Shown here in pieces: positions 1-64,000 of a stretch of DNA of 64,000 bases. The stretch covers positions 1,054,001 to 1,118,000 of the forward strand of contig JAFHKN010000002.1 in assembly GCA_016937575.1 (NCBI GenBank), given 5' to 3'. The notes beneath the pieces are model-generated. The model worked only from the letters and a program-made list of their open reading frames with translations, was not told where the DNA came from and ran no database searches. Numbering within the stretch: the stretch's first letter is position 1; each line of letters starts with the position of its first letter. The position numbers and the translations under genes are program-made. This DNA comes from Roseomonas aeriglobus (GTDB lineage: Bacteria > Pseudomonadota > Alphaproteobacteria > Sphingomonadales > Sphingomonadaceae).

Positions 1-1
1 G

Positions 2-1468
2 ACGCTCGCCAACGTGTACCAGTCGATCGAGCATGATCATGAGATCATTCCGGTCATCAACAAGATCGACCTGCCCTCCGCCGAGCCCGAGAAGGTCAAG
101 ACCGAGATCGAGGAGATCATCGGCCTCGACGCGTCGAACGCCGTCCTGTCCTCGGCCAAGTCGGGGATCGGCATCGAGGAGATCCTGGACGCGATCGTCG
201 AGCGCATTCCGGCGCCCAAGGGCGACGCCGACGCGCCGCTCAAGGCCATGCTGGTCGACAGCTGGTACGACCCGTATCTGGGCGTCGTCATCCTGGTCCG
301 CGTCATCGACGGCATGATCAAGAAGGGCCAGCAGGTCAAGTTCATGGCGACCGGCACGACCCACCTGATCGACCGCGTCGGCGCCTTCCGCCCCAAGCTC
401 GAGAACCTGCCCGACCTGGGGCCGGGCGAAATCGGCTTCATCACCGCGCAGATCAAAGAAGTCGCCCAGGCCCGCGTCGGCGACACGCTGACCGATGCGA
501 AGAAGCCCGCCGCCGAGCCGCTGGAGGGCTTTAAGGAAGTCCAGCCGGTCGTGTTCTGCGGCCTGTTCCCGGTCGACGCCGCGGACTTCGAAAAGCTGCG
601 CGAGAGCATCAGCAAGCTGCGTCTGAACGACGCCTCGTTCAGCTTCGAGATGGAGACGTCGGCGGCGCTCGGCTTCGGCTTCCGCTGCGGCTTCCTGGGC
701 CTGCTGCACCTGGAGATCATCCAGGAACGGCTGATGCGCGAATACGACCTCGACCTGATCACCACCGCACCGTCGGTGGTCTATCAGATCGAGCTGACCC
801 ACGGCGGCGGGCACATCGACCTGCACAACCCCGCCGACATGCCCGAGCCCAACAAGATCGAGACGATCAGCGAGCCGTGGATCCAGGCGGTCATCTACGT
901 CCCCGACGAATATCTGGGCTCCATCCTGAAGCTGTGCCAGGACCGCCGCGGCATCCAGAAGAACCTGACCTATGTCGGCGGCCGCGCCCAGGCGACCTAC
1001 GAACTGCCGCTCAACGAAGTCGTGTTCGATTTCTACGACCGGCTGAAGTCGCTGTCGAAGGGCTATGCCAGCTTCGACTATGAACAGATCGGCTATCGCG
1101 AAGGCGACCTGGTCAAGATGGGCATCCTGGTCAACGAAGAGCCGGTCGATGCGCTGAGCATGATCGTCCACCGCTCCACCGCCGAAACGCGCGGCCGCGG
1201 CATGGTCGAGCGGCTGAAGGAACTGATCCCGCGCCACATGTTCAAGATTCCCATCCAGGCCGCGATCGGCGGCAAGGTGATCGCCCGCGAGACGATCAGC
1301 GCGCTGCGCAAGGACGTGACCGCGAAATGCTACGGCGGCGACGCGACGCGCAAGCGGAAGCTGCTGGACAAGCAGAAGAAGGGCAAGGCGAAGATGCGGG
1401 AATATGGCTCGGTGAGCATCCCGCAGGAGGCGTTTATCGCGGCGCTGCGGATGGGTGACGACGCCTGA
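2..1468 (+). CDS. lepA: Elongation factor 4 (LepA), 5' end outside window
   Basis: Ribosome-associated translational GTPase that back-translocates or remodels stalled elongating ribosomes. 488 residues are visible of about 600; the frame is open through the left edge, so the P-loop and switch regions lie outside. Seen here: the G4 motif NKID at about residue 20, a G5-like SAKSG at about 51, the EF-G-like domains, and the LepA-specific C-terminal tail [20 protein letters not shown]. The stop TGA is at 1466-1468. No obvious terminator follows, only a short GC-rich hairpin. Intact and confidently assigned apart from the missing N terminus. Confidence 0.97.
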
Positions 1469-1478
1469 GGCTAGCGAG

Positions 1479-1497
1479 CGGATTGCGCAGCAATCCG
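1479..1497. repeat. Short hairpin behind lepA
   Basis: Perfect 8-bp stem CGGATTGC / GCAATCCG around a GCA loop, not followed by a T tract. The rest of 1469-1731 is non-coding GC-rich spacer that turns AT-richer after about 1590. I see no gene in it. Confidence 0.4.
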
Positions 1498-1731
1498 GGA
1501 GCTAGACGAAGACCAGCGTCGCGCCCGGCCGGCGGCGCCACAAGCGCCGACCGACGACGCGGCTTTGCCGCGTCGGGTTGGATGTCGGCTTTGCGCCCCA
1601 ATTACTTACGTTTAGTTTGGTTCAGCGCAATTTTGCAACCTGCCGTTCGGCGTCTCGCTTACGGCCGCAATAGTTCTCACCAGAATTCTTATATGGTGGA
1701 TACATAGTGCCCTTTATGTGAGTTTGGCGTG

Positions 1732-2301
1732 CTATTCGGCCGGCAATGCGGGAGGGGAAACCGAACCCTGATCAGGCACAATTGGAAACTCCTGCTGAAA
1801 GGTGCCAAAATGTATAAGAAGCCGCTGGAGCCTCAATATTCGATGCTGTCGCCCTGGGATACTCATCGCCCGCGCTGCTGCATCTTCACAGTCGAACACT
1901 AGGGCGCGAAGCTCGCTAATGCATTCTTCTTCAATCGCCACCCGCTCTTCCGTCCATCGTCGAACATCATCCACCGTTGGCGAGGTCAGAAGGAAAATGT
2001 CCGAATAGAGGCGACTCCATCGTTTCATCCATTGAGCATGCGCAGTCCCAGCAGGACCTAGGCGCAAGATGACCTGGACGAGCGATATAACAGTGACGGT
2101 GGCGGCACCGATCTTTGCAAGCCAGCCAGGCGAGCCAGCCATCAGATCGCCAAATGCCGAGGCGCCGGCAGCGATGGTTACGAGGGTAAATAGCGTGTCA
2201 AGGTTGCTTAGAAAGGCCGCTCGGCGCCGATGATATCTGGAGGAGTACTCTGCGCGATATAGTAGCTGCCAGCGGCACTCCTCCAACTCATCCTGCGTCA
2301 C
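1732..2301 (-). CDS. SLATT-like two-transmembrane protein
   Basis: 189 residues with GTG start at 2301. An N-terminal amphipathic part containing YRAEYSSRYHRRR (residues 15-27) is followed by two hydrophobic helices at about 33-54 and 60-82, then a long charged helical C-terminal region. This layout fits the SLATT class (SMODS/SLOG-associated two-TM effectors, thought to act as membrane pores in conflict systems). The family call is by pattern, not alignment. The start overlaps the stop of the 47-residue gene upstream (GTGA), and there is no Shine-Dalgarno before it, so translation is probably coupled. A+T content is higher than in the flanking core genes, suggesting acquisition. It could also be an unrelated two-TM protein. 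Confidence 0.62.
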   Translation of the reverse strand: MTQDELEECRWQLLYRAEYSSRYHRRRAAFLSNLDTLFTLVTIAAGASAFGDLMAGSPGWLAKIGAATVTVISLVQVILRLGPAGTAHAQWMKRWSRLYSDIFLLTSPTVDDVRRWTEERVAIEEECISELRALVFDCEDAAARAMSIPGRQHRILRLQRLLIHFGTFQQEFPIVPDQGSVSPPALPAE

Positions 2302-2441
2302 TTTTTTGGACGAGGAGGAGGAGCTTGCTCCGATGTGGTGCGGCCCGTCTGACTTTTGTTGCCGTATCCGTCGTTAAGCGGCTTTGGCGGTTGTTGAGGT
2401 GAAGGCTGGTTCCGACCGCCGCCACGTTTGTCTTCTGCCAT
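2298..2441 (-). CDS. Small Pro/Lys-rich hypothetical protein (47 aa)
   Basis: Starts at ATG 2441 behind an AGGAG-type ribosome site (AACGCTAGGAGATAGGGAT precedes the start) and stops at 2298-2300, overlapping the GTG of the SLATT-like gene. The product is hydrophilic, rich in Pro, Lys, Gly and Gln, starts MAEDKRGGGRNQPSPQQPPK and ends QAPPPRPKK; it is probably disordered. The strong ribosome site and the 4-base overlap with the next gene argue that it is real. I do not recognise a family. It may regulate or chaperone its membrane-protein neighbour, or just serve as the translation lead-in. Confidence 0.6.
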   Translation of the reverse strand: MAEDKRGGGRNQPSPQQPPKPLNDGYGNKSQTGRTTSEQAPPPRPKK

Positions 2442-2462
2442 ATCCCTATCTCCTAGCGTTGG

Positions 2463-2493
2463 ACAATAAGAGAACATCGCGTCTATGAGTCAA
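2463..2493 (-). promoter_or_regulatory. Possible promoter of the 47-aa/SLATT pair
   Basis: On the minus strand TTGACT (2493-2488) is followed after 19 bases by TATTGT (2468-2463), 21 bases before the small gene's ATG. The spacing is long, so this is a weak call. It would make the pair independent of the broken gene upstream. Confidence 0.25.
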
Positions 2494-2567
2494 GGGCTGG
2501 GGTCTTATAACCGCTCTCTATCCATTCGCTGTTGCTCGTATCGCCCGGAGCGCTCGCCAGTGGACAT

Positions 2568-3623
2568 CTAAAGTCCGTACAATAAGGTTGCCGCGTGACG
2601 CACCTCGCCGGGCGTCGTAGCGATAATAGTCCTCAAATACTCTAGAAACTCACTGCCTCGGTTGAGGGAAAAAATACGAGCGCGATAATCGAGCTCAGCG
2701 ACGCAACGCTTGTGGCGGAGGAGTTCAGCGCACTCATTATCGATGAACATGGCGTCCACGTATGGCGCGTAGGCGGCTATCGCCGACACGTCGCCCATGA
2801 AGCCCGCTGACGGCTTCTTCTTCCTCCCGTTTGCGAATTGGTCGGCGAGCGCTGCGAAAAGGTATGCGAGCAGCTTACCGAAGGGCTGCTCGCGATTTTG
2901 CGGCCAGCTCCAAAATTCTTGCACCTTAGCATTGAGCTGCTCCTCGGCTATGCCGATTTGACTGAATAGCCGCCGCAAAAGCTGCAGTTCCCGCATGGCG
3001 AAGCCCTGCGAAAAATTGAGCAAGGCAAACACGTCGTTGTCGGCCAGCCCCCTCTCAAAGCTGTTCTGAGCGGCTCGTAGCCCCTCGATGCGACTCTCGT
3101 GGTACGCGCCGAGTTCTTGGGCAAGCACCTGGTCAAAGCCCATGCCCTGGGCAATCCATCTATCGGTGAGCTGGCTGACGGACTCGCCGATCTGTTGTCT
3201 ACTTTGACGGGTTTCGCCGGTGAAGCTGCTCCAATCCATCCTCACGCTTACCCGGATGTCCGGCAGCCACTCGTTGCGAGACCCGTCCAAGATCTCGTCA
3301 ATGTTCGTGTTGACGACCGGCGCTAGCCCCTTCACGTACGCCGCTGCGAAACTCTCGACCTGGCTAAACTGAATTTCACTTGCGTCGGTGAACCGTATGT
3401 CGCCGCCAATATGCTCTTGGGTATCGCGAAGCTCCTTGGGAAACGGGCTAACGATGGTTTCGTTATGGTGGATGTCCGAGTGCGGGAGTACGACCTGTTG
3501 GAGAAGCACCGCCTGGGTCACCAGATCAGAGAACTCTGTCCAGAACTCGGTTCGCTTGTCTGGTCTACGCGTGCCCGTCCGTAATTTGTGCAGCTCGCTG
3601 AAAACGAATTGGTCGAGATAGAT
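2568..3623 (-). pseudogene. Zinc-ribbon/PIN-like protein, 3' part (split by IS)
   Basis: Downstream part of a gene cut by the IS at 3624-6485. In frame above the first internal GTG (3521) it reads IYLDQFVFSELHKL directly from the IS edge, so the original start was not here. With the part at 6486-6672 and one copy of the AGAT duplication removed, the frame is continuous for 412 residues. Candidate PIN-like acidic residues in that numbering are D65 (in YLDQ), E116 (HHNET), D339 and D351/D356 (YVDAMFIDNE). PIN folds are metal-dependent RNases; this assignment rests on the acidic layout only. It lies 126 bp upstream of the small Pro-rich gene on the same strand. A remnant starting at GTG 3521 could be translated but would lack the zinc ribbon and first acidic motif. 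Confidence 0.7.
3620..3623. repeat. Target-site duplication AGAT, left copy
   Basis: AGAT directly precedes the left terminal repeat and recurs at 6486-6489 directly after the right one. A 4-bp duplication fits some IS3 subgroups. Confidence 0.85.
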
Positions 3624-3682
3624 TGACCTGCTCCCCGGAAATCATGCCATTGATAAGTTAGCTCGTCAGATGGAGACGAGTG

Positions 3683-3946
3683 ATGCGGCGAGGCCGATTT
3701 ACCGAGGATCAGATCATTGGCGTGCTGCGCGAGCATGAGGCTGGCGTGAAGACCGCCGAGCTATGCCGGAAGCACGGGATCAGCGACGCGACGTTCTACA
3801 ACTGGAAGGCGAAGTATGGCGGTATGACCGTGTCAGAGGCGGCGCGGTTGCGGACGCTGGAAGACGAGAACCGCCGGCTGAAGAAGCTGCTGGCGGAGTC
3901 GATGCTGGACGTGTCGGCGTTGAAGGATCTGCTGGGAAAAAACTGA
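3683..3946 (+). CDS. IS3-family transposase OrfA
   Basis: 87 residues from ATG 3683 (a GTG lies directly before). N-terminal helix-turn-helix (FTEDQIIGVLREHEAGVKTA, then the recognition helix around ISDATFYNWKAKYGG) binds the IS ends; a C-terminal leucine-zipper-like helix (LRTLEDENRRLKKLLAE) mediates oligomerisation. It ends in the heptamer A_AAA_AAC (3937-3943) directly before TGA, the classical signal for -1 slippage into OrfB. Intact, but with OrfB broken it can act only as a DNA-binding inhibitor. Confidence 0.92.
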   Translation: MRRGRFTEDQIIGVLREHEAGVKTAELCRKHGISDATFYNWKAKYGGMTVSEAARLRTLEDENRRLKKLLAESMLDVSALKDLLGKN

Positions 3947-4492
3947 CCCGGTCTGTGGATCGCTACGCTGCGGTGGAGAAGCTGATGGCCGACCACGGCT
4001 TCTCCGAGCGTCGCGCCTGCAGGCTGATCGGGGTCAACCGGTCGGCGTGGCAATATGAGCCGCTTCGCGGAAGGGACGATGCTGTCCGCGCGCGGATGCG
4101 CGAGATCGCCAACGAGCGTCGTCGGTTCGGCTATCGCCGGCTGGCGATCCTGCTCAGGCGGGAGGGCAAGGGCATGAACCTGAAGAAGGTGTACCGGCTA
4201 TACCGCGAGGAGCGGCTGACGGTGCGCAAGCGTGGCGGTCGCAAGCGAGCGCTGGGAACGCGGGCGCCGATGGCGATCCCGCAGGAACCCAACCACCGCT
4301 GGTCGCTCGACTTCGTGTCGGATGCATTGGCCTGCGGCCGGCGGTTCCGTATGCTGAACGTCATCGACGACTACAGCCGGGAGTGCCTGGCGTGCATTGT
4401 CGATACCTCGTTATCAGGCCGGCGCGTCGTCCGCGAGCTCGCCGCCATCGCCGAACGTCGCGGGCTGCCGTGCATGGTGGTCAGCGACAACG
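3942..4492 (+). pseudogene. IS3-family transposase OrfB, 5' part
   Basis: Read in the -1 frame after the slippery site (GKKLTRSVDRYAAVEKL). Contains the HTH_21 region (FGYRRLAILLRREG) and the first catalytic Asp in HRWSLDFVSD, and ends inside the second catalytic motif at CMVVSDN. There the IS110-type element begins; the natural continuation [12 protein letters not shown] is found at 6157. The codons beyond 4492 belong to the inserted element. Confidence 0.9.
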
Positions 4493-4730
4493 TCCTATGT
4501 CGGGAAGCAGCGGCGGGTTTTGGCCAGCAGATATCCATGCGCCGACAACCGTCGGCGCGGCATGCAATCTGAGCCAGATGGCTCCCACCGTCAACGGGAT
4601 CGCTCCCTGCCATAGCAAACACAGGATCCAGCAGCGCCGAGGCGGCCGTGGTCCTCACCATCCTTAAAACGAGATACGCACCCAGGTGGAAGGCCCGAAC
4701 ATTATCTACAGGGTCGCTCGACGAGCGCCC
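4493..4730 (-). ncRNA. Candidate bridge-RNA region of the IS110-type element
   Basis: Non-coding stretch downstream of the transposase stop. It contains a perfect 8-bp hairpin at 4539-4558 (GCGCCGAC, loop, GTCGGCGC) and a second at 4571-4584 (GAGCC, loop, GGCTC). IS110-family elements encode a structured guide RNA whose loops pair with donor and target; in the IS1111 subgroup it sits in this position. On the minus strand the stretch includes TCCCGTTG, identical to the uninterrupted target across the insertion point. The RNA itself is inferred; ends are not defined. Confidence 0.4.
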
Positions 4731-6002
4731 TCACGGCACTTGCAGAGAGGGGTCCTTCCACCTGGCATCCGACCGTTCGAGGAACGGCCGGTACTCTGTC
4801 CCCGTCTTGATGACGGCGTGAGCCACGCGCGCCATCTTGGCGGTGAGCGCCGTCATCGCCTTGCGGCGACGGTCGGCATCGTCCGCGTGCCCGGCGACAT
4901 ATCGTCCGAGCTTGTCGCGGAAGCTGTTGTCGCGCTGACGCGCGGCGACCTGGGCAGCCATCCAGAAGGTCCGGCGCAGGCGCGCATTGCCGTACTTGGA
5001 CAGCTTCGTGCGGCCACGGAACGTGCCTGACTGACACGTTGCGAGATCGAGACCGCAGAACTTCAGGAACTGACGATGATGGTTGAAGCGCCGCAGATCA
5101 CCGGCCTCGGCCAGGATGGTCAGCGCGTTGATCGGACCGATGCCCGGAATGTTGCGCAGCAGCTGGTAGTCGACGTCATCGGCGAGCCGCGCATGGGCCA
5201 GCCGCTCGATCTCGTCTCGCTGGTGGATGAGGCTGCGGCCCTGCGCGATGACCATGCGGAACATGGTGATGGCGGCTGAGTTCTCCGGCACCGGCAGTGC
5301 CGTCGAGGCGGACGCCGTCTCGTAGATGTCGTTGATGAGGCGTGCCTTGGAGACCTTGCGGCCGATGAGCGGCCATGCCGCGGCCGAGAACGCCTCGCGG
5401 TCCAGCGCCGTGATGGTGGCCGGCGTCGGAAACCGCTCGATGAGCGCCAGGAACCAGTCGGACCGGCTGTTGCCTGCGAAGCGGGCGATCTCGGGGAAGT
5501 ACAGCGGCAGGTAGTGGGTCAGGATCCGATGCCAGGTCTGCGTCTTCATCCTTGAGATCGTCTCGTGAGTCTTCGAGAGCTCCTGCAGGTCGTTGATTCC
5601 GGCCACCAGCGGGTCGACGTAGCGCTGCGTCGCACCGATCCGCAGCATGTGCAGGATGACCTGCGCGTCCTTGGAGTCGTTCTTGTCCCAGCCGTTGTGC
5701 AGCGCCTCGCGCGTTCTGGCGAGCGCGACCGACGAGATGAGGCGCAGCTCGAACCCTGCCGTCAGCAGCCGGTGCGCCAGCGTACGATGGTAATTACCCG
5801 TCGCCTCGAACCCGACGATGATAGGGCGCCCGATAGCAGCGAGTTGCTCGGCAAAGCCGTCATAGTCCTGCCTGGTCGCCATGACGGTCATCCGCCGGCG
5901 CCGGCCGCCTTCCGGTCGCTCGATGAGAACCTCCTGTCGGCTCTTGGACATGTCGATGGCTACCAGCACGGCGCCGGCAGGCGTAGAGGTGAGCTTGGTC
6001 AT
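4731..6002 (-). CDS. IS110-family DEDD transposase/recombinase
   Basis: 423 residues from ATG 6002, chosen because GGAGG lies 10 bases upstream and the family begins near here; a longer frame reaches 6065. The RuvC-like domain shows D17 (VAIDMSK), E66 (GFEATGNYH) and D109/D112 (KNDSKDAQVI), the DEDD set. The C-terminal Transposase_20 domain has the helix-hairpin-helix-like IPGIGPINALTILAEAGD and the conserved Ser region QSGTFRGRTKLSKYGNARLR. It carries out RNA-guided insertion and excision of its own element. No frameshift seen. Confidence 0.95.
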   Translation of the reverse strand: MTKLTSTPAGAVLVAIDMSKSRQEVLIERPEGGRRRRMTVMATRQDYDGFAEQLAAIGRPIIVGFEATGNYHRTLAHRLLTAGFELRLISSVALARTREALHNGWDKNDSKDAQVILHMLRIGATQRYVDPLVAGINDLQELSKTHETISRMKTQTWHRILTHYLPLYFPEIARFAGNSRSDWFLALIERFPTPATITALDREAFSAAAWPLIGRKVSKARLINDIYETASASTALPVPENSAAITMFRMVIAQGRSLIHQRDEIERLAHARLADDVDYQLLRNIPGIGPINALTILAEAGDLRRFNHHRQFLKFCGLDLATCQSGTFRGRTKLSKYGNARLRRTFWMAAQVAARQRDNSFRDKLGRYVAGHADDADRRRKAMTALTAKMARVAHAVIKTGTEYRPFLERSDARWKDPSLQVP

Positions 6003-6070
6003 GGTCGGTCGGCCTCCAAAGTGTTGTCTCGACAACCTCACTTTAGATACCTGCTGACCGGCCATGGCTT

Positions 6071-6118
6071 GCCCTGATGAAGTCTGCGGCCGCTACGCGG
6101 CCTTGTCTTCATCAGGGC
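6071..6118. repeat. Long hairpin in the left end of the IS110-type element
   Basis: GCCCTGATGAAG (6071-6082) pairs with CTTCATCAGGGC (6107-6118), and between them GGCCGC-TAC-GCGGCC forms an inner stem. It lies between the element's outer end and its transposase promoter, where it could block read-through or be part of an RNA. Confidence 0.6.
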
Positions 6119-6156
6119 CATAGCGGCTCCCGAACCAGCGCTTCCCAATGTGCTAC

Positions 6157-6468
6157 GGGACCGAGCTGACCAGTCACGCCGTCCTTGCCTGGTGCCAGGA
6201 CACCGGGGTCGAGTGGCATTACATCGCGCCCGGCAAGCCGCAGCAGAACGGCTTTGTAGAGTCGTTCAATGGTCGCTTGCGCGACGAGTGCCTGAACGAG
6301 CACTTGTTCCCCTCGCTGGCTGCGGCGAGGCGGATCATCGCGGCATGGCGGGCGGACTACAACACCGTGCGTCCGCACAGCAGTCTTGGCGGGTTGGCAC
6401 CCGCCGAGTTCACCAACCGCCCCCGCCAAGGGCATAAGGAAAACGAAGCTAACTTATCAGCGGCCTGA
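6157..6468 (+). pseudogene. IS3-family transposase OrfB, 3' part
   Basis: Continues the DDE domain from [17 protein letters not shown] to the catalytic Glu in [19 protein letters not shown], and then the usual C-terminal segment [18 protein letters not shown]. Stop at 6466-6468, 5 bases before the right terminal repeat. Separated from its 5' part by the nested element. Confidence 0.9.
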
Positions 6469-6485
6469 AAATGGGGAGCAGGTCA

Positions 6486-6672
6486 AGATGACACGCTTGT
6501 TGAGGGCGGGAAGCAATTCATTATGCGAGTAGCGGCAGCGTTTGCACCGTTTGCGCACGCTGTCCTTGTCTATCGAGAGTCGTCCGAAAGTGCCCGGCGT
6601 TTGACACTTGGGGCATGTTTCAAACGGTGGCTGCTCCCAACTGAACCCGTTAGGCAAAGTTGGCCGCTTCAT
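6486..6672 (-). pseudogene. Zinc-ribbon/PIN-like protein, 5' part (split by IS)
   Basis: Starts at ATG 6672 and codes 62 residues before the IS edge. It has two Cys pairs, CPKC at 20-23 and CKRC at 43-46, a zinc-ribbon arrangement, and then LLPALNKRVI. Joined to 3619-2568 it continues as YLDQFVFSEL with no frame change. As it stands the frame runs into the IS and stops at 6457. The ribosome site before ATG 6672 is weak. The A+T content resembles the 3' part, consistent with one acquired gene. Confidence 0.72.
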
Positions 6673-6890
6673 GAATAGAGGCCGGTCGTACGATCCATGT
6701 GCGCATCTTTCGCGTTCTAGCTAGTGGGATGCAACTGGAGAGCGCCGCGTCTCCTGTGCAAAGAGCGAGGGCATTACCTTCGTGGGACAGCGTAGCGACG
6801 GATCGCGACGGCTTATGCCTGGCACATTTTCCATGTCCGCATTTGCCGACCCTTCTATATGCCGCCGGTCGGCGACTGGCCCAATGGCCC

Positions 6891-7856
6891 TCACTCCCCA
6901 CACCACTTCGCCCAAGCCTCATCACTCCCCGTCGCCTCCCACAACGCCTGCGCCTCGGCCATCATCGCCTTCGCCCGCCGCTGCGCCTGCGCCCGCGCGT
7001 CCTTCCCGTAGCATTCCACGCCGAACCCGTTCTGCACGCGCGGCAGGCGCACCGGGGGGCGGGGTGGGTCGCCGATGCGGTCCCAGACCTTTTGTCGGAT
7101 TTCGGCCAGGATGTCGCTCATCGGGTCGGCATAGGGCTCGTCGCCCCGGCGCACGCCGTTTTCGTCGAAACCGGTGCAGCGATCGATCAGCGCGGCGCTG
7201 TGCCCGCCGACGACCATGACCAGTTCGAGGAAGCTCAGCTGGCGCAGCGTGTAGTCGGCGGCGACGACGCGACCTTCGAGGCGGAGGTTGCGTTCCTGGA
7301 TGACCTTGGCCTCATATTGTTTCAGCATCAGGCCGAACAGGCGCTTGTTCTCCGCCTCGTCATTCCGGAGCGCGAGGCGTTCGGCCTTTTCGGCTTCCTT
7401 CTTTTCGCGCGCGATCGTGTCGGGGTGTTTGGTGCCTTCGCGTAAGCGCCCCGCCGGCGTGCCGTATTTCGCAGGCATGTGGTGGCGCAGGATGAACATC
7501 AGCAGCTTGTCGTTGTACCGCCGCTTCTCGCCGACCTGTTCGCCCTTCCAGAAGATGGGGACAGGCGTGCCTTCGCGTGCGCGGTCGATGGCGATGTCGG
7601 CGAGGGATTGGACGCCGTGGTCGAGCGCATCGGCCCAGGCGGCGGCGAATTCCTCGGCGCCCGGCTGGCGGCGCAGATGATAGGCGCCTTCGGTACTCAT
7701 GTTGATGCGGCGCGCGGCGGCGGTGACCGATCCCGTTTCCGCGAGCGCGGCGATGAAGGCGCGTTGCCGCTCCGCGGTCCAGCCGTCGAAGCGATATTTG
7801 CGGGGGACGGGCGTGAAGTCACGCACCGGGCGAACGGAGGGGACCATGTCTTGCAT
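6891..7856 (-). CDS. Terminase-small-subunit-like HTH protein
   Basis: 321 residues from ATG 7856; a longer frame reaches 7910. Residues about 30-80 (RAFIAALAETGSVTAAARRI, then MSTEGAYHLRR) form a helix-turn-helix like those in phage terminase small subunits. The middle is Lys/Glu-rich and probably coiled (EKKEAEKAERLALRNDEAEN); the end is Ala/Arg-rich. No terminase large subunit, portal or capsid gene is nearby, so a domesticated DNA-binding protein is as likely as a phage remnant. Function unknown. Confidence 0.65.
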   Translation of the reverse strand: MQDMVPSVRPVRDFTPVPRKYRFDGWTAERQRAFIAALAETGSVTAAARRINMSTEGAYHLRRQPGAEEFAAAWADALDHGVQSLADIAIDRAREGTPVPIFWKGEQVGEKRRYNDKLLMFILRHHMPAKYGTPAGRLREGTKHPDTIAREKKEAEKAERLALRNDEAENKRLFGLMLKQYEAKVIQERNLRLEGRVVAADYTLRQLSFLELVMVVGGHSAALIDRCTGFDENGVRRGDEPYADPMSDILAEIRQKVWDRIGDPPRPPVRLPRVQNGFGVECYGKDARAQAQRRAKAMMAEAQALWEATGSDEAWAKWCGE

Positions 7857-7986
7857 GGCGCGCGTATATAACCAGATAGGTTCGTGTAGGAAAATGGTTT
7901 TTGGCGTCACGCTGTAAAAATAAGCGGTGACACCCCTCCGTCAGGCCTGTGGCCTGCCACCTCCCCTTGCAGGGGAGGAAGGGCGG

Positions 7987-8226
7987 TCAGTCAGGCCGGT
8001 GGTGCCGTCGTTCGGGATCGGGCTCGCAGGCGTAGCGGCCGCGGATCTGGTCGTTGAAGAGCTTGCCGGCGGACTCGGCGGTCTTGAGCGCGTCGTACAG
8101 GGCGCGGGGGACGGCGTGGTAGAGATATTTGCCGCGGCCCTTGAACCACACGGTCAGCGTGTCGCTGGCGTCGTCATGCGCGATGCGGTCGATCATCGTG
8201 GAGTTGAGGCGGCGGGCGCGGAGCAT
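7987..8226 (-). CDS. KTSC-domain protein
   Basis: 79 residues from ATG 8226. LNSTMIDRIAHDDASDTLTV and GKYLYHAVPRALYDALKTAE followed by SAGKLFNDQIRGRY match the KTSC domain, a short beta-rich module of unknown role found alone or fused to nucleic-acid-acting proteins. The start is placed ahead of STMIDRI because that stretch belongs to the domain. A GTG one codon upstream is an alternative. Confidence 0.8.
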   Translation of the reverse strand: MLRARRLNSTMIDRIAHDDASDTLTVWFKGRGKYLYHAVPRALYDALKTAESAGKLFNDQIRGRYACEPDPERRHHRPD

Positions 8227-8553
8227 CACGGAGTGGACGCTTTCGCGACTCGAGCTTTCCGCGGCGTGCGGTGGAGCGAATCGGATTTGCGGTGAGGGGA
8301 GTCGGGCCGGGAGGTCGGTGCCCCGGCGAAGGCCGGGGTCGAGCTTGGGCGCGGCCGTGCACTACGGACATCGCGTGCACCTGGGCCCCGGCCTTCGCCG
8401 GGTACAAAGGGATCGCGTGACGATCATCCGGCTCTCGCGCAGGCGGGAGCTTGGGGTCGCGGGCGGTGCGCCTTGTAACCCCGGGCTCCCGCCTGCGCGG
8501 GCGCACGGTAGAGGGATGTGGCGCCGGGGCGCGCCGGCACGACAGGCCCGCCG
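8227..8553. repeat. Gene-free spacer with two inverted repeats (family C)
   Basis: About 325 bp with no plausible gene. It holds two palindromic units: GCCCCGGCGAAGGCCGGGGT near 8320 facing its near-complement near 8380-8402, and CGCAGGCGGGAGC near 8440 facing GCTCCCGCCTGCGCGGGCGC near 8490-8508. Related units recur at about 27102, 47902, 50772 and 60742. Confidence 0.7.
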
Positions 8554-9051
8554 TTACTTCTTCTCGCCGTGGACGTCGTATTCGGCGGCCGAGTTCAGCT
8601 GGATGTAGTTTTGCAGGCCCATGCGTTCGATCATCTCGAACTGGCGCTCCAGCGTGTCGACATGCTCTTCCTCGCTGTCGAGGATGCGGCGGAACAGGTC
8701 GCGGCTGACATAGTCGCGGACGCTTTCGCAATATTCGATCGCGTTGCGCAGCTGGGCGCAGGCTTCGATCTCCATGTCGAGATCGGCCTTCAGCACCTCT
8801 TCGACGGTCTCGCCGATCTTCAGGCGGCCGAGCAGCTGGAAATTGGGCAGGCCGTCGAGGAAGAGGATGCGCTCCGCCAGCCAGTCGGCGTGCTTCATCT
8901 CGTCGATCGATTCGTCGCGCTCGAACTTGGCGAGCTTGTGGACGCCCCAATGGTCGAGCAGGCGATAGTGCAACCAATATTGGTTGATCGCCGTCAGCTC
9001 GTTCTTGAGCGACTCGTTGAGGAATTCGATGACCTTTGCGTCGCCCTTCAT
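8554..9051 (-). CDS. bfr: Bacterioferritin
   Basis: 165-residue haem-binding ferritin that oxidises Fe(II) at a di-iron centre and stores iron in a 24-subunit shell. Start at ATG 9051 (MKGDAKVIEFLN). The ferroxidase ligands E18, E51, H54, E94, E127 and H130 and the haem ligand M52 are all in canonical positions. It follows bfd by about 105 bp on the same strand, so storage and release genes are probably one unit under the iron-responsive site at 9364. Confidence 0.97.
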   Translation of the reverse strand: MKGDAKVIEFLNESLKNELTAINQYWLHYRLLDHWGVHKLAKFERDESIDEMKHADWLAERILFLDGLPNFQLLGRLKIGETVEEVLKADLDMEIEACAQLRNAIEYCESVRDYVSRDLFRRILDSEEEHVDTLERQFEMIERMGLQNYIQLNSAAEYDVHGEKK

Positions 9052-9156
9052 GGCCGGCACCCCGTTTGGAAAAGACGGGCCGGCTGTAGCGGCTGCGAGC
9101 GGTCGGCGATAGTCAGAAAATGGCGGATTTCTGCGGTTTTTTCGCGAATGCGAATG

Positions 9157-9327
9157 CTACGCAGCCGCGCGTTCGGCGTCGATAATGGCTCGCGCAAACG
9201 GGACGCACTGGCCGCATTTCGCCTGTTTGCCGCACAGGGCGTACGCCTGGCAGGCGCTGGCGGCGCCGTTGCGCGCAGCCTCGCGCACTTCGCGTTCCCG
9301 GATGGCATTGCAGACGCACACGAACAT
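9157..9327 (-). CDS. bfd: Bacterioferritin-associated ferredoxin (Bfd)
   Basis: 56-residue [2Fe-2S] protein that delivers electrons to bacterioferritin to release iron. ATG at 9327, stop TAG at 9157-9159. Cluster ligands are CVC (C4, C6) and CGQC (C38, C41), in the helix-turn fold typical of Bfd. Short, but the cysteine pattern and the position directly upstream of bfr make it secure. A Fur-type site lies 37 bp upstream. Confidence 0.95.
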   Translation of the reverse strand: MFVCVCNAIREREVREAARNGAASACQAYALCGKQAKCGQCVPFARAIIDAERAAA

Positions 9328-9363
9328 GACGAACCCTCTCGCTTGACCGCCCGATAGCGCGCA

Positions 9364-9378
9364 TGAGAATGATTCGCA
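9364..9378. promoter_or_regulatory. Putative Fur/iron-response operator for bfd-bfr
   Basis: TGAGAATGATTCGCA is a near-palindrome close to the classical Fur box core (GAGAATGATTC). It sits just upstream of bfd, whose product is expected to be iron-regulated. Which regulator (Fur, Irr or other) binds is not decided by sequence. Confidence 0.55.
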
Positions 9379-9408
9379 AGTTAATTGCGGATGCGTCGCA
9401 ATAAGGGG

Positions 9409-10662
9409 TCAGCGCAGCGCGCCGCCCCGCATCGGCTGGAAGGACGCGCGCGACAGGCTGCGCCATAGCCATTCGAACGGGCCATAGGCGAAGCGCGTCA
9501 GCCAGGGCTTCGACCAGAGCAGCATCCCGGCCCATATGACGAGCACTATCAGGTAGAGCTGGGCGCGGTGGAGCTGGCCGTAGAGGCCGAAGCCATAGCC
9601 GTAGAAGATCGTCGTGCAGATCAGGCTGGTGACGAGATAGTTGGTGAAAGCCATCCGCCCGGCCGCGGCGATACGCGTGGTCAGCCCAGCCCCGGGGCGC
9701 ATCAGCAGGACGATCAGGCTCGCCCAGCCGAGGATCATCAACGGGCGAATGGGCGTGGACAGGCCCATCGCGGCGGTGACGACCGACTGGATCGAGAAGT
9801 CCTGGTCGACCATCCAGGCGGCAAGTGCGGAATAGGCGGGAATGCCGATGCCGAAGCCGATCGCCAGCCAGCGGACGTAGCGGCGACGCTCCCATGCGCC
9901 GGTCAGCATGCCCGACCGCAGCGCAGCCATGCCGAACAGCATATAGGCCAGGGTTTCGAAACCGACGACGAGGACGAAGAAGAACGGCATCCACTTCATC
10001 TCGGCAAATCGCGCCGCGACGATATCGTCGTATCCGGCGAGATAGGTCGCCATTTCCTCGGCGATGTGCGCTGTCGCGGGGACGCCGAAACCGTTCTGGA
10101 ATTCCGCGAGCGCCTTGGCCTGTTCCGCTGCCGACTGACCAGGCAGCGCGCCGTTCGCCAGCATCGTGACCTGTGCGACCAGGCTCGCCATGATCAGGCA
10201 ATGGACCAGCAGCAGCGCGATGCCGATCCCGATCAGTGTCTTGACGGGGCGGTTGCGGAACAGGAACGCGACCATTCCGACCATCGCGTAATGCGCCAGA
10301 ATGTCGCCGCGCCAGATCAGCCAGAGGTGCGCAAGGCCGAAGACCAGCAGCCAGAACATGCGGCTGTAATGGACCCTGGCGGGGCTCTCGCCCTTGGCGG
10401 TCGCGCGGTCGATGACGAGCAGGGTGGAGGCGCCGAACAGGAAGCTGAACAGCCCGCGCATCTTGCCGTCGAACAGCACGAAGTTGACGAGGTAGACGCC
10501 CAGGTCGAGCCCGCTCGCGCCGCCCTGCGCGCGGGGGTTCATGTAAGCCGCCTCGATCAGGCCGAAGTTGACGATGTTCATGAGCAATATGCCCATGACC
10601 GCGACCCCGCGGATGGTGTCGAGCGTCAGATAGCGGTCGGTCGGTGGTGCGGTCGTCGCCAT
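9409..10662 (-). CDS. DUF418-family membrane protein (YeiB-like)
   Basis: 417 residues from ATG 10662, preceded by a G-rich ribosome site; a longer frame to 10734 is less likely. Begins RYLTLDTIRGVAVMGILLMN, the hallmark of DUF418/YeiB proteins, and has about ten hydrophobic helices with the C-terminal DUF418 block (GRMAFTNYLVTSLICTTIFY). These inner-membrane proteins are related to acyltransferase-3-type enzymes, but substrate is unknown. Confidence 0.88.
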   Translation of the reverse strand: MATTAPPTDRYLTLDTIRGVAVMGILLMNIVNFGLIEAAYMNPRAQGGASGLDLGVYLVNFVLFDGKMRGLFSFLFGASTLLVIDRATAKGESPARVHYSRMFWLLVFGLAHLWLIWRGDILAHYAMVGMVAFLFRNRPVKTLIGIGIALLLVHCLIMASLVAQVTMLANGALPGQSAAEQAKALAEFQNGFGVPATAHIAEEMATYLAGYDDIVAARFAEMKWMPFFFVLVVGFETLAYMLFGMAALRSGMLTGAWERRRYVRWLAIGFGIGIPAYSALAAWMVDQDFSIQSVVTAAMGLSTPIRPLMILGWASLIVLLMRPGAGLTTRIAAAGRMAFTNYLVTSLICTTIFYGYGFGLYGQLHRAQLYLIVLVIWAGMLLWSKPWLTRFAYGPFEWLWRSLSRASFQPMRGGALR

Positions 10663-10728
10663 GATGTCCCCCCGGACGTGCGTTTCCGGTGGTGTATCGG
10701 CTCGTGATGGCGCCGCCAACCTTTCAAC

Positions 10729-10825
10729 CGTCATTCCCGCGACGGCGGGAATCCATTCTGGCTACCTTCGCGGCTCGATCCGCTCGTTCAGCGACCGTGG
10801 ATTCCCGCCTTCGCCGGAATGACGA
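10729..10825. repeat. Family A inverted repeat, copy 1
   Basis: TCATTCCCGCGACGGCGGGA at the left faces TCCCGCCTTCGCCGGAATGA at the right, with a conserved inner GTTCAGCGAC. Two further copies are at 15586 and 34366. Confidence 0.85.
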
Positions 10826-10832
10826 AATCAGG

Positions 10833-13052
10833 TCAGGCCGCGGCCACGGCCTCGCCCATCAGCGCCGGGAAGAATGCTTCATGCCGTGCGCGCAGATCGT
10901 CGATCGTCACGCAGAAATCGTTGTCGCGCGTCTCGAACACCAGGCGGCTGGCGATGGTGCGGCCGATGCGCTCGACCGCGACGCCCGCGGCGGTCGAGGC
11001 GTGGAGGAAGTCGTTGAGGTGCGCGTCGTCGACGGTCGCGAGATACAGACCCTGGTCCTCGGCGAAATAGGTTGCCGCGAGCCCACGCGGGGTGGGCATC
11101 GACACCATCGCGCCGATGCCGCTGGCCAGCGCCATTTCGGCGAGCGCGACCGCGATGCCGCCGTCGGACACGTCATGAACCGCGGTCAGGGCGCCGCGCG
11201 TGATCTGGTCGCGGACGAAGTCGCCGGTGCGGCGTTCGGCGGCCAGGTCGACGCGCGGGGGCGGGCCGTCCTCGCGGCCCTTCACCTCGCGCAGCCACAG
11301 CGACTGGCCGAGGTCGCCCTTGGGCTCGCCGATCAGGACCAGCACGTCGCCGGTGCCCTTGAAGCCAATCGTCGCGGACTTGGACCAGTCGGCCAGCAGC
11401 CCGACGCCGCCGATCGCCGGGGTCGGCAGGATCGCGGAGCCGCCACCGGTCGCCTTCGATTCATTGTAGAGCGACACGTTGCCCGAGACGATCGGATAGT
11501 CGAGCGCACGGCATGCCTCTGCCATCCCCTCGATACAGCCGACGAACTGGCCCATGATCTCCGGGCGCTGCGGGTTGGCGAAGTTCATGCAATCGGTCGC
11601 GGCAAGCGGCGTCGCGCCGACCGCGGTCAGGTTGCGCCACGTCTCGGCGATCGCCTGCTTGCCGCCCTCGACCGGGTCGGCGAAGCAATAGCGCGGGGTG
11701 CAGTCGGTCGTGATCGCCAAACCCTTCTGCGTACCGTGGACCCGCACCACGGCCGCGTCGCCGCCGGGGCGCTGGACGGTATCGGCGCCGACCATGTGGT
11801 CATATTGTTCCCAGATCCAGCGGCGCGAGGCGAGATCGGGGCAGCCGACGAGGGTCAGCAGATCCTTGGCGAGGTCGTCGCTTTCCGGCGCGTCGGTGAT
11901 CGCCGGCCGCGGCGGGGTCGGCACGTGCGGGCGGTCATAGGCCGGGGCTTCGTCCGCCAGGGGTCCGAGCGGGATGTCGGCGACCGTCTCGCCCTTCCAC
12001 TTGAGCACCATGCGGCCGGTGTCGGTCACGCGGCCGATGACGGCGAAGTCGAGTTCCCACTTGCGGAAGATCGCTTCGGCGAAATCCTCGCGGCCGGGCT
12101 TGAGCACCATGAGCATGCGCTCCTGGCTCTCGCTGAGCATCATTTCGTACGGCGTCATGCCGGTTTCGCGCTGGGGGACGTCGTCCATCACCAGTTCGAT
12201 GCCGACCCCGCCCTTCGACGCCATTTCGACGCTCGACGAGGTAAGACCCGCGGCGCCCATGTCCTGGATCGCGACGATCGCGTCCGATGCCATCAATTCG
12301 AGGCAGGCCTCGATCAGCAGCTTCTCGGTGAAGGGGTCGCCGACCTGGACGGTCGGGCGCTTGGCGTCGGCGTCTTCGCCAAAGTCGGCGCTGGCCATCG
12401 TCGCGCCGTGAATGCCGTCGCGACCGGTCTTCGATCCGACATAGACGATCGGGTTACCGACGCCGCTGGCAGCCGAATAGAAGACCTTGTCGGTCTGCGC
12501 GACGCCGACGGTCATCGCGTTGACCAGGATGTTGCCGTCGTACGCCGCGTGGAAATTCGTCTCGCCACCGACGGTCGGCACGCCGACGCAATTGCCATAG
12601 CCGCCGATGCCGTGGACGACGCCCGAGATGAGGTGCTTCATCTTCGGATGATCGGGCCGGCCGAAGCGCAGCGCGTTCATGTTGGCGACCGGTCGCGCGC
12701 CCATGGTGAACACGTCGCGCAGGATGCCGCCGACCCCGGTCGCCGCGCCCTGATAGGGTTCGATGTACGACGGGTGGTTGTGCGATTCCATCTTGAACAC
12801 CGCGCACTGGCCATCGCCGATGTCGACGATGCCGGCGTTCTCGCCGGGGCCGCAGATGACCTGCGGGCCGGTGGTCGGCAGCTTCTTCAGGTGAATGCGG
12901 CTCGACTTGTAGCTGCAATGCTCCGACCACATGACCGAAAAGATGCCCAGTTCGGTCAGGTTCGGCGTCCGCCCCATCGCGTGCAGGACGCGCTCATATT
13001 CCTCTTCGGACAAGCCGTGGTCGGCGACGATCTGGGGCGTGATCTCGGTCAT
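10833..13052 (-). CDS. purL: Phosphoribosylformylglycinamidine synthase subunit PurL
   Basis: 739 residues, the size of the small PurL that works with PurS and PurQ in step four of purine synthesis (FGAR + ATP + glutamine-derived ammonia to FGAM). Start at ATG 13052 ([20 protein letters not shown]). Visible signatures: [46 protein letters not shown] Gly loops, and [11 protein letters not shown]. PurS and PurQ are not in the window. Ends 8 bases from the family A repeat. Confidence 0.98.
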
Positions 13053-13138
13053 GGGCGAGCCCTTAGCGTCGTGCGTACGGTTCGTCACCCGTCTGCGGCC
13101 ATGCCATTTTTACCGATGTGCGTTATGGTGGCACCATC

Positions 13139-13567
13139 ATGGCCAGCTTTGAAAGATTTATACCCGGAGTCCTCAGACCCTCGCCGATCGTGCGCTCTGA
13201 CGTAGCCAGGCCATCCTCGCTCGATCTGCCGGGTCTGCCGGCGCGGTGGTCGTGCGACCTGTCGAATGATTCGCTGACGTGGGACGGCGGCGTGTTCGAC
13301 CTGTTCGGCATCGCGCGCGACGAACGGCTGGATCGCCGGGCCGTGGTCGAGATGTATGCCGGCCATTCGCGGCGCGAGCTCGATCACCTGCGCGCCGCCG
13401 CCATCGCGGCCCGCGGCAGCTTCACGTTCGAGGCCGAGATCGTCCGCGCCGACGGCACGACGCGGTGGATGCGCGTGGTCGCGGACACGGTCGTGTCGAA
13501 CGGGCGGGTGACGCATCTCTACGGGACGAAATGCGATATCACGCGGGAGGTTTTGGGATCTGTGTAA
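13139..13567 (+). CDS. PAS-domain protein
   Basis: 142 residues from ATG 13139 (GTG 13118 is an alternative). A single PAS_3-type fold: RWSCDLSNDSLTWDGGVFDL, then EAEIVRADGTTRWMRVVADT and the closing HLYGTKCDITRE. No histidine kinase, GGDEF or other output domain follows. It may be a free-standing sensor or act with a partner in trans. Divergent from purL. An 11-C run sits directly after its stop. Confidence 0.82.
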   Translation: MASFERFIPGVLRPSPIVRSDVARPSSLDLPGLPARWSCDLSNDSLTWDGGVFDLFGIARDERLDRRAVVEMYAGHSRRELDHLRAAAIAARGSFTFEAEIVRADGTTRWMRVVADTVVSNGRVTHLYGTKCDITREVLGSV

Positions 13568-13569
13568 AT

Positions 13570-13762
13570 CCCCCCCCCCCGATCACGGGGAGGGGGACCA
13601 GCCGTAGGCTGGTCGAGGGGGCGCGCCGATAGGTCGGACCTCGATGAGGCCCCCCTCCGTCAGCGCTGCGCGCTGCCAGTTCGAGCGAGATCATGTCCCC
13701 CGGACATGATCCTGGCTTGCCGGGGGCAAGCCACTGCTCGAACTTCCCATGGCCGGGGAGGA
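13570..13762. repeat. Spacer with C11 tract and short palindromes
   Basis: Positions 13570-13580 are eleven C in a row. Beyond it are small palindromes (ACCAGCCGTAGGCTGGT near 13598; ATCATGTCCCCCGGACATGAT-like near 13691). No gene seen. Confidence 0.6.
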
Positions 13763-15220
13763 TCAGGTTTTGAACTTGCGCAGCAGCGACTTGATAACGC
13801 CGCCCGTCAGATTTTCGAACGCGTCGTCGGGATCGACCGGATCGAGCACTTCATTGTCCGCGATCCATTCCTCGACGTCGTTCAGGTCGGGGACGACATA
13901 GTCGCGCAAGGTTCGACCGGGTCCACGCAGCCCCTCGATCGTCGTGATCAGCGAGCCGGTTTCAGCGAGGCGGCCGGCAACGTCTTCGGGCGATACCCCC
14001 AGATGCTCGGCGATCAGGCCATCGCGGATGCGGGCAACGCAGGCTGCTGTGGCGTCGCTGTCGGCGTGAATCGCGACGTCGCATTCGGTGTCGAGGCGCA
14101 TCGATCTATTGTTGAAGTTCGATGATCCGACGCGGAGCAATTCGCCATCGACGACCAGCACCTTGGCATGGACATAGATCGGCTGCCCGCCCGCGGTGAA
14201 CGGATGAAACAGCCGAAACCGACCGTAGCGGTCGCGACGGCGGATCGCCTCCACCAATCGGGCGCGCGCGGTATCCATCGCCAGCGGCTCGAGCCAGCCT
14301 TCCGCGCTCTCGGGATTGACGACGACGACTTCGGGGCCGTCCGCCTCGTCCAGCCGCTTGGCAATCGCTGCCGCGACCTTGCGCGAGGCGAAATACTGGC
14401 TTTCGGCATAGATGTGGCGTGTCGCCGAGGCGATGGCGGTGAGGTAGAGCGACTCGATCTCATGGACCAGCGGTTCGTCATCGCTCATTTCCGGCTCGGT
14501 CCGCGCGATGGCGACGGGCAGGTCGGTGAAATCGACCGGCAGCCCGTCGGGCCAGCAGCCGTCCTGGGGCGGGGGCGGATCGATCGGATCGCCGCCGGCG
14601 CGGGTCCAGCGTTCGCGCGCCAGTTCGCCCAGCGCACGCGCGACCGGACCCTGAAGCGCCGTCGTCGCGTCGTGCCACGGGCCATAGGGATCGCCGCCCG
14701 GCATCAGCCGTAGGGCATCGTCATCGGCATGCGCGCGCGTATCCCAGCGGCCTGCCGTCATGTCGATGCCGCCGCAAAAGGCCAGACAGTCGTCGATCAC
14801 CACGATCTTCTGGTGATGCGACGCGCCGGTCGGGTGATGACCGTCGAGCTTGGTATGGATCTGCTTGTGGCGCATCCAGTCGACGACGGTCAGCAGCGTC
14901 GATCCGCGCGTCAGTGTCTTCAGGGCGCCGACATCCCAACGCAGGATGTGGATGTCCAGCTCGGGCGTGCGCTCGACCAGCCAGGTCATGAAATCGCCGA
15001 CCGTTTCCGGGCCGCCGTCCTCCGGCGGTTCCTGTCCGCCCAGGCGGATGCGCGCATCGAAATCCCAGCCGATCAGCAGGATCTGGTGCCGCGCCGCGAC
15101 CATCGCGGCGCGGGCGTAGCGGAAGTAATCGTCGGCATCGACGATGACGGTCGCGCGCGTCGCCTGTTCGATCCGCCAGCAGGTCTCGCCGGGGACGAGC
15201 AACGCGTCGGACCCGGTCAC
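13763..15220 (-). CDS. Phospholipase D-family protein (cardiolipin synthase-like)
   Basis: 485 residues from GTG 15220. Two HKD catalytic motifs are present: HHQKIVVIDD in the first half and HAKVLVVDGELLRVGSSNFN in the second, with GSSNFNNRS behind it. The enzymes act through a phosphohistidine intermediate on phospholipids or related phosphodiesters. No signal peptide or N-terminal membrane helices are visible, unlike classical cardiolipin synthase A, so the soluble PLD-like group is more likely. Its GTG overlaps the TGA of the ArsC-like gene, suggesting coupled translation. Confidence 0.9.
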   Translation of the reverse strand: MTGSDALLVPGETCWRIEQATRATVIVDADDYFRYARAAMVAARHQILLIGWDFDARIRLGGQEPPEDGGPETVGDFMTWLVERTPELDIHILRWDVGALKTLTRGSTLLTVVDWMRHKQIHTKLDGHHPTGASHHQKIVVIDDCLAFCGGIDMTAGRWDTRAHADDDALRLMPGGDPYGPWHDATTALQGPVARALGELARERWTRAGGDPIDPPPPQDGCWPDGLPVDFTDLPVAIARTEPEMSDDEPLVHEIESLYLTAIASATRHIYAESQYFASRKVAAAIAKRLDEADGPEVVVVNPESAEGWLEPLAMDTARARLVEAIRRRDRYGRFRLFHPFTAGGQPIYVHAKVLVVDGELLRVGSSNFNNRSMRLDTECDVAIHADSDATAACVARIRDGLIAEHLGVSPEDVAGRLAETGSLITTIEGLRGPGRTLRDYVVPDLNDVEEWIADNEVLDPVDPDDAFENLTGGVIKSLLRKFKT

Positions 15221-15561
15221 AGTATCTCGCGCACCAGATCCTGGGGTCGGCACAAGCGAACGCCTTTCTCGGTTTCGACCAGCGGCCGGTTGATCAGGAT
15301 CGGATGCGCCATCATCGCATCGAGGATGGTGGCATCATCGGCCTGCGACAAACCGAGTTCCGCCGCCAGCGGTTCCTTGGCACGCAGGCCATCGCGGGCC
15401 GTCATCCCCGCACGGGCGTAGAGCGACGACAATCGCTCGCGGGTCGGGGGCGTCTTCAGATATTCGATCACCGAGACATCGACGCCGGGCGTCTGCTCGA
15501 GAATCTCGAGCGTCTTGCGCGACGTTCCGCAGCGCGGGTTGTGCCAGATCGTGGCTTTCAT
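15217..15561 (-). CDS. ArsC/YfgD-family reductase-like protein
   Basis: 114 residues from ATG 15561. N terminus MKATIWHNPRCGTSRKTLEI carries the catalytic Cys of glutaredoxin-fold ArsC proteins (C11), and PILINRPLVETEKG holds the conserved Arg. The family includes glutathione-dependent arsenate reductases and paralogues of unknown role. No arsB, arsH or arsR lies nearby, so arsenate may not be the substrate. The stop overlaps the start of the PLD gene. Confidence 0.88.
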   Translation of the reverse strand: MKATIWHNPRCGTSRKTLEILEQTPGVDVSVIEYLKTPPTRERLSSLYARAGMTARDGLRAKEPLAAELGLSQADDATILDAMMAHPILINRPLVETEKGVRLCRPQDLVREIL

Positions 15562-15585
15562 AGTGCTGCCGCTCCTTGAAACGAT

Positions 15586-15681
15586 CGTCATCCCCGCGGA
15601 GGCGGGGATCAATTCTGGCTGAACCTGTGGAGTCTCATTCCGTTCAGCGACTATTGATCCCCGCCTCCGCGGGGATGACGG
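15586..15681. repeat. Family A inverted repeat, copy 2
   Basis: TCATCCCCGCGGAGGCGGGG faces CCCCGCCTCCGCGGGGATGA, with GTTCAGCGACTATTGATC inside. Best-preserved copy. Confidence 0.88.
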
Positions 15682-15696
15682 AAGGGCATGTGGGGC

Positions 15697-17049
15697 TCAA
15701 GCCTCCTGCTTCGCCAGCCACTCCTCAAGCCACTTGATCGTGTAATCGCCCTCCTGGAACTGCGGATCGTCGAGCAGTGCCTGGTGAAGCGGGATCGTGG
15801 TCGTGACACCGTCGATCACGAATTCCTCCAGCGCGCGGCGCAGACGGCGCAGCGCGCCCTGACGGGTCGTGCCGTAGACGATCAGCTTGGCGATCATCGA
15901 GTCGTAATAGGGCGGGATGCGGTAGCCCGCATACAGCCCGCTATCGACGCGGACGTGCATGCCGCCGGGCGCGTGATACCCGCGTACCAGCCCCGGCGAG
16001 GGCGCGAAGGTGCGCGGGTTTTCGGCGTTGATGCGGCATTCGATCGCGTGACCGCGGAACTGCACGTCCTCCTGGCGCAGCGTCAGCGGTTCGCCCTCGG
16101 CGATGCGGATCTGTTCGCGGACCAGGTCCAGGCCGGTGATCGCCTCGGTCACCGGATGTTCGACCTGCAGGCGCGTGTTCATCTCGATGAAGTAGAACTC
16201 GCCGGCTTCCCACAGGAATTCGATCGTGCCCGCACCACGATAGCCCATGTCGGCCATCGCCTTCGCGCACACGCCGCCGATCCGCATCCGGTCTTCGCTC
16301 GACAGGACGGGGGAGGGGGCTTCCTCCAGCACCTTCTGGTGGCGCCGCTGGAGCGAGCAGTCGCGCTCGCCCAGGTGAATGGCGTTGCCGTTGCCGTCGC
16401 CGAACACCTGGATTTCGATGTGGCGCGGGTTGCCGAGATACTTCTCGATATAGACGGTCGCGTCGCCGAACGCAGCCTTCGCCTCGCTGCCGGCCTGCTG
16501 CATCAGCGTCTCGAGCTGGTCGGGCGAGGTACAGACCTTCATGCCGCGCCCGCCGCCGCCCGAGGCCGCCTTGATGATGACCGGATAGCCGACGCGTTCG
16601 GCGATCTGCGCGGCTTCCGCCACGTCGCTGATCGCGCCGTCGGAGCCGGGGACGAGCGGCAGGCCGAGGGCACCGGCGGTGCGCTTCGCCTCCACCTTGT
16701 CGCCCATCGTGCGGATATGTTCGGGCTTCGGGCCGACGAAGATCAAGCCGTGGCTCTCGACGATCTCGGCAAAGCGCGCGTTCTCGCTCAAGAAACCATA
16801 GCCCGGGTGGATCGCATCGGCGCCCGAGATTTCGGCCGCCGAAATGATGTTCGGGATATTGAGATAGCTGTCGGTCGCCGCCGGCGGCCCGATGCAGATT
16901 GCCTCGTCCGCCAGGCGTACGTGCATGGCGTCGGCGTCGGCGGTGGAGTGCACCGCAACGGTCTTGATGCCCATTTCATGGCACGCGCGGTGGATGCGCA
17001 GCGCAATCTCACCACGGTTGGCGATCAGGAGCTTTTGAATTTTTGGCAT
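15697..17049 (-). CDS. accC: Acetyl-CoA carboxylase, biotin carboxylase subunit
   Basis: 450 residues. ATP-dependent carboxylation of the biotin on AccB, first half-reaction of malonyl-CoA formation. Start [20 protein letters not shown] is canonical. ATP-grasp features: [46 protein letters not shown], and [16 protein letters not shown] with the metal-binding Glu and Asn. Third gene of aroQ-accB-accC on the minus strand; accA is far away at 61754. Confidence 0.98.
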
Positions 17050-17073
17050 GGAAACAGGCCTATCTACCCACCC

Positions 17074-17162
17074 GTTCGCCCTGAGCCTGTCGAAGGGCGA
17101 CCATCCGCAAGCGTATCGCTCGCGGCGCGCCGGGCTTCGACAGGCTCAGCCCGAACGGGGGG
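17074..17162. repeat. Family B inverted repeat, copy 1
   Basis: TTCGCCCTGAGCCTGTCGAA on the left faces TTCGACAGGCTCAGCCCGAA on the right, in the accB-accC spacer. Further copies at 18236, 27213 and 28812. Confidence 0.85.
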
Positions 17163-17183
17163 CGGGGGAGCATGACCGCGTCG

Positions 17184-17681
17184 TTACTCGACGACGACGA
17201 GCGGCTGGTCGAATTCGACGGGCTGGCCGTTTTCGACCAGGATCGCCTTGACGGTGCCGGCCGCCGGCGCGGTGATCGGGTTCATGACCTTCATCGCCTC
17301 GACGATCAGCAGCGTATCGCCGGCAGCGACCGACTGGCCGACCGAGACGAAGTTCTTCGCCTCCGGATTGGCGGCGAGATAGGCGGTGCCGACCATCGGC
17401 GACTTGACCGCGTTCACGCTGGCTGCCGGGGCCGACGCGCCGACTTCGGCGGCGGCAGGCGCGCTCGATGCGACCGGCGCGGGGGCGGGCGCGGCCATGG
17501 GCTGCGGCGCATAGGTCATCTGGGCGGGCGCGGCGGTCACGGTGCGCGCGACGCGCACCTTGCGGTCGCCGTCCTCGACCTCGATTTCGGTCAGCTGCGT
17601 GTCGTCGAGCACCTGTGCGAGCTGGCGCACCAGTTCGATGTCGACGCTCATGCCGCTGTTGCTGTTGTTCGTTTCGCTCAT
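17184..17681 (-). CDS. accB: Acetyl-CoA carboxylase biotin carboxyl carrier protein
   Basis: 165 residues. N-terminal domain, an Ala/Pro-rich flexible linker at about 50-90, then the biotinyl domain with the modification site EAMKVMN. The lysine of EAMKV is biotinylated by BirA and swings between AccC and the carboxyltransferase. Lies between aroQ and accC on the same strand. Confidence 0.97.
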
Positions 17682-17742
17682 GGGTCCCCTGAACTTTCCT
17701 GGCGAATTTCTGTCGTGATTTCTACGAAAGCGCGCGCCTTTG

Positions 17743-18177
17743 TCAGAAGCGCGCGGCGGCGTCCAGCGCTAGCCTATAGGACATCGCGCCGAATCCCGCG
17801 ACCGTTCCTTTCGCGGCCCGCCCGACGAAGCTGACGTGGCGGAAATCCTCGCGGGTGTGCGGGTTCGACAGATGAACCTCGATCACGGGCGTGCGAATGG
17901 CCTTGATCGCGTCGTGGATCGCGATCGAAGTGTGGGTGAAGGCGCCGGCGTTCAGCAGCACCGCCTTGGCACCGCGCGCCTGCGCCTCGTGCAGCCAGTC
18001 GACCAGATGGCCTTCATGGTTCGACTGACGCAGGTCGATCTCGATATCGATCTCGCGGGCGCGGTCCTCCAGCATCCCGGCAATGTCGTCGAGCGTGTCC
18101 GAGCCGTAGATTTCCGGCTCGCGCGTGCCGAGCAGGTTCAGGTTCGGGCCGTTCAGGACGTAGATGAGGTCGGCCAT
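17743..18177 (-). CDS. aroQ: Type II 3-dehydroquinate dehydratase
   Basis: 144 residues from ATG 18177 ([20 protein letters not shown]). Third step of the shikimate pathway: 3-dehydroquinate to 3-dehydroshikimate. Catalytic Tyr in EIYGSDTL, the Arg/His set in [14 protein letters not shown], the Asn in [13 protein letters not shown], and [13 protein letters not shown]. The longer upstream frame reads through a family B repeat and is not used. First gene of the accBC cluster, a common alphaproteobacterial order. Confidence 0.97.
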
Positions 18178-18235
18178 GGTTCGCTTTCGATTGAACGTGG
18201 ACGCTCCGGCTCCTAGGTGGTGCGCGACCAACCAA

Positions 18236-18331
18236 GTCCGTTCGCCCTGAGCTTGTCGAAGGGTTGCCCTTCTTCCTACCAACCGGGCCGTAGAAGAAGG
18301 GCAGGGCTTCGACAAGCTCAGCCCGAACGGA
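18236..18331. repeat. Family B inverted repeat, copy 2
   Basis: TTCGCCCTGAGCTTGTCGAA faces TTCGACAAGCTCAGCCCGAA in the divergent spacer between aroQ and thiSG. Confidence 0.87.
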
Positions 18332-18341
18332 AGGTATTGGC

Positions 18342-19346
18342 GTGCACGCTGACGGCACCGTCTCGATCACCCTGAACGGCGAACACAAGCGCGTCGCCGC
18401 GGGGCTCACCATCGCGCAGCTGGCCGAGAGCCTGGGCCTTGTGCCCGCCAAGCTGGCCGTCGAGCGCAACCTGGAAGTCGTGCCGCGCTCGACGCTCAGC
18501 GAAGTGATGGTCGAGGACGGCGACGAGTTGGAGATCGTGCACTTCGTCGGCGGCGGGGATCATGCCGGCGTGATCACGGACGACAGCTGGTCGGTCGCCG
18601 GCCGTACCTTCCGCTCCCGGCTGATCGTCGGCACCGGCAAGTACAAGGATTTCGAACAGAACGCCGCGGCCGTCGCCGCATCGGGCGCGGAGATCGTCAC
18701 GGTAGCCGTCCGCCGGGTCAACGTCAGCGACCCCAACGCGCCGATGCTGACCGACTATATCGACCCGAAGAAGATCACCTACCTGCCCAACACCGCCGGC
18801 TGCTTCGATGCCGAAAGCGCGATCCGTACGCTCAGGCTGGCGCGCGAGGCGGGGGGCTGGGACCTGGTGAAGCTGGAAGTGCTGGGCGAGGCGCGGACGC
18901 TCTACCCCGACATGGTCGAGACGTTGCGCGCGACTGAGGTCCTGGCGAACGAAGGCTTCAAGCCGATGGTCTATTGTGTCGACGATCCGATCGCGGCGAA
19001 GCGGCTGGAGGATGCGGGCGCGGTCGCGATCATGCCGCTGGGGGCGCCGATCGGATCCGGTCTGGGCATCCAGAACCAGGTCACAATTCGACTGATCGTC
19101 GAGGGCGCCAAGGTGCCGGTGCTGGTCGACGCGGGCGTCGGCACCGCATCGGACGCCGCGGCGGCGATGGAGCTTGGCTGCGACGGCGTGCTGATGAATA
19201 CCGCGATTGCGGAAGCCAAGGACCCGATCCTGATGGCCGCGGCGATGAAGTCGGCGGTCGAGAGCGGGCGGCTGGCCTACCGCGCGGGGCGCATGGCGAA
19301 GCGCCGCTATGCCGACCCGTCGAGCCCGCTCGCCGGGTTGATTTAG
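18342..19346 (+). CDS. thiG: ThiS-ThiG fusion (sulfur carrier + thiazole synthase)
   Basis: 334 residues from GTG 18342. Residues 1-70 are a ThiS ubiquitin-like domain ([20 protein letters not shown], ending VHFVGGGD). From about 80 on is Thi[27 protein letters not shown], the Schiff-base Lys in [18 protein letters not shown], and [20 protein letters not shown]. ThiG builds the thiazole of thiamine from deoxyxylulose phosphate, dehydroglycine and ThiS thiocarboxylate. Free ThiS needs a C-terminal Gly-Gly; here the Gly run is internal, so processing or a changed sulfur route must be considered. Other thi genes are not in the window. Confidence 0.93.
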
Positions 19347-19420
19347 ATCGAAAACCTGGGAACGCCTGTCAGGTCGACGCGTTGGGAGGGGCAAGTACAA
19401 CGCTTACAGGAGTGACCCAC

Positions 19421-19609
19421 ATGGGCGAGCTGATCGACAAGGTTAAGGGCAACGTCAACGAAGCCATCGGCAAGGCCAAGCAGGCCGTCGCCGGCGACGG
19501 CCCGGATCGCAACGAGAAGCTGGCCGCCGAAGGCGCCGCTCAGGAAGGCAAGGGCAAGGCCCAGCAGGGCGTCGGTGCCGTGAAGGGCGCCCTCGGCGAC
19601 GACATCTAA
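19421..19609 (+). CDS. CsbD-family stress protein
   Basis: 62 residues from ATG 19421 with AGGAG upstream (CAGGAGTGACCCAC). Sequence MGELIDKVKGNVNEAIGKAK followed by repeated Lys/Ala/Gly segments is the CsbD pattern: small, hydrophilic, probably disordered, often induced by general stress. Exact role unknown. A strong terminator follows at 19634. Confidence 0.92.
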   Translation: MGELIDKVKGNVNEAIGKAKQAVAGDGPDRNEKLAAEGAAQEGKGKAQQGVGAVKGALGDDI

Positions 19610-19633
19610 GCTTTCCGATTTGTGGAAGCGACT

Positions 19634-19669
19634 GGGCCGTCCGGGAAACCGGGCGGCCCTTTCGTTTTA
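19634..19669 (+). terminator. Rho-independent terminator after csbD
   Basis: Stem GGGCCGTCCGG / CCGGGCGGCCC around GAAA, followed by TTTCGTTTT. Confidence 0.85.
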
Positions 19670-19815
19670 CACGCGTCTTGCGCCGATCGGTCGCGTCACG
19701 TCGCAGAGACGCGTGGCGAGACGGCCTGATCGCCCGCCCAAGTTGAACGACTATTCAACTCGGCTTGACCGAATCCCTTGCTTCCCCCTAACGCCCTTTC
19801 GAAACGTCAGGAGGG

Positions 19816-20529
19816 ATGCCGATGAAGAAGCTCTATCCGGATGCAGCCGCCGCGCTCGACGGGCTGCTCCATGACGGCATGACGATCTGCGCCGGCGGGT
19901 TCGGCCTGTGCGGCATTCCGGAGCGGCTGATCGACGCGATCCAGGCCGCGGGCGTCAAGGACCTGACGATCGCGAGCAACAATGCCGGCATCGACAACGA
20001 GGGGCTGGGGAAGCTGCTGCGCAGTCGCCAGGTCCGGAAGATGATCTCGTCCTATGTCGGCGAGAACAAGGAATTCGAGCGGCAGTATCTGTCGGGCGAA
20101 CTCGAGGTCGAATTCTGTCCGCAGGGAACGCTGGCCGAACGCTGCCGCGCTGGCGGCGCGGGTATTCCGGGTTTCTACACCAAGACCGGTGTCGGCACGC
20201 TGGTGGCCGAGGGCAAGGAAGTGAAGACGTTCGACGGCGAGGACTATATCCTCGAACGCGGCATCCGCGCCGACCTGTCGATCATCAAGGGCTGGAAGGC
20301 CGACGAGGCTGGCAACCTGATTTTCCGCAAGACCGCGCGCAATTTCAACCAGCCGATGGCGACCGCTGGCCGCATCTGCGTGGCGGAGGTCGAGGAAGTC
20401 GTCCCCGTGGGCAGCCTCGACCCCGATCACATCCATCTGCCGGGCATCTATGTGAAGCGGATGATTGTCGGCGCACCGTACGACAAGAAGATCGAGTTCG
20501 TCACGACCCGCCCGCGGGAAGCGGCATGA
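19816..20529 (+). CDS. scoA: 3-oxoacid CoA-transferase subunit A
   Basis: 237 residues. With subunit B it transfers CoA from succinyl-CoA to acetoacetate or another 3-oxoacid. Contains [16 protein letters not shown] and the Gly-rich TASNNAG-type segment ([15 protein letters not shown]), plus the C-terminal [16 protein letters not shown] typical of SCOT alpha. Start at ATG 19816 behind GGAGG; ATG 19822 is possible. Stop overlaps the next gene by ATGA. Unusually, subunit B is not next but two genes downstream. Confidence 0.95.
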
Positions 20530-21050
20530 TCGCGCGTTTCGTCGCCGCGGCGGCGCTCGCGCTGACGCCGGCGGTTGCCACCGCGCAGAACGCGCCCGCT
20601 TCCGCCGCGCAGGCTGAGGACCAGCAGGCGATCGATGCCCTGATCGGCAAGGTCTATTCGATCATCTCCGGCCCCGCGGGGCCGCGTGACTGGGACGCGT
20701 TCAGGGCGCTGTTCGTCCCCGAGGCGCGACTGGTGCCGGTCGGTGGCAAAGGGCCGCTGGTGCTGGACATCCAGGGCTATATCGACCGCGCCGGCACACT
20801 GATGGCCAAGGAAGGCTTTTACGAAAGCGAAGTCGCGCGGCGTGTCGAGCGATACGGCAACATCGCCCATATCTTCTCGACCTACGAAAGCCGCCATGCA
20901 CCGGGCGAAGCGCCGTTCGCGCGAGGGATCAACTCGATCCAGCTGGTTCGCACGCCCGCCGGCTGGCGCGTGCTGCATATCGTCTGGCAGGGCGAGACAC
21001 CGGCGCTGCCGATCCCAGGCGATTACCTGCCCAAGACGGATCGGCGATGA
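20526..21050 (+). CDS. Secreted NTF2-like (SnoaL-type) protein
   Basis: 174 residues, ATG 20526 overlapping scoA's TGA. Signal peptide [20 protein letters not shown], then an alpha+beta single domain ([44 protein letters not shown]) resembling NTF2-like folds, so probably a periplasmic small-ligand binder or orphan enzyme. No catalytic set is evident. The stop overlaps the start of the phosphatase gene (ATGA), so it is embedded in the CoA-transferase operon. Confidence 0.75.
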
Positions 21051-22156
21051 GGCTGGGGATGATGCTGCGCGCCGGAACCATCCTGTCGCTGCCGGTCGTG
21101 CTGAGCGGTTGCATCGCCGCGGCGGCGCTGATCCCGGTCGCCGCCTCGTCCTCGATGATCGTCAAGACGCAGATGGACGGCAAGCGTCAGAAGCGGCAGG
21201 CAAAGGCAGCGGACGAGGCGCCGCCCCCGCCGCTTCAGACCGAAGCCGGCCGCCGCTGGCAGGCGCAAATGGAGGGCGCAAAGATCGTTCCCGGCGCCAC
21301 CGCCCTGCCGCCGCCCGATGGGTCGCAGCCGTCGCCGGCCGCCGCAGCGGCGGTCGCCCAGCGCACTGGCGTGCCCGAGACGATGCAATATCTTTACGGG
21401 TCGGGTGAGGCTGCCGCCGGATCGATTCAGGCGTATCGCGCGCTCCAGCGCTATCTGACCGATTGGAAGGCGTTTGCGAAGCCCGGCAAGGCGCGTCAGG
21501 TCGTGCTGGCCGACAGCGCGTCGCTGAACGCACCGCAGTTCGAACCGTGCGGTCCGAAGCCTCCCGCTGTCGTGCTGGATATCGACGAAACGGCACTGCT
21601 GAATCTCGGATATGAAGCGGACGCCGCGCGCCGCGGCGAGGCGTATGAGGAAGGTCGGTGGCGGCGCTGGGAAGAAACCGGCGCGGACAAAACAGTCGCG
21701 GTGCCCGGCGCCAAGATGGCGCTCGACGCGGCGCGGGCGGCGGGCATCACCGTCATCTTCAATTCGAACCGCACCCGCGAGACCGCGGCGCAGACCGAAC
21801 TGGCGCTCAATCGCGCCGGGCTGGGGCCGGCCAAGCACGGTACGACCCTGTGGCTGAAGGGTGACGACGGCGGCGGATCGGGCAAGGACGACCGCCGGTG
21901 GGCGATCGCCAGCGGCTATTGCGTCATCGCGATGGTCGGTGACCAATTGGGTGACTTCAGCGACCTGTTCAACGACCCGACGCTGTCGCCGTCCACCCGC
22001 CGCGCGCTTGCCGCATCGCCGGCGATCGCCGGCCTGTGGGGCAACGGCTGGTTCGTGCTGCCCAACCCCGTCTACGGCAGCGCGCTGAAAGGTGGGTTCG
22101 ACGATATCTTTCCGGTAGATACGCGCTGGAGCGATCCGGCGGAGGAGAAGAAATAA
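21047..22156 (+). CDS. HAD-type acid phosphatase lipoprotein (class B/e(P4)-like)
   Basis: 369 residues. Lipobox LSGC at about 20-23 predicts membrane anchoring. The HAD motif [11 protein letters not shown] (DxDET) defines the acid phosphatase/lipoprotein e(P4) class; motif II is in IFNSNRTRE, the Lys in TTLWLKGDD, and motif IV in [12 protein letters not shown]. Such enzymes dephosphorylate nucleotides in the periplasm. Starts on the upstream TGA (ATGA) and ends in TAATG with scoB. Its presence between the two CoA-transferase subunits has no obvious metabolic logic. Confidence 0.9.
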
Positions 22157-22791
22157 TGCCCTGGGACCGCAACCAGATGGCGGCACGCGCCGCGAAGGAA
22201 TTGCGCGACGGTTTCTACGTCAACCTCGGCATCGGCATTCCAACGCTGGTCGCCAACAACATACCCGAAGGCATGACCGTCACGCTGCAGAGCGAGAACG
22301 GCATGCTGGGGATCGGCCCCTTTCCCTATGAGGGCGAGGAAGATCCCGACCTGATCAACGCCGGCAAGCAGACGATCAGCGAACTGCCGTCCTCGGTCTA
22401 TTTCAGCTCGGCCGACAGCTTCGCGATGATCCGCGGCGGGCATATCGACCTGACCGTGCTGGGCGCGATGGAGGTTGCCGAGAACGGCGACATTGCCAAC
22501 TGGATGATCCCGGGCAAGATGATCAAGGGCATGGGCGGCGCGATGGACCTTGTCGCCGGGGTCAAGAAGATCATCGTCGTGATGGAACACACGTCGAAGA
22601 ACGGCGACCCGAAATTCATCCCGGCCTGCACCTTGCCGCTGACGGGCAAGAACGTCGTCGACATGATCGTGACCGATCTGGCCGTGTTCCAGCGTCCCGA
22701 TCACGACAGCCCGTTCAAGCTGATCGAACTGGCGCCGGGCGTGACCGCGGACGAAGTCGCGGCGAAGACGACGGCGACGTACGAAGCGTGA
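22156..22791 (+). CDS. scoB: 3-oxoacid CoA-transferase subunit B
   Basis: 211 residues. The catalytic Glu is in [14 protein letters not shown] (SENG motif), which forms the glutamyl-CoA thioester. Also [17 protein letters not shown] [20 protein letters not shown] and GGAMDLVAG. Begins on the last base of the phosphatase stop codon (TAATG) and ends overlapped with the GST gene (GTGA). Functions with ScoA at 19816. Confidence 0.95.
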
Positions 22792-23498
22792 GCGACGGCT
22801 ACACCCTGATCACGGCCAACCGGAATTATTCCAGTTGGTCGCTCAGGCCGTGGGTGTTGATGACGGCGCTGGGCATCCCCTTCGCCGATCGGATCGAGCC
22901 GTTTCAACGGCTCGACAACTACGACGCGTTCCGGGCGTTTTCGCCGACCGGCCAGGTTCCGGTGCTGATCCACGGGGATCGCACGATCTGGGATTCGCTC
23001 GGCATCGTCATGTATCTGGCCGATCGGCATGACGGCGTATGGCCGGCCGATCCCGATGCCCGCGCCTGGGCGATGTGCGCGGTGGCGGAAATGCACGGCG
23101 GCTTCGGCGCGCTGCGGAACGAGCGGACGATGACCGTCGGGCAGCGCGTCACACCGCAGGGTGGGTCGCCGGCACTGGCGAAGGATGTGGCGCGGCTTTC
23201 GGCGCTCTGGGCGGAGGGGATCGAGCGCTTCGGCGGACCGTGGCTGGCCGGCACGGCGTTCAGCGCGGTCGATGCATTCTACGCACCGGTCGCGTTCCGC
23301 GTGCGAACCTATGGCATCGACGTCGGGCCGACCGGCGCTCGCTGGGTAGAGGCGATGCTTGCCCATCCGGCGATGCGGACGTGGGAGCAGGCCGCGCTGG
23401 CCGAGACATTCCGCGAGGAAGGGCACGAGGCCGAAGTCGCCGCTGTGGGCCTGGTGACCGAGGACCACCGTGCGGTCGCTGTCTCTCCCGAAAGCTAG
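22788..23498 (+). CDS. Glutathione S-transferase family protein
   Basis: 236 residues from GTG 22788. Thioredoxin-like N-terminal domain starts [20 protein letters not shown], the SSWS serine being the probable glutathione-activating residue; [20 protein letters not shown] is the cis-Pro and glutathione-binding stretch. The C-terminal all-helical domain follows. Last gene of the overlapping five-gene string. Substrate unknown. Confidence 0.92.
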
Positions 23499-24060
23499 GG
23501 CGCGGAGCTAAGCGCGTCGATTGCGGCCGCGCCGATAACGCCCGCGTAATTATGTCACAGAACACCAGCGCCTCCGCGAATCCAGCAGGGGGGGGCGCCC
23601 CCCTGCGGCATTGAGCGTTCGAAGGCCGGGCCGCGTCGATCGACACGGTCGAGATTTGACCTTCCAGCCCCCCGCGTGACCAAGCGGGACGTTCGTGGAG
23701 GAAGACGGGCGTCATACATCTTACGGTGTGTTGGACGACGCTGCCGCGGAAGCAGGGCAATCCGAAACGCGTATGCCCTTGATCGTCATCCCCTCCCTAG
23801 CCGGGATCGGGCTGCCTTCCGGTCGCGCCATCACGGCGCGGGATACGGTGCTTTCGAGGGTGACCTGCGGATCGGCGGGTTCGGGGACGGGGAGGAGGCG
23901 GATGCACGGACACGCAGGCTCCCCGACCGTGGAATGCCCGATCAAGCGCCGACCGAAAGTCGAGGTTTGTCGGGCACAGTAATTTCGATCAGGATCGCGC
24001 GGACACAAAGTTGCGCGCGGACTTGCATCCGCACATCTTTCGGCTAACCCCGCGACCATC
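23499..24060. other. Gene-free spacer before leuC
   Basis: About 560 bp. It holds a G/C palindrome at 23585-23606 (GCAGGGGGG facing CCCCCCTGC) without a T tract. A reading frame at 23773-23982 has no ribosome site and low-complexity composition, so I do not call it. I looked for a leucine-rich leader peptide upstream of leuC and saw none. Confidence 0.5.
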
Positions 24061-25503
24061 ATGGCCAGCCGACCGCTCACGCTCTACGAAAAAATCTGGG
24101 CCGACCACGTCGTCGAACGTCGCGACGACGGGACGTGCCTCATCTACATCGACCGTCACCTCGTCCATGAAGTGACGAGCCCGCAGGCGTTTGCCGGGCT
24201 GAAGGCCGCTGGGCGCCGGGTGCGCCGCATCGACCTGACGTTGGCCGTGCCTGATCACAATCTGCCGACCAGCCCGCGGGTCGATGCGGCGGGGAAGCCG
24301 CTGCCGATCGCCGACCCGGAAAGCGCGAACCAACTCGCCGCGCTCAGGGCGAACGTCGCCGAGTTCGGCGTGCCCTATATCGACGCGCTCGCGGCCGAAC
24401 AGGGCATCGTCCATGTCGTCGGGCCGGAGCAGGGCTTCACGCTGCCGGGTACGACTCTGGTCTGCGGCGACAGCCATACCTCGGCCCATGGCGCGCTGGG
24501 GTCGCTGGCGTTCGGCATCGGCACGTCGGAGGTCGAGCATGTGCTCGCCACGCAGACGCTGTTGCTCAAGCAATCCAAGACCATGGAAATTCGTGTCGAC
24601 GGCTCGCTCGGCTTCGGGGTCAGCCCGAAGGACGTGGTGCTGGCGATCATCGGCAGGATCGGGGCGGCGGGCGGCACCGGCTATGTCGTCGAATATACCG
24701 GCGAGGTCATCCGCGCGATGTCGATCGAGGGTCGCCTGACCGTCAGCAACATGTCGATCGAGGGCGGTGCGCGTGCGGGTCTGATCGCGCCCGACGATAC
24801 GACCTTCGCCTATCTCAGGGGCCGCCCGATGGCGCCGAGCGGCGAGACATGGGACAAGGCCGTCGCCTATTGGCGCACGCTGCCGAGCGATCCGGCCGCG
24901 GTGTACGACGCCGTCGTCAAGCTCGACGCGACCGATATCGCGCCGTCGCTGACCTGGGGGACGAGCCCCGAGGACGTGGTGCCGATCACTGGTATCGTCC
25001 CCGATCCCGACAGCTTCGCCGACCCGTCGAAGCGCGTCGCCGCCCGCAAGTCGCTCGATTACATGGGGCTGGAGCCGGGCACGCGGATGCAGGACGTCGC
25101 CGTGCAGAACGTCTTCATCGGTAGCTGCACCAACAGCCGAATCGAGGATCTGCGCGCCGCTGCCGCGGTCGCCAGCGGACGGCATGTCGCGGACGGCGTG
25201 CGCGCGATGGTCGTGCCGGGATCGGGCCTGGTGAAGCGTCAGGCCGAGCGGGAGGGGCTCGACCGCATCTTCACCGAAGCGGGCTTTGAATGGCGCGAAC
25301 CCGGCTGTTCGATGTGCCTGGCGATGAATCCCGACAAGGTGCCGCCGGGCGAGCGCTGTGCGTCGACCAGCAACCGCAACTTTGTCGGCCGCCAGGGGCC
25401 GGGGGCACGGACGCATCTGCTGAGCCCGGCGATGGCCGCTGCGGCGGCGGTGACCGGGCGCCTGGCCGACGTCCGCGACCTGATGGGGGCGTCCAATGGC
25501 TGA
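24061..25503 (+). CDS. leuC: 3-isopropylmalate dehydratase large subunit
   Basis: 480 residues. Isomerises 2- to 3-isopropylmalate in leucine synthesis, with a [4Fe-4S] cluster. Start [20 protein letters not shown] is canonical. Cluster Cys in [14 protein letters not shown] and in [13 protein letters not shown]; substrate loops [20 protein letters not shown] and [12 protein letters not shown]. Overlaps leuD by 8 bases. Confidence 0.98.
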
Positions 25504-26110
25504 TCCGATCACGCAGGTGTCGGGCCGCGCCTATCCTTGGGGCGCCAAGAACATCGACACCGACATCATCATCCCCGCGCACTGGCTGAAGACCACGACG
25601 CGCGAGGGCCTGGGAAAGGGGGCCTTCGAAACCGTCCGCGCCGTCGAGGGCAATATCTTCGACGACCCGCGCTATGCGGGCGCACCGGTGCTGATTGCGG
25701 GCGACAATTTCGGTTGCGGGTCGAGCCGCGAGCATGCCGCCTGGGCGCTGGCCGATCTGGGGGTCAAGGCGGTCATCGCGCCGTCCTTCTCCGACATCTT
25801 CTCGGGCAACGCGTTCAAGAACGGGATCGTCCCCGTCGTCCTGCCGCAGGCGGCGGTCGATCGGCTGGTGGAGGCGGCGCAGGACGGCGAAGTCACCGTC
25901 GATTTGGAGACGATGACGGTCACCACCAGCTACCAGGATCGCTTCGGCTTCACGCTCGATGCGTTTCGCCGCGATTGCCTGATGCAGGGGCTGGACGAGA
26001 TCGGTCTGACGCTGGCACAAGATACCGCGATTTCGAAATTCGAATCCGCGGACGCAGAGCATCGCCCGTGGATCAGCGGGAGAGGCCTAGATGCGAGCGT
26101 TGCTGTCTGA
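25496..26110 (+). CDS. leuD: 3-isopropylmalate dehydratase small subunit
   Basis: 204 residues, partner of LeuC. Characteristic [15 protein letters not shown] near the N terminus, [19 protein letters not shown] and [17 protein letters not shown]. Starts inside the leuC 3' end and its last 20 bases overlap the qor-like gene. leuB is not in the window. Confidence 0.97.
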
Positions 26111-27092
26111 AGCTGTCGGCGGACCCGAAACACTGAAACTGTCGGATCTGCCCGAACCGGCCGTCGGCGCAGGCCAGGTCGTGGTCGCGGTGAAGGCCTG
26201 CGCGATCAACTATCCCGACGTCCTGATCATCGAGGACAAGTACCAGTTCAAGCCGCAGCGGCCGTTCGCGCCGGGCGGTGAGATCGCGGGCGTCATCGAA
26301 AGCGTCGGTGAGGGCGTGACCGGCTGGGCGGCGGGCGACCGGGTGGTGGCGGTAATCGGGCACGGAGGTCTGAGCGAAAAGGTCGCGGTGCCGGCGGGCG
26401 CGCTCTATCGCCTGCCCGAGGGGCGCGACTTCGCCGAGGGCGCGGCGCTGCTGCTGACCTATGCGACGACGATCCACGCGCTGCTCGACCGTGGACGGTT
26501 GCAGGCCGGGCAGTCGCTGCTGGTGCTGGGCGCGGCCGGCGGCGTCGGGCTGGCCGCGATCGAGCTCGGTAAGGCGTATGGCGCGCGCGTCGTCGCGGCG
26601 GTGTCGTCGGAGGAAAAGGCTGAGGCGGCGCGGGCGGCGGGTGCGGACGAGACGATCGTCTATGGCCGCGCGCCGTTCGACAAGGACCAGTCGAAGGCGC
26701 TGGCCGAGCAGTTCAAGGCGGCCGGCGGGCGCGGCGGTTTCGACGTGATCTACGATCCGGTCGGCGGCGACTATGCCGAGCCGGCGCTGCGGTCGATCGC
26801 GTGGGAAGGGCGGTATCTGGTCGTCGGCTTCCCCGCCGGCATTCCGAAGCTGCCGCTCAACCTGACGCTGCTAAAGAGCTGCGATGTCTGCGGCGTGTTC
26901 TGGGGCGCGTTCGCCGCGCGCGATCCGCAGGCGAACGCCGCGCATGTCGCGACGCTGTTCGACCTGTGGGAAAGCGGCAAGATCGCCCCGCGGGTGACCG
27001 AGCGGTTCGCCTTTGCAGACGGCGGGCAGGCAATCGCTAAGATGGCGGCGCGTGGGGCGATCGGGAAGCTGGTGGTCGAGGTGGCGGGCTGA
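26091..27092 (+). CDS. NADPH:quinone oxidoreductase family (MDR)
   Basis: 333 residues. Zinc-independent medium-chain dehydrogenase/reductase: GroES-like N domain ([16 protein letters not shown]) and Rossmann domain with [20 protein letters not shown] binding NADPH. No structural or catalytic zinc cysteines. Overlaps leuD by 20 bases, so it is co-transcribed, but no link with leucine synthesis is known. Possible substrates are quinones or enones. Confidence 0.9.
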
Positions 27093-27101
27093 CCACCGGC
27101 T

Positions 27102-27185
27102 GATGTGCTCCGGTGCAGGCCGGAGCGCTGGCCGGCGTCAGCCCTTCGACCGTCACGGCTCCGGCCTGCGCCGGAGCACCGTGAC
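27102..27185. repeat. Family C inverted repeat, copy 3
   Basis: GTGCTCCGGTGCAGGCCGGA faces TCCGGCCTGCGCCGGAGCAC directly behind the qor-like gene; could act as a transcript-stabilising hairpin. Confidence 0.75.
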
Positions 27186-27212
27186 GGGTTACTGCGGTCT
27201 GCCTATCCGTCT

Positions 27213-27311
27213 CCGTTCGACCTGAAGCCTGTCGATGGGCCGTAGTTCGCTACGCTAGCCCTGCGTGGGCGGCTCGAAGGACGGTGCTTCGACAAGCTCG
27301 GCACGAACGGC
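27213..27311. repeat. Family B inverted repeat, copy 3 (diverged)
   Basis: TTCGACCTGAAGCCTGTCGA on the left and CTTCGACAAGCTCGGCACGA on the right. Several mismatches against copies 1 and 2. Confidence 0.7.
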
Positions 27312-27325
27312 GTGCGGTGCAGACC

Positions 27326-27703
27326 TTATTTTGTTGGAGCCGCAGGTGCCGCCGGCGCACCGCGCATCTGGCGGATTCCCTCGGCGATCTGGGTGCGCGC
27401 CTGGGCCATGCCCTGGTCGAGCTGCTGACGACCCATTGCCTGCTGGTCGGCCGGCAGCGTCTTCAACATCTCCTCGACGGCGCCGCGCAGCGCGGTTTCC
27501 TCGGTCTTGCAGGCGGTCAGCACGCTCTCGGCACCCTGTTCGGGGGTCATCGTCGCGGGCACGGTGGAAATCTTCGGGCCGATGCAGCCGGAGAACGCCT
27601 GCGCGCTTGCCTGGATGGCCGCAGCCCCGGCCGGTGCTGCAGGCGGCGTGGCGGGCGTGGTCGCCTGAGCGAGGACGAGGGCGAGAATCGATGCAACGGC
27701 CAT
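27326..27703 (-). CDS. Small secreted hypothetical protein
   Basis: 125 residues from ATG 27703. N-terminal signal peptide MAVASILALVLAQATTP, Ala/Pro-rich mature start, two Cys (FSGCIGPK and LTACKTEET) that could form a disulfide, and a helical Gln/Met-rich tail (PADQQAMGRQQLDQGMAQAR). No family recognised. Divergent from the zeta inhibitor gene. Confidence 0.65.
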   Translation of the reverse strand: MAVASILALVLAQATTPATPPAAPAGAAAIQASAQAFSGCIGPKISTVPATMTPEQGAESVLTACKTEETALRGAVEEMLKTLPADQQAMGRQQLDQGMAQARTQIAEGIRQMRGAPAAPAAPTK

Positions 27704-27824
27704 GAGAGACTCTTTCAAGTGGAGCCGCACGTCTATCAGCGCCGACGCAGGCTGTCATTGGGGAAGACGTTGCGCTCCCCCCGCTGCCGCCCTATCTCGA
27801 ACCCGACATAGCAAGGGGCCCTGC

Positions 27825-28151
27825 ATGACCACTTTCGACGACCGTGAGCGCGCATTCGAGGCGAAATTCGCCCGTGACGAGGAAATGGCGTTCCGCGTCA
27901 CCGCCCGCCGCAACCGGCTGGTCGGGCAGTGGGCGGCGGAAAAGATGGGCCTGACCCCCGAAGAAACCGACGCTTATGCCAGAGCGGTCGTTCAGGCCGA
28001 TTTCGAGGAAGCGGGCGACGAGGATGTCATACGCAAGGTCGTCGGCGACCTGACCGCCGCCGGGATCGACGACGCAGACGAGGCCGCGGTCCGCAGCGCG
28101 CTCGAAGACGCGCTGGTCGAGGCACGCCGGCAACTGCTGGGGTCGATCTGA
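27825..28151 (+). CDS. ATPase inhibitor subunit zeta (DUF1476)
   Basis: 108 residues from ATG 27825. MTTFDDRERAFEAKFARDEE is the N-terminal inhibitory helix of the alphaproteobacterial zeta protein, which blocks ATP hydrolysis by F1-ATPase; a helical bundle follows (AAEKMGLTPEETDAYARAVV). First gene of a likely unit with bolA and grxD, an arrangement usual in this class. Confidence 0.93.
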   Translation: MTTFDDRERAFEAKFARDEEMAFRVTARRNRLVGQWAAEKMGLTPEETDAYARAVVQADFEEAGDEDVIRKVVGDLTAAGIDDADEAAVRSALEDALVEARRQLLGSI

Positions 28152-28155
28152 TCCC

Positions 28156-28392
28156 ATGCCGATGGCCGCAGAGGATATCGAGACACTGATCCGCGCCGGG
28201 ATTCCCGACGCGACGGTCGAGATCACCGATCTGGCCGGCGACGGCGATCATTATGCCGCCCGCGTGACGGCGGAGAGTTTCCGGGGCAAGTCCCGGCTTC
28301 AGCAACAGCGCGCCGTGTATGCCGCGCTTGGCGAGCGGATGGGGGGCGTGCTCCACGCGCTCCAGCTGACCACCGCCGTTCCCCAGGAGTAA
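28156..28392 (+). CDS. bolA: BolA-family protein
   Basis: 78 residues, 4 bases behind the zeta gene. BolA fold with GDGDHYAARVTAESFRGKSR and LQQQRAVYAALGERMGG; the His near the end (VLHALQL) is the invariant cluster-ligand candidate. BolA proteins bind [2Fe-2S] clusters together with monothiol glutaredoxins, and the next gene is exactly such a glutaredoxin. Confidence 0.95.
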   Translation: MPMAAEDIETLIRAGIPDATVEITDLAGDGDHYAARVTAESFRGKSRLQQQRAVYAALGERMGGVLHALQLTTAVPQE

Positions 28393-28397
28393 GTGTG

Positions 28398-28730
28398 ATG
28401 ACCGACCAGACCCAGGCCCGTATCGGCGATCTCGTGAACGGATCCGACGTTCTGCTGTTCATGAAGGGCAGCCCGTTGTTCCCGCAGTGTGGTTTCTCCA
28501 GCCGTGCGGTCGCGATTCTCCAGCATCTGGGCGTCGAGTTCGATTCGGTCGATGTGCTGCAGGACCAGGAGGTCCGCCAGGGCATCAAGCAGTTCAGCGA
28601 CTGGCCGACAATCCCGCAGCTGTATGTGAAGGGCGAATTCGTCGGTGGCTCGGACATCATGATGGAGATGTACGAATCAGGCGAGCTGAAGGGCTTGCTG
28701 GAGGAAAAGGGCGTCGCGCACGCTTCGTGA
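28398..28730 (+). CDS. grxD: Monothiol glutaredoxin (Grx4/GrxD type)
   Basis: 110 residues from ATG 28398. Active site CGFS in LFMKGSPLFPQCGFSSRAVA, then the glutathione-binding WPTIPQLYVKGEFVGGSDI. Carries a bridging [2Fe-2S] cluster with BolA for iron sensing or cluster delivery. Five bases behind bolA. Confidence 0.97.
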   Translation: MTDQTQARIGDLVNGSDVLLFMKGSPLFPQCGFSSRAVAILQHLGVEFDSVDVLQDQEVRQGIKQFSDWPTIPQLYVKGEFVGGSDIMMEMYESGELKGLLEEKGVAHAS

Positions 28731-28754
28731 GCCTTCGCTCGGTTGGTGATTTGG

Positions 28755-28794
28755 CGGGCTCGGCGTCCTTGGGGTGCCGAGCCCGTCGTCGTTT
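28755..28794 (+). terminator. Probable terminator after grxD
   Basis: 10-bp stem CGGGCTCGGC / GCCGAGCCCG with an 11-base loop, followed by TCGTCGTTTT. The T tract is interrupted. Confidence 0.6.
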
Positions 28795-29258
28795 TCGACC
28801 CGGCATATCCCCCGCTCGTGCTGAGCGTGACGAAGCACCGTACCACATGCAGCGAGGGCATTTCGGGGGTATCGCAGAACAGTGCTTCGACGGGCTTAGC
28901 CCGAACAGGGGAGGGGTTGTGCCCCGGCGCCGACGTTGATTCGGTCAGACCGCTCAAGACACGCTCGATGCGGGCGCCCTCGCCAGCGCACAGTCAGAAA
29001 TCGGGAAGGAGCCGGGTGCGGGCGGGTCGTCGTGGTGGAGACCGTGGGGGAAGATGACGACCCGCCCTGCTAAAGCGTCGAACGCTCGGCTGTCCCAAGC
29101 GATGCAGGCCGCATGCCAGAGCGGCGTGGTCACGCCATTCCGCGGCATGCGATGGTTTCGACGCGTTAACCAGGCTGCACATCTGTAAGCCACGCCGACA
29201 CTTCGTCGGCCAGCGCGTTCGTTTCGCTACAGCAATCATTCATCCTCTGTTCAGCCCC
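28795..29258. repeat. Gene-free spacer with family B repeat, copy 4
   Basis: Roughly 460 bp without a credible gene. At 28812-28906 CCGCTCGTGCTGAGCGTGAC faces CTTCGACGGGCTTAGCCCGA, a diverged family B unit. Nothing recognised in 28907-29258. Confidence 0.55.
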
Positions 29259-29294
29259 TTGACTACAGACGTAATCGAGTTGATTACATACGTA
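29259..29294 (+). promoter_or_regulatory. BlaI-type double operator and promoter
   Basis: Two dyads of the form TAC-N4-GTA: TACAGACGTA (29264-29273) and TACATACGTA (29285-29294). Their centres are 21 bp apart, two helical turns, and together they make a larger palindrome (GACTAC...GTAATC / GATTAC...GTAGTC). TTGACT at 29259-29264 could be the -35 box. The layout matches BlaI/MecI operators and lies 22 bp before the BlaI-like start, so autoregulation is likely. Confidence 0.7.
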
Positions 29295-29316
29295 GTCGGT
29301 TGAGGAGCGACAGGTC

Positions 29317-29685
29317 GTGACAGAACGTATCAGCGATGCCGAACATGCGGTGATGGAAGTGCTGTGGGACGAATCGCCCCTCAGCGCCCAGGACGTGGCC
29401 GAACGCGTCGCGCCCGATCGCGGATGGAGCGCGAACACGGTCAAGACGCTGCTCGGCCGGCTTCTCGCGAAGAACGTCGTCAGTCACGAAGAGGATGGCC
29501 GACGCTACCTCTATCGCCCCGCCGTCGAGCGTGACGTCTATGTCACCGGCGAGTCGCGCCGGCTGATGGATCGGCTGTTCGGCGGCAAGCTGACCCCGCT
29601 GGTCGCGCATCTGGCCGACCAGGACGAACTGACCGCGCAAGACATCGCGGAGATCGAAGCCCTGTTGAAGGAGCTGAAAGCATGA
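29317..29685 (+). CDS. BlaI/MecI/CopY-family repressor
   Basis: 122 residues from GTG 29317. Winged helix: ISDAEHAVMEVLWDESPLSA, the recognition helix WSANTVKTLLGRLLAKNVVS, and the wing EEDGRRYLYRPAVER; the C-terminal helix dimerises. In BlaI the repressor is cleaved when the membrane metallopeptidase partner is activated. That partner follows with an ATGA overlap. Confidence 0.95.
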   Translation: MTERISDAEHAVMEVLWDESPLSAQDVAERVAPDRGWSANTVKTLLGRLLAKNVVSHEEDGRRYLYRPAVERDVYVTGESRRLMDRLFGGKLTPLVAHLADQDELTAQDIAEIEALLKELKA

Positions 29686-31346
29686 TCGTCTGGGCTGTAG
29701 AAACGCTGGTCGCCACGACGCTCCTGATGGTGCTCGTGCTGATCATCCGCACCCCCGTCCGCCGCAGCTTCGGCCCCGGCGTCGCCTATGCGCTGTGGGC
29801 GATTCCCGTCCTGCGCATGATTCTGCCGCCGCTGCCGGAAGCCTGGCGCGGCAGCGCGCTACCGACGATGCCGATGCCCGAGGATATCACCGTCTATCTC
29901 GGCGCTCCGGTCGCCACCTTGCCTGCGGAGCCGGCAAGCGGGATCGGTTGGCCGGTCGTTCTGCTGGGCCTGTGGATCGCCGGCGCGCTGGGCTTTGCGC
30001 TGTATCATCTGATCGCCCACAGCCGTTTCTGCGCCCGCGTCCAGCGGACCGCGCGACGCAGCGAGATCGTCGCCGCGGGTAACGTCCGCGTGATCGAAAC
30101 CGATGCCGCCGCCGGGCCGCTCGCGTTCGGTGTGTTGCGCAAGTTCGTCGCCTTCCCGCGCGATTTCACCGAGCGCTACGATCCGCTGGAACGCGACCTG
30201 GCACTGGCGCACGAGCTTGGCCACCATGCCCGCGGCGACCTGATCGCCAATTGGGTCGCGCTCGCGATGCTGGCGCTCCACTGGTTCAATCCGATCGCCT
30301 GGCGGGCATTTCGTGCCTTCCGTGCCGATCAGGAAATGGCCTGCGATGCCCTCGTGCTGGCCGGTCGCGCCCGCGAACTGCGCGCCGCCTATGGCCGCGC
30401 CATCGTCAAGTCGGCGCATGGCGGAGCGGTATCGGCCGCCTGCCACCTGCACACGATCAACGAACTCAAAGGGAGGTTGAAGATGTTGACCAAGCACGAA
30501 AAAATCACCGCGCGCAAGCGGTTGGCCGGGGGCAGCGCGATCGGCGCGATCCTGCTGGCAGGCATGGCGATGACCGCGTCGGGCACCCATGCAACCGAAA
30601 CGGTGCGCACGAAGGTGGAGGACGCGACCGGCGTCGATCTGGCGAGCATCGAACTGCCGCCGTTGCCCGCGCTGCCGACTGCGCCCACGGCGCAGGATCT
30701 GCCCCCGGTCCCCGAGGCCCCGCCCGCACCTCCGGCACCGCCGGCCGGCGCCAACAAGAAGCGCGTCCATATCGTGACCCGGGACAAGGACGGTACCGTC
30801 CGCGAATATACCGGGGACAGCGAAGACTCGCTCGTCATGATCCAGCGCGACGGCAAGACCGGCACCTTCACGACCAAGGACGGCAAGACGCTGGCACTGA
30901 ACGTGCCGCGTCCGCCACGTCCGCCGCTGACGCCCGAAATGGCCGAGCGTCTGGACCGCGTCCGCATCGACATGAAGGACATGCCGCAGATCAGCTCGCG
31001 CAAGTGCGACGACAGCGATGCGCCGGGATCGACCGTCATCAACCGCAAGGACGGTGACAAGAAGATCACGATCATCTGCACCAATCGCATCGAACGCATG
31101 GCGATGAATGCCCAGCGGGACGCGATGAAGGCGCAGCGCGAAGCGATGGTCGCGCATGGCATCGCGATGCGTGAGCATGGCAACGCGCTGTTCATCGAGC
31201 GCCGCGCCACCGCCTCCGCGCTCGACGGCCTGCGCTCGGCGCGCCGCAGCATCGACGGCAACGCGGCGATGTCGGCCGAAGCAAAGGCCAGCGCGCTGAA
31301 GGGCATCGACGAAGCGATCCGCGAGCTCGAAGCCAAGAAGGACTGA
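29682..31346 (+). CDS. BlaR1/MecR1-like M56 membrane metallopeptidase
   Basis: 554 residues. N-terminal membrane helices (WAVETLVATTLLMVLVLIIR), the zinc site HELGHH with a downstream Glu in DQEMACDALV, and a further hydrophobic helix at about 285-305. After it comes a Pro-rich linker (PPLPALPTAPTAQDLPPVPE) and a charged, Met/His/Ala-rich helical tail, not the penicillin-binding sensor of BlaR1. So the signal is unlikely to be a beta-lactam. Starts ATGA on the repressor gene. No beta-lactamase gene is near. Confidence 0.9.
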   Translation: MIVWAVETLVATTLLMVLVLIIRTPVRRSFGPGVAYALWAIPVLRMILPPLPEAWRGSALPTMPMPEDITVYLGAPVATLPAEPASGIGWPVVLLGLWIAGALGFALYHLIAHSRFCARVQRTARRSEIVAAGNVRVIETDAAAGPLAFGVLRKFVAFPRDFTERYDPLERDLALAHELGHHARGDLIANWVALAMLALHWFNPIAWRAFRAFRADQEMACDALVLAGRARELRAAYGRAIVKSAHGGAVSAACHLHTINELKGRLKMLTKHEKITARKRLAGGSAIGAILLAGMAMTASGTHATETVRTKVEDATGVDLASIELPPLPALPTAPTAQDLPPVPEAPPAPPAPPAGANKKRVHIVTRDKDGTVREYTGDSEDSLVMIQRDGKTGTFTTKDGKTLALNVPRPPRPPLTPEMAERLDRVRIDMKDMPQISSRKCDDSDAPGSTVINRKDGDKKITIICTNRIERMAMNAQRDAMKAQREAMVAHGIAMREHGNALFIERRATASALDGLRSARRSIDGNAAMSAEAKASALKGIDEAIRELEAKKD

Positions 31347-31441
31347 CCGCGGGAGACCGCCGCCGTCGGGCCGGACCAGGCCCCTGGTCAGGACACGCAG
31401 CTTGGGAGGGCTGTTTCCCGACGGTAGCGACGCGGACAGGA

Positions 31442-31477
31442 CGGGACCGGTGTGCCGCATGCGCCGGTCCCGTTTTT
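31442..31477 (+). terminator. Rho-independent terminator after the M56 gene
   Basis: 9-bp stem CGGGACCGG / CCGGTCCCG with a 13-base loop, followed by TTTTT at 31473-31477. Confidence 0.85.
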
Positions 31478-31494
31478 CGTGTCTGAAGAATTTG

Positions 31495-31683
31495 TTCAGA
31501 GAAGGCGCGAAGGCGCGAAGAGAATAAGGCGAGGTGTAGCGCTGCCGCGCGAAGGTGTCCCGCCCCGGGCGCCGCAGGCTCCTCAAGTCGCTGATTATAC
31601 GGCGCCTCGCGCCAAACAGAGCCGATCCTCCGCCCCTCTGCGTGGAAAAATTCTTCCCTTCGCGCCTTCGCGCCTTCTCCGAA
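31495..31683. repeat. Family D inverted-repeat element, copy 1
   Basis: 26-base arms TTCAGAGAAGGCGCGAAGGC... (31495-31520) and its complement (31658-31683) differ at one position and bound a 189-bp unit without a gene. A related unit is at 54114-54242. With the terminator it fills the 31347-31731 spacer. Confidence 0.75.
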
Positions 31684-31731
31684 TCACTCTTCCTTCTTGT
31701 CCGACCTCAACCGAACCGCCATCTGGCCTTT

Positions 31732-32583
31732 ATGACCGCCGTGCCCGATGAGCTCGAACCCGGCATCCTGCGCCTGACTGCCAATAATCCGTCGGCCTTC
31801 ACCAAGGATGGCACCCAGAGCTATGTCGTCGGCACGAGCGATGTCGCGGTGATCGATCCGGGCCCGGCCGGGGACGACGCGCATCTGAGCGCGCTGTTGG
31901 CCGCGATCGGTGACCGGCCGTTGCGCGCGATTCTGGTCACGCACACCCACCGCGACCACAGCCCGCTGGCCCGCGACCTGAAGGCGGCGACGGGCGCGCC
32001 GATCGTCGGCTGCGCGCCGCTTGCGCTCGCCGATGACGGACAGCCGCGCGCCGATGCCTCGTTCGATCACGATTATGCCCCCGATCGCGTGCTGACAGAT
32101 GGCGAGGGCGTGTCCGGCGATGGCTGGACGCTCCAGGCGATCGCGACGCCCGGCCACACCTCGAACCACCTGTGTTTCGCGATGCCCGCGACGAAGGCGC
32201 TGTTCAGCGGCGACCATGTCATGGGTTGGTCGACGAGCATCGTCTCGCCGCCCGATGGCGATATGGGCGATTACATGGCCAGCCTCGAGAAATTGCTGAC
32301 GCGCGACGACCGCGTTTACTACCCTGGCCACGGCGACCCCGTGTCCAATCCGCAGCGGCTGGTCCGCGGCATGATGGGTCATCGCAAGAGCCGCGAAGGC
32401 GCCATCCTGCGGTTATTGGGGCGCGGCGACAGCGACACGCCGGCGATGGTGCAGGCGATGTATGCGGGGATCGACAAGCGGCTGCATCCGGCCGCCGAAC
32501 GATCGGTGCTGGCGCATCTGTTCGACCTGCGTCGCCGCGGGCTGGTCAGCGGCGAGGAAGGGGGCCTGTGGGCGATCGTCTGA
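31732..32583 (+). CDS. Metallo-beta-lactamase-fold hydrolase
   Basis: 283 residues from ATG 31732; the longer upstream frame crosses the family D repeat and is rejected. Metal motif THTHRDHSP (HxHxDH), then ATPGHTSNH, LFSGDHVMGW and YYPGHGDP supply the other ligands. A C-terminal winged-helix-like part (AERSVLAHLFDLRRRGLVSG) is typical of the LACTB2/glyoxalase-II-like group. Exact substrate unknown; endoribonuclease or thioesterase activity are both possible. Confidence 0.92.
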   Translation: MTAVPDELEPGILRLTANNPSAFTKDGTQSYVVGTSDVAVIDPGPAGDDAHLSALLAAIGDRPLRAILVTHTHRDHSPLARDLKAATGAPIVGCAPLALADDGQPRADASFDHDYAPDRVLTDGEGVSGDGWTLQAIATPGHTSNHLCFAMPATKALFSGDHVMGWSTSIVSPPDGDMGDYMASLEKLLTRDDRVYYPGHGDPVSNPQRLVRGMMGHRKSREGAILRLLGRGDSDTPAMVQAMYAGIDKRLHPAAERSVLAHLFDLRRRGLVSGEEGGLWAIV

Positions 32584-33278
32584 ACCCGAAACAGCTGATC
32601 GGCGCGGCGGTCGCGCTGTCTTTGCTGATCGTCGCGGCCTTCGTGGGCAAGGCGCTCTACGATCGCGTGTCGGACAGCTATGTCGTCGAGCGCCGGGACG
32701 ACGGTAGCGCGGTGACCAGAGTGGTGCGGGCGACCTTCTCCCGGGCGTCGAGCCTGAAGGTGGGCTCGCTCAGCGGTAACGTGCAGGCGACGGCGTCCGA
32801 CACGCGGCTGGGCGGCATGCTGACGAGTGACCGGGTGGTGAAGGCGCCGTTTGCGGTCGATTACTTCGTCGACGTCTCGCGACTGCGCGACCGCGATTAC
32901 CGCTACGATCCCGATACGCGCACGCTGGTGATCGACGCGCCTGACGTGACGGTCGGCGCGGTCAATGTCGACGAGGCGCGACGGACGCTCAGCGAAACGC
33001 GTGGCGTGTTCGTGACGCGCGACGCGATGGACACGTTGTCGCAGCGCGCGTCGGCATCGGCACAGGCGTCGGCCGAGGCGGAAGCGAAGAAGCCAGAACG
33101 GATCGCTCAGGCCCGTGACAATGCCCGCCGGGCGCTGGCGGAGTTGCTGACGGGGCCGCTGGAAGCTGCCGGCGTGACCGATCCGCGGATCCTGGTGACC
33201 TTCCCGTATGAGCGGCGGAGCCGAGAGGACTGGGATCGGACGAAGACGGTCGAGCAGGTGCTGGGAAACCGCCAGTAA
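32568..33278 (+). CDS. DUF4230-family membrane-anchored protein
   Basis: 236 residues from GTG 32568, overlapping the hydrolase by 16 bases. One N-terminal membrane helix (LIGAAVALSLLIVAAFVGKA), then a periplasmic alpha+beta domain with YRYDPDTRTLVIDAPDVTVG, and a Gln/Ala/Lys-rich helix before the C-terminal VTDPRILVTFPYERRSRED. Function unknown. Confidence 0.82.
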   Translation: MGDRLNPKQLIGAAVALSLLIVAAFVGKALYDRVSDSYVVERRDDGSAVTRVVRATFSRASSLKVGSLSGNVQATASDTRLGGMLTSDRVVKAPFAVDYFVDVSRLRDRDYRYDPDTRTLVIDAPDVTVGAVNVDEARRTLSETRGVFVTRDAMDTLSQRASASAQASAEAEAKKPERIAQARDNARRALAELLTGPLEAAGVTDPRILVTFPYERRSREDWDRTKTVEQVLGNRQ

Positions 33279-33346
33279 CCTGCTGGTGCGCAAGCACGGC
33301 GCCTTAGCCCTTGATCCCCGCCCCCCGTGCGTCCATCTGCGCCGGC

Positions 33347-34354
33347 ATGGACGCACGTAACGGCATCGGCGGCTCGCTCACGGGCCTGGACCTCCGCGCG
33401 GAGATCGATCGGCTGCGCAAGGAGCGCAACGCGGTCATCCTGGCGCATTATTACCAGAAGCCCGAAATCCAGGATATCGCGGACTTCGTCGGCGACAGCC
33501 TGGACCTCAGCCGCAAGGCAGCGGCCACCGATGCCGACGTCATCGCCTTCTGCGGCGTGAAGTTCATGGCCGACACCGCCAAGATCCTGTCGCCGGACAA
33601 GATCGTCGTGCTGCCCGACCTGGCCGCCGGGTGCAGCCTGGAGGACAGCTGTCCGCCGGACCGCTTCGCCGCCTTCCGCGCCGGACACCCCGATCATATC
33701 GCGCTGACGTACATCAACTGTTCGACCGAGGTGAAGGCGCTCTCCGACGTCATCGTCACCTCGTCGTCGGCGGAGAAGATCCTGGCCCAGATCCCGGCCG
33801 ACCAGAAGATCATCTTCGGGCCCGACAAGCATCTGGGCGGGTACCTCAAGCGCAAGACCGGACGCGACATGCTGCTGTGGCCGGGGGTGTGCATCGTGCA
33901 CGAGGCGTTCAGCGAGACCGAGCTGCTGAAGCTCAAGGCCCAGCACCCGGATGCGCCGGTCGCCGCGCATCCGGAATGCCCGCCGCATGTGCTCGACCAT
34001 GCCGATTACGTCGGGTCGACCAGCGGTATCCTGGAGTTCGCCAAGACCTTCCCCGGGACCACGCTGATCGTCGCGACCGAACCGCATATCATCCACCAGA
34101 TGGAAAAGGCGGTGCCGGAGAAGACCTTCATCGGCGCGCCGGGTGCCGACGGCAACTGCAACTGCAATATCTGCCCGTACATGGCGCTGAACACGATGGA
34201 GAAGCTCTACATCGCGCTACGCGACCTGGAGCCGCGGATCGAGATCGAGGAAGGCCTGCGGCTGCGCGCGAAGAAGAGTCTGGACGCGATGCTGGAGATG
34301 GCTGGCGCGACGGTCGGGCAGGGCGACCTGGGACCGGCAGTGAAGGGCGACTGA
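33347..34354 (+). CDS. nadA: Quinolinate synthase A
   Basis: 335 residues from ATG 33347 (ATG 33311 is in frame). Condenses iminoaspartate and dihydroxyacetone phosphate to quinolinate with a [4Fe-4S] cluster. Seen: [20 protein letters not shown], the cluster Cys regions [22 protein letters not shown] and [18 protein letters not shown]. nadC follows after the family A repeat; nadB is not in the window. Confidence 0.97.
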
Positions 34355-34365
34355 GCCTCACTTAT

Positions 34366-34501
34366 CGTCATCCCCGCGGAGGGGCACCCCGCAGAGTATC
34401 ACTTTGCGGGGACCCGGAAGGCGGGGATCGTTTCTGGCTGACCTCTCGATTTCAGCCGCACGTTCAGCGACTATTGATCCCCGCCTGCGCGGGGATGACG
34501 G
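34366..34501. repeat. Family A inverted repeat, copy 3, with an insertion
   Basis: Same ends as copy 2 (TCATCCCCGCGGAG on the left, CCCCGCCTGCGCGGGGATGA on the right), but the left arm is broken by about 35 bases that contain their own short palindrome (CCCCGCA ... TGCGGGG). Confidence 0.85.
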
Positions 34502-34512
34502 TGGAGAGTTTG

Positions 34513-35352
34513 ATGATCCCCGACTTCGACCTCGACGCCTTTGTCGCTGCCACGCTTGCCGAGGACCTGGGTCCCGCCGGCGACATCACCTCCGCCGCGG
34601 TGATTCCGGAGGGCGCGCGCTTCGAGGGCGTGATGGACAGCCGCGATGCGATCACCGTCGCTGGGCTGGAGATTGCGGAAGCCTTTTTCCGCACGCTCGA
34701 CCCCGATGTGCAGATCGAGCGGCTGGTCGAGGACGGCGCCCGTGTCGCGGGCGGCACCGATCTGCTGCGCCTGTCGGGCAGCGCGCGCGCGATGCTGACG
34801 GCCGAGCGGTCGGCGCTCAACACGGTGCAGCATCTGTCGGGCATCGCGACGCTGACCCGGGCCTATGTCGACAGAATCGCTGGCACCGGCGCGACCCTGC
34901 TCGACACGCGCAAGACGATCCCTGGCCTGCGCGTTCTTGAGAAGTATGCGACCCGCATGGGCGGCGCGACCAATCACCGCATGGGGCTGTGGGACGCCGC
35001 GATGATCAAGGACAATCACGTCGCGGTCGCCGGATCGATCGAGGCCGCCGTCGGTCGCGCGGTCGCAGCGGGTATCGCGCAAATCATCGTGGAGGTCGAC
35101 CGCGTCGACCAGATCGAACCGGCAATCGCGGCCGGCGCGACGCATCTGCTGCTCGACAATATGGACGTCCCGACGCTGCGGGGCGCGGTGACGCTGGTCC
35201 GCGGGCGCGTTCCGACCGAGGCATCAGGCGGTGTGCGGCTCGACACGATCCGCGCGATCGCCGAGACCGGCGTGACCTTCGTCAGTGTCGGCCGGCTCAC
35301 CCAATCGGCGCCGGCGGCGGACATCGGTCTGGACTTCACCAGCGTCGCCTAA
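34513..35352 (+). CDS. nadC: Nicotinate-nucleotide pyrophosphorylase (carboxylating)
   Basis: 279 residues from ATG 34513. Converts quinolinate and PRPP to nicotinate mononucleotide. Motifs: EDLGPAGDITSAAV, the quinolinate-binding LDTRKTIPGLRVLEKYA, MGGATNHRMGLWDAAMIKDN, and EASGGVRLDTIRAIAETGV. Probably co-transcribed with nadA across the repeat. Confidence 0.97.
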   Translation: MIPDFDLDAFVAATLAEDLGPAGDITSAAVIPEGARFEGVMDSRDAITVAGLEIAEAFFRTLDPDVQIERLVEDGARVAGGTDLLRLSGSARAMLTAERSALNTVQHLSGIATLTRAYVDRIAGTGATLLDTRKTIPGLRVLEKYATRMGGATNHRMGLWDAAMIKDNHVAVAGSIEAAVGRAVAAGIAQIIVEVDRVDQIEPAIAAGATHLLLDNMDVPTLRGAVTLVRGRVPTEASGGVRLDTIRAIAETGVTFVSVGRLTQSAPAADIGLDFTSVA

Positions 35353-35462
35353 AATCCGTATGCGGTCGGGACGGGGATGCTGATCGTGCACAGACCCTAA
35401 AGCGGATTGCGGCGGGCAGGCGATCCGCTAGGTTGGCCGGCGTTGTGGGGAAGGGGACCAGA

Positions 35463-35891
35463 ATGATCCGGCCGAAATCGATCGAGCTGTTCGAACGCTG
35501 TTACCTGGGCGGCTGGGCCGTCGGGTTGATCAACACCGTCATCCGGTGGTCGGATATGCAAAGCGATCCGCGGATCGTCGAGGCTACACAGGCCGTCGGC
35601 ACGGGGCCTTTGCTGGCGGTCAGCGCGATCGGCCTGCTGATCCCGTTGATCTTGTGGTTCTTCATCGCCCGTAAGGGCAGCGTCATCGCCAAGTGGATCC
35701 TGGTCGTCATCACCGCGATCGGCGTCGTCAGCCTCGCGTTCTCGCTGGCGCGGGGCGCGCTGCCAACCAGCGTCGGGGGCCTTCTTGGGCTCGTCGGCAT
35801 CACGCTGAACATCGTGGCGGCGACCTTGCTGTTCCGCCCCGATGCCAAATTGTGGTTCGGCGAAAGCCTGCCGCAGGATCCGGTCGCATGA
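35463..35891 (+). CDS. Small hypothetical membrane protein
   Basis: 142 residues from ATG 35463. Four hydrophobic stretches: YLGGWAVGLINTVIRW (weak), GPLLAVSAIGLLIPLILWFF, WILVVITAIGVVSLAFSLAR and LLGLVGITLNIVAATLLF. No family recognised. The stop overlaps the RNase T2 start (ATGA). Confidence 0.75.
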   Translation: MIRPKSIELFERCYLGGWAVGLINTVIRWSDMQSDPRIVEATQAVGTGPLLAVSAIGLLIPLILWFFIARKGSVIAKWILVVITAIGVVSLAFSLARGALPTSVGGLLGLVGITLNIVAATLLFRPDAKLWFGESLPQDPVA

Positions 35892-36601
35892 TGCTGCGCG
35901 CCGCTCTCGCCATCGCAGCCGTCGTCGCTCCGGCTGCGGCGTCCGCGCAGGCCTATGTCTGTCGCATTCCCGACCGCGTCGAGGCGCCGCGCCCCGACCT
36001 GCCGTCCCCGCAGCAGCCCCGACGGGTGCTGCCGATCGGCGGCTATACGCTGGCGATGACCTGGGCGCCGCAATATTGTCGCGACAACGGGGATCGTGCG
36101 TCGTCGTCCTTCCAGTGCGGTAGTGGCAACCGGTTCGGCTTCACGCTTCACGGGCTTTGGCCGGATGGGGAGGGCAAGGAGTGGCCGCAATATTGCACCA
36201 CCTCTCCGATCCTCGATTCGACCGAAATCCGCCGCAACCTGTGCGCGACGCCGTCGCCGCAGCTGCTGCAACATGAATATGCCAAACATGGCACCTGTAT
36301 GGGCATTCCGCCGCGCGAGTATTTTCGTCGCGCGACCGCACTCTACGGCAAGCTGCGCTATCCTGACATGACCGCGCTGTCCCGCCGTCCAGGCCTGACC
36401 GCCGGCCAGCTGGCGACCGCGATCGCGCGCGTGAACCGCGGGATGACCGCCGGAATGATGCGGATCACCGCCACGCGGCAGGGCTGGCTCGACGAGGTCT
36501 GGATCTGCCTAGACAAGCGATTCGCCTATGCGACCTGCCCGGCGCATCAGGGCGGGCTGAAGCCGTCGCAGCGGGTCAGGATCTGGCGCGGCGCGCGCTG
36601 A
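35888..36601 (+). CDS. Ribonuclease T2-family protein, secreted
   Basis: 237 residues. Signal peptide AALAIAAVVAPAAASAQA, then the two catalytic segments: CAS I FTLHGLWPDG and CAS II HEYAKHGTC, each with its catalytic His. Several Cys are placed for disulfides. T2 enzymes cut single-stranded RNA via 2',3'-cyclic phosphates, here probably in the periplasm for nutrient recovery. Confidence 0.95.
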   Translation: MMLRAALAIAAVVAPAAASAQAYVCRIPDRVEAPRPDLPSPQQPRRVLPIGGYTLAMTWAPQYCRDNGDRASSSFQCGSGNRFGFTLHGLWPDGEGKEWPQYCTTSPILDSTEIRRNLCATPSPQLLQHEYAKHGTCMGIPPREYFRRATALYGKLRYPDMTALSRRPGLTAGQLATAIARVNRGMTAGMMRITATRQGWLDEVWICLDKRFAYATCPAHQGGLKPSQRVRIWRGAR

Positions 36602-36641
36602 CGTACACGTCCTCCCCTTGCCGGGGAGGATGTACCGGCGA

Positions 36642-37055
36642 CTACCCCTGCAGCGTCGCGCCGCCGGGATGATGCTTGTCGAGATGCCTGCGGATGATCC
36701 GCAGGTTGCGCGTGTTCGATCGGAAGAAGAAATCGGCCGCGTCGCCGACGATCGGTAGCGCGCCCAGCACGGTGTCGAACCCGACATTCGCCGCCATTCG
36801 CGTCAGCTGCCATTTCGACAGGCCCAGGTTGCGCGCCTCCCACACGATCCACGCCCCCATGGCGGTCGCGACCAGGTCACCCGCGACAGGGACCAGGCCA
36901 AGGATGGCGTCGAGCCCGACCGCGCGGTTGATGCCCGGCACGACGAAGCTGCGCTCAAGGAGTCGCTCCATCGCTTCGATCCGCGCGCGGACCGACGCAA
37001 TGTCGGTGCCGAACGAAAGGCGGGGCGAAGCGGTCATCGGGATCGGTCGGGCCAT
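36642..37055 (-). CDS. DUF4112-family protein
   Basis: 137 residues from ATG 37055. VPGINRAVGLDAILGLVPVAGDL and AANVGFDTVLGALPIVGDAADFFF are the two repeated hydrophobic loops of DUF4112, with RSNTRNLRIIRRHLDKH at the end. Probably membrane-associated; role unknown. It begins 6 bases behind the solute-binding protein gene. Confidence 0.9.
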   Translation of the reverse strand: MARPIPMTASPRLSFGTDIASVRARIEAMERLLERSFVVPGINRAVGLDAILGLVPVAGDLVATAMGAWIVWEARNLGLSKWQLTRMAANVGFDTVLGALPIVGDAADFFFRSNTRNLRIIRRHLDKHHPGGATLQG

Positions 37056-37060
37056 GCCCT

Positions 37061-38512
37061 TCACTTGGGATCGCTGCGCAACCGGTTCAACGGGTGGAAG
37101 GCACGCGCATTGGGCGTCCACTGCCGCAACCGTGTCGCCACGAGCGACCAGCGCAACGGCCGGGCAATCGGGATGTAGGCAACGTCGGCGGTCAGCGCTG
37201 AATCGGCCTGGGCCAGCATCTGCGCCCGCGTGGCGACGTCGGGCGCCAGGCGGATGTCGGCGATCAGGCGCGCGATCGGCAGGGCACAGGGCTGGCAGGC
37301 GGCGCGCAGATACCAGCGGGCGCTATCGTAAGGCGCGACCCTATCCAGCAGGCGCAGATGAGCGGTCTCGTCGTCGAGCGGCACGCGTTCGGTGCCGATG
37401 CCCAGCTGGGCAAGAGCGGCTGCAATCTGGCCGTAGAGCAGTGTCGCGCCCGGTCCGGTCGGCAGGGCGACACGCAGGATCAGCGGATCGGCGTTCGTCC
37501 GGCGATAGGTGACGACCCGTGCCTGCGCCATCGCCAGCCGCTCGCTGTCGGGAACGCTCGACCAGTCGGGCTGGGCCGGCGGCGAGGCCGAATCGAGCGC
37601 GTCGGGCAGGATCGTGTCGGTGGGCGCCCAGGCGTCGGAAAACGCCGCCGTCACCAGCGCGCGGTCGATCGCCAGGGCGATGGCCGAGCGATTGTCGCGA
37701 GTCGCCAGAAATCCATCGCGTCGCGCCACGAGCAGGCCGAACAAGCCGGCCGGCGCATCGAGCCGCACATTCGCAGCAGGAACATCGCTCAGCCCGACCA
37801 GCGGCCAGTCGAGAAACCCGCCGCCTTCGACCAGATCGGATCGACGCGCGGCGAAACGCAGGATGGCGACGCTGGCACGTTCGGCGCGCAGGCGGACGAG
37901 GTCCTGCGGCTTTGGCGTCTCGGGGCGGTCGTCGTCTCCGTCCGCCGGATCGGCGATCGGCCGCAACAGCACGCTCGAGGCCGACGCTTCGGCAATACGA
38001 AACGGCCCGCTTCCCTCTCCGCCGTCGGGGGCGGTGATACCGAGTTCGGGCTGGGCGAACAGTTTCAGCAGGTCGGGGCGGGGGCGCGACAGCCGCACCT
38101 CGATGACCTGTGGCGTCATCGAGACGATCTCGTCGATCGCCGTGAGGTAGGGAAGCAGCGTGTTGCGCGACCCCGAACCCAGCGCGCGTCTCAGCTGGCG
38201 TACGACATCTGCGGCGACGACGGGACGGCCATTGCTCCAGAGCGCGTCGCGCAGGCGGAAGATGATGCTGCGGCCGTCGTCGATGACGATCCAGCGTTCG
38301 GCCAGGCCCGGCTCGATTCCGCCCGCGGCGTCGAACCGGACCAATCCCTGAGCGACCGAATCGCGCAGCACTCGCGCGCCCGCCGGCATCGGCCCGCGTC
38401 GCGGGTCGGCGGTCAGCTGGGCGGGGCCGATGACGCTGACGTCGACCGGAATATCGTCGGGCCGCTTTTCGCAACCCGCCAGGGCCAGCGTGGCGGCCAG
38501 CCCTGCCGTGAT
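37061..38512 (-). CDS. Peptide-type ABC transporter solute-binding lipoprotein (SBP family 5), start unresolved
   Basis: About 483 residues. The lipobox LALAGC follows a short hydrophobic run (TAGLAATLALAGC). Family 5 features: GLVRFDAAGGIEPGLAERWI, FRLRDALWSNGRPVVAADVV and GFLATRDNRSAIALAIDRAL. No ATG, GTG or TTG lies between the tRNA-Leu 3' end and the lipobox; the frame instead stays open backwards through the tRNA to ATG codons near 38680-38722. The coordinate given is the first codon (ATC) after the tRNA. No permease genes are adjacent, so the partner and ligand are unknown. Confidence 0.72.
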   Translation of the reverse strand: MTAGLAATLALAGCEKRPDDIPVDVSVIGPAQLTADPRRGPMPAGARVLRDSVAQGLVRFDAAGGIEPGLAERWIVIDDGRSIIFRLRDALWSNGRPVVAADVVRQLRRALGSGSRNTLLPYLTAIDEIVSMTPQVIEVRLSRPRPDLLKLFAQPELGITAPDGGEGSGPFRIAEASASSVLLRPIADPADGDDDRPETPKPQDLVRLRAERASVAILRFAARRSDLVEGGGFLDWPLVGLSDVPAANVRLDAPAGLFGLLVARRDGFLATRDNRSAIALAIDRALVTAAFSDAWAPTDTILPDALDSASPPAQPDWSSVPDSERLAMAQARVVTYRRTNADPLILRVALPTGPGATLLYGQIAAALAQLGIGTERVPLDDETAHLRLLDRVAPYDSARWYLRAACQPCALPIARLIADIRLAPDVATRAQMLAQADSALTADVAYIPIARPLRWSLVATRLRQWTPNARAFHPLNRLRSDPK

Positions 38513-38598
38513 GGTGCGGACGGCGGGACTCGAACCCGCACACCCAGATGGGCGAGGGATTTTAAGTCCCGTGCGTCTACCAATTTCGCCACGTCCGC
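38512..38598 (-). tRNA. tRNA-Leu (UAA)
   Basis: 87 bases with encoded CCA. Acceptor GCGGACG pairs with CGTCCGC; anticodon loop CTTAAAA gives UAA; a class II variable arm (CTCGCCCATCTGGGTGTG region) and the T arm GCGGGTTCGAGTCCCGC are present. The 3' CCA touches the first codons of the lipoprotein gene on the same strand. Confidence 0.96.
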
Positions 38599-38599
38599 G

Positions 38600-38846
38600 C
38601 GCTGATCGAGCAAGGAACAAGCGCAGCTTGTTCCAGACTCGATCGAGCCGGCCGGCAGGCGACAGCCTATCCGACGTCATGCGATTTACTCGCATGACGG
38701 CTCTCTGCGCTAGGGGTTTCATCGCAAGCGTCTTGGCTTAAATTTCCGCCGCGGCAAAGCCGCGTCGTGACGTCGGACGTCGCTAGTCGCGACGCCGGCC
38801 GGTGCTCGGCGAGTCGGCACGTAACTTCGTTACCTGCCGCCGCCTC
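38600..38846. other. Spacer between tRNA-Leu and ihfB
   Basis: Contains the hairpin GGAACAAGC-GCA-GCTTGTTCC near 38611-38632 and the palindrome GCCGCGGCAAAGCCGCG near 38749. Similar hairpin types occur behind lepA. No gene seen. Confidence 0.5.
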
Positions 38847-39125
38847 TCACACATTCAGCCTTGCCCGCATTTCCTTGCCCGGCTTGAAATACGGCACGCG
38901 CTTCGCGCTCACGTCGACCGATTCGCCGGTGCGGGGGTTGCGTCCCGTTCGGGCGTCGCGGGCTCGGGTGGAGAAGGCGCCGAAGCCGCGCAATTCCACG
39001 CGGCCGTCCTCGATCAGCCGCGATACGATCTGCTCGAAGAAGACCTCGACGATCTTTTCGATGTCGCGGGTCGTAAGATCGGGATGATCCCGCGCAAGCA
39101 ACTGGACAAGTTCTGACCGGATCAT
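38847..39125 (-). CDS. ihfB: Integration host factor subunit beta
   Basis: 92 residues from ATG 39125. HU/IHF fold: [20 protein letters not shown] at the N terminus, [14 protein letters not shown], and the DNA-wrapping arm [15 protein letters not shown] with the intercalating Pro, followed by [15 protein letters not shown]. Bends DNA for recombination, replication and regulation. Downstream of rpsA as in other proteobacteria, but with a terminator between. Confidence 0.96.
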
Positions 39126-39227
39126 TCCGCCCCCCAAGAGCGTCCCCGTACGACGAAAGCCACGATCGGCTCGCCTTGCGTAAACCCTCTTACGCGCTGG
39201 TTATGATCCTCATCAATCCTCAGGTGC

Positions 39228-39262
39228 AAAAAAAGGGCGGTGGATTTCTCCACCGCCCCGTT
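39228..39262 (-). terminator. Rho-independent terminator after rpsA
   Basis: On the minus strand GGGCGGTGGA, loop, TCCACCGCCC, then a run of T. It probably separates rpsA from ihfB, which would then need its own promoter. Confidence 0.88.
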
Positions 39263-39280
39263 TTGATCCAATGACTTGGA

Positions 39281-40987
<1,707 letters not shown>

Positions 40988-41243
40988 ATAGGGGTTAGTC
41001 CTCAGTCGTTTTTCCGGCCGGCCGGTTGTCTCCGGCGGTCTTCTAGCCGATCCGCCGCGGCGACCGTGTGTCGGACGCGGCATCCAGGCGGGCGGCAGGG
41101 AAGCGCGGGGGACAGCTCAACGCGAGGATGCGAAAAGGGCGCATCGGCCGAAACCGGCGCCGTCCTCCGCGAGCCATGACGCTCGACGGACCGCGCGCCC
41201 TTAGCGGGAGAGGGGGGATTTGGCAAGGTGCGAGTCCGGCGGG

Positions 41244-41666
41244 TCAGGCGGTATCCCAGGGATTGAGAAGGGCGACCCCGGTCGCCTCGAAATCCTGTAC
41301 GTTGCGGGTCACGACCGTCAGATTATGGACGAGGCCCGTCGCGGCGATCCAACCGTCGCGTTCGCTCACCGGGTCGGGGACGTGCAGCGAAGCGCAGGCC
41401 GTCGCGGTCACGTCATCCAGCGGCAGGATGCGGCCGGCAAAGCCCGGTCGGACAACGGTGTCGAGCCATCTGCGCAGGACAGCGCCTTGCCGGGCATCAC
41501 GTCGCTCGGCCCTCACGACGCCACGTTCGAGTTCGAACACCGACATCGCCGATAGGAACGTCGTGGCGGGATCGGCCGCCTTCAGCCATGCGACCACACC
41601 CGGTGCTGCGCGACCGGAGCCGATCTTTCGACTTTCGGAAATGACGTTGGTATCGATCAGGAACAT
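41244..41666 (-). CDS. VapC/FitB-type PIN-domain toxin
   Basis: 140 residues. PIN acidic residues: FLIDTNVISE (first Asp), SVFELERGV (Glu), and DGWIAATGLVHNLTVVTRNV (third Asp and following Asn). The fold cleaves RNA, often tRNA or rRNA. The ATG shares a base with the antitoxin stop (TGATG), as usual in such pairs. Confidence 0.93.
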   Translation of the reverse strand: MFLIDTNVISESRKIGSGRAAPGVVAWLKAADPATTFLSAMSVFELERGVVRAERRDARQGAVLRRWLDTVVRPGFAGRILPLDDVTATACASLHVPDPVSERDGWIAATGLVHNLTVVTRNVQDFEATGVALLNPWDTA

Positions 41667-41917
41667 CAGTCGAGATCGACCGTCCGACCTGTCACCTGCG
41701 ACTTCGGCGGATCGAATTCGAAATCATGATCGCCATCGGTGGCCAGGACATCGAACAGCGATTTGCCCCGGCCGGCGAGACGTTCGTAATCCTTGATCGC
41801 GAGCACGACGAGCGAAGGCTTGTTCCGGTCGGTTATGAACACAGGTCCCGCCTGCGCCGCGCGCTTTATGCTAGCAGGATCGCGGTTGAAATCCCTGCTG
41901 GAAAACACGATCGACAT
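41666..41917 (-). CDS. Phd/YefM-family antitoxin
   Basis: 83 residues from ATG 41917. SSRDFNRDPASIKRAAQAGP, then VFITDRNKPSLVVLAIKDYE is the Phd/YefM DNA-binding N-terminal fold; the acidic C-terminal tail (DGDHDFEFDPP) would wrap the toxin. Expected to repress its own promoter through the dyad at 41934. Confidence 0.93.
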   Translation of the reverse strand: MSIVFSSRDFNRDPASIKRAAQAGPVFITDRNKPSLVVLAIKDYERLAGRGKSLFDVLATDGDHDFEFDPPKSQVTGRTVDLD

Positions 41918-41932
41918 GACGGTTCCGCCTGC

Positions 41933-41977
41933 ATGTAGTTACATACAGACATTTAGGGCGCGGTGACCGCCTGTCAA
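41933..41977 (-). promoter_or_regulatory. Promoter and operator of the toxin-antitoxin pair
   Basis: Minus-strand TTGACA (41977-41972) and TAAATG (41955-41950) with a 16-base spacer form a sigma70-type promoter. Just downstream is the palindrome ATGTAGTTACAT (41933-41944), the likely antitoxin operator. Confidence 0.6.
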
Positions 41978-41987
41978 TGCAGCGACG

Positions 41988-42620
41988 TCACAACCGATGC
42001 CGCGCCACCGCGGCGTCGACGATCGCCACCGCGCGCTGGATCGATGCTTCGATCGACAGGAAGCTGGTGTCGAGCACCACCGCATCCTCCGCCGCCTTCA
42101 GTGGGGCCTGGCTGCGCGAGCTGTCGCGTTCGTCGCGGGCGCGGATGTCAGCGAGCACGCGGTCGAGGCTCGCGTTCGACCCACGGCTGCGCAGCTCGGC
42201 GTGGCGGCGCTGGGCGCGGATCATCGGGGTCGCCTTCACGAACAGCTTGGCGATGGCGTTGGGCGCAATGACCGTGCCGATGTCGCGGCCGTCGAGGACG
42301 GCGCCGCCGGGCTGTGCGGCGAAGCGCTTCTGGCGTTGCAGAAGTGCGGCGCGGACGAGCGGATGGGCGGAGACGACGGAAGCGGTCTTGCCGATCAGAT
42401 CGTCCTTCAGCCGGTCGTCGGCGAGGAGCGCGTCGTCAAAGTCGCAGCTGGCGACGGCGTCAGCCTCGACTTCGGGGTCGAGCGCGTTGTCGAGCACGGT
42501 CGCTGCCACCGCACGGTAGAGCAGCCCGGTGTCGAGATGCGGCAGCTTGTAATGCCGCGCCAGCGCCTTGGAGATCGTGCCCTTGCCCGATGCGGCGGGG
42601 CCATCGACCGCGATGATCAT
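41988..42620 (-). CDS. cmk: Cytidylate kinase
   Basis: 210 residues. P-loop IIAVDGPAASGKGTISKALA, LDTGLLYRAVA, GAVLDGRDIGTVIAPNA and the lid region RRHAELRSRG. Phosphorylates CMP and dCMP. Overlaps the end of aroA by 4 bases (ATGA), so aroA-cmk are coupled. Confidence 0.97.
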   Translation of the reverse strand: MIIAVDGPAASGKGTISKALARHYKLPHLDTGLLYRAVAATVLDNALDPEVEADAVASCDFDDALLADDRLKDDLIGKTASVVSAHPLVRAALLQRQKRFAAQPGGAVLDGRDIGTVIAPNAIAKLFVKATPMIRAQRRHAELRSRGSNASLDRVLADIRARDERDSSRSQAPLKAAEDAVVLDTSFLSIEASIQRAVAIVDAAVARHRL

Positions 42621-43957
42621 GCCGCCTGCTCGATCGGCGCCAGCGCGTCGAGCGTGGCGAAGAAGGTCGGGTAGCTCGTCGCGACGGGGCTCGCGTCGTC
42701 GAGCGTGATGGCCGCGCGCGCATTCAGAGAGGCGATTGCCATGCTCATCGCGATACGGTGGTCGAGGTGGGTTTCGACCCGTCCGCCGCCCGGGATCGGA
42801 TCGCCGCCGGTGCCCGTGACGGCCAAGCCGTCCTCATATTCGCTGCACGTCACGCCGCAGGCGGACAGTGCCGTCGCCATCGCCATGATGCGGTCCGATT
42901 CCTTCACGCGTAGCTCGTCCGCCCCGCGCGCGATCGTCGTGCCCTGCGCAAAGGCGGCGGCGACGAACAGTGCGGGATATTCGTCGATCATGCTCGGTGC
43001 GAGTTCGGCCGGAACCTCGATCGCCGACAGCGCTGCATGGCGAACGCGAAGGTCGGCGACCGGTTCGCCACCGACCGTGCGGGCGTCGTGTTCGGTGATG
43101 TCGGCGCCCATCAGGCGAAGCGCGGTGACCAGTCCGGCGCGGGTCGGGTTGAGCCCGACATTCTCGATCAGCACATCGGATCCCGGCACGATCGACGCCG
43201 CGACCATCCAGAAGGCGGCGGACGAGGGATCGCCGGGGACGGTGATCGCCTGCGGCTTCAGCTCCGCCTCGCCGTGGAGCGATATGATGCGGCCCGCCGC
43301 CGATTCCTCGACGCTCAGCTTTGCCCCGAAGCCCGCGAGCATGCGTTCGCTATGATCGCGGGTCGGGATGGGCTCGATCACGCGGGTGATGCCCGGCGTA
43401 TTGAGGCCGGCGAGAAGGATCGCCGACTTCACCTGCGCCGAGGCGACCGGCAACGTGTAGGTGATCGGCACCGCCGGCACGATCCCGCGCAGCATCAGCG
43501 GCAGGCGTCCGCCGGGGCTCGCGCTAATGTCCGCGCCCATCGTCGACAGCGGGTCGATGACGCGCCCCATCGGCCGCTTGCTGAGCGAGGCGTCGCCGAT
43601 GAAGGTCGCGGTGATTGCGTGACTCGTCACCAGGCCCATCAACAGCCGCGTGGAGGTGCCCGAATTGCCCATGTCGAGCGCGGCCGCCGGCTGAAGCAGT
43701 CCGCCGACGCCGACGCCGTGGATCCGCCACACGCCGTCCGTGCCGCGTTCGATCTCGGCCCCCATCGCCCGCATCGCGGCGGCGGTGGCCAGCACGTCCT
43801 CCCCCTCCAGCAGTCCCTCGACCCGGCTTTCGCCCACCGCCAGCGCCGACAGCATCAGCGACCGGTGGCTGATCGACTTGTCGCCCGGCACGCGGACGCG
43901 ACCCGTCAGCGCGCCGCGCGGTGCCAGCGTGAGAGGGGAGGGAGTGGCATGGCTCAT
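42617..43957 (-). CDS. aroA: 5-enolpyruvylshikimate-3-phosphate synthase
   Basis: 446 residues from ATG 43957 (MSHATPSPLTLAPRGALTGR). Sixth shikimate step. VRVPGDKSISHRSLMLSALA, LDMGNSGTSTRLLMGLV and GDASLSKRPMGRVIDPL are the phosphate- and PEP-binding loops; IDEYPALFVAAAFA holds the catalytic Asp-Glu. The motif GNSGTSTR (Ala of GNAGTA replaced by Ser) points to a class II-like enzyme, a class often tolerant to glyphosate. Confidence 0.97.
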   Translation of the reverse strand: MSHATPSPLTLAPRGALTGRVRVPGDKSISHRSLMLSALAVGESRVEGLLEGEDVLATAAAMRAMGAEIERGTDGVWRIHGVGVGGLLQPAAALDMGNSGTSTRLLMGLVTSHAITATFIGDASLSKRPMGRVIDPLSTMGADISASPGGRLPLMLRGIVPAVPITYTLPVASAQVKSAILLAGLNTPGITRVIEPIPTRDHSERMLAGFGAKLSVEESAAGRIISLHGEAELKPQAITVPGDPSSAAFWMVAASIVPGSDVLIENVGLNPTRAGLVTALRLMGADITEHDARTVGGEPVADLRVRHAALSAIEVPAELAPSMIDEYPALFVAAAFAQGTTIARGADELRVKESDRIMAMATALSACGVTCSEYEDGLAVTGTGGDPIPGGGRVETHLDHRIAMSMAIASLNARAAITLDDASPVATSYPTFFATLDALAPIEQAA

Positions 43958-44062
43958 TGCCGCGGGTCTTTGACAGTGCGCTTGCGCTATGGCAAGGCGC
44001 CCCCCACTTTGCGGCTCCCGGTCGTCAAAGACCCCTTTCCTTTCCAGGATGCGAGAGCAGCC

Positions 44063-44383
44063 ATGATCAAGCCCGAATGGGGCACGAAGCGTACGTGCCC
44101 GAAGTGCGGTACGCGTTTCTATGACCTCGGCAACGAAGAACCCGTCACCTGCATCGCGTGCGGTGTGAATTGGGAGCCGGAGCCGATTCTGAAGTCGAAG
44201 CAGCCGCTGCCGTTCGAGCAGGTGAAGACCGAGAAGAAGGAAGACGCCGACAGCGATCTGGGCGGCGACGATCTGGAACTGGATGTCGACGAGGAGGAAG
44301 AACCCTCGGCCGATGACGACGTCGATCTGGGCGGCGACGACGATCTGGGCGTCAATACCGCGGACGAAGACGACGAGAATTGA
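44063..44383 (+). CDS. FYDLN-acid family protein (TIGR02300)
   Basis: 106 residues from ATG 44063. Zinc-ribbon-like start MIKPEWGTKRTCPKCGTRFY with Cys pairs CPKC and CIAC, the DLG/FYDL motif, and a long acidic tail of Asp/Glu with LGGDD repeats. Typical alphaproteobacterial gene divergent from aroA. Function unknown; possibly nucleic-acid or protein binding. Confidence 0.93.
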   Translation: MIKPEWGTKRTCPKCGTRFYDLGNEEPVTCIACGVNWEPEPILKSKQPLPFEQVKTEKKEDADSDLGGDDLELDVDEEEEPSADDDVDLGGDDDLGVNTADEDDEN

Positions 44384-44481
44384 TGTCTTTCGCGACCGGG
44401 TTCTGGCTTTCGACAAAAATCGCCAAGAACCCGGTTGCAATCGGCGCGCCGCCCCTTTAGAGGCGCGCTTCCCAACGGAAT

Positions 44482-44557
44482 GGGGCCGTAGCTCAGCTGG
44501 GAGAGCGCTGCAATGGCATTGCAGAGGTCAGGGGTTCGATCCCCCTCGGCTCCACCA
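44482..44557 (+). tRNA. tRNA-Ala (GGC)
   Basis: 76 bases with CCA. Acceptor GGGGCCG pairs with CGGCTCC (one G-T), D arm GCTCAGCTGGGAGAGC, anticodon stem CTGCA/TGCAG with loop ATGGCAT giving GGC, T arm GGGGTTCGATCCCC. Confidence 0.96.
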
Positions 44558-44563
44558 TTTTGA

Positions 44564-44589
44564 AAAGCCCGCGGCGACGCGGGCTTTTT
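44564..44589 (+). terminator. Terminator after tRNA-Ala
   Basis: AAAGCCCGCG, GCGA-type loop, CGCGGGCTTTTTC. Confidence 0.85.
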
Positions 44590-44713
44590 CATTTTCTGAT
44601 GTGCGCGCGATGACGCGCTTTCTGCCATCGCCTTGACCGGTCCGACCGCCGCCTCTAGCGCGCGCCGGCTTTGCCGCGACATCGGCAGGCCGAGGTAGTT
44701 TGAGGCAGTAGAC

Positions 44714-46933
44714 ATGCGGGGTTGGGGTATCGCGGGCGCCGCGGCGATGGCGCCGCTGGTGGCGCACGCGCAGGACGTAGCGACCGTCGAGGACGTCGTC
44801 GTAACCGCCCAGCGTCGCGAAGAACGCGCACAGACCGTGCCGGTCGCTATCACCGCCCTGTCTGCCGAGCGAATCGCCGATGACTCGATCGCCAATCTCG
44901 ACCGCATCGGCGCCGACGTCCCCAACCTCTACCTCGCGCGCAATTTCGGGACGAGTTCGGGCGCGCTCATATTCCTGCGCGGGGTGGGCGAGGGCGATTC
45001 GATCTTCACCAACGACCCGCCGGTCGGCATCTACATCGACGATGTCATCCTGCCGCGCTCGACCGGCGCACTCCTGGACCTGATCGATATCGAGCGGATC
45101 GAGGTGCTGCGCGGACCGCAGGGGACGCTGTACGGCCGCAATACCAGCGGCGGCGCGATCAAGCTCGTGACGCAGCGGCCGACGGTCGACCGCGTCAGCG
45201 GCACGGCCGATGTGGCGGTCGGGAGCTATCGTCGGATCGACGCGCGCGGCACGCTGAACCTGCCGCTGTCGTCGACACTTGCGCTCAGGGTGTCGGGCCT
45301 CTCGCGCAACCAGCGCGGGTGGGGACGCAACCTGACCGATGGCGCCTACGTCAACGGGCAGGACGTGCAGGCCGGGCGAATGGCGCTGCTTTGGGAGCCG
45401 GATGCGCGATTGCGCGTGTTCGCGACCGCCGACCTGACGCTCGATCGTTCGGGCCCCCGCTTTCCGCAGCGGTTTCAGGCCGATTCCGATCGCCCCGGGC
45501 GCTTTCTCAATCGCTTCGTGGCGCCGCGGGGCAGCATCGATCGATTCGAATCGGCCGATACCGCCCCGCTCGGGAGGACCGACACGGGCGGCGCGGCGCT
45601 GCGGATCGACTATCGGCTGGGCAACGCGACGCTATCGTCGATCACCGGATACCGCGAACTACATTCGCAAATCGGGTTCGATCAGACCGCGAATGCGCCG
45701 GGGGTGGGCGCGAACATCATCCTGTTGCAGGACCAGCAGCAGCGCAGCGTCAGTCAGGAGGTGCAGCTGGCCGGCACGGCGCTGAACGGCCGGGTCGAAT
45801 GGCTGACGGGTGGCTATGCCTTCTTCGAGCATAACGACCAGCTGACCGCGGTCAGCTTCGCGACACCGACGGGCAGCAGTGCGGCGCGGTTCCGCACGGA
45901 GGATTTCTTCGGTGCCCCCTCGCGCGCAGCGACCGTTGGCGGCAATTGGTCACCCTACGAACCGGCGCTCGATACGACGAGCTATTCGGCGTTCGGATCG
46001 GCGACGGCTGCGTTGGGGTCAAGGGCACGGCTGACGGCCGGGTTGCGCTACACCGACGAGCGCAAGGCGTACGATGTCCGCTTCCTGACCGCACCCGCCA
46101 CCGTGCTGGTCCTGCCGGACGGCCGCATCGCGCAGCGCCGAATTCGCGACCGATGGACCGACGTTTCGCCGCGCGTCGCGCTCGATTATCGGGTGAGCGA
46201 CGACGTCATGCTCTATGCGTCGCACGCCAAGGGCTTTCGCAGCGGCAGCTTCGACGGGCGCGCGCGTAACATCGGCTTCGTGCTCGATCGCCAGGGCGCG
46301 ATCGCGCCGGAGACGGTGTGGAGCAGCGAAGTCGGCGTAAAATCCGACTGGTTCGGCCGCCGCCTGCGCGTGAACGTCGATTATTTCATCAACCGCTACA
46401 CCGATATCGCTTTTTCCGCCGCGCGGGCCAATTCGACCCCGCCGGAGATCTTTCGTCAGAATGTCGGCGACGCGCGAATCCAGGGGCTGGAGGTCGAATG
46501 GACCGCCAGGCCACTGGCGGGCGTCGAGGTTGGCGGCTGGCTGTCGACGCTGGCGGATCGCTTCACGCGGCTGGCGTCGAGTCCGGGCTGCACGATCGTG
46601 CCGGAAAACCAGCTCGACCTGCGCTTTACACCCGCGCTGCGCTATCAGCTGCGCGGCAGCTATACGCGGACGGTCGGCGGCGGCCGGCTGCGCGTCGGCG
46701 GCGATTATAGCGCCGCGTCGGCGTACAACATCGCGCTGTGCAACGAACCGCAGCACCGCGTGACCGACAATGCCGCAATCAACCTGCAACTGGGGTGGGA
46801 GCGGGATGCCTGGGGCGTGACGCTGGCCGCGACCAACGTCGCCGACCGGCGGTACAACAGCGGCAGCGTGGGGACGATCGGCTATCCGGTGGCGCCACGC
46901 GACGTGACGCTGCGGCTGCGGCGATCGTTCTGA
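44714..46933 (+). CDS. TonB-dependent outer-membrane receptor
   Basis: 739 residues. Signal peptide MRGWGIAGAAAMAPLVAHAQ, then EDVVVTAQRREERAQTVPVA (TonB-box region and plug start), plug motif IERIEVLRGPQGTLYGRNTS GGAIK, and a 22-strand barrel ending in aromatic F (LRLRRSF). Belongs to the large sphingomonad group taking up plant-derived or unknown compounds, not clearly siderophores. It stands alone between two tRNA genes with no sensor or transporter partner, so its ligand cannot be inferred. Confidence 0.95.
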   Translation: MRGWGIAGAAAMAPLVAHAQDVATVEDVVVTAQRREERAQTVPVAITALSAERIADDSIANLDRIGADVPNLYLARNFGTSSGALIFLRGVGEGDSIFTNDPPVGIYIDDVILPRSTGALLDLIDIERIEVLRGPQGTLYGRNTSGGAIKLVTQRPTVDRVSGTADVAVGSYRRIDARGTLNLPLSSTLALRVSGLSRNQRGWGRNLTDGAYVNGQDVQAGRMALLWEPDARLRVFATADLTLDRSGPRFPQRFQADSDRPGRFLNRFVAPRGSIDRFESADTAPLGRTDTGGAALRIDYRLGNATLSSITGYRELHSQIGFDQTANAPGVGANIILLQDQQQRSVSQEVQLAGTALNGRVEWLTGGYAFFEHNDQLTAVSFATPTGSSAARFRTEDFFGAPSRAATVGGNWSPYEPALDTTSYSAFGSATAALGSRARLTAGLRYTDERKAYDVRFLTAPATVLVLPDGRIAQRRIRDRWTDVSPRVALDYRVSDDVMLYASHAKGFRSGSFDGRARNIGFVLDRQGAIAPETVWSSEVGVKSDWFGRRLRVNVDYFINRYTDIAFSAARANSTPPEIFRQNVGDARIQGLEVEWTARPLAGVEVGGWLSTLADRFTRLASSPGCTIVPENQLDLRFTPALRYQLRGSYTRTVGGGRLRVGGDYSAASAYNIALCNEPQHRVTDNAAINLQLGWERDAWGVTLAATNVADRRYNSGSVGTIGYPVAPRDVTLRLRRSF

Positions 46934-46940
46934 CGAGGGA

Positions 46941-47016
46941 TGGTGCCGGTTGCAGGAATCGAACCCGCGACCTTCGGTTTACAAAACCGCTGCTCTACCA
47001 GCTGAGCTAAACCGGC
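46941..47016 (-). tRNA. tRNA-Thr (UGU)
   Basis: 76 bases with CCA on the minus strand. Acceptor GCCGGTT pairs with AACCGGC; D arm GCTCAGCTGGTAGAGC; anticodon loop TTTGTAA gives UGU; T arm GCGGGTTCGATTCCTGC. Confidence 0.96.
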
Positions 47017-47035
47017 ATCCGCTGCACCCCATGCG

Positions 47036-47938
47036 TCAGACGACGCCGAAGGTCCAGCCTTCGGTGCGGGCAATTTCGTCTGTCAGCGCGTTCGGGTGCC
47101 AGAAATCTTCGCGATCGGCGGCCGAGCGCATCCAGGCGGCGGTCAGGATGGCGTCGCTGGCGTGGTCGGTAATCGCGCCCGCTCCGCCGCCGGGACGGCT
47201 GCCGAGCGCGACCAGTGCCGCATCGAGGTCGGCGTGGGTACGCATCTTGCTGCGCGATCGGGTGCGGCCTGCGGCGATCGCAGCCAGGGTCGTGTAGAGC
47301 TCGATCACCACCGGTCCCGTCGGTGGCAGCTGGTCGAACGGCCAGATCGCGACGCGACCCTTCAGTCGGTGGAGCAGGCGCATGCCGGTCAGGCTCGACT
47401 TGCCGACCTGTGCCGCGCCGACGAGGTTGAGGTTGCTGTAGGGGCTCAGGCCCATGCGCTGCTGCGCGCGCTCGGTTTCGCGTAGCCGCCCGCGGCCGGG
47501 CTCGAACAGGTCGCCGGCGCGGCCGCCATGACGCCGGAAATGGCGCGCCGCTTCCGGATGATCGACGAAGCTGGAGGCCGCGAAATGCGGGTCGCCGGCA
47601 CAGATGCGCTCGACCAGCGCCCACAGGCCGCGCGCGTCATCGGGACTTTCGCCCCAACCGGGGAAGAAGGCGCCGCGATCGACGAAAGGCAGCGACGGGC
47701 CGAGGTCGAGGCCAATCAGCGTGTCCCGTTCGGCCGCGAGGATCAGGTCGAGCACATCGGCGCGTGACCAAATGTGGCCGGGGCGAATGAGCGTCGGGGC
47801 GGAATCGCCGGTCGCGCATGTCGCCACCGCGATCCCCTTCTGCCGCGGACCGACGGCACCCGACCAGTCGATAGCGATGAAGGTCGCAAAGCGCCCCCCG
47901 GTGCTCCCGCGTAGGCGGGAGCCTAGAGCCACGAGCAC
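47036..47938 (-). CDS. Hypothetical protein with RNase H-like N-terminal motif
   Basis: Up to 300 residues from GTG 47938. The fold begins RFATFIAIDWSGAVGPRQKG, an Asp-containing first strand like that of ribonuclease H-fold and DUF429-type proteins; further motifs are DTLIGLDLGPSLPFVD and SDAILTAAWMRSAA, which could supply other acidic residues. There is no ATG near the start, and the first 12 or so codons are read from a family C repeat. Function unknown. Codes toward tRNA-Thr. Confidence 0.72.
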   Translation of the reverse strand: MLVALGSRLRGSTGGRFATFIAIDWSGAVGPRQKGIAVATCATGDSAPTLIRPGHIWSRADVLDLILAAERDTLIGLDLGPSLPFVDRGAFFPGWGESPDDARGLWALVERICAGDPHFAASSFVDHPEAARHFRRHGGRAGDLFEPGRGRLRETERAQQRMGLSPYSNLNLVGAAQVGKSSLTGMRLLHRLKGRVAIWPFDQLPPTGPVVIELYTTLAAIAAGRTRSRSKMRTHADLDAALVALGSRPGGGAGAITDHASDAILTAAWMRSAADREDFWHPNALTDEIARTEGWTFGVV

Positions 47939-47982
47939 AGTCCTCCGCGGCCCTGGACTCCCGCCTGCGCGGGAGCACGGGG
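47902..47982. repeat. Family C inverted repeat, copy 4
   Basis: GTGCTCCCGCGTAGGCGGGA faces TCCCGCCTGCGCGGGAGCAC. It overlaps the start of the hypothetical gene on the minus strand. Confidence 0.85.
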
Positions 47983-47990
47983 GGAAAGGG

Positions 47991-48335
47991 TCACGGGCGA
48001 TCTCCGTAAGGCGTCCGCTGTGCCTTCGAAGCCCGGTCCCACCAGGCGCGCTCGATCAGCATCGCGATCCGTTCGGTCGCAGCCGTGCCGTACCGGACCA
48101 GGACCACCGGCCACCCCTCGTAATGCGGCGTCTGCCAGAAGGTGTCGGGATCGGTTTCCAGCAGCACCGCCTTCTCGTCCGAGGTCGTGTGCAGCACGAA
48201 GCTGTCCGGATCGGGCGCCGTGGTGCCCGCAATCGTCTTGCCGCGGACCTTGATCGCGGGCTTGCCATAGGCAGTGCCGACCTCCGCGCCCGGCAAGGTC
48301 AGCGCATGGGTTACGACGGCGGGCCAATCCTTCAC
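47991..48335 (-). CDS. MmcQ/YjbR-family protein
   Basis: 114 residues from GTG 48335, which overlaps the rarA stop (GTGA). VKDWPAVVTHALTLPGAEVG, then GKPAIKVRGKTIAGT and PHYEGWPVVLVRYG match the MmcQ/YjbR fold, a small double-wing DNA-binding-like domain. Role unknown, though such proteins are often linked with DNA damage genes, and here it is coupled to rarA. Confidence 0.88.
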   Translation of the reverse strand: MKDWPAVVTHALTLPGAEVGTAYGKPAIKVRGKTIAGTTAPDPDSFVLHTTSDEKAVLLETDPDTFWQTPHYEGWPVVLVRYGTAATERIAMLIERAWWDRASKAQRTPYGDRP

Positions 48336-49648
48336 TCGCGTCCTTTCCGCCGCTCGTCCCACCACGCCAGCCGCTCGGCGAGTCGTTTCTCGAACCCGCG
48401 ATCGGTCGGCTGGTAGAAGGCCTGCGGCTCCATCTCGTCGGGCCAATAATTGGCGCCCGAAAAACCATCCTCCGCATCGTGATCATAGGCATAGTTCGCG
48501 CCATAGCCGATCTGTTTCATCAGCTTGGTCGGCGCGTTCAGGATGTTGGCGGGCGGCATCAGGCTGCCCGTCTCCTTCGCCGACCGCCACGCCGCCTTCT
48601 GCGCCTTGTACGCCGCGTTCGATTTGGGTGCGGTCGCGAGGTAGAGGCACGCCTGGACGATAGCCAGTTCGCCTTCCGGCGAACCGAGGAAGTCGTAGGT
48701 ATCCTTCGCCGCGACGCACTGGACCACCGCGTTCGGATCGGCGAGGCCGACGTCTTCCACCGCTGCGCGGATCAGGCGGCGGAGCACGAACAGCGGGTCT
48801 TCGCCCGCGGTCAGCATCCGTGCGAGGTAATAGAGCGCCGCCTGCGGGTCGCTGCCGCGGATCGACTTATGCAGCGCGCTGATCAGGTTGTAATGCCCCT
48901 CGCGGTCCTTGTCGTAGACCGCGACGCGGCGCTGAAGAAAGGCGCTGAGCCCGGCGGGGTCGAGGGGGTCGGGCAGGTCGACCGAGAACAATGTCTCCGC
49001 CTGGTTGAGCAGGAAGCGCCCGTCGCCATCGGCCTGCGCGATCATCGCCGCGCGCGCGTCGGGGGTGAGGGGCAGGGGGCGGTCCTCCAGCGTCTCGGCA
49101 CGGTCCAACAGCTTGCCGAGCGCCTCCGGCCCTAAGCGGTGGAGGATCAGCACCTGCGCGCGGCTGAGCACCGCGGCGTTGAGTTCGAACGACGGGTTCT
49201 CGGTCGTCGCGCCGACCAGCGTGACGGTGCCGTCCTCGACGTACGGAAGGAATCCATCCTGCTGTGCGCGGTTGAAGCGGTGGATCTCGTCCACGAACAG
49301 CAAGGTGCGCTGGCCCATCCGCGCATATTCACGCGCTTCGGCGAATGCCTTCTTGAGGTCGGCGACGCCTGAGAAGACGGCAGAGATTGCGAGGAAGCGC
49401 AGGCCGACCGCATCCGCGAGCAGGCGCGCGATCGTCGTCTTGCCGGTGCCTGGCGGACCCCACAGGATCATCGACGACAGGCGCCCGGCTGCGACCATTC
49501 GGCCGATCGCGCCATCTGGGCCGGTCAGATGTTCCTGTCCGACGACGTCTGCCAGCGTCTGCGGGCGCAGGCGATCGGCGAGCGGCGCGTCGGGTGTCGG
49601 CGCGGTAGGGGAGTGATCCGGTTCAAGGCCGGTAAGCAGATCTGCCAT
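48332..49648 (-). CDS. rarA: Replication-associated recombination protein A
   Basis: 438 residues from ATG 49648. AAA+ clamp-loader-like ATPase acting at stalled forks. RLRPQTLADVVGQEHLTGPD, Walker A LWGPPGTGKTTIARLLA, Walker B TLLFVDEIHRFNRAQQD, sensor LVGATTENPSFELNAAVLSR, and the C-terminal tetramerisation part ending ANYWPDEMEPQAFYQPTDRG. Divergent from the PadR gene with its operators between. Confidence 0.96.
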   Translation of the reverse strand: MADLLTGLEPDHSPTAPTPDAPLADRLRPQTLADVVGQEHLTGPDGAIGRMVAAGRLSSMILWGPPGTGKTTIARLLADAVGLRFLAISAVFSGVADLKKAFAEAREYARMGQRTLLFVDEIHRFNRAQQDGFLPYVEDGTVTLVGATTENPSFELNAAVLSRAQVLILHRLGPEALGKLLDRAETLEDRPLPLTPDARAAMIAQADGDGRFLLNQAETLFSVDLPDPLDPAGLSAFLQRRVAVYDKDREGHYNLISALHKSIRGSDPQAALYYLARMLTAGEDPLFVLRRLIRAAVEDVGLADPNAVVQCVAAKDTYDFLGSPEGELAIVQACLYLATAPKSNAAYKAQKAAWRSAKETGSLMPPANILNAPTKLMKQIGYGANYAYDHDAEDGFSGANYWPDEMEPQAFYQPTDRGFEKRLAERLAWWDERRKGRE

Positions 49649-49723
49649 GCCAGTCAGATAAGGTGCGCAGGGTGGGGCGTCACCCCCGTCGTACCCGACT
49701 CGTACAAGCACGAAATAATTTTC

Positions 49724-49761
49724 AAGATATATCTTGCGCGATTTTCATGAAGATATATCTT
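49724..49761. promoter_or_regulatory. Double palindromic operator upstream of padR
   Basis: AAGATATATCTT occurs at 49724-49735 and again at 49750-49761, centres 26 bp apart, in a divergent spacer of high A+T. The second copy ends 30 bp before the PadR start. This is a good candidate for the PadR protein's own binding site and may also influence rarA. Confidence 0.7.
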
Positions 49762-49790
49762 GAGCCCATCATGACAATTGAGGATCGATG

Positions 49791-50456
49791 ATGTTTGGAC
49801 ATGAGCATCCCCGGCGTCGCGGCGCCGAGCCGCGCGGCGGATGGGAAGAATGGGGCAAGCGCTTCGAACAGCGCATGGCCGAAAAGTTCGGCAGCGGGCG
49901 CGGCTGCGCGCCGCGCGGTGGCTGGGATCGTTGGAACGAGCGTATGCAGCGCAACTTTGCCGAGACGTTCGGCGAGGGGCGTGGCGGCGGTGGCCGGCGA
50001 CGGATGTTCGATGGCAGCGAACTGCGGCTGGTGCTGCTCAAGCTGATTCAGGATGAGCCGCGCCACGGCTATGAGTTGATCAAGGCGGTCGAGGAACTGA
50101 CCGGGGGGGCTTACGCGCCGTCGCCGGGGATGGTCTATCCCGCGCTGACGATGCTCGCCGAAATGGAGCTGATCGCCGAGCAGGCGTCGGAGACGACCCG
50201 CAAGCGTTTTGCGATCACGGCGGCAGGCACCGCGCATTTGGCCGAAAAGGCCGAGCTGGTTGCCGAGCTGATGGCGCGGTTGGCCCATGTCGGCGAACAT
50301 CGCGCTCGCGCCGACCGTGCCCCCATCCGCCGGGCGATGCGTAACCTGCGCACCGCGTTGCAGACCCGACTGGAGGCGGGTGACCTGTCGGACGAAGATG
50401 CGCACAAGGTCGCCGCCATCCTCGACGAAGCCGTCCAGCGGATCGAACGGCTGTGA
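49791..50456 (+). CDS. PadR-family transcriptional regulator
   Basis: 221 residues from ATG 49791 (another ATG is one codon upstream). Unusual 70-residue N-terminal extension rich in Gly, Arg, Trp and charged residues (GAEPRGGWEEWGKRFEQRMA). Then the PadR winged helix: LRLVLLKLIQDEPRHGYELI, GGAYAPSPGMVYPALTMLAE and the C-terminal dimerisation helices. Coupled by GTGA to a DUF2218 gene, a familiar pairing linked to siderophore or iron contexts. Confidence 0.93.
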   Translation: MFGHEHPRRRGAEPRGGWEEWGKRFEQRMAEKFGSGRGCAPRGGWDRWNERMQRNFAETFGEGRGGGGRRRMFDGSELRLVLLKLIQDEPRHGYELIKAVEELTGGAYAPSPGMVYPALTMLAEMELIAEQASETTRKRFAITAAGTAHLAEKAELVAELMARLAHVGEHRARADRAPIRRAMRNLRTALQTRLEAGDLSDEDAHKVAAILDEAVQRIERL

Positions 50457-50770
50457 GCGCCGCTACCGCGACGGCGCGCACGCCGACGAGCCACGCCAGC
50501 AAATACCTCCAGCAGCTGTGCAAGCATTGGCAGCATAATCTGGCGGTCGAATACGACGCGCAGCAGGGGCGTGTGACCTTTCCCAAAGATGCGCGCGGGG
50601 CCGACTGGCCGGGGGATGCGGTGGTGACCTTCACCGCCGAGCCCGACGCGCTGGTCACGACGATCGAGGCGAGTGTGGAAGGGCAGTTGGAGGGGCTGAA
50701 GGGCGCGGTCGCCCGGCACCTCGACCGCTTCGCGTTTCGTGAGGCGCCGCTGACGTTCGAGTGGCGCTGA
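50453..50770 (+). CDS. DUF2218-family protein
   Basis: 105 residues from GTG 50453, overlapping the regulator stop. ASKYLQQLCKHWQHNLAVEY followed by GRVTFPKDARGADWPGDAVV and the C-terminal VARHLDRFAFREAPLTFEW match DUF2218. These small proteins often sit beside siderophore-interacting proteins; function is not established. Confidence 0.9.
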   Translation: MSAATATARTPTSHASKYLQQLCKHWQHNLAVEYDAQQGRVTFPKDARGADWPGDAVVTFTAEPDALVTTIEASVEGQLEGLKGAVARHLDRFAFREAPLTFEWR

Positions 50771-50771
50771 C

Positions 50772-50852
50772 AGTCGTGCTCCCGTGAAGGCGGGAGCCCA
50801 GGGCCCGGGTGATGTCGCGTGTGGCTCTAGGCTCCCGCCTGCGAAGGAGCGC
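50772..50852. repeat. Family C inverted repeat, copy 5
   Basis: GTGCTCCCGTGAAGGCGGGA faces AGGCTCCCGCCTGCGAAGGA, between convergent genes. The last codons of the glycosyltransferase lie in its right arm. Confidence 0.8.
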
Positions 50853-52008
50853 GGTCCGCTAAAAGCTGAAGATATGTATCCAGCACCGCCTGGTTCGCCG
50901 TTTCCCAGCGATAGCCGAGCGCGCGCTGATGCCCTGCGTCGCCCATCGACCGCCGCAACGCCGGATCGGTGACGATCCGCGCGATGGCGTCGGCATACGC
51001 CCCCACGTCGCGCGGAGGCACCAGGAAACCGGTACGCCCTTCCTCGACCAGATCGACCGCGCCGGTTGCGCGGGCCGCCACGACCGGGACCGCGCTCGCC
51101 ATCGCTTCGGTCGTCACGTTGCCGAAGGTTTCGGTGACGCTGGGGTTGAAGAACACGTCCATCGACGCGACCGCACGGCCTAGCGCGTCGCCCGACTGGA
51201 AGCCGGTGAAGATCGCCCCCGGCACGCGTTCGGCGAACCAGTCGCGCGCCGGACCGTCGCCGACCACCAGAATCTTGTGCGGCACCCCGCGCCGGGTCAG
51301 CTCGCGCGCGACGTCGGCGAAGATGTCGAGGCCCTTTTCCTTCACCAGCCGTCCGAGAAAGCCGATCGCCATGTCGCCGTCGGCGATCCCCAGATCGCGC
51401 CGCCACGCCAGGTCGCGGCGATCGGGGCGGAAGCGATCATGGTCGATCCCGCGCGACCAGATGCCGATCGGCGTCTCGACACCCCAGTCCTTCAGGATGT
51501 CGGCGATACTCGGGCTGGGTACCACGACACGGTCGGCGCGGTCGTAAAAGCGCTTCAGCATCCACACCAGCGCGGGTTCGATGAAACCCAGGCCATAATA
51601 GCGCGGATAGGTCTCGAACCGGGTGTGGAGCGAGGCGACGGTTCGGATGTCCCGCTTGCGCGCCCAGCTGAGCGCGGCATGGCCGAGCAGGTCGGGTGCG
51701 GAAACGTGAACGATATTGGGCGCGAAGGCCTCCAGGTCGGCACGGGGCGCCGCTGGCAGACTGCGTGCGATCTTATACTCGCTGCGTCCACCGAAGGGCA
51801 CGGGAATGGCCGGCACGCTGACCAGGTCGCCGGTCGGAGCGAAGGCCGGCTTCGCTACGGTCGGCGAATACACCCGCACTGCGACGCCGGCGCCGAGCAG
51901 ATGGCCGACCAGTCGGTTGAGCGCCTGATTCGCACCGTCGCGGACGTAGTTATAGTTGCCGCTGAACAGGGCGACGCGGAGGTCGCGCGGAGATGGGGGC
52001 GGCTGCAT
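50827..52008 (-). CDS. Glycosyltransferase family 4-like protein
   Basis: 393 residues. GT-B fold: N domain with FSGNYNYVRDGANQALNRLV and IVHVSAPDLLGHAALSWARK; C domain with GFLGRLVKEKGLDIFADVAR, KILVVGDGPARDWFAE and the nucleotide-sugar E-x7-E motif in FFNPSVTETFGNVTTEAMAS. Similar proteins transfer sugars, for instance glucuronate or mannose, to lipids. The C terminus ADRAPSQAGA is encoded by a repeat arm. Confidence 0.93.
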   Translation of the reverse strand: MQPPPSPRDLRVALFSGNYNYVRDGANQALNRLVGHLLGAGVAVRVYSPTVAKPAFAPTGDLVSVPAIPVPFGGRSEYKIARSLPAAPRADLEAFAPNIVHVSAPDLLGHAALSWARKRDIRTVASLHTRFETYPRYYGLGFIEPALVWMLKRFYDRADRVVVPSPSIADILKDWGVETPIGIWSRGIDHDRFRPDRRDLAWRRDLGIADGDMAIGFLGRLVKEKGLDIFADVARELTRRGVPHKILVVGDGPARDWFAERVPGAIFTGFQSGDALGRAVASMDVFFNPSVTETFGNVTTEAMASAVPVVAARATGAVDLVEEGRTGFLVPPRDVGAYADAIARIVTDPALRRSMGDAGHQRALGYRWETANQAVLDTYLQLLADRAPSQAGA

Positions 52009-52103
52009 GGGGGTGTGGCCTTAGCGGGATCGTTCGCTTTTGCCTATTCTCTCCAAAACGGCCTGTTGTTCCGCCTTCGTTCTCATGATACGCGGTCGTG
52101 ACT

Positions 52104-53477
52104 ATGGCCAAACCCCAGAAACGCTACGTCTGCCAATCCTGCGGGTCGGTGTCGCACCGCTGGGCGGGGCAGTGCGGCGATTGCCAGGAATGGAACACGC
52201 TGGTCGAGGATGCTGGCGGCAACGTCACGCCCTTTTCAGCCAAGCATAATCTGCAGTCGGGCGGCCGGGCGATCCTGATGTCCGGGCTCGATACCGACAT
52301 CGCGCTGCCCGACCGGATGGCGACCGGCATCGCCGAGCTCGACCGCGCTCTGGGCGGCGGCTTCGTCGAGGGGTCGGCGACGCTGATCGGCGGCGATCCG
52401 GGGATTGGCAAGTCGACCCTGCTGCTGCAGGCCGCGGCGAAGCTGGCGCTGGCGGGCAAGTCGGTCGCCTATGTCTCGGGCGAAGAGGCGGCGGATCAGG
52501 TGCGGTTGCGCGCGCGTCGGCTGGGTCTGGGCAATGCGCCGGTGCAGCTGGCGGCGGCGACCAGCGTGCGCGATATTCTGACGACGGTCGGGCAGGGCAG
52601 CGTGCCCGACCTGCTGATCATCGATTCGATCCAGACGATGCACTCCGACCTGATCGAAGGCGCGCCGGGTACGGTCAGCCAGGTCCGTGCGGCCTCGGGC
52701 GAGCTGATCCGCTTCGCCAAGGAACGCGGCACCGCCGTGGTGCTGGTCGGCCACGTCACCAAGGACGGCGCGATCGCCGGTCCGCGCGTGCTAGAGCACA
52801 TGGTCGACACGGTGCTGGCGTTCGAGGGCGAGCGCAGCCACCTCTATCGCATCCTGCGCGCGACCAAGAACCGCTTCGGTGGGACCGACGAGATCGGCGT
52901 GTTCGCGATGGACACGGCGGGCCTGAGCGAAGTCAGCAACCCGTCGTCGCTGTTCCTGACCAGCCGCGACGAGAATGTCACCGGCACGGTCGTCTTCCCT
53001 GCGTTGGAGGGCACGCGGCCGGTGCTGGTCGAGGTGCAGGCGCTGACCGTACGGCTGGCATCGGGCGCGACGCCGCGGCGAGCGGTGGTCGGCTGGGACA
53101 GTGGGCGTCTGGCGATGATCCTGGCGGTGCTGGAGGCGCGCTGCGGACTGAGCTTCTCGTCGGCCGAAGTCTATCTCAACATCGCCGGCGGCTACCGCGT
53201 ACAGGACCCGGCGGCCGATCTGGCTGTAGCCGCAGCGCTGGTGTCGGCGCTCAGCGAACGGCCGGTGCCGGCGGATGCGGTCGCCTTCGGGGAAATCGCG
53301 CTGTCGGGCGAAGTTCGGCCCGTCGCCCACGGCCCGCTGCGTTTGAAGGAAGCGGCCAAGCTGGGGTTCGGGCGGGCGCTGGTGCCGGCCAAGCAGGGGG
53401 GCGAGGGCAGTACGATGACGCTGTCGAGCTTCGCCAACCTTACGCGGTTCGTTGACCATATGCTGGGGCGGGGTTAG
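52104..53477 (+). CDS. radA: DNA repair protein RadA (Sms)
   Basis: 457 residues from ATG 52104. N-terminal zinc finger (YVCQSCGSVSHRWAGQCGDC), RecA-like Walker A GGDPGIGKSTLLLQ, the RadA signature KNRFGGTDEIGVF, and a C-terminal Lon-protease-like domain with IAGGYRVQDPAADLAVAAAL. Promotes branch migration in recombination repair. cvpA follows. Confidence 0.97.
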   Translation: MAKPQKRYVCQSCGSVSHRWAGQCGDCQEWNTLVEDAGGNVTPFSAKHNLQSGGRAILMSGLDTDIALPDRMATGIAELDRALGGGFVEGSATLIGGDPGIGKSTLLLQAAAKLALAGKSVAYVSGEEAADQVRLRARRLGLGNAPVQLAAATSVRDILTTVGQGSVPDLLIIDSIQTMHSDLIEGAPGTVSQVRAASGELIRFAKERGTAVVLVGHVTKDGAIAGPRVLEHMVDTVLAFEGERSHLYRILRATKNRFGGTDEIGVFAMDTAGLSEVSNPSSLFLTSRDENVTGTVVFPALEGTRPVLVEVQALTVRLASGATPRRAVVGWDSGRLAMILAVLEARCGLSFSSAEVYLNIAGGYRVQDPAADLAVAAALVSALSERPVPADAVAFGEIALSGEVRPVAHGPLRLKEAAKLGFGRALVPAKQGGEGSTMTLSSFANLTRFVDHMLGRG

Positions 53478-53512
53478 CGCTCGGCAGTTAAACTGCGGGG
53501 TGTGGGTTGAAC

Positions 53513-54076
53513 ATGGGCCTGACGGCGCTCGATATCCTGGTACTGATCACGGTCGGCGGCGCGGCGATCCTCGGGCTGATGCGCGGCTTCGTGACCGAAG
53601 TGCTGAGCCTGATGGCGTGGATCTTCGTCGTCTTCGCGCTGAAATTGTTCCACACGCCGCTGACGGCGATGCTGACCGACACGGTGGGAACGGCGGCGGG
53701 CGCCGCGACACTGGCGTTCGCGGTCATCGGCGGGATCACCTGGTTCGGCGGGCGGCTGGTTGCGAACGCGATCGGCGCGCGGACGCGGACGTCGATCCTC
53801 GGGCCGGTCGATCGCGGGCTCGGCTTTGGGTTCGGGGCGCTGAAGGGACTGATTCTCGCCAGCCTGGCCTTCCTGATGATCGTGCTGGTGATCGACACGC
53901 TGGGTGGCGGACCGGGGCAGCGGCCGATGTGGATCAAGTCGTCGCGCACCTATCCGTTGCTCAATGCGACATCTGCGTCGATCGCGGACTTCGTCGATCG
54001 GCGGCGAAAGGGGCAACCGGTGTTCGAGCCGGACAACGCGTCTGCGGTGCCGCCTCGGGTCGAAGCGGAGAAGTGA
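53513..54076 (+). CDS. cvpA: CvpA-family membrane protein
   Basis: 187 residues from ATG 53513 (an in-frame TTG is two codons upstream). Four hydrophobic helices, beginning TALDILVLITVGGAAILGLM; motif RGFVTEVLSLMAWIFVVFAL and the LGPVDRGLGFGFGALKGLIL loop are diagnostic. Linked to colicin V export and envelope stress in other bacteria. Follows radA as in many alphaproteobacteria. Confidence 0.93.
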   Translation: MGLTALDILVLITVGGAAILGLMRGFVTEVLSLMAWIFVVFALKLFHTPLTAMLTDTVGTAAGAATLAFAVIGGITWFGGRLVANAIGARTRTSILGPVDRGLGFGFGALKGLILASLAFLMIVLVIDTLGGGPGQRPMWIKSSRTYPLLNATSASIADFVDRRRKGQPVFEPDNASAVPPRVEAEK

Positions 54077-54113
54077 TTATTATGCGGAGGCGCTGAGGCA
54101 GAAAGAAGTGTGA

Positions 54114-54242
54114 TTCAGAGAAGGCGCAAAGGCGCTAAGAAGCAGCGTTGGTCGCGCGAGCGGCTGGAAATCAGAAGGTCTCGGTGGCGCGAGACGGCCG
54201 CCAAGCACACACCCCTCTTCGCGCCTTTGCGCCTTCTCTGAA
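54114..54242. repeat. Family D inverted-repeat element, copy 2
   Basis: TTCAGAGAAGGCGCAAAGGC (from 54114) faces GCGCCTTTGCGCCTTCTCTG (to 54240). An outer pair, GGCGCTGAGGC near 54089 and GCCTCAGCGCC near 54273, extends it to about 54080-54290. It fills the cvpA-scaffold spacer. Confidence 0.75.
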
Positions 54243-54328
54243 ATCGACGTCTCTCTTTTCTTCCTTCGCGCCTCAGCGCCCCCGCGTGGCAACAAATCCG
54301 GGATGCACCCGCCGAGCATCTGCCCTAC

Positions 54329-54775
54329 ATGGGGCTCGTGACAGCGCCTCTCTACAACGCCGCCATCCTGCGCCTCGCCGCGTCGATCCCGCATCACGAA
54401 CGGCTCGCCGAGCCAATGGCGACAGTCGAGAAGCGCTCGCCGATCTGCGGCAGTCGGGTAACGGTCGACGTCACCGTCGATGGCGATGGACGGATCGAGA
54501 CGCTGGGGATGCTCGTCCGCGCCTGTGCGCTCGGCCAGGCGTCGGCGTCGTTGTTTGGCGCCGAAGCGATCGGCAAGTCGCCGGCAGACCTCGCCGCCAC
54601 GCGCGATGCGCTGACGGCCTGGCTGGCGGGCGAGCGCGACGGGCCGCCCGAATGGCCGGGTCTCGATATCTTCACGCCTGCGCTGCCGCACAGCGCGCGA
54701 CATCCCTCGATCCGCCTCGCGTTCGAAGCGGCGGCGGAGGCGGCTGACCAGGCGGCGAAGGCGTCGGCGCGATGA
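54329..54775 (+). CDS. Iron-sulfur cluster assembly scaffold-like protein
   Basis: 148 residues from ATG 54329. NifU-N/IscU-like core: LYNAAILRLAASIPHHERLA, a Cys in KRSPICGSRVTVDVTVD and a second in VRACALGQASASLFG. The third IscU cysteine is not obvious, so cluster transfer rather than full scaffold activity is possible. Overlaps the antiporter start (ATGA). Confidence 0.85.
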   Translation: MGLVTAPLYNAAILRLAASIPHHERLAEPMATVEKRSPICGSRVTVDVTVDGDGRIETLGMLVRACALGQASASLFGAEAIGKSPADLAATRDALTAWLAGERDGPPEWPGLDIFTPALPHSARHPSIRLAFEAAAEAADQAAKASAR

Positions 54776-56598
54776 CCGAGACCGCCCAAGCCTCCGGCAG
54801 CCTGTTGCACGACGCCGTTCCGCTGCTCGGCTTCGCGCTCGTCTTCGTTCTCTTGTTTCGCCGCCTCGGGCTGGGTGCGACGCTCGGCTATCTCGTTGCC
54901 GGCGCTGTCGTCGGGCCGCAGCTGCTCGGTCTGGTCGGCGGCGCCGAATCGAAGATGCACATCGCCGAACTCGGTATCGTGCTGCTGCTGTTCCTCGTCG
55001 GGCTCGAGCTCAACCCGTCGCGGCTGTGGCGGATGCGGCAGGATATCTTTGCGGTCGGGGGGCTGCAGGTCGTGCTGTGCGGCCTCGCGATCGGCGCGAT
55101 CCTGCTGTTCGTCGCGCGGTTCAGTCCAGAGGCGGCGCTCGCGCTCGGCCTGCCGCTCGCGCTGTCTTCGACGGCGCAGGTCCTGCCGATGCTGCAGTCC
55201 GCGGGGCGCCTGCGCACCCCGTTTGGCGAGCGGGCCTTCGCCATCCTGCTTTTCCAGGACCTGTCGATCGTACCGATGATCACGATCGTCGCCGCGATGA
55301 GCCGCAATCCGGTCGACGCGGCGGGGCCGCCGGGCTGGCTGCTCGGGCTCTACACGATCGGCGCGATCGTCGGCCTGATCGCCGCGGGGCGCTACCTGCT
55401 GCGCCCGCTGTTCCGCCTGATCGGCAATCTGGGCGAGCGCGAGATGTTTGTCTTCGCCGGGCTCTTCACCGTGATTGCGAGCGCCGCGGTGATGGAGGCG
55501 CTGGGGCTGTCGGCCGCGCTCGGTGCCTTCATCGCCGGTATGATGCTGGCCGATTCGCCCTACCGCCACGAACTGGAGGCCGACGTCGAGCCGTTCCGAT
55601 CGATCCTGCTCGGCCTGTTCTTCCTCGCGGTCGGCATGATGCTCGACCTGAGTGCGATTCTTCAGCGACCGGTATTCGTGCTCGCCATGGCGGTGACGCT
55701 GGTCGTGGTGAAGGCGGCGCTGATCACCGGCTTGGGCCTCATCTTCAAGATGAAGTGGCGTCAGGCGCTGGCGCTCGGGCTGCTGCTGAGCCAGGGCGGC
55801 GAATTCGGCTTCGTGCTCTTCGCGCAGGCACAGAACGCGCTGCTGATCGCGCCCGAGGCAGCCAGCCTGTTCGGCGCGATCGTCACGATCAGCATGGCGA
55901 CGACGCCGTTCCTGATGATGGCGACGCGCAATTTTCGCTCCGAGCCGATAGTCGAGGGCGAGCGCGATGGGCCCAAAGCCGATGGCTCCAACGCGATCAT
56001 CGTCGGCTATGGCCGGTTCGGCCAGACGGTCGGCCAAATGCTGAATGCGCAAGGGATCGCGGTGACGCTGATCGACACCGATATCGAGATGATCGACATC
56101 GCCGGGCAGTTCGGCGCGAAAGTCTATTATGGCGACGGTCTCAGGCTCGACATGCTGCGTCAGGCGGGTGCGGCGGATGCCGAGTTGATCCTGTTCTGCA
56201 ACGACGGCGACGGGATCGAGGCCGAATTTATCGAATCGGTGCACAAGGCGTTTCCGTCCGCGGCGATCTTCGTCCGCGCTTACGACCGTCGCGCGCTCGT
56301 GAAGCTCAAAGATGCGCCGATTGCGGGGGTGGTGCGCGAAGTCCTCGACTCGGCCGTCAACATGGCCCGCCAGGCGATGGCGGCCGTCGGCGTCGATGCG
56401 GCCGAGGTCGATCGCACCGAAGACTTCTACCGGGGGCGTGACCGCGAGCGGCTGAAGATTCAGCTCGAGGCCGGCGACCTGCGCGCCGCGCGGGAGGCGG
56501 TTATCGCCGATGGCGGTTGGAAGCCCGAACGCCGCCTTGACCGCGAGCGACCCGAGCCGCTGCCGGGGCCGCAGACGCCGACGGGAGAATGCGGATGA
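54772..56598 (+). CDS. Monovalent cation:proton antiporter (CPA2, KefB/KefC-like)
   Basis: 608 residues. About twelve membrane helices from AVPLLGFALVFVLLFRRLGL, with LSQGGEFGFVLFAQAQNALL, then a cytosolic RCK/TrkA-N domain from about 405 (AIIVGYGRFGQTVGQMLNAQ) whose Rossmann fold binds NAD(H) or nucleotides. Expected to exchange K+ or Na+ for H+, gated by the RCK domain. No KefF/KefG ancillary protein adjacent. Confidence 0.94.
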   Translation: MTETAQASGSLLHDAVPLLGFALVFVLLFRRLGLGATLGYLVAGAVVGPQLLGLVGGAESKMHIAELGIVLLLFLVGLELNPSRLWRMRQDIFAVGGLQVVLCGLAIGAILLFVARFSPEAALALGLPLALSSTAQVLPMLQSAGRLRTPFGERAFAILLFQDLSIVPMITIVAAMSRNPVDAAGPPGWLLGLYTIGAIVGLIAAGRYLLRPLFRLIGNLGEREMFVFAGLFTVIASAAVMEALGLSAALGAFIAGMMLADSPYRHELEADVEPFRSILLGLFFLAVGMMLDLSAILQRPVFVLAMAVTLVVVKAALITGLGLIFKMKWRQALALGLLLSQGGEFGFVLFAQAQNALLIAPEAASLFGAIVTISMATTPFLMMATRNFRSEPIVEGERDGPKADGSNAIIVGYGRFGQTVGQMLNAQGIAVTLIDTDIEMIDIAGQFGAKVYYGDGLRLDMLRQAGAADAELILFCNDGDGIEAEFIESVHKAFPSAAIFVRAYDRRALVKLKDAPIAGVVREVLDSAVNMARQAMAAVGVDAAEVDRTEDFYRGRDRERLKIQLEAGDLRAAREAVIADGGWKPERRLDRERPEPLPGPQTPTGECG

Positions 56599-56924
56599 AC
56601 GCTGTGGCGATCCTGGCGGCGCTGTCCGGTGCGCTGGCCGTTGCGGCGGGGGCGTTCGGGGCGCATGGCGCGGCGGATGCGAAAGCGGCCGAGTGGCTGC
56701 GAACGGGCGGACAATACCAGCTGATCCATGCCGTCGCCGCGCTGGTTGCGCTCAGATTGGACGCGAAGGGGCCGGCAGCATTGTTCGTTGCGGGCGGGGC
56801 GATCTTTGCTGTGACGCTCTATGCAATGGCATTGGGCGCGCCGCGATGGCTGGGGGCGGTTACGCCGATCGGGGGTGCGTTGCTGATCGCCGGATGGCTG
56901 TGGCTGGCCTGGCAGGTGCGATGA
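56595..56924 (+). CDS. DUF423-family membrane protein
   Basis: 109 residues from ATG 56595, which overlaps the antiporter TGA; ATG 56589 is an alternative. GALAVAAGAFGAHGAADAKA is the DUF423 signature, with four hydrophobic helices. YgdD-like inner-membrane protein of unknown role. Confidence 0.92.
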   Translation: MNAVAILAALSGALAVAAGAFGAHGAADAKAAEWLRTGGQYQLIHAVAALVALRLDAKGPAALFVAGGAIFAVTLYAMALGAPRWLGAVTPIGGALLIAGWLWLAWQVR

Positions 56925-56963
56925 CGCGCTTCGATGCGCCCGCCCGCCCACAGGTACGGATGA

Positions 56964-57104
56964 CTACCGCTTCTTCCGGCACGCGTCCGAGCAATAGACC
57001 ACATTCTCCCATTCCCGCGCCCATTTCTTGCGCCAGGTAAACGGCCGGTCGCACGCCGGGCAGACTTTCGTCGGCAAGTCGCCTTTCTTAACCCCGTTGG
57101 GCAT
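56964..57104 (-). CDS. DUF2256-family small zinc-ribbon protein
   Basis: 46 residues from ATG 57104. [40 protein letters not shown] and CRKKR give the CxxC...C...C set of DUF2256. Overlaps the end of aroB by 17 bases. Role unknown. Confidence 0.88.
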
Positions 57105-58188
57105 CGAGGAATGCGCGGACGGTGGCGAGGTCGACGGTCTTGTCGAGATAGGTCTGCCCGATCCCGCGGGCGAGCAAAAAGGGCAGGGTGCCGGCGTCCA
57201 TTTTCTTGTCGTGTAGCATGTGGCCGACCAACGTCTCGCCGTCCGCAGTGATCCCGGCGCTGGCAAGATCGTACGGCAAGCCAACAGCCTTCAGGTGCGC
57301 GACAACCCGCTCGGCGTCCGCCGTCCGGGCAATGCCTTGCGCAGCGGAATAGCCATACGCCAACGCCATGCCGGCGGCGACGCCTTCGCCGTGAAGCAAT
57401 GCGTCGGAAAAGCCCGCTTCCGCCTCCAGCGCATGGCCGAAAGTATGGCCGAGGTTGAGCAGCGCGCGGCGGCCGGTCGTCTCGCGCTCGTCCTCGCCGA
57501 CGATCCGCGCCTTGGCAGCCACCGAGGTAGCAATGGCGTGCTCGCGCGCCGCAGGGTCGCCGGCGAGCAGCGTGTCGGCATTTGCTTCGCACCAGGCGAA
57601 GAAGTCGGGATCGTCGATCAGGCCGTATTTCACGACTTCGGCATAGCCGGCGCGCAGGTCGCGTGAGGGCAGCGTGTCGAGGACTTGCGGATCGATCAGC
57701 ACCAGCGCGGGCTGGTGGAACGCGCCGACCAGATTCTTGCCCGCCGGCGTATTGATCGCGGTCTTGCCGCCGACCGACGAATCGACCTGCGCGAGCAAGG
57801 TCGTCGGGATCTGGACGAAGCCGCATCCGCGCTTCACGATCGAACAGGCGAAGCCGACGAGATCGCCGATCACGCCGCCGCCCAGCGCAATGACATGGTC
57901 GCCACGCTCGACACCCAGCTCGATCAGTCGGTCGGTCAGCGATGCCAGTTGCGCCCAGCTCTTGGTGCCTTCGCCCGACGGCAGGACGATCGCTTCGCTC
58001 GTGACGCCTTCGCTCGACAGCGCGGCCTGCAGCGTTGAGAGGTGGGGCGCGACATTTTCGTCCGCGACGATCACCATCGTCCGCCCGCGCGACAGCGGCT
58101 CCAGTATCGCGCCGGCGCGGCCCAGCAGGCCATGCTCGATCACCACGTCATAGCTGCGGTCGCCGAGCGCGACGCGGACGGTCGTCAT
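57088..58188 (-). CDS. aroB: 3-dehydroquinate synthase
   Basis: 366 residues. NAD-dependent conversion of DAHP to 3-dehydroquinate. [40 protein letters not shown], the zinc ligands in [31 protein letters not shown] and [13 protein letters not shown]. Coupled to aroK by ATGA. Confidence 0.98.
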
Positions 58189-58724
58189 TTCCGTAATTCC
58201 TTCAGGATCGCCGACACGGTGACGTCGTGGGGCGCATTGGCGCTGGGCACGCGAATATGCGCGAGCGCGTAGAGCGGGTTGCGGACGGCGGCGAGATCAC
58301 GCAGCACCGGCAGTGGATCGCGCCCGCTCAAAAGCGGGCGGGTGTCGCGGCGCTTCACGCGTTCGGCCAGGACGCGCGGATCGGCGTCGAGCCAGATCGC
58401 GGTCGCCTGGGTCAGGATCAGCGCGCGCGTTTCATCATTGACGAAGGCGCCGCCGCCGGTTGCGATGACCTTGGGCCGTCCGTCGATCAACCGTGCGATG
58501 ACGCGGCGTTCGCCGTCCCGAAAATAGGGTTCGCCGAATTTCGCGAAAATTTCGGACACGGTCATGCCCGCCGCCGCTTCGATTTCCGAATCGGCATCGA
58601 CGAAGGGCAGCGACAGCCGTCCGGCCAGCCGGCGCCCGACAGTCGACTTGCCCGCGCCCATCAACCCGACAAGCACGATCGGACGTCGCGATCCGGGGGC
58701 AAGGGGGGGATTGGCGGCGGGCAT
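58185..58724 (-). CDS. aroK: Shikimate kinase
   Basis: 179 residues from ATG 58724 (ATG 58742 is six codons upstream). P-loop IVLVGLMGAGKSTVGRRLAG, substrate residues in FVDADSEIEAAAGMTVSEIF and FRDGERRVIARL, the Gly loop VIATGGGAFVND, and the lid RRDTRPLLSGRDP. Divergent from the small membrane gene at 58807. Confidence 0.97.
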   Translation of the reverse strand: MPAANPPLAPGSRRPIVLVGLMGAGKSTVGRRLAGRLSLPFVDADSEIEAAAGMTVSEIFAKFGEPYFRDGERRVIARLIDGRPKVIATGGGAFVNDETRALILTQATAIWLDADPRVLAERVKRRDTRPLLSGRDPLPVLRDLAAVRNPLYALAHIRVPSANAPHDVTVSAILKELRK

Positions 58725-58806
58725 GGCGCGGGGGCTATACATGGCACCATGCCCTCGGGCAAAAGGGCTACGATTCAAGACTTCTTCGGTGTTTGAAAGG
58801 CGCGTG

Positions 58807-58941
58807 ATGTCCCGTCCGCTCGTGATTCTGGTCGTTCTTCTGGTTATCGTGGTCGGGGGGCTGTTCTTCCTGTCGGGACGTGACACCGCAAAGGCCCCGA
58901 CCCGCGTCGAAAAGGCGGTTGCCCTTGAAAATCTTTCGTGA
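58807..58941 (+). CDS. 44-residue single-pass membrane peptide
   Basis: ATG 58807. MSRPLVILVVLLVIVVGGLF forms one membrane helix; the rest (RDTAKAPTRVEKAVALENLS) is polar. It overlaps the start of the next, unknown gene by 17 bases in another frame, so the two are probably translated together. No family recognised. Confidence 0.65.
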   Translation: MSRPLVILVVLLVIVVGGLFFLSGRDTAKAPTRVEKAVALENLS

Positions 58942-60703
58942 CGGCGTCGCGGTCGGTGCCCTGGCGCTGCTGATCGCAGCTGCCGCGACCGCGCAGGACC
59001 GGCCCGAATCGATCCTTCCCCCCGGTTTCGGCGACCCCGCGCCGACGCCCGTGCCCAGCCCCGTGCCGTCGGCATCCCCGCGCCCGACGGCGCCCGGCGC
59101 GCCGGCGACGGTACAGCCTTTGCCGCCGGGCTATGCCAGCCCGACGCCGACACCCAGCCCGACGCCGAGCGCGACGCCGACGCCGATCGATCTGACGGCC
59201 TATGAGCTGCCCGATTTCGCGCGGCGCTCGCTGGCGCAGATCGGCACGGTCGGCCCTGATACCGGCGGACTGAGCGCGCGCGCTTTTGCCCGCAGCGACG
59301 GGCTGATGGTTGAAAGGCTGATGCGCCGGCTCGACGCGCCGCTGCCGTCGCGTTGGCTGTCCATCGCGTTGCGCCGCGCGCTCGTCTCTAGGGTCGATAC
59401 GCCGGCGCGAGTGAACGGCGCCGACTTTGCCGCGGAACGGGCGTGGCTGCTGCTGCGCATGGGCGAAGCCGATGCGGCACGCGCCGTCGTCCAGGCGGTC
59501 GACGTCGCCGATTACACACCGAAGCTGTTCCAGGTCGCGATGCAGGCGATGCTGGCGACGGGCGATCCGGCGGGGCTGTGTCCGCTGGTCGAACCGGCGC
59601 TGACCGTCGCCAACGACACTGGCTGGCTGTTCGCGCGCGCAATGTGCGCGGCGTTTGCCGGCAAGGGGCCGCAGGCGAATGCCTTGCTGAAGACCGCCAG
59701 CCGCCGAACGGGGCGCAGCATCGACGCGTTGCTCGCCGAGAAGGTCGTCGGCGCCGCGGCGCAGGGACGGGCGGTGACGATCGAGTGGGACGCGGTCGAT
59801 CGGCTGTCGGCGTGGCGGCTCGGCCTTGCGATCGCAACCGGGGTCACGGTGCCCGACGAACTTCTGGCACAGGGCAAGCCGCAGGTCGCGTTGTGGCGGG
59901 CGACCGCGCCCATGATCGCGCCCGACGTCCGCGCAACCGTCGCCGATCGCGCCGCGGCGCAGGGCGTGTTGTCCAATCTGGCGCTGGTCGATCTCTATTC
60001 GGAGGTCGAGGCGGCCGATACCGGCAATGGTCCGGTATCCAACGCGGCGCGCGACCTGCGCGGTGCCTTCACCGAACGCACCGTCGATGGGCGGCTGAAG
60101 CTGTTGCGTCAGCTATGGGGCGGCGATGCCGATCGCTGGACGCGCTATGGCCGGCTGGTGCTCACCGCACGCGCGGCGGCGCAGGTGCCGGCGTCGGCCG
60201 ATCATGCCGACGACGCGCCACTGCTGATCGCGTCGATGCTGACGGCAGGCCTCGACCGGCCGGCGATCCGCTGGGAAACGGTTGCGAAGACCGGCGATGG
60301 CTGGGCGATGCTGGCGCTGGCCGATCCACGCGGGCGCGACGTCGCGACCGATGCGGTCGAAAGCTATCGCGGCAGCGATTCCAGTCGGGATCAGATAAAG
60401 GCGCGGATGCTGCTTGCCGGGTTGACCGGACTCGGGCGGCTGTCGGCGGACGGCGCGCAGAGCCTGGCCAAGCCGTTCGACGTAAAATTCGGCGCCGAAA
60501 ATGCCTGGACCCGCGCGATCGACGCGGCGGCTGAGCGAGGCGACGCCGGCACCGTCATCCTGCTCTACGCGGTCGGCATGCAGACCGCCGACTGGCGCGG
60601 TGTGCCGCCCGAAGTGCTGTATCACGGCACCGCGGCGCTGCGCCGGGTCGGCCTGGGCGGTGAGGCGCGGATGATCGCGGCCGAGGCGATCGCCCGGCTG
60701 TGA
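58925..60703 (+). CDS. Exported Pro-rich/helical hypothetical protein
   Basis: 592 residues from TTG 58925, chosen because it gives a clean signal peptide (KIFRDGVAVGALALLIAAAA, then TAQ). Residues about 35-90 are a Pro/Thr/Ser-rich linker (repeats of TPTPSPTPSA type). The remainder is Ala-rich paired helices (AERAWLLLRMGEADAARAVV) that look like a TPR-like solenoid. Probably periplasmic. No homologue recognised. Lies between aroK (divergent) and the recombinase gene. Confidence 0.78.
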   Translation: MKIFRDGVAVGALALLIAAAATAQDRPESILPPGFGDPAPTPVPSPVPSASPRPTAPGAPATVQPLPPGYASPTPTPSPTPSATPTPIDLTAYELPDFARRSLAQIGTVGPDTGGLSARAFARSDGLMVERLMRRLDAPLPSRWLSIALRRALVSRVDTPARVNGADFAAERAWLLLRMGEADAARAVVQAVDVADYTPKLFQVAMQAMLATGDPAGLCPLVEPALTVANDTGWLFARAMCAAFAGKGPQANALLKTASRRTGRSIDALLAEKVVGAAAQGRAVTIEWDAVDRLSAWRLGLAIATGVTVPDELLAQGKPQVALWRATAPMIAPDVRATVADRAAAQGVLSNLALVDLYSEVEAADTGNGPVSNAARDLRGAFTERTVDGRLKLLRQLWGGDADRWTRYGRLVLTARAAAQVPASADHADDAPLLIASMLTAGLDRPAIRWETVAKTGDGWAMLALADPRGRDVATDAVESYRGSDSSRDQIKARMLLAGLTGLGRLSADGAQSLAKPFDVKFGAENAWTRAIDAAAERGDAGTVILLYAVGMQTADWRGVPPEVLYHGTAALRRVGLGGEARMIAAEAIARL

Positions 60704-60741
60704 GCGCATCGCCGCACCGATGCCGAGACCGCCAGAATAAT

Positions 60742-60834
60742 CCGGCACTCCCGCGAAGGCCGGGGCCGTGGCGAACCTCGTTCCTGAACTCACCGACGTT
60801 CCGGCTTTCGCCGGGGCGCTGGTAAGCCTCGTCG
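60742..60834. repeat. Family C inverted repeat, copy 6 (diverged)
   Basis: GGCACTCCCGCGAAGGCCGG on the left and CCGGCTTTCGCCGGGGCGCT on the right, ending just before the recombinase start. Confidence 0.65.
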
Positions 60835-61743
60835 ATGGGCACCACCCTGGAAGACGCGATTCTGATCGATCGCTTCCTCGAGATGATGATGGCGGAGGCG
60901 GGGGCGGCGAAGAATACCATCGCTGCGTATCGCACCGACCTGACCCTGGCATCGGACGCGGTGGGTGGGCGCTTGTCGGTGGCGCGTGCCGACGATCTGA
61001 CCGCGCTTACAGGCGGCTGGATGGACCTCGCGCGGACGACGGTCGCGCGCAAGGCGGCGGCGCTTCGGCGTTTCTACGGCTTTCTGATCGACGAAGGGTT
61101 TCGTGCCGACGACCCGTCGGCCGCGCTGCCGCGACCGGGGCGGGGACGGCCGCTCCCCAAAACACTGTCGGTGGGGGAGGTCGACGCGATCTTCGCGGTC
61201 ATCGCCGAGCGGCAGGCGCGCGTACCGGCCGATCCGCTCGACCTACGGCTCTCGGCGTTGATCGAATTGCTCTACGGCTCGGGCCTGCGCGCAAGCGAAC
61301 TGGTGTCGCTGCCGCGTGCGGCGGTATCGACCGACCGGCCCTATCTGATCCTGAAGGGCAAGGGCGGGCGCGAACGGCTGGTGCCGATTTCCGATCGCGC
61401 GCGAGCGGCGGTCAGCGCGTGGCGGATGCATGTGCCGACGGATGCGGTCTGGCTGTTCCCGTCGGGCAAGTCGCATCTGTCGCGGATCCGTCTGTATCAA
61501 CTGGTGAAGGCGCTGGCGGGAATGGCGGGACTCGCACCCGAACGGGTCAGCCCGCACGTGCTGCGCCATGCCTTCGCGACCCACCTGCTGGCCGGGGGCG
61601 CCGACCTGCGCGCGCTCCAGTCGATGTTGGGGCATGCCGACATCGCGACGACCGAAATCTACACGCATGTCGACGCCAGCCGACTGGTCGAGTTGGTCAA
61701 CACGCGCCACCCACTCGTTGACGTGGGCAAAGCGCGCGCTTAG
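60835..61743 (+). CDS. xerD: XerD-type site-specific tyrosine recombinase
   Basis: 302 residues. SAM-like N domain ([20 protein letters not shown]), catalytic domain with Arg in [13 protein letters not shown], Lys in [38 protein letters not shown] with the nucleophile Tyr. Size and position before accA fit the chromosomal XerD that resolves dimers at dif. Some chance it is XerC; the partner is not in the window. Confidence 0.93.
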
Positions 61744-61753
61744 CGGACACGCC

Positions 61754-62701
<948 letters not shown>

Positions 62702-62749
62702 CCCTCGCCGCCCCGGCGCGGGCGATAGGGCGCGACAGCCCCCCGGACG

Positions 62750-62795
62750 AAAAAAGGGCGGCGAACCCGGATGGTTCGCCGCCCTTCTTCTTTTT
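62750..62795. terminator. Bidirectional terminator between accA and the Flp pilin
   Basis: 12-bp stem GGGCGGCGAACC / GGTTCGCCGCCC with a 5-base loop; an A run on the left and TTCTTCTTTTT on the right allow use from both sides by the converging genes. Confidence 0.9.
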
Positions 62796-62808
62796 CGATC
62801 TGAAGCGA

Positions 62809-62973
62809 TTACGACTTCATGTTCGACGAGACGTTCTCGAACGTCTTCTTCAGGTTGTTGCCCAGGCCCTGCATCGCGGCGATCGCGGCAACGGCGATCA
62901 GAGCGGCGATCAGGCCGTACTCGATGGCGGTCGCGCCCTTCGAGTTCTTCAGGAAAGTGCGAATCTTCTGCAT
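62809..62973 (-). CDS. Flp/Fap-type pilin (54 aa)
   Basis: ATG 62973, stop 62809-62811. MQKIRTFLKNSKGATAIEYG then LIAALIAVAAIAAMQGLGNN is the Flp prepilin pattern: prepilin peptidase cuts after Gly of KG, leaving A-T-A-I-E-Y. Forms adhesive pili when Tad machinery is present, but no tad/cpa genes are nearby. Convergent with accA. Confidence 0.93.
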   Translation of the reverse strand: MQKIRTFLKNSKGATAIEYGLIAALIAVAAIAAMQGLGNNLKKTFENVSSNMKS

Positions 62974-63086
62974 GTCTGTCTCCACTGTTCGAAACTTCAG
63001 TCACCCGGCTGGCCGGGTCTTCCTCCCGAACAGCAAGAGGCGTTGTACGGGCCCGGGGGTTGACAAAGGTTTAAGGTGCAGCGGGC

Positions 63087-63290
63087 TCAATACCCCGTTG
63101 CGGCGGAAATTCGGTTGTACAGGCCGTTCCAGGTCAACGTGGTCTGCGAACCGAGGCTGCCAACGCCCGCGATCAGCACGATGACGATGAGGGCGATGAT
63201 GAGGCCATATTCGACCGCGGTCGCGGCCTTGCAGTCACGCGCAAGTCCGGCAAGGACCTGTCGAACGGTGCGGGTCGAAACGGGCATCAT
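63087..63290 (-). CDS. Second Flp/Fap-type pilin (67 aa)
   Basis: ATG 63290 or 63287. LARDCKAATAVEYGLIIALI with a VIVLIAGVGSLGSQ helix and Tyr-ending C terminus (NRISAATGY). The cleavage site differs from the other pilin: Lys-Ala instead of Lys-Gly before AT-VEYG, which could impair peptidase processing. Upstream of the first pilin by 113 bp on the same strand. Confidence 0.88.
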   Translation of the reverse strand: MMPVSTRTVRQVLAGLARDCKAATAVEYGLIIALIVIVLIAGVGSLGSQTTLTWNGLYNRISAATGY

Positions 63291-63321
63291 GACGTACCCA
63301 TAGGCGGAGGCGGTTAATCAA

Positions 63322-63744
63322 ATGCTAGTTTCGGCGGAATCTTCGCCTGTGCTGCTCCATGTCGTCGCGGTCGCGATGGTCGATGCGGACGGCCGCGTGC
63401 TGGTGCAGCAGCGTCCGGCCGGCAAGCCGATGGCAGGTTTGTGGGAATTTCCCGGCGGCAAGATCGATCCCGGCGAGACCCCCGAAGCGGCGCTGATCCG
63501 CGAACTGCACGAGGAATTGGGGGTCGAGGTCGCCCAAGCCTGCCTCGCGCCGGCAGCCTTTGCCAGCGAACCACTCGGCGACCGTCACCTGCTGCTGTTG
63601 CTCTACGCCTGTCGCAAGTGGAACGGCATCCCCGAGGCGCGGCACGCAACCGCGCTGCGCTGGGTCTATCCGGCGCAGCTTCACGCGCTCGACATGCCGC
63701 CGGCCGACCGGCCGCTAATCGGGTTGCTCGAGGCCCTTTTGTAG
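63322..63744 (+). CDS. mutT: MutT-type Nudix hydrolase (8-oxo-dGTP diphosphatase)
   Basis: 140 residues. Nudix box GGKIDPGETPEAALIRELHE plus ELGVEV with the metal-binding Glu set, and GLWEFPGGK typical of MutT. Removes oxidised dGTP from the nucleotide pool. Its last 30 bases overlap the convergent methyltransferase gene. Confidence 0.95.
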   Translation: MLVSAESSPVLLHVVAVAMVDADGRVLVQQRPAGKPMAGLWEFPGGKIDPGETPEAALIRELHEELGVEVAQACLAPAAFASEPLGDRHLLLLLYACRKWNGIPEARHATALRWVYPAQLHALDMPPADRPLIGLLEALL

Positions 63745-64000
63745 CGCGGCGGTCAGGCTGGCGGTGGCGCTGCCGCGCTTGGCCGGCTGCGGTTGGCCGG
63801 GGGCGGGGGCCCAGCCGGTCAGGAAGACGATGTCGAACCGCTCCGCTACCCGCCCATCGGAATCGGCGCGGGCCGTGAAGGCATCGGCGATGCGCGCCAG
63901 CGTATCGCGGCGCAAGGGCCGCCGGTCGACGAGCAGGTTGCTTGCCGCCATTCCCCGCAGATCGGCGATCAGGCCGAAGAGGCTGCCGTATCGCACGGTC
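63715..64000 (-). CDS. SAM-dependent methyltransferase, C-terminal part only
   Basis: The frame is open through the right window edge, so the N terminus and SAM motif I are missing. Visible DLRGMAASNLLVDRRPLRRD and FDIVFLTGWAPAPGQPQPAK, then KRGSATASLTAALQ, match the end of class I methyltransferases of the BioC/NDUFAF5-like group common in alphaproteobacteria. Confidence 0.8.
   Translation of the reverse strand, partial: TVRYGSLFGLIADLRGMAASNLLVDRRPLRRDTLARIADAFTARADSDGRVAERFDIVFLTGWAPAPGQPQPAKRGSATASLTAALQKGLEQPD

Follow-up and report, generated by a model that had tools for sequence, protein, structure and literature searches.

The window analysed here is a 64,000-nucleotide stretch of Roseomonas aeriglobus DNA (C2:1054001-1118000 of the 4.28-Mb genome). 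Close to its left end lies a single minus-strand frame that is split by a composite insertion sequence (IS) into pieces of 62 and 351 codons, one codon being common to both. The two pieces, the element between them and the neighbouring genes are listed below in order of position.

14..1468, plus strand: core gene that we take from its sequence to be lepA, left border of the slot; at least 83% identity in 60 of 61 genus genomes, with a paralogue-level match only in G015
1732..2301, minus strand: gene with weak similarity to SLATT (2TM effector) proteins, downstream of the broken gene on the same strand (NCBIfam SLATT_1/SLATT_4 E 0.0079, below the cut-off; Pfam SLATT_1 E 0.068)
2298..2477, minus strand: 59-aa open reading frame with no family assigned, flanked by the broken gene on one side and the SLATT-like gene on the other
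2568..3623, minus strand: C-terminal piece of the broken gene, from translation; 351 open codons (3623-2571, beginning IYLDQF) plus stop
3614-3612, 3461-3459, 2792-2790 and 2741-2739, minus strand: codons of the acidic residues D65, E116, D339 and D356 in the C-terminal piece
3620..3623: target-site duplication AGAT, left copy
3624..6485, plus strand: composite element of 2862 bp, an IS3-like IS with a nested IS110-family IS, recognised by terminal repeats, HTH_Tnp_1 plus rve_3 domains and further copies
3680..3946, plus strand: IS3 OrfA (HTH_Tnp_1, PF01527 E 3.4e-25)
4731..6065, minus strand: IS110-family transposase of the nested element (PF02371 E 9.7e-27, PF01548 E 5.4e-20)
6148..6468, plus strand: C-terminal part of IS3 OrfB beyond the nested IS (rve_3, PF13683 E 1.7e-34)
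6486..6489: target-site duplication AGAT, right copy
6487..6672, minus strand: N-terminal piece of the broken gene, from translation; 62 codons read 6672-6487, with CPKC and CKRC and ending NKRVI
6615-6604 (C20, C23) and 6546-6535 (C43, C46), minus strand: zinc ribbon in the N-terminal piece, from translation and conservation
6891..7910, minus strand: unnamed right border gene of the slot (HTH_1 E 0.002, below the cut-off), with relatives near lepA in several congeners

When the empty site is rebuilt in silico, the sequence reads through in frame. An intact relative of 412 aa (P0002) crosses the junction uninterrupted and shares 87% identity over the long piece. An earlier note on this DNA had given the coordinates, the AGAT duplication, the terminal repeats and the restored frame, all of which held when checked against the sequence; it had also predicted a spliced length of 412, which P0002 matches, and had proposed looking for uninterrupted orthologues, of which P0002 is one. 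The element is called IS3-like because of its OrfA (PF01527) and the end of its OrfB (PF13683), and it shows the features of the IS3 family, namely inverted repeats (a perfect 13 bp, TGACCTGCTCCCC at 3624-3636, inverted at 6473-6485), a short target duplication, and an OrfA helix-turn-helix with an rve integrase. OrfB is interrupted by the nested IS110-family element. Two further copies of the composite occur in the same genome, one at C2:748038-750899 (2862/2862 bases identical, with its own 4-bp duplication, ATAT) and one at C2:3197488-3200349 (96.7% identical). Because the whole composite recurs with its own flanking duplication, it transposes as a unit, and because the second copy is identical over the full length, the insertion is young, as the earlier note had maintained.

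The slot beside lepA

From lepA to the gene at 6891-7910 the slot measures 5.4 kb in the window, and its genes outside the IS have a G+C content of 0.55-0.57 against 0.66 for the window. The corresponding intervals were compared in eight congeners (G1164, G001, G021, G032, G1152, G029, G031 and G006). The slot is about 440 bp long and empty in G1164, and holds an Eco57I-type methylase gene in G021, a BLUF gene in G032 and, in G001, an AAA_13 gene that is presumably RloC/PrrC-like; no recognised defence gene was found among the open reading frames scanned, a part of the total, in G1152, G029, G031 and G006. The slot is variable, and at times it holds defence-type genes (two of the eight congeners).

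The gene had been thought acquired, a view borne out by its base composition and by the restriction of the family to this genome among 61 relatives (60 others sampled, 36 of the same genus), but an intact member does occur in the same-genus genome G595. The gene is real, was horizontally acquired and has recently been inactivated by the composite IS; it would have entered the slot together with DNA of foreign composition, the insertion following later. The SLATT-like gene was considered as a partner and rejected, being present in one of 61 genus genomes (this one) and not standing beside other members of the family in the locus comparison.

The protein family and its predicted active site

With the long piece as query, 376 homologues pass E<=0.001; at E<=0.01 a profile (A2) and the distant member L013 return 417 and 528 proteins, sets that may overlap. 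Each of the three listings gives the best 120. The matches listed include records from Sphingobium, Magnetospirillum, KSB1, Syntrophomonadaceae, Peptococcaceae and Verrucomicrobia, as well as a second clade from Burkholderiaceae, Pseudomonas and Azotobacter; one member (P0050) lies on a contig of Sphingopyxis terrae. Library matches are weak and mostly to zinc ribbons. The best in Pfam is Zn_ribbon_IS1595 (E 0.00039, in 24 of 78 A2 members at E<=1, from 25 of 54 weak families listed); NCBIfam gives 14 weak families (best E 0.019), PADLOC weak single-member matches alone (best E 0.0089), and PHROGs at best an unnamed family (E 0.0016, from 25 of 48 weak families listed). A profile search of the PDB gave no match at E<=1 and four at E<=10, with an alcohol dehydrogenase as the top one (E 0.14). 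Judged by these searches, the family is large, widespread and unnamed, with no entry in the libraries scanned, and the earlier note's remark that it knew of no named family combining a zinc ribbon with such an acidic site agrees with the scans of Pfam, NCBIfam, PADLOC, PHROGs and the PDB.

Conservation was read from an alignment of 289 rows, comprising 275 of 283 proteins (P0001, P0003, P0165 and five proteins shorter than 330 aa were dropped) and 14 loci; distant relatives are under-represented in these counts because the proteins were taken from the top 120 matches of the individual searches. Both CxxC pairs are kept with zero exceptions among non-gap rows: Cys20, Cys23, Cys43 and Cys46 are present in 267/267, 270/270, 277/277 and 277/277 covering rows, as expected of the zinc ribbon read from the DNA in the earlier note. 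Six residues (D65, Q66, H113, E116, D339 and D356) are invariant in 289/289 rows, and all of these except Q66 were also found invariant in 47 aligned members with 23-62% identity to P0002. Of the acids first put forward, D65, E116 and D356 thus stand, while D351 (268/289) varies and is rejected as a catalytic residue; the invariant D339 had been overlooked. The halves of the predicted site, D65/E116 and D339/D356, lie about 220 residues apart, a spacing like that of a split PIN domain, and the intervening insert, which is predicted to be helical, contains two conserved Trp residues and the nearly invariant E231 (288/289).

The PIN motif consists of a hydrophobic strand ending in D, followed by E and then by two D. 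The alignment reads strand-D65, S-x2-H-x2-E116, D339, D356, that is, conserved acids in the same order, the first of them after a hydrophobic strand. In a block scan of P0002 the VapC first-strand block ranks first at residue 62 (z 3.6), which is at D65; the VapC E and last-D blocks are not top-ranked at E116 or D339. The search against PIN-clan profiles that had been suggested gave no PIN match with the 78 A2 members (E<=1, among 25 of 54 families listed), nor with ten members (E<=5). In hhalign comparisons with PF01850 (25 sequences) and PIN_8 (six sequences), sets built from genomes, none of the eight scores reached the highest of 30 column shuffles; with the N-terminal part aligned to VapC the score was 14.3, above the shuffle mean of 9.95. 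The proposal of a PIN-like domain fits the order and invariance of the acids and the first-strand block at D65, and finds no backing in the PIN profile and hhalign comparisons.

Mean-field couplings (176 effective sequences; N block 58-125, C block 330-400) link the two blocks in 10 of the top 50 pairs (3.9 expected), 13 of 100 (7.8) and 21 of 200 (15.5), whereas couplings between the N block and the insert fall below expectation (4 vs 9.4). This pattern is suggestive, and only suggestive, of one domain with a large insert. The N-C excess weakens at lower ranks, and phylogeny may account for part of it.

Membership of VapBC is rejected. VapC/PIN proteins (PF01850) share with the family the hydrophobic strand ending in D and the E and two D that follow in the same order, but the family protein has no profile match to them, is 412 aa long against about 130, carries a zinc ribbon and a 220-residue insert, and has no adjacent antitoxin-like gene common to its loci.

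Distribution, neighbourhoods and proposed function

The family is rare, patchy and mobile, occurring on prophages, plasmids and defence islands. Members were found in 3/396 genomes of the order (this genome, G595 and G530, which belongs to the same taxonomic family), in 1/385 of the class and in 2/398 of the phylum, this genome counted each time, with at most four first-look candidates scored per genome (six in one search). Among plasmids 2/72,556 records carry a member, the same two with each of four family queries; one member lies on a conjugative plasmid. Deposited phages gave 0/50,697 records, and six distinct viral contigs carry one. Three copies are broken: that of the window, one in a complete plasmid record (L015, two frames), and one of which the C-terminal half is left, its genome carrying an intact copy as well (L017). 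A further copy (L006) appears frameshifted; it was left out of this count because its contig, from a low-coverage MAG, ends there. Another (L066) starts near a contig end and has no ribbon, and the gene that follows it has nearly the same listed start as the gene after L063.

On the viral contigs, which like the plasmid loci were selected as mobile, the member stands between a weak terminase-type match (E 0.0011, below the cut-off) and an SPP1-type portal gene (L063), a few kb or less from portal and terminase large subunit genes, its nearest scanned neighbour matching PHROGs of unknown function (L013), near terminase small subunit and HsdM genes (L061), after a serine recombinase and with a DnaB-like helicase present (L062), or directly after a DUF4238 gene and alongside methylase, spanin and endolysin genes (L060). 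Twelve loci were not picked for mobility (the window, L002-L008, L016, L017, L021 and L022), and profile-confirmed defence neighbours occur in three of them (L005, L008, L022), L002, L003, L006, L007, L017 and L021 lying outside the profile scan. Read from sequence by eye, L002 follows a recombinase-like and L021 a resolvase-like gene. The L008 member lies downstream of SIR2_2, HerA and HsdR; that of L022 is followed directly by DUF4238 and then by MmeI; neighbours in L004 are weak (DUF6998 E 4e-6; HEPN E 0.0038, below the cut-off). In L005 the member lies directly downstream of a Type-2-like series of DUF499, DUF3780, DUF1156 methylase and PLD/SNF2 helicase genes, with DUF6361 further on, a kind of locus that we take to be 'ARMADA'. 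That name does not appear in the available text of the BREX paper (PMC12839542), which describes PIN RNases as backup effectors that less commonly accompany BREX and related loci. The L005 member resembles these in placement, but it is the only one so placed among the loci examined, and the same text mentions no zinc-ribbon PIN protein. The DUF4238 protein, which adjoins the family gene in L022 and L060, protects against T7 by itself according to the available text of PMC9122126; it is cargo of the same type, but belongs to an unrelated protein family (PF14022).

An all-against-all comparison of open reading frames of at least 60 aa (E<=1e-4) in the window and 12 fetched loci, with viral loci, L021 and L022 outside it, found no common partner gene. 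Outside the family, the matches were a pair of HTH regulators in L002 and L014 (in L002 lying some 8 kb away from the family gene), one weak match in L006 to the gene that borders the window's slot on the right, and antisense frames. The statement may fail in places, because the nearest downstream gene in L061 is a RES-domain gene and DUF4238 is adjacent in two loci. This result bears on the possibility that the protein is a self-acting addiction toxin that stabilizes its own mobile element, with an unlinked or RNA antitoxin, and has no part in phage defence. Carriage on plasmids and in viral contigs would suit such a toxin, and the three broken copies hint at a cost; yet the loci compared share no small partner gene, toxins of the VapC type do not resemble a 412-aa protein that carries a zinc ribbon, and some copies lie in chromosomal defence neighbourhoods. 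We consider this explanation unlikely.

Still less probable is a housekeeping or stress RNA-processing nuclease that simply happens to be mobile and whose ribbon would bind RNA or RNA polymerase. The ribbon is weakly like Elf1/TFIIB-type ribbons, and two members among the matches listed are named Elf1 by one annotation source, but the family's rarity in the order and phylum, its lack of a fixed locus and its broken copies argue against it. An anti-defence or superinfection-exclusion protein of mobile elements that acts on factors of the host or of a rival, its acidic site having a fold other than PIN, would fit cargo of viral contigs and a plasmid and the failure of hhalign to exceed shuffled columns, but it is similarly improbable given that the invariant D..H..E..D..D order suits a nuclease site and that some chromosomal copies lie beside restriction genes and not solely on elements.

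The reading preferred here, to which we give about an even chance, is that the gene, when intact, codes for a mobile antiviral nuclease that acts alone and represents a new family, PIN-like in design, with split acids and a zinc ribbon; for the family as a whole, an antiviral role is likely. In such a protein the N-terminal zinc ribbon would be followed by a metal-dependent, PIN-like nuclease domain whose predicted catalytic acids, D65 and E116 before the insert and D339 and D356 after it, would come together in one site. Self-silencing through the insert or the zinc ribbon is proposed because the loci compared have no conserved partner gene in common. Infection would switch the protein on, and the active form would cut tRNA or mRNA and so stop phage growth, the ribbon possibly acting as sensor or substrate clamp.

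The literature search, within the available text of its sources, yielded one comparable protein, DS-3 of DefensePredictor (PMC13092281); in that of PMC10853773 the term 'PIN domain' occurs in the reference list only. DS-3 is described there as a one-protein split-PIN defence without a cognate antitoxin, whose protection is lost when catalytic residues are changed (PMC13092281). It is likened to the family by description only, as a single protein with nuclease residues (predicted here) split between N- and C-terminal parts; the available text gives DS-3 no zinc ribbon, although the abbreviation 'ZF' is explained in a legend for one of the systems in Fig. 3C. Matched in this way, DS-3 is perhaps the nearest functional precedent, and the family may follow the same logic. 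A bolder proposal, which we consider a long shot, is that prophages and plasmids have carried an undescribed class of single-protein immune nucleases across several phyla, in which ribbon and long insert sense infection directly (e.g., through a transcription complex or through RNA that is nascent or of phage origin) and free the split site.

Taken as a case of the loss of a defence-type gene, the copy disrupted by the IS in this variable slot is ordinary. For the family, conserved, nuclease-like and comprising hundreds of sequence clusters, a name would supply defence finders with an additional model; it would also allow a clean test, with one gene, of what keeps a split nuclease site off when there is no antitoxin.

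Variable interval downstream of lepA

The interval between lepA and the gene at 6891-7910, in which the broken zinc-ribbon/nuclease-like gene lies, differs across the genus: in the congener intervals L128, L129, L130, and L133 its contents are variously nothing, an AAA_13 gene, an Eco57I-type methylase, or a BLUF gene. Two other features of the window were annotated, the first of which was not found in the other 60 genus genomes sampled:
1732-2301, minus, SLATT-like two-TM effector gene (weak similarity)
41295-41660, minus, PIN (VapC-like) match, PF01850, E 5e-8

Neighbors and copies of the family gene elsewhere

Family members at other loci, including two viral contigs (L060 and L061), directly adjoin the following genes:
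L022, 2223-3176, DUF4238 gene
L060, 2678-3673, DUF4238 gene
L061, 11258-12133, minus, RES-domain gene
The order of the DUF4238 and family genes is reversed between L022 and L060, and the L061 contig also encodes terminase and HsdM. Genome G276 carries one intact copy and one separate C-terminal half (L016 and L017).

Mobility of the composite element

The insertion interrupting the family gene is composite:
3624-6485, IS3-like element
4731-6065, IS110-family IS nested within it
The genome contains a second copy of the whole composite (G000:C2:748038-750899, same contig; 100% identity) with its own target duplication, and a third at 96.7% identity. These copies indicate that the IS3-like element has moved despite its interrupted OrfB, presumably with help in trans.
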